Below are positions 1 to 46,385 of a DNA stretch of 46,385 nt, piece by piece (the first letter of the stretch is position 1; every line of letters starts with the position of its first letter). A program made the position numbers and the translations under genes. The notes under the pieces were generated by a model. The model was not told where the DNA came from. It did no database searches and saw nothing but the letters and a program-made list of their open reading frames with translations. The stretch is from assembly GCA_023483915.1 (NCBI GenBank), contig JAMDEO010000163.1, forward strand, positions 1-46,385, read 5' to 3'. This stretch comes from Actinomycetota bacterium. Its GTDB lineage: Bacteria > Actinomycetota > Thermoleophilia > RBG-16-64-13.

Positions 1-1
1 G

Positions 2-106
2 GACTCGAACGCGCTCTCGCCGTGGGTGGGATTCGCGGTCTTCTGCGGCTACGCCGCGGTGGTAATGGCCATTGCCGCCTTGCTGATGAGCCGCCGCGAC
101 ACTTAA
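2..106 (+). CDS. C-terminal end of a membrane protein, probably an ABC-2 type transporter permease (truncated by window start)
   Basis: Open frame from base 2 reads DSNALSPWVGFAVFCGYAAVVMAIAALLMSRRDT-stop: one hydrophobic helix followed by the RRD tail typical of ABC-2 permeases. Not in the ORF track because it has no start. Confidence 0.5.
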   Translation, partial: DSNALSPWVGFAVFCGYAAVVMAIAALLMSRRDT

Positions 107-187
107 GCCCGCGGATGACAGTGGGCAGTGCGTTTCAGTCCCTGGAACCAGAAACCGGACCGTGCCGGCAAGAAATGAGGAGTGCTT

Positions 188-1159
188 ATGAAAGCGATAG
201 TCTATACACAGTACGGCCCGCCAGAAGTCCTGCGTCTCGCTGAAGTGGAAAAACCGGTTCCCCGGGACAATGAAGTGTTGATACGAGTACATGCGACCAC
301 GGTATCGGCGGCAGACTTCCGGTGCAGGAGCTTCACGGTGCCCCTCTCGTTCTGGATCCCCGCCCGTCTGTCCCTCGGCATTCTGAAACCCCGACGTCCG
401 ATCCTCGGCGGCGAGCTCGCTGGGGAGGTCGAGGAGACGGGCAAGGACGTGACCAGATTCAAGAAGGGCGACCAGGTTTTCGCGGCGACCATCATGGGAC
501 CCGGCGCCTATGCCGAGTACACCTGCCTCCCCGAGACCGGCGTAATCGCCCCAAAGCCGACCAACATGACCTACGAAGAGGCCGCTGCCGTCCCGATCGG
601 GGCGCGCGCGGCCCTCCATTTTCTACGAAAAGGGAGCATCGAGAACGGGCAGAAGGTCCTCGTTTACGGAGCCTCGGGCAGCGTCGGTACCTTCGCCGTC
701 CAGCTCGCCAAATACTACGGAGCGGAAGTGACCGGCGTATGTAGCGGTTCGAATCTCGAACTGGTGAAATCCCTTGGTGCCGATGCGGTTATCGACTACA
801 CAAAAGAGGACTTCGCTGCCGAAGGTAAAATCTACGATGTCATTTTTGTGGCGGTGGACAAGGGCTCCTTTAGTGACTGTATGAGGGCGCTAAAAGCGAA
901 AGGTATCTACCTGAACGTCACCACGCCGGTTCGCACCCTTCGCATGCGGTGGGCGGCTCTGACCAGCGGGAGAAAGATCTTTACCGGTGAACACCCGAGC
1001 GAAAAAGCCGACGATCTTGTCTTTCTAAAAGGCCTGATCGAACAGGGGGCGCTGCGTTCAGCTATAGACCGGCGCTACCCGCTCGACCAGATCGCTGAAG
1101 CTCACCGCTGCGTCGACCAGGGACACAAGAAGGGAAACGTAGTCATAACGATCGAGTGA
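188..1159 (+). CDS. NAD(P)-dependent alcohol dehydrogenase / quinone oxidoreductase-like medium-chain dehydrogenase
   Basis: [26 protein letters not shown]-terminus, [24 protein letters not shown], and nucleotide-binding [30 protein letters not shown]. Confidence 0.93.
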
Positions 1160-1699
1160 AAGATTGGAGAAGCGCAAAGCAGAAGGTGCCACCAAGACCT
1201 TTCGTTCGTGAAACATCTCATCCCGAAGGTCGCACGCTCAAATGCTGCCCCTGCCACCTCACAAAGCCGGTCACAAGGGGGGCTGCACTTTTGGGAAGAC
1301 AGCGTGAAATCGGTCTCTTCCCACGATAGGTCGTTGAGGAACCTCTGCCGCCCCCTCTCTCGACTGGAGATTCGCCCTATGCGTCTCCAGCGGCCCGGTC
1401 GTGGTAATGACCAAACGGGTGCCGTTCCTGGACCTGAACCTGAAGAGGAGCTTCGCCGCGACGGCGTCGTACCTGAAGGGCGGCGATTCTGGTCCGATAG
1501 CTGACTATCTCATCAAACGCGTAATCCCAGCACCCATCTGTCTCATAATGAAGAGGCGCGTCGAGAAGCAGATGGAGACGAGATAGTGCCGCGTGATCCA
1601 AGACGCCGATAGCGGCACCGCCCGATGGACGAGCGGGGGCGAGACAAGACCGACCGACCCTTCGGATGGCCAGAACGGCGTGGGGTACATCTATTCCGT

Positions 1700-2761
1700 T
1701 CACGCCGCTCTGCGCTGATACTCGTTGATCAGTCCGCCCAGCCGGCTCGTCCGAACCACATCGCCGCCAGCGCTGTGGGAGGTCAGCTTGGGTTCCGGGG
1801 TTTGAAGCGCCAGCCCCCGATGAGGTCGCTCCTTATTGTAATGCCGGACATACTCTGCGAGGACTCTGTCGAGGTGGCGTTCGCCGAGGACCAGAACGTG
1901 GTCCAAGCATTCTCGCCGCACGGTTCTCACGAACCGCTCGGCGACAGCGTTTGCATTCGGAGCACGTATCGGGGTGCGGACGACGCGTACTCCTTCCGAG
2001 CGGAATACCTCATCGAATGGCCCCGAATACTTGGCGTCACGGTCATGGATGAGAAAGTGAGTTTCGGACAAGTGACCCTCGATCGCCAGGTTGCGAGCCT
2101 GCTGAGTAACCCAACATGAGTTCGGATGGGCGGTGACCCCGGCCAGGTGCACCTTGCGCGTGGAGAGTTCGAGGAAGGAGAGAACATAGGCCGTCTTCAG
2201 CCAGACCGTCTCCACGCAGAAGAAATCGCAGGCGATGATACCGGCGGCCTGTGCAGCCAAAAATTCCTTCCATGAGGGTCCATCTCGGCGAGGGGCAGGC
2301 CGTAGGCCATGGCTGCGAAGCAGCGTGCGGATGGCGCTGGCGGAGACAGAAACACCCAGCTTTTTCAGCTCTCCTTGGATGCGTGGGTAGCCCCAACGTG
2401 GGTTCTCCTTGGCCAGCCGCAGAACCAGACCCGCCACCTCCTCCGAGATTCTCGGTCGCCCCGGTCGTCGCCTCTCTTGGTAAGTCCACTTACGTCTTAC
2501 AAGCTCCCGATGCCAGCGCAGCACCGTGCGCGGGGATACTGGGAAGCAGCGCCACAGTTCTCGTGGCAAGAGCCGGCTTGCTGCCACAAACAGGATCCGA
2601 TCCCGCCGTTTGAGCCGCAGGCGGCGACCTCTCGAAAGCACGCACAACTGATGACGCAAGACCAGGATCTCAACATCGCGAGCAACGTCAGCACGATCGC
2701 CACCTGCGGTCAGCAGACGCAGAAGCCGGCGCACGACGAAGTAGACAAGCGACAGCAGCAT
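1700..2761 (-). mobile_element. Transposase with rve integrase core (DDE), IS3/IS481-like
   Basis: 353 aa; HTH region RPRISEEVAGLVLRLAKENPRWGYPRIQGELKKLG; catalytic core IIACDFFCVETVWLKTAYVLSFLELSTRKVHLAG, FLIHDRDAKYSGPFDEVF, RAPNANAVAERFVRTVRRECLDHVLVLGERHLDRVLAEYVRHYNKERPHRGL. Inverted repeats were not resolved, so element ends are unknown. Confidence 0.9.
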
Positions 2762-3234
2762 TCAACGACGACTTCAAGATCAGCCAGAAGTGCACCTTCT
2801 GCGCCCACCTCCTCGACCAGGGCTGGACGCAGACCCGCTGCTCCGAAGCCTGTCCAACGGGCGCCATCGCCTTCGGGGATCAGAAGGAACTCGCCGACCT
2901 CATCACAAAGGCCGAGCCATTGCGCCCGGGGCTCAAGGTCGCCCCGCGTGTCTATTACATCGGCCTGCCGAAGACGTTTATCGGCGCCACAGTTTACGAC
3001 CCGTCGGCCGACGAAGTTGTCCAGGGAGCGGCGGTCACTCTCCAGCGGGCCGGCTTTTCGGTGGTTGTCACCGTGACTGACGAGTTCGGCGACTTCTTGG
3101 TGGACGACCTCGAGCAGGGTGTGTATGACGTGACCATCCGTAAAGACGGCTATGACACCATCCGGCTTGCCGGCGTAACGGTGGACAAAGATTTGAATCT
3201 CAGCGACCTCGCCATGACCTCGGGGAGGCGGTGA
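2762..3234 (+). pseudogene. 5'-truncated 4Fe-4S (beta) subunit of a DMSO-reductase-family enzyme, resembling pyrogallol/phloroglucinol transhydroxylase small subunit (ferredoxin part plus C-terminal carboxypeptidase-regulatory/Ig-like domain)
   Basis: In-frame translation FNDDFKISQKCTFCAHLLDQGWTQTRCSEACPTGAIAFGDQKELADLITKAEPLRPGLKVAPRVYYIGLPKTFIGATVYDPSADEVVQGAAVTLQRAGFSVVVTVTDEFGDFLVDDLEQGVYDVTIRKDGYDTIRLAGVTVDKDLNLSDLAMTSGRR. The N-terminal half with the first cluster-binding motifs is absent; the transposase begins at the break. Confidence 0.75.
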
Positions 3235-3530
3235 AAGTGAGGGCGATCGTCAACTTGATGTCCGGCAATATCTCCAAGGCGACCGGCTGGCGTGCCCGGG
3301 AGGTCCGTGTGGACAAGCCTGGGGCGACGCTGGAGGATGTCTTCCGGCAGGTCATCCTGAGAGATGGTGTCACCAACCTGTTCGAACTGGTATCGGAACA
3401 GCAGGGACTCAAACCGGAGTACGCGCTGTACGTCGGCGGGGAACTGCTTCGTGGCGACTGCAACTGGCGGCGATCGATCATCGGTAGCGAGCAAATTCAT
3501 GTAGCGGATTGGCCGATAATCGACTCGTAA
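3231..3530 (+). CDS. Small MoaD/ThiS (beta-grasp)-like protein
   Basis: GTG start overlapping the previous stop (GTGA). MKVRAIVNLMSGNISKATGWRAREVRVDKPGATLEDVFRQVILRDGVTNLFELVS...ALYVGGELLRGDCNWRRSIIGSEQIHVADWPI has the layout of MoaD-like domains (PxGATLEDVF, then a xxxVGGELLR...I turn), but lacks a terminal GG. Confidence 0.45.
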   Translation: MKVRAIVNLMSGNISKATGWRAREVRVDKPGATLEDVFRQVILRDGVTNLFELVSEQQGLKPEYALYVGGELLRGDCNWRRSIIGSEQIHVADWPIIDS

Positions 3531-3838
3531 CGTGCTTTCCCACGGACCTCGAGAGAGAAGGACAACGGGCGATGGACACGAGCGTATTGGAGGCGCCAAG
3601 ACAAGGCTTGTTCGTGCGAATGCCCCGTGGCACCCGGTAGTAGATTCTATGAGTATGCGTTGAGGTCGACTGTCGCGATGATACGGGCGAGTAAGACCCG
3701 TGCGTGACCGCCCCAAGGCCCCAACGTGTCGTGAAGGTCGGCGGATGATCGGCCCGGGTCCACCCGCAGATGCTCCAGTTCCGCGGTTTCGTTGACGATG
3801 GTTCACTCGCCTTATCCCGCCGCGCAGCCAGTACCCGC

Positions 3839-3867
3839 TTGCCTTCCCGCGGGTGGCTGTCCATAGT
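3839..3867 (+). promoter_or_regulatory. Sigma70-like promoter, likely giving a leaderless mRNA for the first MFS gene
   Basis: TTGCCT (3839-3844) - 17 bp - CATAGT (3862-3867), followed 6 bp later by ATG at 3874. The same arrangement occurs before the paralogue at 8273. Confidence 0.5.
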
Positions 3868-3873
3868 GCACCT

Positions 3874-5088
3874 ATGACCGCAGGCACACGTATGCCAGCA
3901 GCGGGCGAGCCCAGGCTGGGCCTGCCCATATTCCTCGCTCACTTCCAGAGCGGGGTGATGTTCGTCTCACTGGGTCCGCTGCTGGACTCCATCTTGCACG
4001 ATCTGGGCATACCCCTTGCACAAGGGGGGTTGCCGGCGCTGGCTTTCTCTCTGGGATCCACCATTTCCATCGTATTCCTGAATGTCTTTCTCGCGAGAGT
4101 GCCGGTGAAGTGGATCCTCGTCGGGGCGGCCGCGATGGAAGCCGCGGGGCTGGCTGCCTCCGGGCTTCTGACGCAGGGGCTGTGGTCGTTCTGCGTCGCG
4201 TACTTCTTCGTCGGTTTCCCGTGTGTGATCTTGGTTGCCGTGCCCGGTATGTGGGTGAGCGTGCATGTAAGAAAGGCCACCGCCTGGGCGATGAATCTCA
4301 TGATGCTGTCCTCGGTGTCGGGCATGACGATCACGCCATTGGTTCTGGGGTCGCTTCTTAGCTCGGGCGTTACCTGGAGAATGATCTTTGTGGGCGAGGC
4401 TGTCTTCGTCCTTGTGGCAGCCGCGGTTTTCGCTCTTCTTCCTCTCGCCGACATACCGGGAAGAAAGAGCTTGGGTCTGCGCGAGCTCAGGGCGCTCGCC
4501 GGTTTCAGTCCCTGGCTTCTGGCCCTGATCGCCGGGGGTGCTTTCATGTACCTGGGAGCCGAGATGACCCTCATAACCTGGCTACCCAAATTCGAGGTCG
4601 AGGTCTTTGGGGCGGCTGAGACATGGGCCAGCTTCACGGTTACCCTCTACATGGCGGGTCAGATAATCGGGAGGCTGATCTCTATCCCCTTGACCCGCCG
4701 CTATCTGGCGTCATCGCTGTTGTTCGTTTTCTCGATCGTGCTTGCCGTGTTTGTAGGGGCGGTTGCGGCGTCACGCTCTCTGGAGATGTCGCTTGTATTG
4801 GTGTGCGCCGCCGGCCTTGGCTCCGCTGCCAGCTTCTCCCTGATCTCCAGCTACTCCAGCAAGTTCCCCCATTGGCACGCGGGAGTGCTGTTCTCGTCCG
4901 TCGAGTTCACGGGGGGTATCGGAGCCATGGTGTTCCCGTATCTTTTCGGTCCGGTGGCTGCCAGCGTGGGGTTCCGGGCAGCGATGGCGACCGTTGTACT
5001 TCCGGTGGTGGTCGTAGCGTTCATCGCACTCGGTTTCCGCAAGGTGTCGGGAGAAGCACGGTTGCGGACGGCGAGGGGGCCCCTCTAG
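3874..5088 (+). CDS. MFS transporter
   Basis: About 400 aa, 12 hydrophobic segments; internal motif FLNVFLARVPVKWILVGAA; strongly similar to the protein at 8273-9469. Confidence 0.9.
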   Translation: MTAGTRMPAAGEPRLGLPIFLAHFQSGVMFVSLGPLLDSILHDLGIPLAQGGLPALAFSLGSTISIVFLNVFLARVPVKWILVGAAAMEAAGLAASGLLTQGLWSFCVAYFFVGFPCVILVAVPGMWVSVHVRKATAWAMNLMMLSSVSGMTITPLVLGSLLSSGVTWRMIFVGEAVFVLVAAAVFALLPLADIPGRKSLGLRELRALAGFSPWLLALIAGGAFMYLGAEMTLITWLPKFEVEVFGAAETWASFTVTLYMAGQIIGRLISIPLTRRYLASSLLFVFSIVLAVFVGAVAASRSLEMSLVLVCAAGLGSAASFSLISSYSSKFPHWHAGVLFSSVEFTGGIGAMVFPYLFGPVAASVGFRAAMATVVLPVVVVAFIALGFRKVSGEARLRTARGPL

Positions 5089-5105
5089 CGACCTTTCAGG
5101 GCTAA

Positions 5106-5150
5106 GACGGGGCGGAGTAGCGGGGACAGGGTTGGAACCTACGACCTTCA
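5106..5150 (-). other. tRNA 3'-end-like remnant (degenerate T-arm plus acceptor end)
   Basis: Minus strand reads ...CTGAAGGTCGTAGGTTCCAACCCTGTCCCCGCTACTCCG, resembling a T-arm (GTAGG-TTCCAAC-CCTGT) and acceptor 3' strand. No matching 5' acceptor or cloverleaf was found. Confidence 0.25.
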
Positions 5151-5665
5151 GATAGTTAGTGCGATAGTGCCCCGAAAGACCAGGCATTTGCAGGGTTTCT
5201 GGGCCGAAGTTAACGCGAAGTTCACGCACTCGTGGAGACCTTGGCTTCCAAGTGCCAGGTCAACCGTAGCCTGGTCGGTCACGGCATCTGCGCAAGTACT
5301 GATCGAATTAGGAAGGTGTATCCCTGGATCCTGGCCTGCAGGTACGTGACTAGTTCCTTTCTAGTTGTCGACGTGTCCGCGGATTGGGGGTTGTGACGTG
5401 GATACCCACACATGGGACTGCCCACTCTCTGGCCCAGATCGCAGCGGTGCCCGGGCGAGCGGTCCGCTTGACTACCATTACCACGTTAGAGCTCGGCACC
5501 AGACAGGGGAAATCGTTTGCCACCGATCCGAATGGCCTCATCACCCGGGAGGAGATATTTCACAACGCCGACAGCATCCTGGCGGCCGGCCTTTTACCCT
5601 AAGCCCGAGCTTCCTCGGCGCGCTGGCGCCAAACGCAGAGCCGCAGGATAGGGGCGGCGAGCGGT

Positions 5666-6150
5666 CGGCAGGCCTTTGGCGTGAAGTCCGGCGCAAAGAC
5701 CAGTTTGGATTTGGAATTCGACTTGGCCCAATGTTTTTCCGAGGGTCTCGCCGTGGTCTGAAACGCCGATGGTTGGTACTTCATCGACATGACCGCCGCC
5801 ACGATACTGGTGCCTTTCAGCGGCGCTTTAGGCTTCTCCAGTGGCCAGGCCACGGTCCTCGACGCTGAGGGCAGAACAGGGCAAGTCGACAAGAACGGCA
5901 ACCGGGTGCCGTAAGTGGGAGTGGAGGGGCCGGATGGCTTGCGTCTTTCCATCTCCAGACGCTTCTCCGAAGGCCTCGCGGCGGCGTACACCATTGAGGG
6001 AATCGACGGCGTGCAGGCCGGGCTCGAGGGCTACGTCGATGTGTCTGGTGCCTTGGTCATCGAACCCCAGTTCAATCGGGCCGGCAACTTCTCTTAGGGC
6101 GGCCTGGCCGCGGCAGGGATAGGGGAGAACGAAGATGTCGTGAAGTACGA
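5666..6150 (+). pseudogene. WG-repeat protein remnant with three in-frame stops
   Basis: Single frame: VKSGAKTSLDLEFDLAQCFSEGLAVV*NADGWYFIDMTAATILVPFSGALGFSSGQATVLDAEGRTGQVDKNGNRVP*VGVEGPDGLRLSISRRFSEGLAAAYTIEGIDGVQAGLEGYVDVSGALVIEPQFNRAGNFS*GGLAAAG. FSEGLA...GYVD.SG.LVIEPQFN.AG.FS is the WG-repeat signature. Confidence 0.7.
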
Positions 6151-6589
6151 CTGCATCGACAGGACGGTGCCTGGGTTGTCCACCATCGACATCGCTTCGA
6201 TTGACCCAGAGTCGAGTCGGCCTATACTCGAGCCATGCAGGGGAGGGTCAATCTACTCCAGGTCGCTCAACGGCTGCTCGATAGGAGCCTCGCACAAGTC
6301 CGCACCCACGCCGAGCCGTAGTGATACGGGCCGGCCAGGATTCGTAGGTCGAGATAGACGCTAGGCGTGCGAACGACGTGATGGAGCAGGGCAAATGTGG
6401 GTGTTAGTCCTTTTGGTCGTAGGGATAACCTTCTGCGCGGAAATCGTCATCGGTGTCGCGCGCCGCGCGGTCGGGTCTTCGCGTCTTTCGGGCGAGTTCG
6501 GGGGCAACTCGGGGGCAAACTCTACGGCAGCAGACGCGAGAGCGGGCTAACATGGCGAGAGTGGATACCGGCAGGCAGAACGGAGTCGC

Positions 6590-7102
6590 GTGAGCCCAGT
6601 TATCTTGCGTCCGCTTGAGTCGTCCGACCTCCCCGCTGTGGCCAAGTTGTTCGACGCCACACTGGGCTCCGGTTTCTGGAGTCTCGATGCCGGATCCCAT
6701 GAGTACTGTCAGCTTGCCGTGGTCGACGGCGTCCTCACCGGTGCCGGCGCAGCTGCCGTATTTGGTCGTCTTGACGAAGCCCCTGATCTTCGGGGTCCCG
6801 TAGGACTTGTACGCCTGGTGGCCGTACACGAGAGGGCAAGGCGGAAGGGCGTGGCAACGCGGCTGGTTGAGTCTTTGAGTCAACTGTGCCTGAACGCAGG
6901 CGCGTCTTCACTCGCGTCTTTCGCTTGGGTGCGCGGTGACTCTGGAATCTGTGCCCTCGCCGGAGTACTCACGAGTCTCGGATTCCAGAGGCTGCGGCGT
7001 CTCGACTCGTTCTATGCAGGGGAAGGTGACACTCCATGCCCGGCGTGCCAACGCGCCCCTTGTGAGTGCCCAGCAGACCTCTACATACGGGAATATTTCT
7101 GA
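6590..7102 (+). CDS. GNAT family N-acetyltransferase with Cys-rich C-terminus
   Basis: VILRPLESSDLPAVAKLF...GLVRLVAVHERARRKGVATRLVESLSQLC...LTSLGFQRLRRLDSFY; C-terminal CPACQRAPCEC. Confidence 0.8.
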   Translation: MSPVILRPLESSDLPAVAKLFDATLGSGFWSLDAGSHEYCQLAVVDGVLTGAGAAAVFGRLDEAPDLRGPVGLVRLVAVHERARRKGVATRLVESLSQLCLNAGASSLASFAWVRGDSGICALAGVLTSLGFQRLRRLDSFYAGEGDTPCPACQRAPCECPADLYIREYF

Positions 7103-7438
7103 GCCAGACCGCCGCAGCCGCCTACTTGTAGCCGCGCTGGCGGTACCGGGGGTTACGAATCCCCCCCTTCTCCGTCACAGAGGGTCTCAGTGCCGCGCGC
7201 GGACAGAGTCCCGCGAGTATCGGGATGTACGCGATGTGCTTCCGCTGTGTCTCGCGGACGGACGGGGCTCTTCTCTATTGAATCCTGGCCGGCTGGCCAG
7301 CTAGAAGACTGCCCATGAGGCTGATTCGTTGCTTAGCTGAGGGCCTCAGAGTAGGGGCATGGCAGCAGGCCGCGTCGGCGCAGGGCGCAGGCTGCCTTGG
7401 ATCGCGGTCTGCGTGTCAATCAACTGGGGGAGGACGAA

Positions 7439-8167
7439 ATGTCTGCCGGCATCACCGATTACGAGGGGCAGGACAGAGGTATCGCGAGAATCGCGGGCGC
7501 ACTGTTCATAATCGCGACGGCCGCAAGTTTGTTGAGCACGGTCTTCTTGAAATCAGCCGGCAGTTCGGACTATCTAAGCGGCGTCGCCGCGAATGGAGGG
7601 CAGGTGGCGCTAGGCGTCCTAATCCGCTTTATTGCCGCGTTCGCGTCTGCCGCCATCGCCATTTCGCTTTATCCCGTTCTCAGAAGGTACCGCAAAGGTC
7701 TGGCTCTCGGCGCGGTCGGTTTCAGGGTGATCGAGGCGACGTTCTATGTGCTTGGCGCAATCAGCGTCCTGCTGCTCCTCACGCTAAGCCAGGAATTCGT
7801 GAAGACCGGGGCTGCAGATCCGGGGTATTTCAATACGTCAGGGACACTCCTGAAGGCCCTCGACGATTGGTCTGGACTCGCAGGAGTATTCGCCTTCTAC
7901 GTGGGCGGCCTGCTGTACTACTGCGTCTTCTATCAAACACGGCTCGTTTCTCGATGGTTGTCGGCTTGGGGTGTTGTCGGAGTCACCCTGGGCACCGTTG
8001 CGGCCTTGTTGATCCTTTTCGGCGCTACCGGCTCGATGTCGACGGTCCAGATCGTTCTGAATATCCCGATCGGCATCAACGAGATAGTTCTAGCGGTGTG
8101 GCTGATCGTCAAAGGGTTCCGCCCGTCGGCGGTCCCAGCCCCGACGGGCTCTTCCGTGGCTGTGTGA
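7439..8167 (+). CDS. DUF4386-like membrane protein
   Basis: RGIARIAGALFIIATAASLLSTVFL...IRFIAAFASAAIAISLYPVLRRY...LGAVGFRVIEATFYVLGAISVLLLL...FYVGGLLYYCVFYQTRLVSRWLSAWGVVG. Confidence 0.75.
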   Translation: MSAGITDYEGQDRGIARIAGALFIIATAASLLSTVFLKSAGSSDYLSGVAANGGQVALGVLIRFIAAFASAAIAISLYPVLRRYRKGLALGAVGFRVIEATFYVLGAISVLLLLTLSQEFVKTGAADPGYFNTSGTLLKALDDWSGLAGVFAFYVGGLLYYCVFYQTRLVSRWLSAWGVVGVTLGTVAALLILFGATGSMSTVQIVLNIPIGINEIVLAVWLIVKGFRPSAVPAPTGSSVAV

Positions 8168-8236
8168 GCGGGAGTCCGGCCTGCCGAGATGGCACCGGAC
8201 AGTGGAGGCTAAGAAGCGCGCCGCTCGTGGCCCCCC

Positions 8237-8266
8237 TTGCTTTCCCGGCCGTGGCTGTTCCATAGT
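8237..8266 (+). promoter_or_regulatory. Sigma70-like promoter, likely leaderless, for the second MFS gene
   Basis: TTGCTT (8237-8242) - 18 bp - CATAGT (8261-8266), 6 bp before ATG 8273; near-identical block TTGCyTTCCCGssCGTGGCTGTtCCATAGTG upstream of both MFS genes. Confidence 0.5.
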
Positions 8267-8272
8267 GGCCGC

Positions 8273-9469
8273 ATGGCTACGCATGCATTCCAGCGCTCCT
8301 CGCGCCTGCCGCTGTACCTGACCCAAGCCCTTAGTGGGGTAGCGTATGTGACGCTCGGGCCGCTGCTCGATTCGATTCTCCGCGACCTCGGCATCCCGCT
8401 GGCGCACGGAGGCCTTCTCCCCCTCTCCTTCTTTCTCGGCCAGGTGGTTGCGCTCGTCGCGTTCAACGTCCTTCTGGCCCGCGTTCCCGTCAAGTGGTGT
8501 TTGGTGGGCGCGGCCGTGCTGCAGGCGGCGGGGCTGGGAGCCGCGGGTCTTCTGGCTCGAGGATTCTGGTCGTTCATCCTGCCCTACTTCGTGGCCGGGT
8601 GTGCAGAGGTCCTCCTAGCAGCGGTGCCCGGGATATGGATCAGCAGCCATGTCAAGGAGGGCACGGCAAGGGCCATCACGCTCATGATGATGTCGTCGGT
8701 CGCCACCATGACCCTGACGCCCGTGGTACTCGGCGTGCTGCTCAACGCAGGCGCGGGCTGGCGCACGATCCTGGCGGGGGAGGCGGGCCTCAGCCTGCTT
8801 TTGGGCATGGTCTTGGTGCTCCTCCCATTGGTCGACATCCAAGAACGCGAGAATCTGCGGTTGCGACAGGTGCGGACCGTCGCAGCGTTCAACCCTCGCC
8901 TTCTCGCCGCCATCGCAGGGGCCGCCTTCCTCTACATCGGCGGCGAAATGACCCTTGGCGTCTGGCTACCAAAGTTCGAGCTCGACACGTTCGGGGCGAG
9001 CCCAGCTTGGGCCGGATTGGCCGTGACGTTCTACTTCGTGGGTCAGATAGTGGGGCGGGTGGTGATCGTGCCCTTCACCGGCCGTCTTCTGACCTCGTGG
9101 CTGCTGTTCGTCTCGACCGGGATGATGGCTGTGTTCGCGATCGGCATAAGCCTGGCGCCTAGCCTGGCGATATCCCTGGCCCTCACTTTCGGCGCCGGCC
9201 TGGGATCTTCCGCCGCCTTTTCCTTAATCGGCTCCTACGCCGGCAAGTTCCCCTACTGGTACGGGGGCGTGGTGTATTCGGCTTTCCAGTTCTCCGCCGG
9301 CATAGGAGGGATGGTGTTCCCTTATCTCACCGGCCCGGTGGCTGCTTCCCTAGGTTTCCGAGTCGCGATCGGGTTCGCCGCGCTGCCCATGTTGATCGTG
9401 GCCTTGCTGGCCTTCCGCCTACGGGAGGCCGCCGGGGAAGCCAGGCGACTGGTGGCCAAGCCGGGGTGA
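8273..9469 (+). CDS. MFS transporter, paralogue of 3874-5088
   Basis: VTLGPLLDSILRDLGIPLAHGGLLPLSFFLG vs VSLGPLLDSILHDLGIPLAQGGLPALAFSLG in the paralogue; co-linear throughout (e.g. GGMVFPYLTGPVAASLGFRVA vs GAMVFPYLFGPVAASVGFRAA). Confidence 0.9.
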   Translation: MATHAFQRSSRLPLYLTQALSGVAYVTLGPLLDSILRDLGIPLAHGGLLPLSFFLGQVVALVAFNVLLARVPVKWCLVGAAVLQAAGLGAAGLLARGFWSFILPYFVAGCAEVLLAAVPGIWISSHVKEGTARAITLMMMSSVATMTLTPVVLGVLLNAGAGWRTILAGEAGLSLLLGMVLVLLPLVDIQERENLRLRQVRTVAAFNPRLLAAIAGAAFLYIGGEMTLGVWLPKFELDTFGASPAWAGLAVTFYFVGQIVGRVVIVPFTGRLLTSWLLFVSTGMMAVFAIGISLAPSLAISLALTFGAGLGSSAAFSLIGSYAGKFPYWYGGVVYSAFQFSAGIGGMVFPYLTGPVAASLGFRVAIGFAALPMLIVALLAFRLREAAGEARRLVAKPG

Positions 9470-9645
9470 GAGCGCAGGGGGTTCGGCCCCGTTACTCCGC
9501 AGGCTTGAACAAAGCCCTTCCACCATCAAAGTAGACCCATCGGCACGCCCCCGGCTACCGGAAATATGACTGCCGATAGGGCTAGTACGGAAGCCGGTGC
9601 GCGAGATCAAAGCGATGTCTCGCGGTCGCCCACGTGGTGACTCAA

Positions 9646-10449
9646 TCAGTCCTCTCCTATACTTCGTTTCAACATGTCCGCCAGCCCTACCTTGGGATGA
9701 TGATATCTCCTTCTCTTCAATGTCACCTTCCTAAACTGTATTGCCTCTTTAGGACACCATTGAATACAGCTCAGACACTTTTCGCAATGGTGTTGCCAAA
9801 CAGGCCATGCATCAACCGTAACAATATTGCTTACGGGGCATACCATTGCGCATATCCCGCACCCGTTACATCTATCATCAGTCCAGAAGTTTTCATCTAT
9901 TCTCGGGCTGAATTCACCCCTTGAATACTTGCCATCAATACCATGCGAGAACACGAGAGTCATCAGACGACTAGACTTATCCATGCGACCAGTCTTGCCG
10001 TCGAGAACGAAGTCTGTGATCTCGTTCACTCTCTGCTCCCACTTACGGAACATTCTCTTCTGTAGGAAAACAGGAAGGGCATCGGCATCGTGTATGTAAT
10101 TGGCCGGCATCCGTACTACGAAGCCAGCGCCGAGAATGCCGCCGCGTCGGTTGATCGCGTCCGAGAGTTGATCGAGAACACCTCCGGCGATTCCGCCAAC
10201 AGTCACGATGCCAAAAACGTATTTAGAATCCAGATTTATAAGCTTGCCGATGAAGCTTTCAACAATCCTCGGTAGCCTCATGTAGTAAGTCGGGGAAACG
10301 ATTCCAAGGATGTCTGCGTCGGTCTCCACACTTTCTCTATTCATCACAGTGGGAATGGAGATCAGTTTCGCCCCAATGGTATTGGCGATGTCCCTGGCCA
10401 CGACCAGGGACTTGCCCGTTCCCGAAAAGTAATAGAGTTCCGCGGTCAT
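9646..10449 (-). CDS. EFR1-type flavodoxin/ferredoxin fusion protein
   Basis: N-terminal flavodoxin motif YYFSGTGKSLVVARDIA; C-terminal 2[4Fe-4S] motifs CNGCGICAMVCP and CEKCLSCIQWCP. Confidence 0.9.
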   Translation of the reverse strand: MTAELYYFSGTGKSLVVARDIANTIGAKLISIPTVMNRESVETDADILGIVSPTYYMRLPRIVESFIGKLINLDSKYVFGIVTVGGIAGGVLDQLSDAINRRGGILGAGFVVRMPANYIHDADALPVFLQKRMFRKWEQRVNEITDFVLDGKTGRMDKSSRLMTLVFSHGIDGKYSRGEFSPRIDENFWTDDRCNGCGICAMVCPVSNIVTVDAWPVWQHHCEKCLSCIQWCPKEAIQFRKVTLKRRRYHHPKVGLADMLKRSIGED

Positions 10450-10608
10450 CGTGGGCGACCTGGTCGAACCCGGAGCGCAGTGTAAACACTCCTATGTTCT
10501 GTGTGCCGCTTCATGCTTGCTTCTGTAAGCCCAGACGATCGTATCAAGCCCGCTCCCGATTGTGCCGGAAGATGTTATGGCGGGCAACCGGCCCAGGAGT
10601 CTGGGAAA

Positions 10609-10664
10609 CCTGCGTAGCCGCCGTTCGTGCCGCCGCCAAGAATGGCTTGGCGGCACTACGCAGG
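10609..10664. repeat. Long interrupted inverted repeat / hairpin
   Basis: CCTGCGTAG (10609-10617) pairs with CTACGCAGG (10656-10664); internal GTGCCGCC...AAG / CTTGGCGGCAC also pair. Confidence 0.75.
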
Positions 10665-10981
10665 CCGCGGAAGACCCAAGAATAACGCCCGCCGCTCCGC
10701 TTATTCGCCAGGTCTCCGGCACACGACCTGAGCCACGGCTCTTCGGGGGCTTTCTAACAGACCTTCGAAATAGTGGATGACGTGCCAGTCCTGAAACCAG
10801 TCGGCCAGCTCACCGAGTTGCAGCTCGTCTGCCGGCAGTCGCATCCGCATCCGGCGCGTGGGCGAGCCGTACCGCATAGGCAGTTTCGCGGACCGAACGT
10901 CCAATCCGTCAGACGGGCTCTTTGCGCCTTTGAGCGAATTCGGCGAGAATGCGATGGCAAACTCGCTAATACGGAGTGGCA

Positions 10982-11335
10982 ATGGAACTAACGAATGCGA
11001 TGCTGGGGGACGTTCCCATGCTTGTCGCGAGTGGAGCGATAGACCACGACACATGCGGTGTTCTGGACGCGGCGCTGGACAAGCTATTCGAGGCCCGCCA
11101 TAACATTATCTTCTTGGATTTCAGCAACGTCACCGGTATGGACAGTGGCGGCCTCTCTGTTCTCCTCGCCGCAGTGCGAGCCCTAGGCGGGAGAGGATGG
11201 CTGGGGATAATCGGGCCAAACGAGACCATCCGTCACCTTTTGGAGATGGCCGGGCTACTCGGTGATCCGAATTTCCTCGTCTTCGAAACCAGGCAGGCGG
11301 CTCTCGTTGTTACACGTGAGCGACAAAGCACGTGA
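10982..11335 (+). CDS. STAS-domain protein (anti-sigma factor antagonist-like)
   Basis: MLVASGAIDHDTCGVLDAALDKLFEARHNIIFLDFSNVTGMDSGGLSVLLAAVRALGGRGWLGIIGPNETIRHLLEMAGLL; DFSxVTGMDSxGL is the STAS phosphoacceptor-site motif. Confidence 0.8.
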   Translation: MELTNAMLGDVPMLVASGAIDHDTCGVLDAALDKLFEARHNIIFLDFSNVTGMDSGGLSVLLAAVRALGGRGWLGIIGPNETIRHLLEMAGLLGDPNFLVFETRQAALVVTRERQST

Positions 11336-11351
11336 TTGACCTTTGAGGACA

Positions 11352-12074
11352 TCATGAACCGGAGACCCGGCTCCGTGCAAGAGGCACGCGTGACTGCGCC
11401 GCGGTCTGCCGGGGGCGTGGTCCGAAGACCATAAGGGTCGCTCCGATAGCAAGTAGCACAACTCCGGCCGCCGTCAACCCGATGATCAAGGGGAAGACGA
11501 TTCCGAATCGTGCGCCAAGCTTCACGTCGGCGGCAACCGGCGCACTCGCGTCACCGTTCATGATGACCAGCGCCCACTCGCCCTCCTGAAGCGCCCATTC
11601 GAGAGTCTGGCTCCCGGTCCCGGCGGCCTTGGCCACCCAGAAGCTCTGCTCCTGCGGAGGAGCCGGGGCAGTGCTGCCGTCTACATGGTCGTAATCAACC
11701 GATCCCGCCGTCAGGTCGATGCTCGCAATGCGATCGCGGGCAACGCCGGAAAGGTACGCGGAGACGAGCGAAGTCGGCCCGACACCGATGAACACCGGAA
11801 CGGGCAGCTTGGAAGAGCCGGTCACGCGCACCGTCGCTCGAGCCCGAGACAAGCCCCACGTCTGCCACCCAGAACCAAGTTGGCCGTTGATGTCTGGAGC
11901 GGTCAGGGCAAACCCGTTGCTACCAACCGTCCGGCTGGGTGTCATGAAGAACCCGGAGGCACCACTCTGAGAACGATAGAGGCCCAAGACGAAGCCTCCC
12001 GCAGTAATGGAGGCCACGCCGGCAAGGGCGAACAGGACTCCCAAGATCACCGCGATTGTTCTGAGCGGGCGCAT
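11352..12074 (-). CDS. Hypothetical protein with N- and C-terminal transmembrane helices flanking an extracytoplasmic domain
   Basis: 240 aa; AVILGVLFALAGVASITAGGFVLGLY and FGIVFPLIIGLTAAGVVLLAIGATLMVFG helices. Confidence 0.65.
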   Translation of the reverse strand: MRPLRTIAVILGVLFALAGVASITAGGFVLGLYRSQSGASGFFMTPSRTVGSNGFALTAPDINGQLGSGWQTWGLSRARATVRVTGSSKLPVPVFIGVGPTSLVSAYLSGVARDRIASIDLTAGSVDYDHVDGSTAPAPPQEQSFWVAKAAGTGSQTLEWALQEGEWALVIMNGDASAPVAADVKLGARFGIVFPLIIGLTAAGVVLLAIGATLMVFGPRPRQTAAQSRVPLARSRVSGS

Positions 12075-12186
12075 CGCCCTAAGGATACACGCTCCTTCTC
12101 CACCCCGTCTCTAGAGCGTGGGTTTGCGCCCGTTGGTCGCCGGGTAAGCCAAACGCGCCAGTCAAAGCCAGTCGAAGGGACACAAG

Positions 12187-12579
12187 ATGAACATCATTGT
12201 GTGGGCCGACATACCCGTAGTCGACCTGGACCGAGCATCGAAGTTCTACGCCCATGTGCTCGGCATGCCGGTGAACCGGATGCCGGGCGTGCAGGACGTG
12301 GCAATTCCCGGATCTCCGCCCGTCGAGGGCGAGCCGATGCCTGAAACTCCGCCGGTGGCATTCGACCTCTACGTCGGCGGCAAACCCAGCCTGGATGGGG
12401 CGACGGTCTATCTGCCGGCCATGGGGGACTTCCCCGGTATCCTGGCCCGCGTGCGCGAAGCCGGAGGCGAGGTCCTTCAGGAGCCGCAGGACATGGGGCC
12501 GATGATCGGCACGATCGCCTTCATCAAGGACACGGAAGGCAACAGGATAGGGCTGCATCAGCCACCCACCGCCATGTAA
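12187..12579 (+). CDS. VOC family / glyoxalase-like protein
   Basis: MNIIVWADIPVVDLDRASKFYAHVLGMPVNRMPG...VAFDLYVGGK...DMGPMIGTIAFIKDTEGNRIGLHQPP. Confidence 0.85.
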   Translation: MNIIVWADIPVVDLDRASKFYAHVLGMPVNRMPGVQDVAIPGSPPVEGEPMPETPPVAFDLYVGGKPSLDGATVYLPAMGDFPGILARVREAGGEVLQEPQDMGPMIGTIAFIKDTEGNRIGLHQPPTAM

Positions 12580-12730
12580 CCATGCAAAAGCATTGAACCT
12601 GGCCGGACCGGAATCGGCCTTCAACTTGATGGGGAGAGCCATCATATAGCACCGCTTCGCGGTCTCCTCGTCGATCTCTCCCCCAGCGTAGCAGCCGCGA
12701 CCCCTTGCCGGTATGATGCCGATTGTCGCG

Positions 12731-13543
12731 ATGGAAACCTCCTTCTTGGAAAAGTACGGCCCGTGGGTTTTGGTCACCGGCGCATCCCGGGGACTCGGCG
12801 CGGAATTCGCCCGGCAGTGCGCCGAACGGGGACTCAATGTGGTCCTGGCGGCCACCAACGCGGACTTGCTGGAGTCCCGGGCGCATGAGCTGGAGCGGGA
12901 TTACGGCATAGAGACCCGGACGGTAGTGCTGGATCTGGGCCGAGAAGACATTTTGCAGCACCTTGCTCCGGCCACGGAATCTCTGGACATAGGCCTGCTC
13001 GTAAACAATGCCGGGATATCCAACGTGCGACCTTTTCTGCACAACGACCTCGACCAACTCGTGCACCAGCTCCACGTCAATGCCCGCGCCGGGCTAATCC
13101 TCGCGTACCACTTCGGCGAGAAGATGGCGGATAAAGAAAGGGGTGGAATCATCTTCCTTTCATCTGCTTCGGCCTTGCACGGCACCGCCTACTGCGCCAA
13201 CTACGCCGGTACCAAGGCCTACAACTTGATACTCGCCGAGTCCTTGTGGTACGAGCTGGGGAAGCACGGCGTGGACGTACTCGGCTTTATGGCCGGGCCA
13301 ACCAAGACTCCCGGCTGGGACGCTAATGAGCCCAGGAGCCGGCGGCTGGTGAAAGTGATGGACGCCAAAACGGTGGTAGCCGCGGCCCTGGACGCGCTGG
13401 GTAAGCGGCCCAGCATCATCGCGGGGAAAGGCAACCGATTGGGCTACTTCACCCTGGGCGTGATGATGTCTCGCGCCGGCGCCATCCGCACGCTCGGCAG
13501 GTCCATGAACAGAATGTTCGGTCCGTTCAGCAAGAGCAATTGA
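12731..13543 (+). CDS. SDR family oxidoreductase (resembling very-long-chain 3-oxoacyl-CoA reductase / 17-beta-HSD-like SDRs)
   Basis: WVLVTGASRGLGAEFARQCAERGLNVVLAATN, NNAG (LLVNNAGIS), catalytic SSASALHGTAYCANYAGTKAY. Confidence 0.9.
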   Translation: METSFLEKYGPWVLVTGASRGLGAEFARQCAERGLNVVLAATNADLLESRAHELERDYGIETRTVVLDLGREDILQHLAPATESLDIGLLVNNAGISNVRPFLHNDLDQLVHQLHVNARAGLILAYHFGEKMADKERGGIIFLSSASALHGTAYCANYAGTKAYNLILAESLWYELGKHGVDVLGFMAGPTKTPGWDANEPRSRRLVKVMDAKTVVAAALDALGKRPSIIAGKGNRLGYFTLGVMMSRAGAIRTLGRSMNRMFGPFSKSN

Positions 13544-13575
13544 GCCCCACAACCCGCGCAGGGAGGTTATCGCCA

Positions 13576-14253
13576 ATGCCCGTTTTCGATCCCGAAGTAG
13601 TCCACCAGTGCTCCCTGGAGTGCCTGGGGTTACCCAAGCCGCAGATGTTCGACGCCTTCGCCCGGTCCCTGGCGGAGCACTATCCCGGGGTGTTGGACTT
13701 CAGTCAGCCCTGGATCTACAGCATCGCCGGCGGGGCATTGATTCAGATGAAGCTGTATTACGCGTCGGTGACCGAATACATCATGGTATGGGGCACTCCG
13801 ATAGGGTCCGAGGGGCATTCTGGACGCCATTTCACCGGCTTCTGGGACACGGTCATCGACGGCGAAATGTGGTACTACGGCGAGGGGGAGTTCGAGAAGA
13901 AGGTCTACAAGCCCGGCGACCGCGTCTATGTGGGACCTGGTCAGGCGCGGGCAATGAACTTCACAAACGGCGTGTGGGCGGTGGAATACGCGAGGGGCTT
14001 CATCCCGGCGAGCGTGCCTTTCGGCATCGCCGAGGAGATTTTCGTCTGTTGGGACCTTCTCACGGCAGCGCAGACCCTCAGCCTCTACACGGACCTTGTT
14101 GCCCAGTCCTTCGGGCGGAAGTATGCGAGCGTGAAGCCGATCACCGATTCCATAAGCCGGGCGGCCTACAAGCTTACCAGGGCGCTGATCCCGGCACCGG
14201 AAGTCAGCAAGATACCGCAGGAGAACATCCGCTGGTTCCAGAGGAATACCTGA
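13576..14253 (+). CDS. ERG2 / sigma-1 receptor family protein
   Basis: EYIMVWGTPIGSEGHSGRHFTGFWDTVIDGEMWYYGEGEFEKKVYKPGDRVYVGPGQARAMNFTNGVWAVEYARGFIPASVPFGIAEEIFVCWDLLT aligns over its length with the ERG2/SIGMAR1 cupin region (GHSGR, PGD/E, GPG.A, W.VEY.RG.IPS..F..A). Confidence 0.87.
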   Translation: MPVFDPEVVHQCSLECLGLPKPQMFDAFARSLAEHYPGVLDFSQPWIYSIAGGALIQMKLYYASVTEYIMVWGTPIGSEGHSGRHFTGFWDTVIDGEMWYYGEGEFEKKVYKPGDRVYVGPGQARAMNFTNGVWAVEYARGFIPASVPFGIAEEIFVCWDLLTAAQTLSLYTDLVAQSFGRKYASVKPITDSISRAAYKLTRALIPAPEVSKIPQENIRWFQRNT

Positions 14254-14279
14254 GCGACCGGAGCCACCCCGCGACCGAG

Positions 14280-14315
14280 GGCAGCCCCTGCCCGGTGATC
14301 CGGACAGGGGCTGCC
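14280..14315 (+). terminator. Strong hairpin downstream of the SDR-ERG2-like pair
   Basis: GGCAGCCCCTG (14280-14290) / CAGGGGCTGCC (14305-14315) with inner CCGG-TGAT-CCGG; no clear U-tract. Confidence 0.6.
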
Positions 14316-14346
14316 GGCCGCAGGCGCCGGCATGGGGAAATGTACG

Positions 14347-14496
14347 CTACCCACCCATGTGGATGGTGATGTTGCTAAAGGCGGGAAACCATGTGACTTC
14401 GGGGAAGAGGTCCAGCCACGCTTGACCGTCGACGCGGTACATAGCCACCACCAGTACGCCGGCGAGCAAGAGCATGCGCACGGTCTTGCTTCCCAT
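14347..14496 (-). CDS. Candidate small membrane protein (49 aa)
   Basis: ATG preceded by strong Shine-Dalgarno GGAGGAGAAGGGG; MGSKTVRMLLLAGVLVVAMYRVDGQAWLDLFPEVTWFPAFSNITIHMGG. Below the ORF-track length cutoff. Confidence 0.4.
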   Translation of the reverse strand: MGSKTVRMLLLAGVLVVAMYRVDGQAWLDLFPEVTWFPAFSNITIHMGG

Positions 14497-14804
14497 CCCC
14501 TTCTCCTCCCTCGTTTTGTGCGCCCCCCTGGCGCGCGCGGAGCCGGAGCCGGATGGATGGTGAGCGAATCAAGCCGAGACCCGACCGACCGACCGACCGT
14601 TCATGGCAGCCGACGTCCGGATCGTAGCCCGGCGCATCCTGTGAACGATCGGTTCTTCGATCTCCAGGGACTTAACCCTTGCCGACATGCGTAGAATTCT
14701 GCATATTCGGCATGTTCCTACACTGAGGCGCCTTTCGACATTTTGTCAACAATTCGCGATGGCGGAGCTCAGAAGGGCAGGCGATGTCGGCACCACAACA
14801 TGTC

Positions 14805-15191
14805 TCACTCGGACACAACGCGGATCAGTTGCCCATCCTTGACGCCTGAAAGTACCCCCTTGGCGATGCTTTCGTGGGCATCGATCTGCCCAAACGGGTT
14901 CACATTGCTGTACGCGCGCGGTGTCGAGCCGATGCTGGCCGGAGTGGGACCGAAAAAGATGCAGAAGGCGGCCCCCACCGGCCAGTAGCCCAACTCACCT
15001 ACCCTCATGTCCTGCCGGGCATCCGGTGCCTCTTCGACCTGCACCGGGATGGTGAAATAGACTTCGTCGCCCCACCGGTTGGCTCTAGCCTCCAGCGGCA
15101 GAGCATTCTTGACGGCCAGGGCCGTGGGTGACTCATCGAGACGCGCCCGAAGCTCTCCATGCTCCAGCAGAATGCGTATGTCGGCCCCCAT
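14805..15191 (-). CDS. Cyclophilin-like fold protein (TM1367-type)
   Basis: ALPLEARANRWGDEVYFTIPVQVEEAPDARQDMRVGELGYWPVGAAFCIFFGPTPAS...SNVNPFGQI. Confidence 0.75.
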   Translation of the reverse strand: MGADIRILLEHGELRARLDESPTALAVKNALPLEARANRWGDEVYFTIPVQVEEAPDARQDMRVGELGYWPVGAAFCIFFGPTPASIGSTPRAYSNVNPFGQIDAHESIAKGVLSGVKDGQLIRVVSE

Positions 15192-15311
15192 AGCTCCTCC
15201 CTCACGCCCTTTTCAGGAACGATTCGACGACTTGAACGGTGGGTACCTTGATCAAAGCCTACCATCAGTCATGTCAAGCCCAGACCGCCACACAAGCCAC
15301 ACAATGTAGTC

Positions 15312-16184
15312 ATGCGATCCATCGACGAAAAAAACCTGCGCGCCGCGCTGATTGCCCAGCGGACCGAAGCGACTGAGGCGAGCATTTATCAGACGCTGGC
15401 GAGAGTGTCAAAAAACGAGGATAACGCCCGTGTCCTGGCCAGGATAGGCAAGGACGAGGACACACACGCCGCCTTCTGGAAAACCAAGACCGGCGTGGAC
15501 GCCGAGGCCAGCCGCTTCACGGTCGTTGCTCGCGTGGCCCTCGCTCGACTCTTCGGTCTGACCTTCGTGCTCAAGCAGATGGAACGGGGAGAGAACCGAG
15601 CGTCGCGCGGCTACGGGCAGCTGGCGGCGTGCTTCCCCGAGGCAGAGATCATCGGCCGCGAGGAGGATGAGCACGAACAGCAGCTGCTCTGCATGCTCAA
15701 TGAGAAGTGGCTCTCGTATGTGGGCTCGATTGTGCTCGGTCTCAACGACGCCTTGGTGGAACTGACGGGCGCCCTCGCCGGCTTCGCTCTTGCCCTCTCA
15801 GATTCCAGGGTCATATCGCTCGCCGGCTCGGTAACCGGTATCTCCGCAGCTATGTCGATGGGAGCCTCCGCCTACCTGTCGGCGAAAGCGGACGGCGACA
15901 AAAGAGCCTCCACCGCCGCCCTTTACACCGGCATCGCCTACGTGGTCACGGTCGGGCTGTTGATCCTGCCGTTCCTGCTATTGTCGAACAAGTTCGTAAG
16001 CCTCGGTATCACTGTGGCTGTTGCAGTCGTCATCATCCTCGCCTTCAACTATTATGTGTCGGTGGTGAAGGAGCTCAACTTCCGCAGACGATTCACCGAG
16101 ATGGCGGCCATCAGCCTAGGTGTAGCCGCGCTTTCCTTCCTCATCGGCTGGGCCCTCAAGGCGCTCCTCGGAGTCAGTGGCTGA
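15312..16184 (+). CDS. Rubrerythrin-like N-terminal domain fused to VIT1/CCC1-type transporter domain
   Basis: Di-iron-like RTEATEASIYQTLARVSKNEDNARVLARIGKDEDTHAAFW followed by VLGLNDALVELTGALAGFALAL...AAMSMGASAYLSAKA. Confidence 0.87.
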   Translation: MRSIDEKNLRAALIAQRTEATEASIYQTLARVSKNEDNARVLARIGKDEDTHAAFWKTKTGVDAEASRFTVVARVALARLFGLTFVLKQMERGENRASRGYGQLAACFPEAEIIGREEDEHEQQLLCMLNEKWLSYVGSIVLGLNDALVELTGALAGFALALSDSRVISLAGSVTGISAAMSMGASAYLSAKADGDKRASTAALYTGIAYVVTVGLLILPFLLLSNKFVSLGITVAVAVVIILAFNYYVSVVKELNFRRRFTEMAAISLGVAALSFLIGWALKALLGVSG

Positions 16185-16232
16185 CAGGGTCCGCGGCAGT
16201 TAACGGGCTACTCAGAGAACGGGGCACCCCGA

Positions 16233-16277
16233 GATCGGGCCGCAACAGATCCGGCCGCGACAGATCCGGCCGCACCA
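16233..16277. repeat. Three tandem 15-bp repeats
   Basis: GATCGGGCCGCAACA / GATCCGGCCGCGACA / GATCCGGCCGCACCA. Confidence 0.85.
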
Positions 16278-16415
16278 ACTTGACAACCACGTCGTGTCCC
16301 GCCAGGATGGGACACGAGCTACCGACCGAAGCTGATCAGGTTGACAACGCAGCTCTTCAGGGGCCTGCCCGACTCGCCGATATAGGTTGAAAGGTTCTCG
16401 CCCGACCATCGAATC

Positions 16416-17285
16416 ATGATCCAACTGCTACGAACATCGCTCTGCGGAATGGCGATCCTGACGGCTACAGCGAGCGCATCCCTGATTGCCGCCGGATGTG
16501 GAGAAAGCGCATCCTTTGCTCAGACGACGGCCCTGATTACGAACACGACGATCACCGCTGCTGAGATAACGGTCGCCCCTCGAGCCCCCTACGGGCAGTC
16601 CTTGCACGAGAGAGTCATGGCCGAGCAAGGCCGGGCAGCCGGGGTGGCTGTTCCGCGCCTGCCTGGGCAAGGTGGCCCACCGACGACAGCCGCAGCATCT
16701 GAACCTCAATCAACTACCACTGCGGCGACCGGCGTATCGCCCAACCAGGGCGGGAGCGCCTCAATCGTCCTGACCGGCGGCCAGACGCCCATCAAGGGAG
16801 TATGGAGTGGGACGGCTTCGCGGTTGGCCTCGTTCTTGCTCAGTGCGTCTCCCTCACCTCGTTTCACAGTTCCGGCCTCCGTTCTTGCCGACTATTATGT
16901 CCGCTACTGTGGCGAAGCTGGTATTCGCGCCGATCTGCTGTGGGCCCAGATGATCCACGAGACCGGCTACGGGATGTACGGCGGAGGCGTTTCCCCCGAC
17001 GAGAACAACTTCGCGGGCATCGGGGTGACCGGAGACGGGGCGGCGCGGGTCGTCTTCACCTCTGCGCAGGCAGGGGTCATGGCCCAAGTGGCGCACATGG
17101 TGGCGTATGTCTACCAGTCGAGCCCAGTGGTGTGGGCCAACAATTCTGTGGATCCGAGGTTCGATGTCATCAACCCTCGAGGTGTCGTCTCGGTGCTCTC
17201 CGATCTAGATGGTCGTTGGGCCGTTCCCGGCAATGGCTACGGGGAGAGGATCGAGGACATCGTCCGAGCTATCAACTCCAACTGA
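16416..17285 (+). CDS. Lipoprotein with glucosaminidase-like (FlgJ/Bax-type) domain
   Basis: Signal plus lipobox LIAAGC; LADYYVRYCGEAGIRADLLWAQMIHETGYGMYGGGVSPDENNFAGIGVTG. Confidence 0.8.
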   Translation: MIQLLRTSLCGMAILTATASASLIAAGCGESASFAQTTALITNTTITAAEITVAPRAPYGQSLHERVMAEQGRAAGVAVPRLPGQGGPPTTAAASEPQSTTTAATGVSPNQGGSASIVLTGGQTPIKGVWSGTASRLASFLLSASPSPRFTVPASVLADYYVRYCGEAGIRADLLWAQMIHETGYGMYGGGVSPDENNFAGIGVTGDGAARVVFTSAQAGVMAQVAHMVAYVYQSSPVVWANNSVDPRFDVINPRGVVSVLSDLDGRWAVPGNGYGERIEDIVRAINSN

Positions 17286-17349
17286 TCGGCGGCGAACTTC
17301 CGGCTGGCCCCCGCCGAGGCCGAGCACTACCTCTACCGGCATATCACCT

Positions 17350-17544
17350 TTATGAAGCTTGATAGCCAGCCGCTTTGATCGCTTCGATCACCCGTTCCCG
17401 ATCGAAAACGCCCTCAAGTGCGACACTGCCGCCTTTTAGGTCGACTACCGCCTTGGTCACGCCCGGTACAGATCTCGCCGCCTTCTCCACCGTGGCCACG
17501 CAGTGTCCGCAGGACATGCCGGCCACTTTGATGACGGTTGCCAT
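17350..17544 (-). CDS. copZ: Heavy-metal-associated domain protein (CopZ-like)
   Basis: VAGMSCGHCVATVEKAARSVPGVTKAVVDLKGGSVALEG, canonical GMxCxxC. Confidence 0.85.
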   Translation of the reverse strand: MATVIKVAGMSCGHCVATVEKAARSVPGVTKAVVDLKGGSVALEGVFDRERVIEAIKAAGYQAS

Positions 17545-17550
17545 GCTTTG

Positions 17551-17946
17551 TCACCCTTCAATCGTAGTGATCGAGAATTTTGGCGGCTGTTGCAGATGCT
17601 TCTTGACCGCGCACAGCTCCATAGCATTGATGATGGCGGCACGATACTTCTCAGGGAAACCGGGCGGGGTCGTAAGCTCGATCTCGATCTTGTCGATGAG
17701 GCCAACGGCCGGGTTGTAGTTCGTGCGCATCTTCAGCTTGGATCCGGTTGGATCGATGCTGCGTTGCTGCATGAAGCCTAGGGCATAGATGCCCGCGCAG
17801 GTGCCGATTGAGGCAAGAAACAGGTCGAACGGGGCCGGCGCCGAGTCGTCCCCCCCGCTTCGGGCCGGCTGATCCGTCTGGATGGTGAACCCGCCGTAGT
17901 TCGCGAAAACCCGCTTGCCGCCTGGAAAGTAGATCTCCATGTCCAT
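17551..17946 (-). CDS. OsmC family protein
   Basis: APAPFDLFLASIGTCAGIYALGFMQQRSID...MELCAVKKHLQQPPKFSIT. Confidence 0.88.
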   Translation of the reverse strand: MDMEIYFPGGKRVFANYGGFTIQTDQPARSGGDDSAPAPFDLFLASIGTCAGIYALGFMQQRSIDPTGSKLKMRTNYNPAVGLIDKIEIELTTPPGFPEKYRAAIINAMELCAVKKHLQQPPKFSITTIEG

Positions 17947-17949
17947 GAC

Positions 17950-18720
17950 TTAGTGCTCCCCGTGATGATGCCCGCAAGTGCTTTCTGATTGTTCTATGTC
18001 GCCCCTGAGAAATGCCTCAATCGCTTCGGTTGCGGGGCCACTGACACCGCAGTACAGTTTGAAGCCATGCATCTTCAGAGCCTGCTGCATGGGTGCCCCC
18101 ATCCCTCCAGCCAGGATCACTTCGACTCTCTGCTCCTTGAGAAAGCCCGCGATACCGGCATGGTTGTGTTGCATGCCCTGCAGTTCGAAGAGCGAAGTCC
18201 TCTCGATCTTCCTGTCCGCTGTATCGGCGATCAGGAAAGCTCGAGTGCTTCCAAAGTGGGCATTCACGTCCCCGTTTAAAAAGGGCACAGCTACGATCAT
18301 CGTTTCTCCTTCGTTAGAAGATCCTTCTGCCTGCTCGGCGCCAGACGACAAGCCGGCCTGCCCGGCGCCGGGCATCGAGGCGGCCACGGAGCTCTCCGCG
18401 ACCAAGACCACGGTAACTGGTCCGCCTTCTACGCAGATCCCCTTCTCGAGAACCAGCGCCTCGGTGATGACGCGATGGGCACGCTCAGCCATACGGCTGA
18501 CAGTTGACCCAGAAACACCTAGTCTCTTACCCGCATTTGCCTGCGTCATACCCTCGAGATGAAGCAGCCGCAAAGCCTCCAACTCATCAAAGGCCAAGCG
18601 CAAGCTCTCCAGGTTCCTCGCAGGAACCCCTGCCGGACCGAAAAGCCTCGTCCCGGGCAGACATTCCAAACAACGCCACTTGGCTGGGCGGGGCAACAAT
18701 CCCTCCGGGACGTTTTGCAT
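17950..18720 (-). CDS. DUF134 (HTH) - NifX/NifB-like Fe-Mo-cofactor-binding domain fusion
   Basis: N-term FGPAGVPARNLESLRLAFDELEALRLLHLEGMTQANAGKRLGVSGSTVSRMAERAHRVITEALVLEKGICVEGG (DUF134); C-term IVAVPFLNGDVNAHFGSTRAFLIADTADRKIE...EVILAGGMGAPMQQALKMHGFKLYCGVSGPATEAIEAFLRGD (NifX-like). Confidence 0.88.
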   Translation of the reverse strand: MQNVPEGLLPRPAKWRCLECLPGTRLFGPAGVPARNLESLRLAFDELEALRLLHLEGMTQANAGKRLGVSGSTVSRMAERAHRVITEALVLEKGICVEGGPVTVVLVAESSVAASMPGAGQAGLSSGAEQAEGSSNEGETMIVAVPFLNGDVNAHFGSTRAFLIADTADRKIERTSLFELQGMQHNHAGIAGFLKEQRVEVILAGGMGAPMQQALKMHGFKLYCGVSGPATEAIEAFLRGDIEQSESTCGHHHGEH

Positions 18721-18782
18721 ATATTTGCATTATACCCAAGGGAATTGCCGGGTCAAGAGCTCTGGGCGCCGCATTTTAACAA

Positions 18783-18800
18783 ATTGCGAAATTGTGCAAT
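18783..18800. promoter_or_regulatory. Candidate operator for the ArsR-family regulator
   Basis: ATTGC-N8-GCAAT palindrome between the divergent DUF134 gene and the ArsR gene, immediately upstream of the latter, in a locally AT-rich stretch. Confidence 0.4.
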
Positions 18801-18809
18801 AATGATGCC

Positions 18810-19133
18810 GTGAATGAGGATCGCCAGCGTTACGCCATGCACGCAGCCGTTTTTGCGGCGCTCTCGAACCCCACGCGCCACGAGTTGATGCACCTTCTGT
18901 GTAAGGGCCCTCGAACCCCGAGCGAGTTGGCCGACGCCCTCCAAGTGAGCAAGCCCAATCTGTCTCAACATCTCGCTTTGCTGCAACGGGAGGGTCTCGC
19001 GAAACGCTCTCGGCAGAACGGAAAGGTGCTCTGGGAGGTGGTGGATCCTCGTCTTTCTCAGGCCTGCGAACTCATCGACGAGATCCTCGCCCGTGAACTA
19101 GCCAATAGGACTCAAGTGCTGGAGAGAAAATGA
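18810..19133 (+). CDS. ArsR-family HTH regulator
   Basis: FAALSNPTRHELMHLLCKGPRTPSELADALQVSKPNLSQHLALLQREGLAKRSRQNGKVLWEVVDPRLSQACELI. Confidence 0.9.
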   Translation: MNEDRQRYAMHAAVFAALSNPTRHELMHLLCKGPRTPSELADALQVSKPNLSQHLALLQREGLAKRSRQNGKVLWEVVDPRLSQACELIDEILARELANRTQVLERK

Positions 19134-19327
19134 TTCTAACCAACCCCCATTCCTGCCCGCAAAACCATGCCTGTCCCGCCGTGCGTGCCTGTCCCGCGGG
19201 AGCCGTCGTTCAGGACGATATCTTCTCGGCCCCCCATATCGATTATGACCTGTGCATGGATTGCGGCGTCTGCACCCGCGTGTGCCGGGTCTTTACCCAG
19301 GTAATGGAGGAGGTGGGGGTGCACTGA
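19130..19327 (+). CDS. 4Fe-4S ferredoxin-like protein
   Basis: CPQNHACPAVRACPAGAVVQDD...IDYDLCMDCGVCTRVCRVF; start overlaps ArsR stop (ATGA). Confidence 0.8.
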   Translation: MILTNPHSCPQNHACPAVRACPAGAVVQDDIFSAPHIDYDLCMDCGVCTRVCRVFTQVMEEVGVH

Positions 19328-19527
19328 TGTCCCAGATCGATCTCGTTTGTAGGCAATGCAAACATGCTTTTTCGGTGTTCACCCGCGGTGCTCCCGTCAA
19401 AGACAAGCAGAAGCGATGCCCCGAGTGCGAGTCGAAATCTGTGCGCCAAACCTTCGCCAGCTTTCTTCGCAACGGACCGCTGTCGGATCCAAACTGCGGC
19501 CTTCCACGCTGCACCACATACGGCTGA
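19327..19527 (+). CDS. FmdB-like zinc ribbon protein
   Basis: LVCRQCKHAFSVFTRGAPVKDKQKRCPECESKSVRQTFASFLRNGPLSDPNCG. Confidence 0.75.
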   Translation: MSQIDLVCRQCKHAFSVFTRGAPVKDKQKRCPECESKSVRQTFASFLRNGPLSDPNCGLPRCTTYG

Positions 19528-19596
19528 GGTTGATCCCAGCGACGCGGTTGCGTCGTTACAGTTAGATCAGCCGGTATGGTGCGACACAGGCTTCTC

Positions 19597-19977
19597 TCAT
19601 CCCGCCGGACGGTTGTCCTCCATGTCGACGCAGCCTTCTTGGGGTTCGGTGGGAGGGGAGACATATTGGAGGCCGTAGTATTGGCACAGCTTCGCCTGCT
19701 CGGTCTCAGTTAGGACTGACTCGTCCTCAACCTTTGGCGCGCCCTTGATCCTTTCGTTCGTATGCGCTACGGAAAGGCGGTCGCCTGAGCGTCGAACCTC
19801 TTTTGCCGGGACAAACGCCTTCTTTGCCCCGAAGTGGCCTGTATTCACGACCAGCCACTTGAGCTCACCGGTGGCATCGCCAAAACGCACGTCCTCGACC
19901 GTGCCGATCTTGCTGCCGTCCACATCGAACAGATCGTGGCCCGTCCATTCTGTTTCCAGCTCGCCGTCTCGTGCCAT
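19597..19977 (-). CDS. PRC-barrel domain protein
   Basis: GHDLFDVDGSKIGTVEDVRFGDATGELKWLVVNTGHFGAKKAFVPAKEVRRSGDRLSVAHTNERIKGAP. Confidence 0.85.
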   Translation of the reverse strand: MARDGELETEWTGHDLFDVDGSKIGTVEDVRFGDATGELKWLVVNTGHFGAKKAFVPAKEVRRSGDRLSVAHTNERIKGAPKVEDESVLTETEQAKLCQYYGLQYVSPPTEPQEGCVDMEDNRPAG

Positions 19978-20120
19978 AGCTGCTCCCTCCAAAGAGATGG
20001 ATCTGACTGCCTTTACCTACCCGGCACGTGGGACGTGGGAAACGCCCTATCTGGAACATGTGATTGCCGTCCGGACGTTTAGTATCATTGATTGCGTCCA
20101 ACTCCAAGAGGACGTGATAG

Positions 20121-22232
20121 ATGCTCAGGTCACTCCTGTATCCTTCGAGTGTTGCCGTCATGGGCGCTTCTCGTACGCCCGGGAAAGTGGGCAACGCGGT
20201 GCTCGCCAACCTGGTCGAGGGGGGCTTCGAAGGCGAGATCATTCCCGTGAACCCACACGGGGGCGAGCTGATGGGGCTCAAGATCTACGCCAGCCTTGAA
20301 GAGTACGGCAAACCCATAGACATGAGCGTCATAGCCGTACCCACAACAAAGGTCAAAGATGCCGTACTCAGCTCGCTCAAGGCCAAGGCGAAGACCGTGG
20401 TTATCATCACCGCGGGGTTCAAAGAGGTGGATGAGGCCGGAGCGCGACTGGAAAGCGAGATCGCCGAGCTCTGCCGTAGGCACGGGGCGAGATTGGTGGG
20501 CCCCAACTCCCTGGGCGTGATCAACACTCACCATAAGCTCAACGCGGCCTTCGCCAGCCATATGCCCAAGGCGGGAGGAATATCGATCTTGTCCCAGTCC
20601 GGAGCGCTGTGCTCGGCAATCCTCGACTGGGCGGCATCCCGCAAGGTGGGGATCGCCACGCTGCTCAGTATGGGAAACAAGGCGGACTTGTCCGAGACCG
20701 ACTTCCTCGCCGCCTTTCAATGTGACGAAGATACTAAGGTCGTCGCCGGCTATCTGGAGAGCATCAACAACGGAGACGAATTCATCCGGGTCGCAGAATC
20801 GCTCGCGACCACAAAACCAATCGTGATCCTCAAGGGAGGAACCACGATTGAGGGCTCGAAAGCGGCCTCTTCTCACACCGGGGCGTTGGCGGGAGCAGAC
20901 ACCGCCTATGAGGCCGCTTTCAAACGAGCGGGGATTATCAGAGCGGACACATTCGAGTCCTTGTTCGACATCGCGACTGCGTTTGCCATGCAGCCCCTCC
21001 CCAAGGGAAACAGGGTCGCAATAATCACAAACGCCGGGGGACCGGGGACCATGGCTGCCGATGCGGTTGCCCGTGCGGGCATGCGAATGGCAGAGATCGA
21101 TCCACAAATCTCGCAGGCCCTGAGCGCCAAACTTCCAGCGGCCGCTCGCGTGGGCAATCCCATCGACGTCCTTGAAGATGCCAGCCCCGCGCGCTACGCG
21201 CTCGCAATGGAGGCCATCCAGACCGATCCCGGTGTAGATGCGCTCATAGTGATCCTGACCCCTCAAGCTATGACAAAAGCGCCTGAGACCGCGCGAGCAA
21301 TCGCAGAAAGCGTGCAGGCGAACAAGCCGGTGCTGGCTGCGTTCATGGGCGGTGACGAAATCTATCTAGGCCGCCAAGAGCTTGCCCTCGCCAACTTGCC
21401 CAACTACCCGTCGCCGGAACGAGCGGCGGCCGCTCTCAAGGCGATGCTCGACTACACGGCATGGCGTCTGCAGCCGCCCCGAGTGGTGGCCCGCTTCCCC
21501 GTGAACCGGCGTTTGATCAAGAGCATCATTTCTCGTCAGCTCCGCTTGGAAAGAACATACCTGGGCGAAGTCCGCGCCAAGGAGATCCTCAGGGCCTGCG
21601 ACTTCGTTGTGCCGGATGGCCGGTTGGTAAGCACGGTCGAGGAGGCGATCGAGGTCGGCTCGCAACTCGGGTACCCGCTGGCCATGAAGATTGTCTCTCC
21701 CGACATCATCCACAAGTCAGACGTGGGCGGGGTCAAACTTGGCCTGAACACGCGTCGAGAGGTGGCCGACTCGTTTGAGTTGATGATGGTCCGGGTCGCG
21801 CGGATGGCCCCGCAGGCGTTCTTGGAGGGCGTCTACCTCGAACGCATGGTCCCGAAGGGCCGAGAGGTCATTCTGGGGATGACCCGAGATCCACAATTCG
21901 GTCCGATGCTCATGTTCGGACTCGGTGGTGTCTTTGTGGACATCATGCAAGATGTAACGTTCCATCTCGCTCCCATCACCTCTGCTGAAGCCATGGGTAT
22001 GCTGGTGGGGACCCGCTCCTTCAGGCTGCTCGAAGGCTTCCGCGGCGAGGAAGGCGTCGACATCACGGTAATTGCCGAAGCGCTGCAGCGGATCAGCCAA
22101 TTGGTGACCGACTTTCCGCAGATCGCGGAACTCGACATCAACCCGTTCATGGTCGGGGGGCCCGGGGAAAAGCCGGTGGTGGTCGATGCGCGAATCAAGC
22201 TGGCGCCCGGAGGCAAGCCATGGCCAGCGTGA
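20121..22232 (+). CDS. ADP-forming acyl-CoA synthetase (acetate--CoA ligase, fused alpha-beta)
   Basis: LLYPSSVAVMGASRTPGKVGNAVLANLVEGGFEGEIIPVNPHG; ILSQSGALCSAILDWAASRKVGIATLLSMGNKADL; ATP-grasp part YPLAMKIVSPDIIHKSDVGGVKLGL. Confidence 0.93.
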   Translation: MLRSLLYPSSVAVMGASRTPGKVGNAVLANLVEGGFEGEIIPVNPHGGELMGLKIYASLEEYGKPIDMSVIAVPTTKVKDAVLSSLKAKAKTVVIITAGFKEVDEAGARLESEIAELCRRHGARLVGPNSLGVINTHHKLNAAFASHMPKAGGISILSQSGALCSAILDWAASRKVGIATLLSMGNKADLSETDFLAAFQCDEDTKVVAGYLESINNGDEFIRVAESLATTKPIVILKGGTTIEGSKAASSHTGALAGADTAYEAAFKRAGIIRADTFESLFDIATAFAMQPLPKGNRVAIITNAGGPGTMAADAVARAGMRMAEIDPQISQALSAKLPAAARVGNPIDVLEDASPARYALAMEAIQTDPGVDALIVILTPQAMTKAPETARAIAESVQANKPVLAAFMGGDEIYLGRQELALANLPNYPSPERAAAALKAMLDYTAWRLQPPRVVARFPVNRRLIKSIISRQLRLERTYLGEVRAKEILRACDFVVPDGRLVSTVEEAIEVGSQLGYPLAMKIVSPDIIHKSDVGGVKLGLNTRREVADSFELMMVRVARMAPQAFLEGVYLERMVPKGREVILGMTRDPQFGPMLMFGLGGVFVDIMQDVTFHLAPITSAEAMGMLVGTRSFRLLEGFRGEEGVDITVIAEALQRISQLVTDFPQIAELDINPFMVGGPGEKPVVVDARIKLAPGGKPWPA

Positions 22233-24136
22233 GCACCGAGCGTTACGACGCCGACTGGCAGAGCAAATACAGGAACATGGTCATGACCGCCGAGCAGGCG
22301 GTATCGCACGTCAGGCCGGGCCAGCGAGTCCTCGTGGGCACCGGCGGAGCTCAGCCCTTGCGTCTGGTGCGGGCGCTCGTCGCCCGCCACACATACCTTG
22401 CCGACCTGCAGGTCCTGCAATCACTGACGTTCGGCGAGGCCCCTTACGCTCTCGAGGAGCTGTCTGACTACTTCTCGGTCAACACATTCTTCGTCTCCGC
22501 CAACATCAGGAGCGTGGTTCAGAAGGGATATGGCCATTACACGCCCATATCGCTCTCGGAAATACCGCGGCTTCTTGGCAGCGGGGAGTTGCCCCTCGAT
22601 GTCGCCATGATTCAGGTGTCGCCCCCAGACGCGCAGGGACGCTGCAGCTTGGGCATCTCGGTCGATATCGTCAAGTCGGCCGCCGCAAATGCGGGCCTTG
22701 TGATAGCCCAGGTGAATCCGCAGATGCCTTGGACCTTGGGCAACAGCTTCCTCAGCGTGCTCGACTTGGACATCCTTGTCCCTGCGGACGAACCGTTGAT
22801 AGAGGCGACTACTCTCGGTCCGGTAGATCATACGAGTATGGGTGGACCGGCGGAGCCCGCCGAGGACGTGGTGCGCGCGATCGGACAGAACGTCGCCTCA
22901 CTCGTAGAGGATGGCTCCACCCTGGAACTGGGTCTCGGCCACATCCCCCAGGCCGTTATTCCTTTCCTGAAGAAGAAGACCAATCTGGGCATCCATTCCG
23001 AGCTGATAACAGACGCGATAATAGATCTGATCGAGTCGGGCGCAATCACCGGCAGCCAGAAGTCCACCGACCGCGGGAAGATCGTTACCTCGCTCGCTAT
23101 CGGCACGAAACGACTCTACGACTATGTCGATAACAACCCGCGTTTCTCCTTCAACCCCACCGAGTACGTGAATGATCCCTTGGTCATCGGCCAGCAAAAC
23201 AAGATGGTGGCGGTAAACACCGCCCTCGAGGTTGACCTGACCGGCCAAGTGTGCGCCGACTCGCTGGGCACGAGCTTCTACTCCGGCGTGGGCGGGCAGG
23301 CCGATTTCAGCCAGGGTGCCGGGCGCTCACCGGGCGGACGCGTCATTATCGCCCTTCCCTCTACCGCCGATGGCGGTTCGGTGTCACGAATCGTGGCCCC
23401 CCTCAAGCCAGGGGCGGGAGTTGTAACCACCCGAGTCGCGGTCCACTATGTGGTGACGGAGTACGGGATCGCGTATCTGCGGGGGAAGAACGTCCAGGAG
23501 CGGGTCATGGCCCTCATCACGATCGCCCATCCGGACTTTCGCGAGGAGCTTCTGACCAAGGCGGTGGAGAGCCACTGGGTTCACCCCGAGATGGCGGACG
23601 TGGAGGGCCGCTTCTTTGTGGGACCCGAGGAGGTCCGCACGACGACCGTGCTCGACGATGGGACGCAGATCAGCTTCCGGGCGATGGGCCCCACAGACGA
23701 GCCCGCCACCAGGGATCTGTTCTATTCACTGTCGCGAGAAACCCTATATTACCGCTATATGTCGCATCTGGAGAGAATCCCGCGTAAGCAACTTCGCAAC
23801 TACGTCTACATCGATCACCGCAACGAAGTGGCGATCGTGGGCACGCTTCGCGAAGCCCACGGCGAAGAGATCATCGCCATCGGGGGATACTACCTTGATC
23901 AGAAGACGAACCGGGCCGAGGTCGCCTTCATAGTACGGGATGATTGGCAGAGGCGAGGCATCGGCACGTTCATCATGAAGCATCTGATCGGCATCGCCAA
24001 GCGCAACGGCATCGCCGGGTTCACCGCCGAGGTCCTTATCGGCAACAAGCCAATGCAGGCGGTCCTAGACCACAGTGCGCTGACGGTCCGGCGTACCGTG
24101 GAAGAAGGCGTGGTTCACTACGACCTCGACTTCTGA
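22220..24136 (+). CDS. Acetyl-CoA hydrolase/CoA-transferase fused to a C-terminal GNAT domain
   Basis: CoA-transferase: ELGLGHIPQAVIPFLKKKTNLGIHSELITDAIIDLIESGAITG, VRVAVHYVVTEYGIAYLRGKNVQERVMALITIAHPDFRE; GNAT: VAFIVRDDWQRRGIGTFIMKHLIGIAKRNGIAGFTAEVL. Confidence 0.92.
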   Translation: MASVSTERYDADWQSKYRNMVMTAEQAVSHVRPGQRVLVGTGGAQPLRLVRALVARHTYLADLQVLQSLTFGEAPYALEELSDYFSVNTFFVSANIRSVVQKGYGHYTPISLSEIPRLLGSGELPLDVAMIQVSPPDAQGRCSLGISVDIVKSAAANAGLVIAQVNPQMPWTLGNSFLSVLDLDILVPADEPLIEATTLGPVDHTSMGGPAEPAEDVVRAIGQNVASLVEDGSTLELGLGHIPQAVIPFLKKKTNLGIHSELITDAIIDLIESGAITGSQKSTDRGKIVTSLAIGTKRLYDYVDNNPRFSFNPTEYVNDPLVIGQQNKMVAVNTALEVDLTGQVCADSLGTSFYSGVGGQADFSQGAGRSPGGRVIIALPSTADGGSVSRIVAPLKPGAGVVTTRVAVHYVVTEYGIAYLRGKNVQERVMALITIAHPDFREELLTKAVESHWVHPEMADVEGRFFVGPEEVRTTTVLDDGTQISFRAMGPTDEPATRDLFYSLSRETLYYRYMSHLERIPRKQLRNYVYIDHRNEVAIVGTLREAHGEEIIAIGGYYLDQKTNRAEVAFIVRDDWQRRGIGTFIMKHLIGIAKRNGIAGFTAEVLIGNKPMQAVLDHSALTVRRTVEEGVVHYDLDF

Positions 24137-26169
24137 CCGTATTCGTCACGCAAGCACCGGCGCATGACCTTGTTCGATGCCGTGCGGGGAAGCGTATCCA
24201 CGAGCACCACGTCATGAATCTTGAAGAGCGGATTGAGCTTGCCGGCTATGGCGCGCTGCATCTCTTTCTTGAGGGCATCCGTGGCGACTGAACCGCTGTC
24301 ATCCATGACCGCGTAGACGATGAGCTGGCTCGGTCCGCCTTCAGGCGGGTTGAACCCGATCGCGGCGGTCTCCCCGACGCCGTCGACGGCATTCAAGGTT
24401 CGCTCGATCTCGGTCGAGCTCACCTTGATGCCCCCCAAGTTCATGGTGTCGTCCGCGCGGCCGTGACCCCTGTAGTAGCCACCCGGCAACTCTTCGATCT
24501 CGTCGCCGTGCCTGCGCAGTACCTCGCCATTGGGGCCAGGAGGTGTGCCTTCGTAGTACACCTCGTGGTGATCCTTGTTCAGGAGCCTATTGGAAAGGCC
24601 GATGGAGGGGGGCACGAGGTACAGCTCTCCGCTCTTTGCCGGTTTTCCCAGCTCGTCGAGGATGTACAAATCGAGGCCAAAGCAAGGAGTGGTAAACGTT
24701 GCCGGTGAAGCCGGTTGGACGATGGTGCCGGATATGTAGCCGCCCCCGATCTCCGTTCCCCCGCAATACTCGATGATGGGGCGGTACCTCGCCAACGACA
24801 TCAGATAGAGATAGTCGTCGGCGTTCGAGCACTCCCCGGTGGAGCTGAACAACTTCATCGACGACCAGTCGACCCCCTGAGCTGCGCCGGTTTGTTGCCA
24901 GGCCTTGACGATACTGGGGACAACGCCAAGGATGTTCACTTGGGCATCCTGGACGAACTCGCAGAACTCCCGAGTAACCGGCGCCCCGTAGAACAGGGCC
25001 ATCGTGGCGCGATTCAACAGGCTTGCGTAGATATGCCAAGGGCCCATCATCCACCCTATGCTGGTGGGCCACGCGACCACCTCGCCAGGCTTGATGTCAT
25101 GGTGGAGGTGGGCGTCCGCCCCGCACTTGATCGGGGTCGTGTGCGTCCAGGGTATGGCTTTCGGTTCCCCCGTCGTGCCCGACGAGAACATGATATTTGT
25201 CACGTCGTCCGGGTCGCATGGAACGGGATCGAACGCGTCGTCCGCACTCAGGAAATCTTCCCACGTCACGTCTTGCTCCCGCAGCGGCAGGCTGCCAGGC
25301 GCACCCGAGAGGACCACGATCGCCCACTTGGCCCCCCCATCGACGACCTTCTGATACATGGGGAGAGTCTTGCCCGCTCGAAGCATGAGGTCCTGTGTCA
25401 CGACCGCTCCGGCCGATGAGAGGCGCAAACGCGTTTCGATCTCATGCGGAGCAAAGCTATCCGCAATGGAGGCGACCGCGTACCCGGCCTTGATCACGCC
25501 CAGATAGGCAGCTATTGCCTCCAGCGTCATGGGCATCACGATGGCAACGCTGGCGCTCCTTGGCAGGCCGGAGGCAACGAGACCCCCGGCGAACCGGTTC
25601 GAGAGCCGGTCAAGCTCACCGTAGGTGGTGACTTCAATCTTTCCGCCCTCGGCCTGGTGCACAATGGCAGGCGCGTCGGCGGGTGCTAAGAAGCAGCTCT
25701 CAGCAATGTTCAGCCGGCATTCCGGCAGCCAGCGCGGCGACTCAACACCCTGACGCAGATCGACGACCGAGGAAGGAGGCGTCTTGAACTTGATCCCCAG
25801 GGAATCGATCATCTGCCTCCAATAGGCCTCGCGGTTATCCGCAGACCACCTGTGCAGCTCGTGAACCGAGTTGAGCCCTACCTTCCGGCAAAACGTGGCG
25901 ATGTTCGACTCCGAAATCTCGGAAGGGGTGGGCGTCCACGCGGGAGCCGGGCCCAGCAAAGGATCCCTGTCTTTGAAGATGAGAGCGTGTACATATCGAT
26001 GCACCGCAAATGGGACATCGGGTGTCAGGATGTCCTGCGACACGCGTCCCCATAAATCGACAGGCGGAAGATTCTCGCTGATGTTGTTGAGCTTCTGGGC
26101 CACTTGGCGCGCAGCGTCGGGCTCCAATCCTAGGGCGCCAAGACTGTCTGGAGAAATCTCGAACGGCAC
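24118..26169 (-). CDS. AMP-binding acyl-CoA synthetase (acetyl/acetoacetyl-CoA synthetase-like)
   Basis: NIMFSSGTTGEPKAIPWTHTTPIKCGADAHLHHDI; GGTEIGGGYISGTIVQP; YYRGHGRADDTMNLGGIKVSSTEIERTLN; PRTASNKVMRRCLR. Confidence 0.92.
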   Translation of the reverse strand: MPFEISPDSLGALGLEPDAARQVAQKLNNISENLPPVDLWGRVSQDILTPDVPFAVHRYVHALIFKDRDPLLGPAPAWTPTPSEISESNIATFCRKVGLNSVHELHRWSADNREAYWRQMIDSLGIKFKTPPSSVVDLRQGVESPRWLPECRLNIAESCFLAPADAPAIVHQAEGGKIEVTTYGELDRLSNRFAGGLVASGLPRSASVAIVMPMTLEAIAAYLGVIKAGYAVASIADSFAPHEIETRLRLSSAGAVVTQDLMLRAGKTLPMYQKVVDGGAKWAIVVLSGAPGSLPLREQDVTWEDFLSADDAFDPVPCDPDDVTNIMFSSGTTGEPKAIPWTHTTPIKCGADAHLHHDIKPGEVVAWPTSIGWMMGPWHIYASLLNRATMALFYGAPVTREFCEFVQDAQVNILGVVPSIVKAWQQTGAAQGVDWSSMKLFSSTGECSNADDYLYLMSLARYRPIIEYCGGTEIGGGYISGTIVQPASPATFTTPCFGLDLYILDELGKPAKSGELYLVPPSIGLSNRLLNKDHHEVYYEGTPPGPNGEVLRRHGDEIEELPGGYYRGHGRADDTMNLGGIKVSSTEIERTLNAVDGVGETAAIGFNPPEGGPSQLIVYAVMDDSGSVATDALKKEMQRAIAGKLNPLFKIHDVVLVDTLPRTASNKVMRRCLRDEYGQKSRS

Positions 26170-26290
26170 GGCAGCCTCCCCAACTGATCAAGCTGTCCTC
26201 GACCAACATAGCCTGTTAACGTTATCACACGTCGATATCGCCGCTCTTGCTAAACTCGACATGAAAAGAGTTAAGCAGGAGCGGAACGCC

Positions 26291-27550
26291 ATGGGCAAGA
26301 AGAACGCCTTCTATGCACAGTCCGGCGGAGTGACCGCCGTCATCAACGCATCCGCTTGCGGAGTCATCGAGACTGCACGCCAGTATCCTGACGCAATGGG
26401 CAAGGTGTTCGCGGGGCGCAATGGCATCATCGGGGCCTTGACCGAGGACCTAATCGACACCTCCGAGGAACCAGACAAAGCGATCGCCGCATTGCGTCAC
26501 ACCCCTTCGGGCGCGTTCGGCTCCTGCCGTTACAAGTTGAAGAACCCGGACGAGAACCGCGGCGAGTATGAGAGGCTGATCGAAGTCTTCAAGGCCCACA
26601 ACATCGGCTATTTCTTCTACAACGGCGGTGGGGATTCAGCCGACACCTGCCTCAAGGTCTCGCAGCTCTCGCAGAGCTCCAGCGTTCCCATCCAGGCCAT
26701 CCACGTACCCAAGACGGTGGACAACGACCTGCCCGTCACCGACAACTGCCCGGGCTTCGGGTCCGTGGCCAAGTACGTCGCCGTGTCCGTACGGGAGGCC
26801 AGCTTCGATGTTCGCTCAATGGCCAAAACATCCACCAAAGTGTTCGTTCTCGAGGTCATGGGCCGTCATGCCGGCTGGATCGCCGCAGCAGGCGGACTTG
26901 CCTCCGACGCCCGCACCAAGATCCCCATCGTCATCCTCTTCCCCGAGGTCGTATTTGACAAAGACCGTTTTCTCGCCAGGGTCGACTTGCTCGTGAAGCA
27001 GTTCGGCTACTGCACTGTCGTGGTTTCAGAAGGGGTCAAGAACCCAAACGGCACCTTCCTTGCAGACCAGGGCTTGAAGGACGCCTTCGGCCATGCGCAA
27101 TTGGGCGGTGTAGCTCCAGTGGTGGCAAGTGTCATCCGGGACAATCTGAAGCTCAAGTATCACTGGGGAGTTGCGGACTATCTGCAGCGCGCGGCCCGCC
27201 ACATCGCTTCGAAGACAGATGTGGAGCAGGCATACGCAGTCGGGAAGGCTGCGGTGGAACTGGCGTTGGCCGGGAAGAACTCTGTCATGCCGACCATAGT
27301 GCGCAAATCCACACGGCCCTATGTGTGGGAAGTAGGCGCCGCTCCCTTGGAGGAAGTGGCCAACGTGGAAAAGAAGATGCCGGGGACCTACATCACGCAT
27401 GACGGCTTCGGGATCACAGATGCGTGCCGCGATTATCTGACGCCTCTCATACAAGGCGAGGACTACCCGCCCTATAAGAATGGACTTCCAGACTATGTGA
27501 CGCTGAAGAACGTAGCGGTGGCGAAGAAGCTCCCAGAGTTCAAGCTCTAA
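26291..27550 (+). CDS. 6-phosphofructokinase, probably PPi-dependent
   Basis: GGGDSADTCLK and PKTVDNDLP: Asp and Lys at the two positions that distinguish PPi-dependent from ATP-dependent PFK (Gly, Gly); MGRHAGWIAAAGGLA. Confidence 0.9.
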   Translation: MGKKNAFYAQSGGVTAVINASACGVIETARQYPDAMGKVFAGRNGIIGALTEDLIDTSEEPDKAIAALRHTPSGAFGSCRYKLKNPDENRGEYERLIEVFKAHNIGYFFYNGGGDSADTCLKVSQLSQSSSVPIQAIHVPKTVDNDLPVTDNCPGFGSVAKYVAVSVREASFDVRSMAKTSTKVFVLEVMGRHAGWIAAAGGLASDARTKIPIVILFPEVVFDKDRFLARVDLLVKQFGYCTVVVSEGVKNPNGTFLADQGLKDAFGHAQLGGVAPVVASVIRDNLKLKYHWGVADYLQRAARHIASKTDVEQAYAVGKAAVELALAGKNSVMPTIVRKSTRPYVWEVGAAPLEEVANVEKKMPGTYITHDGFGITDACRDYLTPLIQGEDYPPYKNGLPDYVTLKNVAVAKKLPEFKL

Positions 27551-27595
27551 CTCGTCTTGGCCCTAACTTGTCTTGGCGCTGGCTTGGTCGGCCTT

Positions 27596-28196
27596 CTATC
27601 GCGCCGGAGCTGAGGCCATGCTGAAATCCGCCCAGGTCCCGCAGCGGTTCCGGTACTCAAAGTGCCTACCGTGGTCCGACCAGTGCCAGAAGGGAGTATG
27701 GGCCGCCTTTACGTTCGAAAGGAAGGGAAGGGTCGCGTTCTCCAGTCGCACCGGCATACCGTCATTGCCCTTCGTCAACTCCATCTTCATCTCGCCCGAA
27801 GGCATCCGGAAATGGACCCACCCCTCCCCCTCTTCGACGCCTATGGGCACATAGTGAAGACCCAGGACTTTCTTCATGAGGACGCCGCCGATGGCCTCAA
27901 CGGCAAGACTGTCAAGGATGGCGCGTTGCTCAGCGGTGGCGTTGTCGCTGATGTAGATCGCGCCTTCAGACCCCTTCTCAACTACTTCCGCAAAAGTGGA
28001 GTGAGGAAGATCGCCTATGTAGAACGGCCGCAATCCCTGAGAGGTCGACACCATCCGCGGTACCCTCAGTGATTCTGAAGACCATGAAGTAGCGACACCC
28101 CCCTTCCTTGTCTCTCCCGAAGTAGTAGGGGCAATGGCCCTCGGAGGCGCAGGCCTCGTTGTACGTGCCGCTCATTTCCCAAACCTCTGTCACCAT
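27596..28196 (-). pseudogene. DUF1326 protein, interrupted by an apparent +1 frameshift
   Basis: Part 1: MVTEVWEMSGTYNEACASEGHCPYYFGRDKEGGCRYFMVFRITEGTADGVDLSG; part 2 in another frame: LRPFYIGDLPHSTFAEVVEKGSEGAIYISDNATAEQRAILDSLAVEAIGG. Minus-strand TCAGGGATTGCGGCC restores frame if one G is removed (TCA GGA TTG CGG). Confidence 0.75.
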
Positions 28197-29185
28197 TCTC
28201 TCCCTTTCAGCTTCAAGGCCAGGTCGGCAGCGTCTGTGAAATCGCACACTACCTCACGCAGGTTGACGAACCTAGTACCCATGAGTTCTCCGCGCGACGA
28301 CTTCTTGAAGTCGGTTTCGAAGACCTCGCCGCAAAGGAAGCGATACCCTGTGGAAAGATCGTGGCCAGATGCTCTCGCCTCTTCGATGATTTCGCGGATC
28401 TTGGAGTCGAACTTTTCTGTGTCCTCGCCTAGCTGGGGCCTCTTCTTGAGTTGGCCACCGTCCAGGTCGACGTCGAGAATACTCTCCACATCAAGAATGG
28501 CCTGCGCCCTCTTGTCGGCATAGAGGCCGACCAAACCGTGGGGAGTGTAGGCCCGATCAGAGAGCTGGAAGTAGATACCGAACCTCTTGATGATCCCCAG
28601 GCTCCTGCCGCACGGCACGATCCTGATGACCGGGTCGGATCGACCGAAGAGGTCCATCTCATCGCAGTATTCTCGGTAATCGGCGGCCAAGGCGACCAGG
28701 GCCGGCTCGTCGTCCCCGAACACGGCTTGGACCGCCTCGCACACGCCCCAGAAGGTTATGTTCCGAAAGATGACCTCGGGGCGATTCTCCGCCATCAAGG
28801 CCGAGATGATGCTTCCTTGGTGGCCAATGGGTTCTTTTGTCAGCAATATGAGGATCTTGCGTGTCTCGCCGCCAAAAAGGCCTGCGTGGCCGAGCAGCTC
28901 GGTGGGTGAAACGCGGGAGTCTATCTTCGCCTCGACGAGGATCTTGAAGCTGCGCTGGATGATGGAGCCGTCAGGGCTGTCGCCCGTTGCGCCGGTTGAA
29001 TCGCGCGCCTTCGCGCCCTGGGCGAACTCGAGACCTATTTCCACCGGCTCGCCGATCAGGTCGGTGAGCAGCCTCGATGCAGCTCCAGCCGAGTATTGAT
29101 AGATCCCGGCAATCAGCTGAAGTGTATTGTCCGCGACGCTGCTCTCCAGGGAAAAGGACGTATGGAAGGTGTGAGTCCGTGACAT
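28190..29185 (-). CDS. Hypothetical protein, possibly PD-(D/E)XK nuclease-like
   Basis: FKILVEAKIDSRVSPTELLGHAGLFGGETRKILILLT resembles a PD-(D/E)XK core (ExK); stop overlaps the downstream DUF1326 start (GAATGGTGA). Confidence 0.45.
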   Translation of the reverse strand: MSRTHTFHTSFSLESSVADNTLQLIAGIYQYSAGAASRLLTDLIGEPVEIGLEFAQGAKARDSTGATGDSPDGSIIQRSFKILVEAKIDSRVSPTELLGHAGLFGGETRKILILLTKEPIGHQGSIISALMAENRPEVIFRNITFWGVCEAVQAVFGDDEPALVALAADYREYCDEMDLFGRSDPVIRIVPCGRSLGIIKRFGIYFQLSDRAYTPHGLVGLYADKRAQAILDVESILDVDLDGGQLKKRPQLGEDTEKFDSKIREIIEEARASGHDLSTGYRFLCGEVFETDFKKSSRGELMGTRFVNLREVVCDFTDAADLALKLKGREW

Positions 29186-29350
29186 CGCCGTTCCTTGACT
29201 ATGGGGTCCCGCCATCCGGCGCTTCGCTGCGGCAAACTCTACCACCACCGCTGCACCCGCGGCCGCAGTCGACGCGCCCCCTTGACTCGCGCTGGTTGGC
29301 AGCGCGAGGATGTACGTGCCGGACCCCTAGTCAGATGGGAGGCTTTCTTG

Positions 29351-29962
29351 GTGGTCGAGTTCAGCGTTGTGCCCGAAAGGACCGCCCTCATCAACATAGA
29401 TCTGCAGGAATGCTTCGTCCGTGATTCGCCGATTGCGGCCCCGGAGGGTCCGGCCGTATTGGAGCGGCTCAACAGGCTCGCCGCCGCGTGCCGCCAGGCG
29501 GGGATTGCAGTGATCCACACCCGCTTCGTCCTGCGCCCAGACGGTTCCAACATGGGTATCCTCAGGGAGACCTCTCCTCCGGCAAGGGAGGGCATCCTCA
29601 ACGAAGATGCCCGTTCCGCTCAGCTCGACCGGGGTCTTGTCACCGAAAAGGAAGACATCATTCTTGACAAGAGCAGATTTGGAGCGTTCTTCAACACCGA
29701 TCTCGAAGAGATCCTGCGACGGCGGGGTATCGACACCCTCATCATCGGTGGCATCGCTACCAACTTCTGCTGTGAGACGACCGCACGAGAGGCGATGCAA
29801 CGCGATTTCCGCGTCTTCTTCCTGAGTGACGGCACGGCCACAGCGGATATCGGCGAGGTATCGGCGGCGGAACTGCAGCGCGCATCCCTCACGACCTTGG
29901 GCTTCCTCTTCGCCCAGGTACTTACGGTCGACGAAATGTTGGAGATGATCGTCCGCGCGTAG
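29351..29962 (+). CDS. Isochorismatase-family cysteine hydrolase
   Basis: ALINIDLQECFV, ILDKSRFGAFFNTDLEEILRRRGIDTLIIGGIATNFCCETTAREAMQRDFRVFFLSDGTA. Confidence 0.88.
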   Translation: MVEFSVVPERTALINIDLQECFVRDSPIAAPEGPAVLERLNRLAAACRQAGIAVIHTRFVLRPDGSNMGILRETSPPAREGILNEDARSAQLDRGLVTEKEDIILDKSRFGAFFNTDLEEILRRRGIDTLIIGGIATNFCCETTAREAMQRDFRVFFLSDGTATADIGEVSAAELQRASLTTLGFLFAQVLTVDEMLEMIVRA

Positions 29963-30037
29963 GGCCAAGCGCCTGGGCGTGTAGGCTTCGGGACGAATGC
30001 TGGAGGCGACACCTTCGACGCCGCCGCTTGCCGTTAC

Positions 30038-30056
30038 GACCCCCGTGACGGGGGTC
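30038..30056 (+). terminator. Short perfect hairpin between isochorismatase and DUF763 genes
   Basis: GACCCCCG-TGA-CGGGGGTC followed by ATTT. Confidence 0.45.
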
Positions 30057-30101
30057 ATTTGCCGAAACCCAGATCCCGCCCGGGGGCCGGCGGCACCGTC
30101 C

Positions 30102-30129
30102 GTCCGAAACGAGGCGTCCGAAACGAGGC
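30102..30129. repeat. Tandem 14-bp duplication upstream of the DUF763 gene
   Basis: GTCCGAAACGAGGC repeated twice exactly. Confidence 0.9.
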
Positions 30130-30144
30130 GTATGATTCTTTTCG

Positions 30145-31263
30145 ATGAAAACGGGAACCGCCACCCTTCCGCTCCACGGCGGCAAAGCTCCGGCTTGGCT
30201 GTTTTCCCGCATGCGCCTGCTCGCACGCGAGATCACCCTGGCAATCGTGAGCGAACACGGTTCGGAGGAGGTGCTCCGGCGGCTCTCGGATCCGGTTTGG
30301 TTTCAAGCCTTCGGAGCAGTTCTCGGCTTTGACTGGCATAGCTCCGGAGTGACGACGACCGTCTGCGGAGCTCTGAAGGACGGGCTGCGCGGGCTTGAAC
30401 ACGATTGCGGACTCATAGTAGCCGGTGGCAAGGGTGCTGTTTCTCGAAAGACTCCGGGGGAGATCGAGGCGTCGGCGGCGTCAGGAACACTGAGGGCCGA
30501 TCCGCGGCCGCTCATCTATGCCAGCAAGATGGCGGCAAAGGTCGACAGTTCCGGTCTTCAGGACGGCTACCAGATCTATCATCACAGCTTCTTCTTCACG
30601 AGCGGAGGCAAGTGGGCCGTGATTCAGCAAGGCATGAACGACCAGAACCGCAAGGCCCGTCGCTACCATTGGCTTAGCGATACCGTCCGGGACTTCGTCG
30701 TTGAGCCACACAAGGCCATCGCCTCTCAGGCCTCCGGCACATCGATTCTGAATATGGTGGCCAGAGAAAGCTTGGAGGCGCAACATGTCGTCACTCAGCT
30801 CTCTCACGAACCGCCCGACCGGACCATCAACCGGTTGCGCCGTCTGAAAGAGCTCTCCATGCCGGCAAGGCATGCCGTCGAGTTGCGCGACATCAAGCCG
30901 GAGAACCTAGCCAAGATCTTCCTATCCACCTATGAGCGCCAGCCGGAGAATTTCGAGGTCTTGCTGGGGCTTCCAGGCGTCGGTCCCAAAACGGTGAGGG
31001 CCCTCACGCTCATCGCTGAGTTGGTCTACGGCACGGCCGCAAGCCGCACCGACCCCGTCCTCTTCAGCTATGCCCACGGGGGGAAGGACGGCTTCCCCTT
31101 CCCCGTGGACCGTGCGCTTTATGACCAGAACGTCGAGTTTCTGCACCAGGCGATCGTCCAAGCAAAGCTCGGGCGCACGGAGCGACTCGATGCCTTGGGT
31201 CGCTTGGCCAGGGTTCACCCGCCCGGACGGGCCGCCCACAGAGCCACGGATGACCACGCATGA
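30145..31263 (+). CDS. DUF763 domain protein
   Basis: TGTATLPLHGGKAPAWLFSRM...FDWHSSGVTTTVCGALKDGL...YQIYHHSFFFTSGGKWAVIQQGMN...ARRYHWLS...LLGLPGVGPKTVRALTLIAELVYG...FSYAHGGKDGFPFPVDRALYD. Confidence 0.92.
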   Translation: MKTGTATLPLHGGKAPAWLFSRMRLLAREITLAIVSEHGSEEVLRRLSDPVWFQAFGAVLGFDWHSSGVTTTVCGALKDGLRGLEHDCGLIVAGGKGAVSRKTPGEIEASAASGTLRADPRPLIYASKMAAKVDSSGLQDGYQIYHHSFFFTSGGKWAVIQQGMNDQNRKARRYHWLSDTVRDFVVEPHKAIASQASGTSILNMVARESLEAQHVVTQLSHEPPDRTINRLRRLKELSMPARHAVELRDIKPENLAKIFLSTYERQPENFEVLLGLPGVGPKTVRALTLIAELVYGTAASRTDPVLFSYAHGGKDGFPFPVDRALYDQNVEFLHQAIVQAKLGRTERLDALGRLARVHPPGRAAHRATDDHA

Positions 31264-31718
31264 CCACGAAGTATTTATTCGAGCGAGTCACAGATTCGCG
31301 TCTGGACTTGATGAAATCGCTGCTCGACGTTTTCGCGGAAGTCTTCGAGGAGCCGCTGACCTACCTGGGCGCTATCCCCGGCGACCAATACCTTCGCGGG
31401 CTGCTGTCCAGAGACGATTTCGTCGCCCTGGTTGCCCTTGCGGGGGAAGAGGTGGTGGGCGGGCTTGTGGCCTATGAGCTATGCAAGTTCGAGCAGGAGC
31501 GCAGCGAGATCTACGTCTACGATCTGGGCGTCCGTCAGCATCATCGCCGCAAGGGGGTGGCCACGGGTTTGATACGGGAGCTTCGGTCTATCGCGCGGGA
31601 GCGCCGGGCGTGGGTGATATTCGTCCAAGCCGATGCAGTGGATGAAGCCGCTATTCGCCTTTACGAGTCACTGGGGCAGGGAGAGGCCGTCTTCAACTTC
31701 GATATTCCGGTGGGCTGA
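31260..31718 (+). CDS. GNAT acetyltransferase resembling AAC(3)-I aminoglycoside 3-N-acetyltransferases
   Basis: DVFAEVFEEPLTYLGAIPGDQYLRGLLSRDDFVALVALAGEEVVGGLVAYELCKFEQERSEIYVYDLGVRQHHRRKGVATGLIRELRSIARERRAWVIFVQADAVDEAAIRLYESLG; KFEQxRSEIYxYDLxV and VIxVQAD are AAC(3)-I hallmarks. Confidence 0.8.
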   Translation: MTTKYLFERVTDSRLDLMKSLLDVFAEVFEEPLTYLGAIPGDQYLRGLLSRDDFVALVALAGEEVVGGLVAYELCKFEQERSEIYVYDLGVRQHHRRKGVATGLIRELRSIARERRAWVIFVQADAVDEAAIRLYESLGQGEAVFNFDIPVG

Positions 31719-31877
31719 GAAGCCGGCCTACATCTCCATCATCTCGCGCGCACCCGGCCCGCCAGCTCGGCGGACCGAAGGTTGGGCAAAGAAGCCCACT
31801 TCCCTGATGATCTTGCCGTTCCGAAAGGTCTCAGGAAGCTCACCCGGTCCGCTCGCGAGCTTTCGGCGCGTGCGGCT

Positions 31878-32132
31878 TCAGTCAAGAGGAACGACGAATT
31901 GGATCTCGCCTTTTCGTAGGATGAGGACATCTTCCTGACGCGGTGCTTCTTGGTCCTCTCCGCCCTCCCAATATAGGTCCACGTCTGTGAGGGCGAAGAA
32001 CTCGGCTTCGCAATTCAGGAGGTCGAGAACCCGACCCTTGTAGCCGCCGGGCGCCGGCACAAGAAGACTTCCTTCGCATCGAAATCGCCTGGTCTGCACC
32101 CTGACACGAACCGTATGCCCGCTGACAGCCAT
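31878..32132 (-). CDS. Small hypothetical protein
   Basis: 84 aa ORF, MAVSGHTVRVRVQTRRFRCEGSLLVPAPGGYKGRVLDLLNCEAEFFALTDVDLYWEGGEDQEAPRQEDVLILRKGEIQFVVPLD; RBS-like GGGG upstream. Confidence 0.5.
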   Translation of the reverse strand: MAVSGHTVRVRVQTRRFRCEGSLLVPAPGGYKGRVLDLLNCEAEFFALTDVDLYWEGGEDQEAPRQEDVLILRKGEIQFVVPLD

Positions 32133-32327
32133 GTGGAAGATCCCCTTTTGAACCCGGTATCGTTCTGCCCCTCATATCGTCGTCTCGTTCTCCGTGCTTT
32201 AGCCCAGTGGTTACCGTCTGATGCCGAGCGTCTGATGCCGAGCCGGAGTTTGACCATGAACCGGAGAGGGAATCGAGGCTTTGTCGACGCGATGGAAGGA
32301 AGGGAATACGCCGCAAAGGAGGCGAAG

Positions 32328-32714
32328 ATGGACCTAGACTACACGGTTGAAACCAAAAAGGAGTTCGAAGAGGCCGTCGACGCGGTGACGGAACAATCCG
32401 GAAAAGCGGGATTTCGGGTGCTTGCCACACACGACGTGGCGGCCACGCTTGCCGAGAAAGGCTTTTCCCGAGAACCAGTCACCATTATCGAGGTCTGCAA
32501 CGCCAAGTTCGCAAGCCACGTCCTTGCCGCTGACATAAAAGTGGGGCTGATGCTGCCCTGCCCCATCATGGTATATGCGGAGGGGCAGCGGGTCTTCATC
32601 GCCACCCTGCGCGCCAGCCACATGGCGGAGCTGTACCCGGACTCTGGTATTTCGGAAGTTGCCGCAGAGGTAGAAGGCGTGCTCAGGAGCATAGTCGACG
32701 CGGCTGCCGCCTAG
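32328..32714 (+). CDS. DUF302 domain protein
   Basis: YTVETKKEFEEAVDAVTEQSGKAGFRVLATHDVAATLAEKGF...TIIEVCNAKFASHVLAADIKVGLMLPCPIMVYAEGQRVFIATLR; AAAGGAGG before ATG. Confidence 0.85.
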   Translation: MDLDYTVETKKEFEEAVDAVTEQSGKAGFRVLATHDVAATLAEKGFSREPVTIIEVCNAKFASHVLAADIKVGLMLPCPIMVYAEGQRVFIATLRASHMAELYPDSGISEVAAEVEGVLRSIVDAAAA

Positions 32715-33415
32715 CCCATACGTTTACGGCCGGATCGCCTCCGACCCGCGAAGATCGTGCTCTCTATCATGTAGAAAGCCGCGATCACTGCAAAGAGAAC
32801 GGCACTCGCGAGGGGACTGGCGAAGGCAATCATCGTAGCCGCCAAATACACCCAGGGCCCGGGCAGGTAGCTCCGGGTGATGCCCCGCACCGCAGAGGGA
32901 TCGGCGTTCTTTTCGAGCAGCCTTCTCCCGATCGCGGCGTATAACCAGAGCAGGTTGAAGAAAACGGCTATTACGGTGAGCGTCGCCCCGTAGAAGAGCG
33001 CAGCAGCTAGAGCATCAGCGCCGCGAAGATGTTCTGCAAGCAACTGCGTGGGGAAAGGCACGAAGGCCACAAGCAGCAACAACACCGTATTGATCATCAG
33101 CAGCGTACGATCAACCCGGGCAATCTGATGCATCACCAGATGGTGATTGACCCACATCACCCCGATGCTGAGGAAACTCACTGCATAGCCCGCGATGCCT
33201 GGCCAAGAGTGGATGATCGCGGGTCCCAGGGGAGAACCACTCACGCGGACACTCAAGATGAGAAGCGTTGCGGCGATGGCGAAGACTCCGTCGCTAAACG
33301 CCTCCAACCTCCCGGTGGTCATTACCGGTCGGACAACTTCTCCTTGCTCATCGTCAGAGACCGACCGCGAGGTCGTGGCTTCCGTACCCGGATTAGGCTC
33401 TGACACTGGGCCCAT
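32711..33415 (-). CDS. TMEM175/DUF1211 family membrane protein
   Basis: RLEAFSDGVFAIAATLLILSVRV and YAVSFLSIGVMWVNHHLVMHQIARVDRTLLMINTVLLLLVAFVPFPTQLLAEH. Confidence 0.88.
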   Translation of the reverse strand: MGPVSEPNPGTEATTSRSVSDDEQGEVVRPVMTTGRLEAFSDGVFAIAATLLILSVRVSGSPLGPAIIHSWPGIAGYAVSFLSIGVMWVNHHLVMHQIARVDRTLLMINTVLLLLVAFVPFPTQLLAEHLRGADALAAALFYGATLTVIAVFFNLLWLYAAIGRRLLEKNADPSAVRGITRSYLPGPWVYLAATMIAFASPLASAVLFAVIAAFYMIESTIFAGRRRSGRKRMG

Positions 33416-33546
33416 CGCTGCCTCCGCCGACCGAGAGATCGAATGGCTTCCGCAGCTGGTTAATTCCCAGACCCGAACAACGTCATGCCCCGAACATGGC
33501 CCGGTCTAGGCGCCCAGTCTCGTGGGCCAGGTCTGGTGCGCCCGGT

Positions 33547-33744
33547 CTAGCGCTTCCTGGGCTTGCGGGCCGCAGCCGCAAGCGGGGCCACCGCTATCCA
33601 CAGCGTGATCGTGATCAACATGGAGGTTGTGTAGCCGATGTCCGGGAGATCCAGCCTATGGGAGATGGGGTTCCAAAGAAGCATGAAGAACAAGGAGCTG
33701 AGAAAGAAACCGGGGATGGCCCCCAACATGTTGAAGTAACCCAT
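33547..33744 (-). CDS. Small two-helix membrane protein
   Basis: MGYFNMLGAIPGFFLSSLFFMLLWNPISHRLDLPDIGYTTSMLITITLWIAVAPLAAAARKPRKR; GGAGG-like RBS upstream. Confidence 0.55.
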   Translation of the reverse strand: MGYFNMLGAIPGFFLSSLFFMLLWNPISHRLDLPDIGYTTSMLITITLWIAVAPLAAAARKPRKR

Positions 33745-34170
33745 CGCTTGCCTCCTCTTCGTTGCGGATTCACCGGGCCCGACCGGCCCGTACCCCAGCC
33801 TATTCCAGGCGCACGTGTTGCGCAAGAGACCTCGACCTCATACAACCCGACCTGCGCTCCCACGGGGACCGGCAGTGTTGTATGTTGAATGGCATGATCG
33901 AACCAGAGATCAATTTCACGTCTGCCGGCCTGCGGCTCTCGGGAACCATGGCGATGCCCGTTGTCGAAGGCCCGTTCCTCGGCCTCCCCCTAATGTCGAC
34001 GCCTCTCTCGAGGCAGTACGGAAGGTAGGGGTTCGGCGTAGAGAAGCCGGCTGCCGGCCCGCAGCGACGCTGATCGAAGGGGCACGGTCGGCCGATCCGG
34101 CATGGATGATCGAGGTCGAGGCAACGGCGGTCGCCTAGAATGCTGGCCAGGCAATGCGCCGGGCGGTTCT

Positions 34171-35982
34171 CTAACGAACAACCAGCAGGTTCGCGCTCCC
34201 CTCGTAGCCGCCCGCCTGCGCGTAGGCGTAGAGGTCGTCGGTCGCCGCCGGGAACAGAAGATCGGTGAAAGCAGCATTCAGCCATTCGGATACGGCCGCC
34301 TCAATGCCGGCCTGCGCCTGCGTGCGGTCGCTCGTGGTGTCCATCGTGAGGTTTTGCAGCTGGTATGACGTCATCTTCGGAATTATGCGAAGATCCCGGC
34401 CCTCCGCAGTGTTTTCCACATTGCCCCCGATCTCAACGCCAAAGTAGGCATCGGCACTGAAGGTTCCCGTCTGGGTCGTACCCTCGAAGATAACGCCATC
34501 GACGTGCCATCCACCTGGTCCGGTGCCTTTGAGAGAACCGTCCGGATTGATCGTTATCTCGGCCTCCCAGTTGATGCTCATTTCGCGCTTGGACTCGGCG
34601 TCAGAGCGGCGCATCATCACCTCGAGTCTCCAAGCGGAGACCTGGCCGGTCGTCGTCGTTGCCCCACCGCTCGCCCCAGTTGCAGGAGGCCCCGTTGTTC
34701 CGGAAGTTCCGCCCGAGCCCGGCGTCGTTCCCCCGCCCCCGGAGGTCGCAGGTGTGGAGGGCGGTGGCCCATCACTCCCCCCATTGGTCCCCGGCGGTCG
34801 TCCGAAGGTCTCGCCGGTATTGATGTTGATCACGGTGAAGTTGTTTATGACCACCGTGGTCTGTTGGATGATGATCACCGTCTGAGGGTTGAAGGTGGGC
34901 CATCTCGGTCCGGTGTAGGTGGGAGGCCGGCGAGAGGCAATGGGCGGAGTGAGGGGGTTGCCGCACTCGCAGCGTTTGCGCGGGACCCCGTAGCGATCGA
35001 CAAGGACGAGTTGCCCCGCCTGCAGCACGGACTGGCGCGGGGTGGGATGGCCGTTTCTATATCCGTAGTTGGTCACCCGGGTATCGCGGGTGAGAAGCAG
35101 CGGGGTAAGCTCGGCGAAATAGTCGCGCAACTGGCTGGGGGAAACGGTGGTCCCTCCGCTCCAGCGCAGGGTGGGGTCGCTGTTTAGGGCTTCGCAGAAG
35201 GCCCGGGCTTTGAGGGGGTTGCGCTCCAAGTAGGCCAGCTCTTGCTCCTTGTCGGCGATGAGCTTGCTTTTGGATCCGCCGTAGAGGGCCGGGGTATCTC
35301 CGGGATAGGAAGCAAGGACCACAGGCTGGGCGGCAACGGTGGGGGTGGTGGTCGACTGGGTCACCCCGGAGGAGGTCGAGCTCTGTGCACCCGAGGTGGG
35401 GGTGGCCGTTATGGGGGGAAGAGTGACGGCCGGGTTGGGGATGCTAAGGCTGGTTGTGGGAGCGGCGGTCACGAACTCCTCCCCGGTGAAGGATCCGGGG
35501 CCGGCCGATCCCACCGGCTCAAGGAGGATATCCCCTTCCCTCTGAAAGAAAGCCAGTTCCTCGAGGGCGCTCGTAACCGAGCTGCCCGCCCCATACCAGA
35601 TGCCGAAGTAGGCCCCGAGACCGGCGCCTATGAGCACAACGACGATGACCGGGATAAGCCACAAGAGCAGGCGGGAACGCCCGGCCGGGGCGGGAGCCGC
35701 GGCAGCTGCAACCGGCGGAGCCGGGGGCGGGTAGGCATAGGAAGGGGGAACCGAGGGCGGGACCGATGGGAGAACCGAAGGAGCCGCAGGGGAGAAGAGT
35801 CCCGGGAGGTGCCCGGCCGGATGCCACTCGGCCCGTTGTTCGCTTCTTATGAGATCGTCGGAGGCGACAAGACCGCTACGGGCAAGGGAGACCAGCTCTT
35901 CCCAGGAGACGGGGCCCACCTGTTCGCCCGGAGGTCCGCCCAGCTTTGAGTAGTACCAGCCGGAACCCGCGTCGAGACTCAT
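34171..35982 (-). CDS. GYF_2 (DUF4339)-TM-DUF6777-like protein, variant A
   Basis: GSGWYYSKLGGPPGEQVGPVSWEELVSLARSGLV (GYF_2); LLLWLIPVIVVVLIGAGLGAYFGIWYG (TM); LYGGSKSKLIADKEQELAYLERNPLKARAFCEALNSD...LTPLLLTRDTRVTNYGYRNGHPTPRQSVLQAGQLVLVDRYGVPRKRCECGNPLTPP (DUF6777-like). Start ATG shares its A with the upstream TGA. Confidence 0.85.
   Translation of the reverse strand: MSLDAGSGWYYSKLGGPPGEQVGPVSWEELVSLARSGLVASDDLIRSEQRAEWHPAGHLPGLFSPAAPSVLPSVPPSVPPSYAYPPPAPPVAAAAAPAPAGRSRLLLWLIPVIVVVLIGAGLGAYFGIWYGAGSSVTSALEELAFFQREGDILLEPVGSAGPGSFTGEEFVTAAPTTSLSIPNPAVTLPPITATPTSGAQSSTSSGVTQSTTTPTVAAQPVVLASYPGDTPALYGGSKSKLIADKEQELAYLERNPLKARAFCEALNSDPTLRWSGGTTVSPSQLRDYFAELTPLLLTRDTRVTNYGYRNGHPTPRQSVLQAGQLVLVDRYGVPRKRCECGNPLTPPIASRRPPTYTGPRWPTFNPQTVIIIQQTTVVINNFTVININTGETFGRPPGTNGGSDGPPPSTPATSGGGGTTPGSGGTSGTTGPPATGASGGATTTTGQVSAWRLEVMMRRSDAESKREMSINWEAEITINPDGSLKGTGPGGWHVDGVIFEGTTQTGTFSADAYFGVEIGGNVENTAEGRDLRIIPKMTSYQLQNLTMDTTSDRTQAQAGIEAAVSEWLNAAFTDLLFPAATDDLYAYAQAGGYEGSANLLVVR
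34759..35968 (-). repeat. Copy 1 of 1,210-bp direct repeat (intragenic)
   Basis: Matches 36471-37680 at constant offset 1712; ORFs in several frames are identical between copies. Confidence 0.95.
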
Positions 35983-37697
35983 CACTGCGGAGTGGGGTCG
36001 GGAAGTGGCACAGGCTGCGTTTCTACCCCGTTCCAACTCAGCACCGTCAACCTGATGTTGCAGTCCCCGGGGTGAGTTGTGGAATACTCGTCAACAGTCC
36101 AGGTGTGGGTCTGACCGTCCGGTATATCGATGGTCTCCGACCGTTCATAGGGTACATCGATATGCCAGTAGTAGGCGTCTACGGTGATGGGACCCTTCAA
36201 TTCAGCGGTATCTCCGCCGTGCCACATCTCGAGCTTGTTCCCTTCCACGCGATCGATGTTGTTGCTGCTCACGATGTAGTTCTCAATGGCAAGCCGGTCT
36301 ATCTGCGTCGTCGGAGTGGTCGACGGAGGCACGGTGGACGCAGTTGTCGGGGGAGCGGTCGTGGGAGGCGCGGTCCCTGTCGTCGTTGGGATTTCGCCGG
36401 TTCCCCAGTTCATGCCCATGGAGCCGGTTGACCCTGTGGAGCCCGGGGTGGAGGAGTTCTCACCCATGCTGGGCGGTGGCCCATCACTCCCCCCATTGGT
36501 CCCCGGCGGTCGTCCGAAGGTCTCGCCGGTATTGATGTTGATCACGGTGAAGTTGTTTATGACCACCGTGGTCTGTTGGATGATGATCACCGTCTGAGGG
36601 TTGAAGGTGGGCCATCTCGGTCCGGTGTAGGTGGGAGGCCGGCGAGAGGCAATGGGCGGAGTGAGGGGGTTGCCGCACTCGCAGCGTTTGCGCGGGACCC
36701 CGTAGCGATCGACAAGGACGAGTTGCCCCGCCTGCAGCACGGACTGGCGCGGGGTGGGATGGCCGTTTCTATATCCGTAGTTGGTCACCCGGGTATCGCG
36801 GGTGAGAAGCAGCGGGGTAAGCTCGGCGAAATAGTCGCGCAACTGGCTGGGGGAAACGGTGGTCCCTCCGCTCCAGCGCAGGGTGGGGTCGCTGTTTAGG
36901 GCTTCGCAGAAGGCCCGGGCTTTGAGGGGGTTGCGCTCCAAGTAGGCCAGCTCTTGCTCCTTGTCGGCGATGAGCTTGCTTTTGGATCCGCCGTAGAGGG
37001 CCGGGGTATCTCCGGGATAGGAAGCAAGGACCACAGGCTGGGCGGCAACGGTGGGGGTGGTGGTCGACTGGGTCACCCCGGAGGAGGTCGAGCTCTGTGC
37101 ACCCGAGGTGGGGGTGGCCGTTATGGGGGGAAGAGTGACGGCCGGGTTGGGGATGCTAAGGCTGGTTGTGGGAGCGGCGGTCACGAACTCCTCCCCGGTG
37201 AAGGATCCGGGGCCGGCCGATCCCACCGGCTCAAGGAGGATATCCCCTTCCCTCTGAAAGAAAGCCAGTTCCTCGAGGGCGCTCGTAACCGAGCTGCCCG
37301 CCCCATACCAGATGCCGAAGTAGGCCCCGAGACCGGCGCCTATGAGCACAACGACGATGACCGGGATAAGCCACAAGAGCAGGCGGGAACGCCCGGCCGG
37401 GGCGGGAGCCGCGGCAGCTGCAACCGGCGGAGCCGGGGGCGGGTAGGCATAGGAAGGGGGAACCGAGGGCGGGACCGATGGGAGAACCGAAGGAGCCGCA
37501 GGGGAGAAGAGTCCCGGGAGGTGCCCGGCCGGATGCCACTCGGCCCGTTGTTCGCTTCTTATGAGATCGTCGGAGGCGACAAGACCGCTACGGGCAAGGG
37601 AGACCAGCTCTTCCCAGGAGACGGGGCCCACCTGTTCGCCCGGAGGTCCGCCCAGCTTTGAGTAGTACCAGCCGGAACCCAGAGGCCCGGTGTTCAT
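35982..37697 (-). CDS. GYF_2 (DUF4339)-TM-DUF6777-like protein, variant B
   Basis: Same first ~410 aa as variant A, then an unrelated Thr/Pro linker and C-terminal domain (NYIVSSNNIDRVEGNKLEMWHGGDTAELKGPITVDAYYWHIDVPYERSETIDIPDGQTHTWTVDEYSTTHPGDCNIRLTVLSWNG). Confidence 0.85.
   Translation of the reverse strand: MNTGPLGSGWYYSKLGGPPGEQVGPVSWEELVSLARSGLVASDDLIRSEQRAEWHPAGHLPGLFSPAAPSVLPSVPPSVPPSYAYPPPAPPVAAAAAPAPAGRSRLLLWLIPVIVVVLIGAGLGAYFGIWYGAGSSVTSALEELAFFQREGDILLEPVGSAGPGSFTGEEFVTAAPTTSLSIPNPAVTLPPITATPTSGAQSSTSSGVTQSTTTPTVAAQPVVLASYPGDTPALYGGSKSKLIADKEQELAYLERNPLKARAFCEALNSDPTLRWSGGTTVSPSQLRDYFAELTPLLLTRDTRVTNYGYRNGHPTPRQSVLQAGQLVLVDRYGVPRKRCECGNPLTPPIASRRPPTYTGPRWPTFNPQTVIIIQQTTVVINNFTVININTGETFGRPPGTNGGSDGPPPSMGENSSTPGSTGSTGSMGMNWGTGEIPTTTGTAPPTTAPPTTASTVPPSTTPTTQIDRLAIENYIVSSNNIDRVEGNKLEMWHGGDTAELKGPITVDAYYWHIDVPYERSETIDIPDGQTHTWTVDEYSTTHPGDCNIRLTVLSWNGVETQPVPLPDPTPQ
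36471..37680 (-). repeat. Copy 2 of 1,210-bp direct repeat (intragenic)
   Basis: See copy 1. Confidence 0.95.
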
Positions 37698-37750
37698 GAC
37701 TCCCCCAACTCCTTCGGAGTAGTGCGGTCATTGCCTGTGCGCTCAAACCT

Positions 37751-37778
37751 AGTATAAGACCGAAAATCGCACGGTCAA
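37751..37778 (-). promoter_or_regulatory. Sigma70-like promoter for the two GYF_2/DUF6777-like genes
   Basis: Minus strand TTGACC-N16-TATACT about 50 nt upstream of the ATG, with AAGGAG near the start codon. Confidence 0.6.
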
Positions 37779-37925
37779 CACGCAGTTGGCGGGACGCAAG
37801 CCGGACCTGCAGAAGATGATGTTCACGGGAGACCGGGACACAGCCGAACCCTGCGACGCTGGAGCGCGGGTCACATGATGAACGGCGCCGCAGGTCATTT
37901 CGGCTTGGACATCGCGGAACCGCCG

Positions 37926-38699
37926 TCAGACCAGGTGAGTTTCCTCGGCGATTGTCTTCACTCGCGCGGCCAACTCGGGCGCAGAATCGTACACAGCTGC
38001 GCTCTCCATGTCGGCCTCCACGACGCGATCGTCACGGGGCAGCCAACCGGCCAAGTCCAGCCCATGGAGATGCGAACGGATGAAAGCCAGATCCTCTTCG
38101 CTGCGGACCTTGTTGGCGACGCCCCAGACGGCTTTGATCCCGAGATCCCGAGCCAGTCGGGCGATGTCCAAGCCCACCGTGATGCTGCGCTGCCCCGGCT
38201 CCACCACTACGAACATCACATCAACCGAGGCCGCCGTGCCGCGTCCTAAGTGCTCGAGGCCGGCCACCATGTCAAGCAGAACTGTTTCCCGCTCGCGGAG
38301 CAACAAGTGAGTGACGAGCGCCTTGACCAGGCTGTTCTCGGGACACACGCACCCCGCGCCCGCGCCTTTGACGGTGCCCATCATCAGCAGATGCAGGCCT
38401 CGATGTGCAACCGAGAACCTACTGGGAATATCATCGACCCGGGGATTGAGGCGGAAATATGCGCCGGATTCGCCCGGACGCGCCCCCGTCCGTTCCTCGA
38501 TGAGGTCTCTCATTTCAACGATCGGGACCAGTTGCGCCATAAGTTCCTCTGGGAAACCCAGAACCTGGCCCAAAGTGGGGTTGGGATCGGCGTCTATCGC
38601 GTACACTTTCTGTCCCGCGGCCGCTAAAACATAGGCCAACACACCGCTGAAGGTCGTCTTTCCGACTCCACCCTTCCCTGCTACCGCGATCTTAGCCAT
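37926..38699 (-). CDS. cooC: CODH nickel-insertion/accessory ATPase CooC
   Basis: MAKIAVAGKGGVGKTTFSGVLAYVLAAAGQKVYAIDADPNPTLGQVLGF; GAGCVCPENSLVKALVTHLLLRERETVLLDMVAGLEHLGRGTAASVDVMFVVVEPGQRSI. Confidence 0.93.
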   Translation of the reverse strand: MAKIAVAGKGGVGKTTFSGVLAYVLAAAGQKVYAIDADPNPTLGQVLGFPEELMAQLVPIVEMRDLIEERTGARPGESGAYFRLNPRVDDIPSRFSVAHRGLHLLMMGTVKGAGAGCVCPENSLVKALVTHLLLRERETVLLDMVAGLEHLGRGTAASVDVMFVVVEPGQRSITVGLDIARLARDLGIKAVWGVANKVRSEEDLAFIRSHLHGLDLAGWLPRDDRVVEADMESAAVYDSAPELAARVKTIAEETHLV

Positions 38700-38934
38700 C
38701 TGATTCTTCACTCTCTCCCTTGAGGGCCTTCCATCGCTCCTCCCCCAGACACTCCCGCGCCTTCACGCACCACTCGATGCAGGAAGGCATCTTCTCTTTG
38801 TAGACTACCTCCCCGCAGCCACACTTCGCCCGGGTCTCGTCTGAGAACATCTCGACTTCGCTCCCGCACTTGGGGCACCTGTGCAGCGATATGCGAAGGG
38901 ATCTACCATCTTGTCCGGGGCATCGAGCCGACAT
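38692..38934 (-). CDS. Small Cys-rich (zinc-ribbon-like) protein upstream of and overlapping cooC
   Basis: MSARCPGQDGRSLRISLHRCPKCGSEVEMFSDETRAKCGCGEVVYKEKMPSCIEWCVKARECLGEERWKALKGESEESDG; stop overlaps the cooC start by 8 nt. Confidence 0.7.
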   Translation of the reverse strand: MSARCPGQDGRSLRISLHRCPKCGSEVEMFSDETRAKCGCGEVVYKEKMPSCIEWCVKARECLGEERWKALKGESEESDG

Positions 38935-39031
38935 ACCAAACCTCCTCCTTTGATCACAGTCCCGTGCAAGCCAATCGTTTTGCTTGTCACAGTCTCGAAA
39001 TCCCTGGTATTTTGGCGGTAGCCGCGCGTAT

Positions 39032-39048
39032 CTGGTATACCCTACCAG
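39032..39048. promoter_or_regulatory. Palindrome in the divergent cooC / CODH-ACS intergenic region
   Basis: CTGGTA-TACCC-TACCAG; another CTGGTAT at about 39004. Confidence 0.4.
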
Positions 39049-39108
39049 GTACTGGCGGCAAACTACCTTGTAGCCGACCCAGTTTCCGTCTACGAAAGGC
39101 GTGCGCAA

Positions 39109-39441
39109 ATGAGAGATGTTGTCATCGATGTACCGGCCATGTACGCGGATCACCACGTATTGAAGGTCCGTGAAGTGCTCTCCGGCATCGAGGGGGTAAG
39201 CGATGTCCAGGCGAGCGCTGCCCGCCGTAAGGTGGCAGTTCACTTCGATGCGAACAAGACCTCTGTCGAGAGTATCGGCGATGTTCTGGCCACGGCCGGT
39301 TACGCACCCGGTCAGGCTGCAACGATCTCGGACCACCCCAAAAGACACGAGGACGGGTCTCCTTGGTATTCGGTTCTTGATCGCAAGACAACCACTGAAC
39401 GTAAAGACCGAGAGATGGCGGGCGACTTCCGCCGCTATTAA
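39109..39441 (+). CDS. HMA-domain-like protein lacking the CxxC motif
   Basis: VVIDVPAMYADHHVLKVREVLSGIEGVSDVQASAARRKVAVHFDANKTSVESIGDVLATAGYAPG follows the HMA pattern, with MYADHH where MxCxxC is expected. Confidence 0.75.
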   Translation: MRDVVIDVPAMYADHHVLKVREVLSGIEGVSDVQASAARRKVAVHFDANKTSVESIGDVLATAGYAPGQAATISDHPKRHEDGSPWYSVLDRKTTTERKDREMAGDFRRY

Positions 39442-39471
39442 GACAGCAACGGCTCTGAAGGGGAAAGACAG

Positions 39472-41460
39472 ATGCCCGAACGAATGACTGCGGACTCCGC
39501 CGCGTGCGAGGTGCTCGATTACTGCGAAGGGACCATCGAGACGGCCTTTGACCGCGCCGTGAGCGTTAAGCCCTGTGCCATCGGAGGCAGGGGGATATGC
39601 TGCAGGGTGTGCGCCATGGGCCCCTGCCGTATTACAGGCACGACGACGCGTGGTGTATGCGGGGCCACCGCTGCAACTATCGCGGCGCGTAATTTTGCCC
39701 GCTCTGTGGCCGGAGGGGCAGCTGCCCATTCGGATCACGGACGAGGCATGGCGCAGACTCTGGTTGCTGTTGCGAAAGGTGAGGCCCAGGGGTACCGCAT
39801 CCGTGATGAGGTCAAACTGCGCTCGGTGGCAGGCTATCTCGGCATCAAGACCGATGGTCGGTCGGTCAATGATATAGCCCTTGACGTCGCTGAGACTGCC
39901 CTGGCTGAGTTCGGTAAGTCAAGCGGTGAGATCGCCTATCTCACCAGGGCCACGCCGATCCGCCAGGAGATATGGCACAAGGAGAAGGTCGCTCCCCGGT
40001 CCGTCGACCGTGAGATCGTGGAACTGATGCACCGGACCTCGATGGGCGTGGACCAGGATGCCGAGCACATCCTCGATCAGGCGCTCTGCGCGGCGCTGGC
40101 GGACGGCTGGGGGGGGTCCATGCTTGCCACCGACATCAGCGACATCTTGTTCGGCACGCCCACCCCTCTTCAGGCCCAGGTGAACCTTGGCGTGCTCAAG
40201 GACGATGAGGTCAATATCGTGCTTCATGGGCATGAACCGACTCTGTCGGAGATGATCGTCGCCGCTTCATCGGACCCCGAACTTCTGGATTATGCAAAAA
40301 GCAAGGGAGCGAACGGGATCAACCTCGCCGGGATATGCTGCACGGCCAATGAAGTGCTGATGCGCCACGGCATTTCTCCAGCGGGCAACTTCCTGTCGCA
40401 GGAGCTGGCGGTTGCGACCGGCGCTGTGGAAGCGATGGTCGTGGACGTGCAGTGCATCATGCAGGCGTTGGCCGACGTAGCGTCCCGCTTCCATACCAAA
40501 CTCATCACCACCTCGCCGAAGGCCAAGATCGAGGGTGCGGAGCACATCGAATTCGACGAGCACCACGCCTATGACAGCGCCAAGAACATCGTGCGGACGG
40601 CGATCGACAACTATCCTAACCGCGGAGCCACTACCAAGATCCCACAGACCGACGAGGCCTTGGTTGCCGGGTTCTCCCACGAATACATCCGCTACATGCA
40701 GGGAGGGCTCTATAGAGGGTCCTTCCGTCCCCTGAACGACGCGATTGCTCAGGGCCGCATCCGCGGGTTGGCGGCCGTAGTGGGCTGCAACAATGCCCGG
40801 GTCGCCCAAGACGCGCCAACCGTGAAGATCATCCGCGAGCTCATTCGCAACGACGTGCTCGTGGCGGTCACCGGGTGCGCTGCTACCGGCGCCGCCAAGT
40901 ACGGTTTCCTTCGTCCTGAGTTCATGGCGGAAGCGGGGGCCGGACTTCGCGAGGTCTGCGAGGCCATCGGCATCCCGCCCGTGCTGCATGTCGGCTCCTG
41001 TGTGGACAACTCACGCATTCTCACCATCCTTACGGAGTGCTCTACAGAGGGCGGCCTCGGTGATGACGTCCCCGCACTGCCGGCGGTTGGCATCTGCCCC
41101 GAGTACATGTCGGAGAAGGCTCTGGCCATCGGTGCCTACTGTGCCGCATCGGGAGCCTATGTGTTGTTCGGTCTGCCGAGTCCTGTGGGCGGCAGCGCGG
41201 AAGTCGTGAACATCATGCTCGATGGCTGGATGAAGCGCTTTGGCGGCGGAATCGAGCTCGCGCCGGACAGCGATGAGCTGATCATGAAAGCGTTGGAACA
41301 TATTGACGAAAAGCGCAGAGAGTTGAACCTCACTGAATACGATCCGAAGCGTTACGGCACAAGCGGTGATCGCACGCTGGAAGAGCTGTTCGAGGACGTG
41401 GACGAGGCAGCCCTCGGTTTGTATTCGGTAAACCACGAGCCCGTGAAGTCGGAGGTCTAG
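39472..41460 (+). CDS. cooS: Anaerobic carbon monoxide dehydrogenase catalytic subunit
   Basis: GRGICCRVCAMGPCRITGTTTRGVCGATAATIAARNFARSVAGGAAAHSDHGR; GINLAGICCTANEVLMRHGISPAGNFLSQELAVATGAVEAMVVDVQCIMQAL; HVGSCVDNSRILTILTE; VLFGLPSPVGGSAEV. Confidence 0.97.
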   Translation: MPERMTADSAACEVLDYCEGTIETAFDRAVSVKPCAIGGRGICCRVCAMGPCRITGTTTRGVCGATAATIAARNFARSVAGGAAAHSDHGRGMAQTLVAVAKGEAQGYRIRDEVKLRSVAGYLGIKTDGRSVNDIALDVAETALAEFGKSSGEIAYLTRATPIRQEIWHKEKVAPRSVDREIVELMHRTSMGVDQDAEHILDQALCAALADGWGGSMLATDISDILFGTPTPLQAQVNLGVLKDDEVNIVLHGHEPTLSEMIVAASSDPELLDYAKSKGANGINLAGICCTANEVLMRHGISPAGNFLSQELAVATGAVEAMVVDVQCIMQALADVASRFHTKLITTSPKAKIEGAEHIEFDEHHAYDSAKNIVRTAIDNYPNRGATTKIPQTDEALVAGFSHEYIRYMQGGLYRGSFRPLNDAIAQGRIRGLAAVVGCNNARVAQDAPTVKIIRELIRNDVLVAVTGCAATGAAKYGFLRPEFMAEAGAGLREVCEAIGIPPVLHVGSCVDNSRILTILTECSTEGGLGDDVPALPAVGICPEYMSEKALAIGAYCAASGAYVLFGLPSPVGGSAEVVNIMLDGWMKRFGGGIELAPDSDELIMKALEHIDEKRRELNLTEYDPKRYGTSGDRTLEELFEDVDEAALGLYSVNHEPVKSEV

Positions 41461-41463
41461 GAG

Positions 41464-43752
41464 ATGTCACGCTATATAGCCCGGGCTGCCATCCGCGGAG
41501 CCAACATGATCGTGGGCGAAGCCGAGCAGATGGTGACCTCCGCCGTCGAGGATCTCGGCGCAGACACCCCCGTAGCCTTCACGAATACCGCCTACTACCT
41601 CCCTGTCATCTTGGGCTTCACCGGCAAGGAGGTCACGACTTTGGGCCAGCTGCCCGAGGTCGTCGATCACGCAAAAAAGCTGCTGGTTGATGCACCCGCC
41701 AAAAGCCTCTGGTTGCCCTACCTCGGCGAGACATTGGACGCAGGCGCTGCCACCCTCCTTGCCTTTGAGGCCATGGAGGGTGTGCGTTTCGCACGAGGCC
41801 AGCAACCGGAACCCATCCAGGGCCTCAACCTCACGGGCACCAGCTTCACAAGCCCGGACAGCAACGGCGGCGCACGCGGAGATGGCGGCGGCTTCGCCAA
41901 CGGCCCCATCGACGACATCCAGCTCCGAGCCTGGGGCATTCAGTTGGTCGACGGCCGCATGCCCGGGTTCGCGGCCATAGTCGGCGCAGCCCGTAGCAAT
42001 GAGGCCGCGGTTTCGATCGTACGGGAGCTGCAGAAGCGCAACATCCTGGTTTTCCTCTCGGGCAACGTGAACGGCCGCAGCATCATCCATCAGCTGATGG
42101 AAGAAGGCGTGGAAATGGGCTACGACACCTATATCGTGCCCTTTGGAACGGACACCATTTCCGCCATCTACGCCCTGGGCTTCGCCACCCGGTCCGCCCT
42201 CACCTTTGGGGGAATGACGGGCGGGGCAGTTCGCGACATCCTGCTCTATAACAAGTACCGCGTATTTGCCTTCGTTCTCGCCTTGGGCGAGGTAGACGAC
42301 CTCAAGTATGCGGCCGCGGCCGGTGCGATCAACTATGGTTTTCCAGTGATCGCGGACACTCTCATTCCCCAGATCCTGCCTACCGGTGTCACCACCTACG
42401 AACACGTCGTGAGCATGCCTTTCGACGACATCGAGGGGGCTACCGACGCAGAGAAAGCCCGCCGCATGATCCAGCGCTGCATGGAGGTGCGAGGGGTCAA
42501 GGTCAAGATCACCGATGTGCCGATCCCGGTGCCGTACGGTAGCGCATTCGAGGGCGAGCGTGTACGCAAGGCCGACCTGCGCGTCGAGTTCGGCGGTTCC
42601 AAAGCCCACGCCTTCGAATACCTCCGCATGGTCGATACTGACCAGGTGGAGGACGGGCGCATCACGGTCGTTGGGCCCGACTTCGCGGACCTTCCTGAAG
42701 GCGGGGCCATGAACCTGGGTATCGTGATCGAGGTGGCCGGGCGCAAGATGCAGGAGGACTTCGAACCGGTCCTCGAGCGCCAAGTCCACTACTTCGTGAA
42801 TGGAGCTTCGGGCATCCAACACGTCGGCCAGCGGGATATCACCTGGGTCCGCTTCAGCAAGGGAGCCGTGGATAAGGGCTTCAGCATCAAGAATATCGGC
42901 GACATCCTCTACGCGCGCTATCACGGGGAGTTCGGCGCCATCGTGGACAAAGTGCAGGTGACCCTCTACACCGACCCGGCAGAATTCGAGAAGTGGCTGG
43001 GCAGAGCACGAGACGCCTACCAGCAGAGAAATGTCCGTTTGGCCGATATGGTCGATGAATCCGTCGAAGAGTTCTACAGCTGCACGCTCTGCCAGAGCTT
43101 CGCTCCCAACCACGTGTGCGTGGTTTCGCCGGAACGCTTGGGACTCTGCGGTGCCTACAACTGGTTGGACTGCAAAGCGTCATACCAGATCAATCCCACA
43201 GGCCCCAACCAGCCGATACCCAAAGGAATACCCCTGGACAAGGACCTTGGCATATGGCAGGGATCGAATGCGTTTGCGTACCAGAACACGCATCAGACCG
43301 TGGAGCGGGTCTCTCTCTACTCGATAATGCAGGATCCCATGACGGCTTGCGGCTGCTTCGAGTGCATCGCGATCATCATCCCGGAAGCTAATGGGGTCAT
43401 GGTCGTTTCGCGCGAGGATCCAAGCATGACGCCGGCGGGAATGACCTTCTCGACGTTGGCAGGAGTCTGCGGCGGGGGAATTCAGACCCCAGGCATGATG
43501 GGTATGGGCAAGTACTACCTACTCAGCAAGAAGTTCATCTCTGCTGAGGGAGGCCTGAAGCGGGTTGTTTGGATGTCAAGCTTCCTCAAAGACACGATGG
43601 CCGAAGATCTGAAGGCCGTCTGCGAGCGGGAGGGCGACCCCGAGCTTCTGGATAAGATCGCCGACGAGCGTTACGTGACGACGGTCGACGAGCTCCTGCC
43701 CTTCCTGGAAGAGCATGGACATCCTGCGCTAGCCATGGAATCCATCCTATAG
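41464..43752 (+). CDS. acsB: Acetyl-CoA synthase (CODH/ACS beta subunit, bacterial full-length type)
   Basis: 762 aa; A-cluster motifs SCTLCQSFAPNHVCVVSPERLGLCGAYNWLDCKA and TACGCFECI. Confidence 0.97.
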   Translation: MSRYIARAAIRGANMIVGEAEQMVTSAVEDLGADTPVAFTNTAYYLPVILGFTGKEVTTLGQLPEVVDHAKKLLVDAPAKSLWLPYLGETLDAGAATLLAFEAMEGVRFARGQQPEPIQGLNLTGTSFTSPDSNGGARGDGGGFANGPIDDIQLRAWGIQLVDGRMPGFAAIVGAARSNEAAVSIVRELQKRNILVFLSGNVNGRSIIHQLMEEGVEMGYDTYIVPFGTDTISAIYALGFATRSALTFGGMTGGAVRDILLYNKYRVFAFVLALGEVDDLKYAAAAGAINYGFPVIADTLIPQILPTGVTTYEHVVSMPFDDIEGATDAEKARRMIQRCMEVRGVKVKITDVPIPVPYGSAFEGERVRKADLRVEFGGSKAHAFEYLRMVDTDQVEDGRITVVGPDFADLPEGGAMNLGIVIEVAGRKMQEDFEPVLERQVHYFVNGASGIQHVGQRDITWVRFSKGAVDKGFSIKNIGDILYARYHGEFGAIVDKVQVTLYTDPAEFEKWLGRARDAYQQRNVRLADMVDESVEEFYSCTLCQSFAPNHVCVVSPERLGLCGAYNWLDCKASYQINPTGPNQPIPKGIPLDKDLGIWQGSNAFAYQNTHQTVERVSLYSIMQDPMTACGCFECIAIIIPEANGVMVVSREDPSMTPAGMTFSTLAGVCGGGIQTPGMMGMGKYYLLSKKFISAEGGLKRVVWMSSFLKDTMAEDLKAVCEREGDPELLDKIADERYVTTVDELLPFLEEHGHPALAMESIL

Positions 43753-43792
43753 CCCTTCGCCCTGTCCCGGCTGACACGAAAGGAGATCCCGG

Positions 43793-44764
43793 ATGCCCGT
43801 AGCATTACCTGAAGTCAAAGAGACCTGGAGTGGCAAGATCGTCGAGGTCACTCTCGGCGCGGGGCCAGATAAGGGCGGCACCCGAGGCCGAACTGTCACT
43901 GTTGGTGGGGAGACGGCTCTGCCTTTCCTCCACTTCGAGGGCCAGATCCCCAACCGCCCGGTCATCGCTGCTGAGGTAAGCGATCGTGCTCCTGAAGATT
44001 GGTCGAGCCTTCTCACGGAGGCCTGGGGCGGAGTGCTCGAAGACCCCGCCAGTTGGGCGGCCCGCGCCGAGGAGCTGGGGGCGGAGGTAATTGCGCTTTC
44101 TCTCGACAGCGCCCATCCCGAGCGAGGTGATACCGGAGCCAAGGAGGCTCGCGCAACCGTACGTAAGGTACTCGAGGCGACTTCGCTGCCCCTCATCATC
44201 TATGGCCCCGGCCAAATAGACAAGGACAACGAGGTGCTGGTGGCGGCAGCCGAGGAAGCCAAGGGCGAGCGGGTGGCTTTGGGCAACTGCGAAGAGAAGA
44301 ACTACCGCACCATCGTTGCAGCGGCTCTGGCGAATGACCAGGCGGTGATTGCCAAGACCCCAATCGATGTTAACTTGGCCAAGCAGTTGAACGTTCTCAT
44401 CGGGGATATGGGCCTAGCCCGGGACCGTATCATCATGGATCCCACGACCGGAGCTTTGGGCTATGGGATCGAGTACACATACTCCGTCATGGAACGTGTG
44501 CGCCTTGCGGCCTTGACCGGCGACGCCGCGCTGCAGGAGCCGCTGCTGGTCACGGCCGGCTACGAGGCTTGGAGGGCCAAAGAGGCCCGCACCTCAGAAG
44601 GGGTGCCGGCGCAGTGGGGGGATTGGAATCAGCGTGGTCTCCTCTGGGAGGCAAACACCAGCGTGACGCTTCTCGGGACCGGCGCCGACATTCTTGTTCT
44701 CCGGCACCCGGAGACCATTTCCCTGGTGAAATACGCCGTAGACGAGTTGATGAAGGGGGTATAG
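43793..44764 (+). CDS. acsD: Corrinoid iron-sulfur protein small (delta) subunit
   Basis: EDPASWAARAEELGAEVIALSLDSAHPE; PLIIYGPGQIDKDNEVLVAAAEEAKGERVALGNCEEKNYRTI; IMDPTTGALGYGIEYTYSVMERVRLAAL. Confidence 0.95.
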   Translation: MPVALPEVKETWSGKIVEVTLGAGPDKGGTRGRTVTVGGETALPFLHFEGQIPNRPVIAAEVSDRAPEDWSSLLTEAWGGVLEDPASWAARAEELGAEVIALSLDSAHPERGDTGAKEARATVRKVLEATSLPLIIYGPGQIDKDNEVLVAAAEEAKGERVALGNCEEKNYRTIVAAALANDQAVIAKTPIDVNLAKQLNVLIGDMGLARDRIIMDPTTGALGYGIEYTYSVMERVRLAALTGDAALQEPLLVTAGYEAWRAKEARTSEGVPAQWGDWNQRGLLWEANTSVTLLGTGADILVLRHPETISLVKYAVDELMKGV

Positions 44765-44768
44765 CCGT

Positions 44769-46124
44769 ATGGCACTCACTGGCATTGCAATTTACAAGAT
44801 GCTTGCGCAAACCAACTGCAAGGAGTGCGGTTATCCGACTTGTCTGGCTTTTGCCATGAAGCTGGCCGCGCGCCAGGTGGAGCTCTCCGCCTGCCCATAC
44901 GTGTCGGAAGAGGTCAAGGCTCAGCTGGACAGCGCGGCAGCACCGCCCGTCCGCCTCGTTTCCGTCGGCCCCGAAGGACATTCCCTCGAGGTAGGAAATG
45001 AAACCGTGGTCTACCGCCACGAGAAAACATTCGTCCACCAGCCCGGTGTTTTTTTCCGTCTTCGCGCCGACCTGGACGATCAGGCGTTCGCGGAGCGGCT
45101 GGACGCGGTGGCTGATTACCACATCGAGCGTGTCGGCCAAACCCTTGGGCCCGATGGGGTGGCTATCGAGGCCGATTCTGCCCCGGCGGACCGCTTCGCG
45201 TCCCTGGTCGGCAAGGCTGCGGGTAAGGATGTGGCTCTCATCCTCATGGCTTCAGACCCAGCGGTCATGGAGGCCGGTCTCAAAGCAGCTGGGGCCTCAC
45301 GACCGCTTATTTATCCAGCCGACGCGGCGAATCAAGAGGCCATGGTCGCCCTCGCCAAGACGTATAAGGCGCCGCTGGTGCTACGCGGGGCAGATGGCGA
45401 CCTCGAGGCACTCGCCAACCTGGCCGACGAGGCAGTGAAGCAGGGACTCGAAGACCTGGTTCTCGACCCCGGCACCCGGGGATGGGCGGACTCGCTTAGC
45501 GCCTTGACCCGCCTCCGCCGGGCTGCTATCAAAAAGAACTTCCGGCCCCTTGGCTACCCTGCGATCGCATTCGCCGGCGAAGCTGGCGATGGCCCTGAAA
45601 AAGAGGCAATGCTCGCGTCGCAGTTCATCGACAGGTATGCGGGCTTCATTGTGCTCGACAACTTCGAGCCTGCTGCGCTCTATTCGTTGCTGACCCTTCG
45701 GCAGAACATCTATACCGATCCGCAAAAGCCCATCCAGGTAACCCCGGGTCTCTACGAGATTGGAGAGCCGAAGGCCGAATCACCGGTGTTGGTGACGACC
45801 AATTTCTCCCTCACCTACTTCTCGGTTGCCGGGGAAGTCGAGGGCGCAGGCCGGCCCGCATGGCTGCTCGTATCCGACTCCGAGGGGATGTCCGTGCTGA
45901 CCGCGTGGGCGGCCGGCAAGTTCGACGCCGAAGCCATCGGCAAAGCAGTAAAGAACACAGGAATCGCGGACAAGATAAGCCACAAGAAGATCGTCATTCC
46001 CGGAGCAGTGGCCACCATCTCCGGTGAGCTCGAAGAAGAGCTTTCGGGATGGGAGATACTGGTCGGGCCGCGGGAGGCAATCGGGATCCCGTCATACCTG
46101 AGGTACCTCGCGAGCAACAACTGA
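44769..46124 (+). CDS. acsC: Corrinoid iron-sulfur protein large (gamma) subunit
   Basis: GIAIYKMLAQTNCKECGYPTCLAFAMKLAARQVELSACPYVSEE 4Fe-4S motif; ETVVYRHEKTFVHQPGVFFRLRADLDD. Confidence 0.96.
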   Translation: MALTGIAIYKMLAQTNCKECGYPTCLAFAMKLAARQVELSACPYVSEEVKAQLDSAAAPPVRLVSVGPEGHSLEVGNETVVYRHEKTFVHQPGVFFRLRADLDDQAFAERLDAVADYHIERVGQTLGPDGVAIEADSAPADRFASLVGKAAGKDVALILMASDPAVMEAGLKAAGASRPLIYPADAANQEAMVALAKTYKAPLVLRGADGDLEALANLADEAVKQGLEDLVLDPGTRGWADSLSALTRLRRAAIKKNFRPLGYPAIAFAGEAGDGPEKEAMLASQFIDRYAGFIVLDNFEPAALYSLLTLRQNIYTDPQKPIQVTPGLYEIGEPKAESPVLVTTNFSLTYFSVAGEVEGAGRPAWLLVSDSEGMSVLTAWAAGKFDAEAIGKAVKNTGIADKISHKKIVIPGAVATISGELEEELSGWEILVGPREAIGIPSYLRYLASNN

Positions 46125-46141
46125 CGCTGCCGGATAGCGCC

Positions 46142-46385
46142 GTGAACGAGGAAGCGACCAAGGACGGCGAACTCGCCGTCCGCCTGGAACCGGCGGGCCT
46201 AACCGTACGGGTTCCGGCCGATACCGTCATCGAGGAGGCGATCTCCCAGGCGGGCCTGCGCATATCTCTGCCCTGCGGGGGACAAGGGCGCTGCGGCCGT
46301 TGTGTCGTGGAAGTACGAGAGGGCTCGGTACGCCGCCGCTCGATGATGCGGCGGACCGAGGAGGAAGGACGCCGCGGCTACGCGG
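46142..46385 (+). CDS. acsV: N-terminus of ferredoxin-ASKHA corrinoid-activation protein (AcsV/RACo-like), truncated by window end
   Basis: GTG start; LPCGGQGRCGRCVVEVREGSV [2Fe-2S] motif at the expected position after acsC. ASKHA part not visible. Confidence 0.7.
   Translation, partial: MNEEATKDGELAVRLEPAGLTVRVPADTVIEEAISQAGLRISLPCGGQGRCGRCVVEVREGSVRRRSMMRRTEEEGRRGYA

Follow-up and report, generated by a model that had tools for sequence, protein, structure and literature searches.

The human sigma-1 receptor (SIGMAR1) and the fungal C8 sterol isomerase ERG2 belong to one Pfam family (ERG2_Sigma1R, PF04622). The reaction named for ERG2, the C8-C7 double-bond shift, is also that of the emopamil-binding protein EBP, which comes from an unrelated family (PF05241). 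A pair of acidic residues has been proposed for ERG2 catalysis, and wherever a ligand or substrate is known for a member of the family, it is a sterol, a steroid, or a cationic amphiphile. To our knowledge sigma-1 has no known isomerase activity despite the shared fold, and as a non-enzymatic member it makes binding without catalysis possible in this family. A 2023 paper describes sigma-1 as an evolutionary isolate, with yeast ERG2 as its only known homologue (PMC10094450). A sterol gene cluster of Calothrix with a C-8 isomerization homologue has also been published (PMC10202945), thus bacterial ERG2-type genes are not new.

Here we analyze a member of this family encoded in an Actinomycetota metagenome-assembled genome (MAG). 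By the window we mean the whole stretch of DNA analyzed, 46,385 nucleotides.

A bacterial relative of sigma-1 and ERG2

The ERG2-like gene and its surroundings are described in Table 1. The open reading frame has its start and stop codons in place, as originally described, and its ribosome-binding site rates as good. In the sequence scan neither a promoter nor an Rfam RNA stood out, and terminator scores did not clearly exceed those expected from shuffled sequence. Open reading frames on the opposite strand and in alternative frames that are conserved across loci (families 1 and 3) were rejected as shadows of the ERG2-like gene.

Table 1. Positions of the ERG2-like gene, its ribosome-binding site, and the partner gene in the window.
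Feature	Coordinates	Strand	Details
Short-chain dehydrogenase/reductase (SDR)	12731..13543	+	270 aa from ATG 12731; ORF opens 12713; stop 13543; TGASRGLG and YAGTK motifs
Ribosome-binding site of ERG2-like gene	13560..13566	+	AGGGAGG, 9 bp ahead of ATG, within the 32-bp intergenic gap; read from sequence
ERG2/sigma-1 receptor-like protein	13576..14253	+	225 aa; ATG 13576, stop 14253; PF04622, phmmer, alignments, AF2, Foldseek

The protein is clearly related to human sigma-1 and to ERG2. It matches PF04622 with 155.7 bits (E 1.4e-45; gathering cut-off 21 bits) over positions 23-203 of the 210 in the profile, which upholds the family membership proposed in the original prediction. This is its sole Pfam match, with none to the EBP family, and the only PF04622 match in the whole host MAG (E 1.2e-45, 156 bits in that search); a profile search of NCBIfam gave no family. 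A phmmer search of the PDB returns sigma-1 receptors at E 1e-30 and the first unrelated chain at 0.11. Identity to human sigma-1 is 36% over the shared domain; the likeness to fungal ERG2 lies in the Pfam family and in the proposed catalytic acidic pair, the comparison being made via the family and not directly by sequence.

In the alignment the first residue of the bacterial protein falls opposite human residue ~36, past the sigma-1 transmembrane helix, and so it has no long N-terminal transmembrane helix, as had been predicted. It is thus not a sigma-1 receptor proper, which would have that helix and reside in the endoplasmic reticulum, and it also differs from sigma-1 by an extra C-terminal segment and by being paired with an SDR.

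The ligand pocket and the predicted structure

The assignment of two pocket acids, the Asp of GFWD to sigma-1 D126 and the Glu of AVEYARG to E172, is borne out by our alignments, where they are D91 and E137. Also kept are E67/Y68 (human E102/Y103), R140 (R175), Y171 (Y206), and the equivalents of human S117 and R119, whereas human W89, H154, and W164 are exchanged for A, V, and F. Across 24 bacterial members E137 is invariant, and the D91 position is Asp except in two divergent mycobacterial rows and one with Glu, which argues that the family resemblance is not due to chance. A wider alignment of 39 rows has Lys at the E172 position in one Dehalococcoidia protein (L053).

A confident AlphaFold2 model, built with 22 homologues as input, has a pLDDT of 90.7 and a pTM of 0.87. 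It shows the sigma-1 cupin barrel with C-terminal helices, in agreement with the predicted fold, and Foldseek superposes it on sigma-1 structures 5hk1 and 6djz with rmsd 1.3-1.4 Å over ~184 columns. The top 42 PDB matches are sigma-1 receptors without exception (mostly rmsd 1.3-1.8 Å, best E 7.7e-18), followed by other cupins at E 1e-7 and worse. From this superposition and the alignment, D91 and E137 would face one cavity. According to their PDB titles, the sigma-1 matches include Xenopus structures solved with progesterone and with DHEA sulfate, and hence the sigma-1 pocket holds steroids.

A recurrent dehydrogenase partner

The original prediction missed a conserved partner. The gene directly upstream encodes an SDR with the Gly-rich cofactor motif and the catalytic YxxxK, at positions largely conserved in an alignment of 11 partners, and the two genes are probably co-transcribed. 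An SDR of the same kind adjoins the ERG2-like gene in 15 of 19 evaluable loci whose ERG2-like proteins are 57-91% identical to ours, spanning Actinomycetota, Chloroflexota, Spirochaetota, and Myxococcota. In 12 of them it immediately precedes the gene in the same orientation (the window, L007-L015, where the L015 copy is interrupted by a contig edge, L017, and L018), and in three it is adjacent and convergent (L020, L049, L062); the other four relatives (L016, L019, L021, L022) have no adjacent SDR. The remaining flanking genes vary between loci, and the locus comparison finds no recurring gene beyond the SDR other than a downstream set in two close Dehalococcoidia (Chloroflexota) loci. In those two loci, and with gene roles read from sequence, the pair is followed by a 4Fe-4S protein, an NrfD-like membrane protein, and a molybdopterin oxidoreductase (L008:8906-11615 and L014:2318-6290).

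Pairwise distances among the SDRs track those among the ERG2-like proteins (Mantel r 0.81 with 13 pairs; 0.77 with 10 core pairs, p 1e-4), as expected if both genes travel together. At the Myxococcales locus the adjacent SDR is more distant (39%), and a 45% SDR is found elsewhere in the same genome. We found no description of this recurrent, cross-phylum pair of SDR and ERG2/sigma-1 genes in the literature searched, which leaves out most subscription journals, so that its absence there is weak evidence of novelty.

The pairing bears on whether the ERG2-like protein could be a non-enzymatic ligand-binding protein in the manner of sigma-1, one that transports or detects some hydrophobic product or substrate of the SDR. 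Sigma-1 itself, with its fold and the conserved pocket residues, gives this idea some footing. We think it unlikely, given that the protein retains the two acids to which ERG2 catalysis has been ascribed, that a recurrent dehydrogenase suggests a metabolic step, and that no signalling or regulatory gene recurs near the ERG2-like genes of the loci compared.

What the SDR acts on is harder to read. Its closest solved structure by sequence is a 7beta-hydroxysteroid dehydrogenase (7beta-HSDH; 5fyd/5gt9, E 1.6e-25), which is also its rank 1 fold match in the PDB, yet the identity is 28%, and the NCBIfam equivalog for that enzyme (NF050024) scores 113 bits, under its 300-bit cut-off. The NCBIfam 'mycolate reductase' profile scores slightly higher at 115 bits, both being far under cut-off. 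With such low identity and scores, and with mycolate reductase slightly ahead, these matches do not fix the substrate of the SDR. The mycolate-reductase-like match would also suit an isomerase acting on a non-terpenoid hydrophobic substrate, such as a polyketide, fatty-acyl, or xenobiotic compound, as would the thiolase, acyl-CoA dehydrogenase, or SnoaL-like genes that adjoin other bacterial ERG2-like genes. The ligands and substrates known for the family speak against such chemistry, and we consider it improbable.

Distribution among bacteria

The original prediction described the family as mostly known from eukaryotes, and this needs qualifying: members are also found in mycobacteria, Dehalococcoidia, Spirochaetia, and cyanobacterial sterol clusters. 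We gathered relatives by scanning GTDB species genomes, together with searches by class and phylum. The relatives at 57-91% identity come from Actinobacteria RBG_16_64_13, Chloroflexi/Dehalococcoidia, Bifidobacteriaceae, Propionibacteriaceae, Spirochaetaceae/Treponema, Myxococcales, Micromonosporaceae, and Amycolatopsis. In the family of the host 3 of 18 genomes have the gene, and no other genome does among 299 sampled from its class. In the phylum the count is 5 of 397 sampled, those outside the family being mycobacteria, an assignment based on L006 and on L027, a Mycolicibacterium rhodesiae record. A PF04622-type gene is present in 10 of 294 genomes from the class of a Dehalococcoidia genome, and the ERG2-like gene in 4 of 248 from Spirochaetia (the class of a Treponema genome).

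Phyla are intermixed inside one clade of the ERG2 tree, which points to horizontal spread of the gene. Because MAGs make up most of the records, binning errors could explain individual assignments, but are unlikely to explain the pattern as a whole. The tree is unrooted with respect to eukaryotes, with two animal sigma-1 sequences, and is unsafe where the branches are long, namely around the mycobacteria and sigma-1. No relatives were found in plasmids, phages, or viral contigs, and hence nothing indicates that known mobile elements spread the gene.

Other bacterial settings of ERG2-like genes

The cyanobacterial relatives (Calothrix and kin) are 38-42% identical to our protein and have the same pocket acids, with one Glu in place of D126. 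Their genes accompany a squalene epoxidase-cyclase fusion, an ERG24-like reductase, and P450 and Rieske genes, whereas the window gene has only its SDR. All four cyanobacterial sterol clusters (L023-L026; e.g., L024:9609-10109 and 7992-8588) have a PF04622 ERG2-type gene, and L023 and L024 add an EBP/EXPERA-type gene (PF05241, E 4.5e-14), so that isomerases from two families with no relation to each other are present for one named reaction. The fusion, of 1115 aa, sits beside both isomerase types, and one of the two isomerase-type genes may do something else.

In mycobacteria (L004, L005, L006/L027) each divergent PF04622 gene immediately follows a cytochrome P450 gene; the proteins of L004 and L005 keep E172 but have a residue other than Asp at the D126 position. 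There is also a second Dehalococcoidia clade of ERG2-like proteins (L051-L061, L064, L065), 31-37% identical and often with two copies per genome. Some of its loci have SnoaL-like, thiolase, acyl-CoA dehydrogenase, or 2,4-diaminopentanoate dehydrogenase-like neighbours, and this neighbourhood resembles an acyl-CoA-linked degradation setting.

Sterol and hopanoid genes

The host MAG has 3.2 Mb in 242 contigs, with 77% completeness and 4.7% contamination. At that completeness it has no match to squalene epoxidase (PF08491), which sets our protein's genomic setting apart from that of fungal ERG2. Looking for a sterol pathway (squalene epoxidase plus oxidosqualene cyclase), we find in the host a fragment of squalene-hopene cyclase only. 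Among the genomes tested, a set that leaves aside those of L049 and L062, convincing squalene epoxidase matches are confined to four cyanobacterial genomes, and none occurs in a genome with the SDR-ERG2 pair. No further steroid or sterol gene is present among the neighbours examined in the window.

A true sterol biosynthesis step (C8-C7 isomerization) in the host is what the family name would suggest, and a related clade does occur in cyanobacterial sterol clusters, including that of Calothrix (PMC10202945). The lack of squalene epoxidase and, for the most part, of a cyclase makes sterol biosynthesis unlikely in the tested genomes with the pair, for which the profile searches led us to reject it. 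For the host, whose MAG is 77% complete and shows no other sterol gene among the window neighbours examined, we regard it as very improbable. The same two absences make it more likely that the substrate is imported than self-made.

Strong squalene cyclase matches are found in the four cyanobacterial genomes, some aerobic actinobacteria, and the Myxococcales genome; full cyclases are present in Rugosimonospora, one Micromonosporaceae, and the Amycolatopsis relative. None is convincing in the tested Dehalococcoidia, Bifidobacteriaceae, Propionibacteriaceae, and Spirochaetaceae/Treponema genomes, and COX1 is absent from most of these genomes without a cyclase. In the host COX1 is present and divergent.

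The original prediction that the host shows no sign of sterol synthesis is supported by the missing squalene epoxidase, as far as a MAG of this completeness goes, but hopanoid genes are present in the genome. A host contig (C78) carries HpnH (439 bits), IspH, an HpnG-like domain, and, at the contig edge, the final 79 aa of a squalene-hopene cyclase, which makes the host a probable hopanoid producer, provided that the contig truly belongs to it. In this region (L030, C78:9000-14084) the HpnG-like N-terminal part is joined to IspH, and the fusion looks unusual.

Could the pair then tailor the host's own hopanoid, or another endogenous isoprenoid, and not an imported steroid? The host's HpnH and cyclase end, as well as the full actinobacterial cyclases, fit this proposal. 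Against it, two genomes of the same family that carry the ERG2-like gene, at 96% and 87% completeness and in one case with the full pair, show no convincing cyclase, nor do the Dehalococcoidia, Bifidobacteriaceae, Propionibacteriaceae, and spirochaete genomes, and the hopanoid contig could belong to the contaminating share of the MAG. On balance we find it rather unlikely.

A proposed function for the pair

Our preferred reading, to which we give a little under even chances, is that the SDR and the ERG2-like protein form a horizontally spread two-enzyme unit, found for the most part in anaerobes, that acts on compounds resembling steroids or triterpenoids. Taken together, family membership, the retained acids, and the neighbouring dehydrogenase speak for a conversion in two steps, in which a redox change at a ring oxygen is combined with a shift of a ring double bond. 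The ERG2-like protein would be a soluble or peripheral cupin-fold enzyme working with the upstream SDR. The substrate would be polycyclic and hydrophobic, most likely a steroid or triterpenoid imported from outside; the SDR would oxidize or reduce a ring hydroxyl or ketone, and the ERG2-like protein would shift a ring double bond by proton transfer via E137 and D91, as proposed for ERG2. The data show the homology, the fold, the conserved acids, the gene pairing across phyla, and the lack of squalene epoxidase in the tested genomes with the pair; from these we infer catalysis rather than mere binding, as well as the steroid-like substrate and the order of the steps; the exact reaction is a guess, one concrete form being a sequence of the 3-hydroxysteroid dehydrogenase/isomerase type.

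In favour of the two-enzyme unit we count the PF04622 match and sigma-1 fold, the steroid-bound Xenopus structures, the pairing in two arrangements amid otherwise unrelated flanks, the distance correlation, the proximity of the SDR to 7beta-HSDH, the lack of squalene epoxidase in the tested genomes of this clade, the lack of a convincing cyclase in the Dehalococcoidia, Bifidobacteriaceae, Propionibacteriaceae, and Spirochaetaceae/Treponema genomes, most of them also without COX1, and the second bacterial ERG2 clade inside complete sterol clusters. Against it we count an SDR specificity that is unreadable at this identity, the mycolate reductase match, the lack of another steroid gene nearby in the window, the non-enzymatic nature of sigma-1, the four relatives without an adjacent SDR, and the better-matching Myxococcales SDR situated elsewhere in its genome.

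A more specific form of the proposal is possible, though we hold it to be doubtful: a horizontally spread two-gene cassette in which a soluble sigma-1/ERG2 cupin allows anaerobes to shift a ring double bond, without oxygen, in steroids from the environment or the gut. If true, steroid isomerases would be of three kinds, the other two being the NTF2-fold ketosteroid isomerase and the SDR-type 3beta-HSD/isomerase, and the sigma-1 fold would have a bacterial metabolic setting.

Outlook

Both the natural ligand and the origin of sigma-1, a major drug target, are under debate. Purification and crystallization should be easier for a bacterial homologue that lacks the transmembrane helix yet shares much of the pocket, and its recurrent dehydrogenase partner offers a direct handle on the role of the sigma-1/ERG2 fold. 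The function of the pair is directly testable, and if the pair acts on steroids, it would represent an undescribed route of steroid change in anaerobic soils and insect guts.
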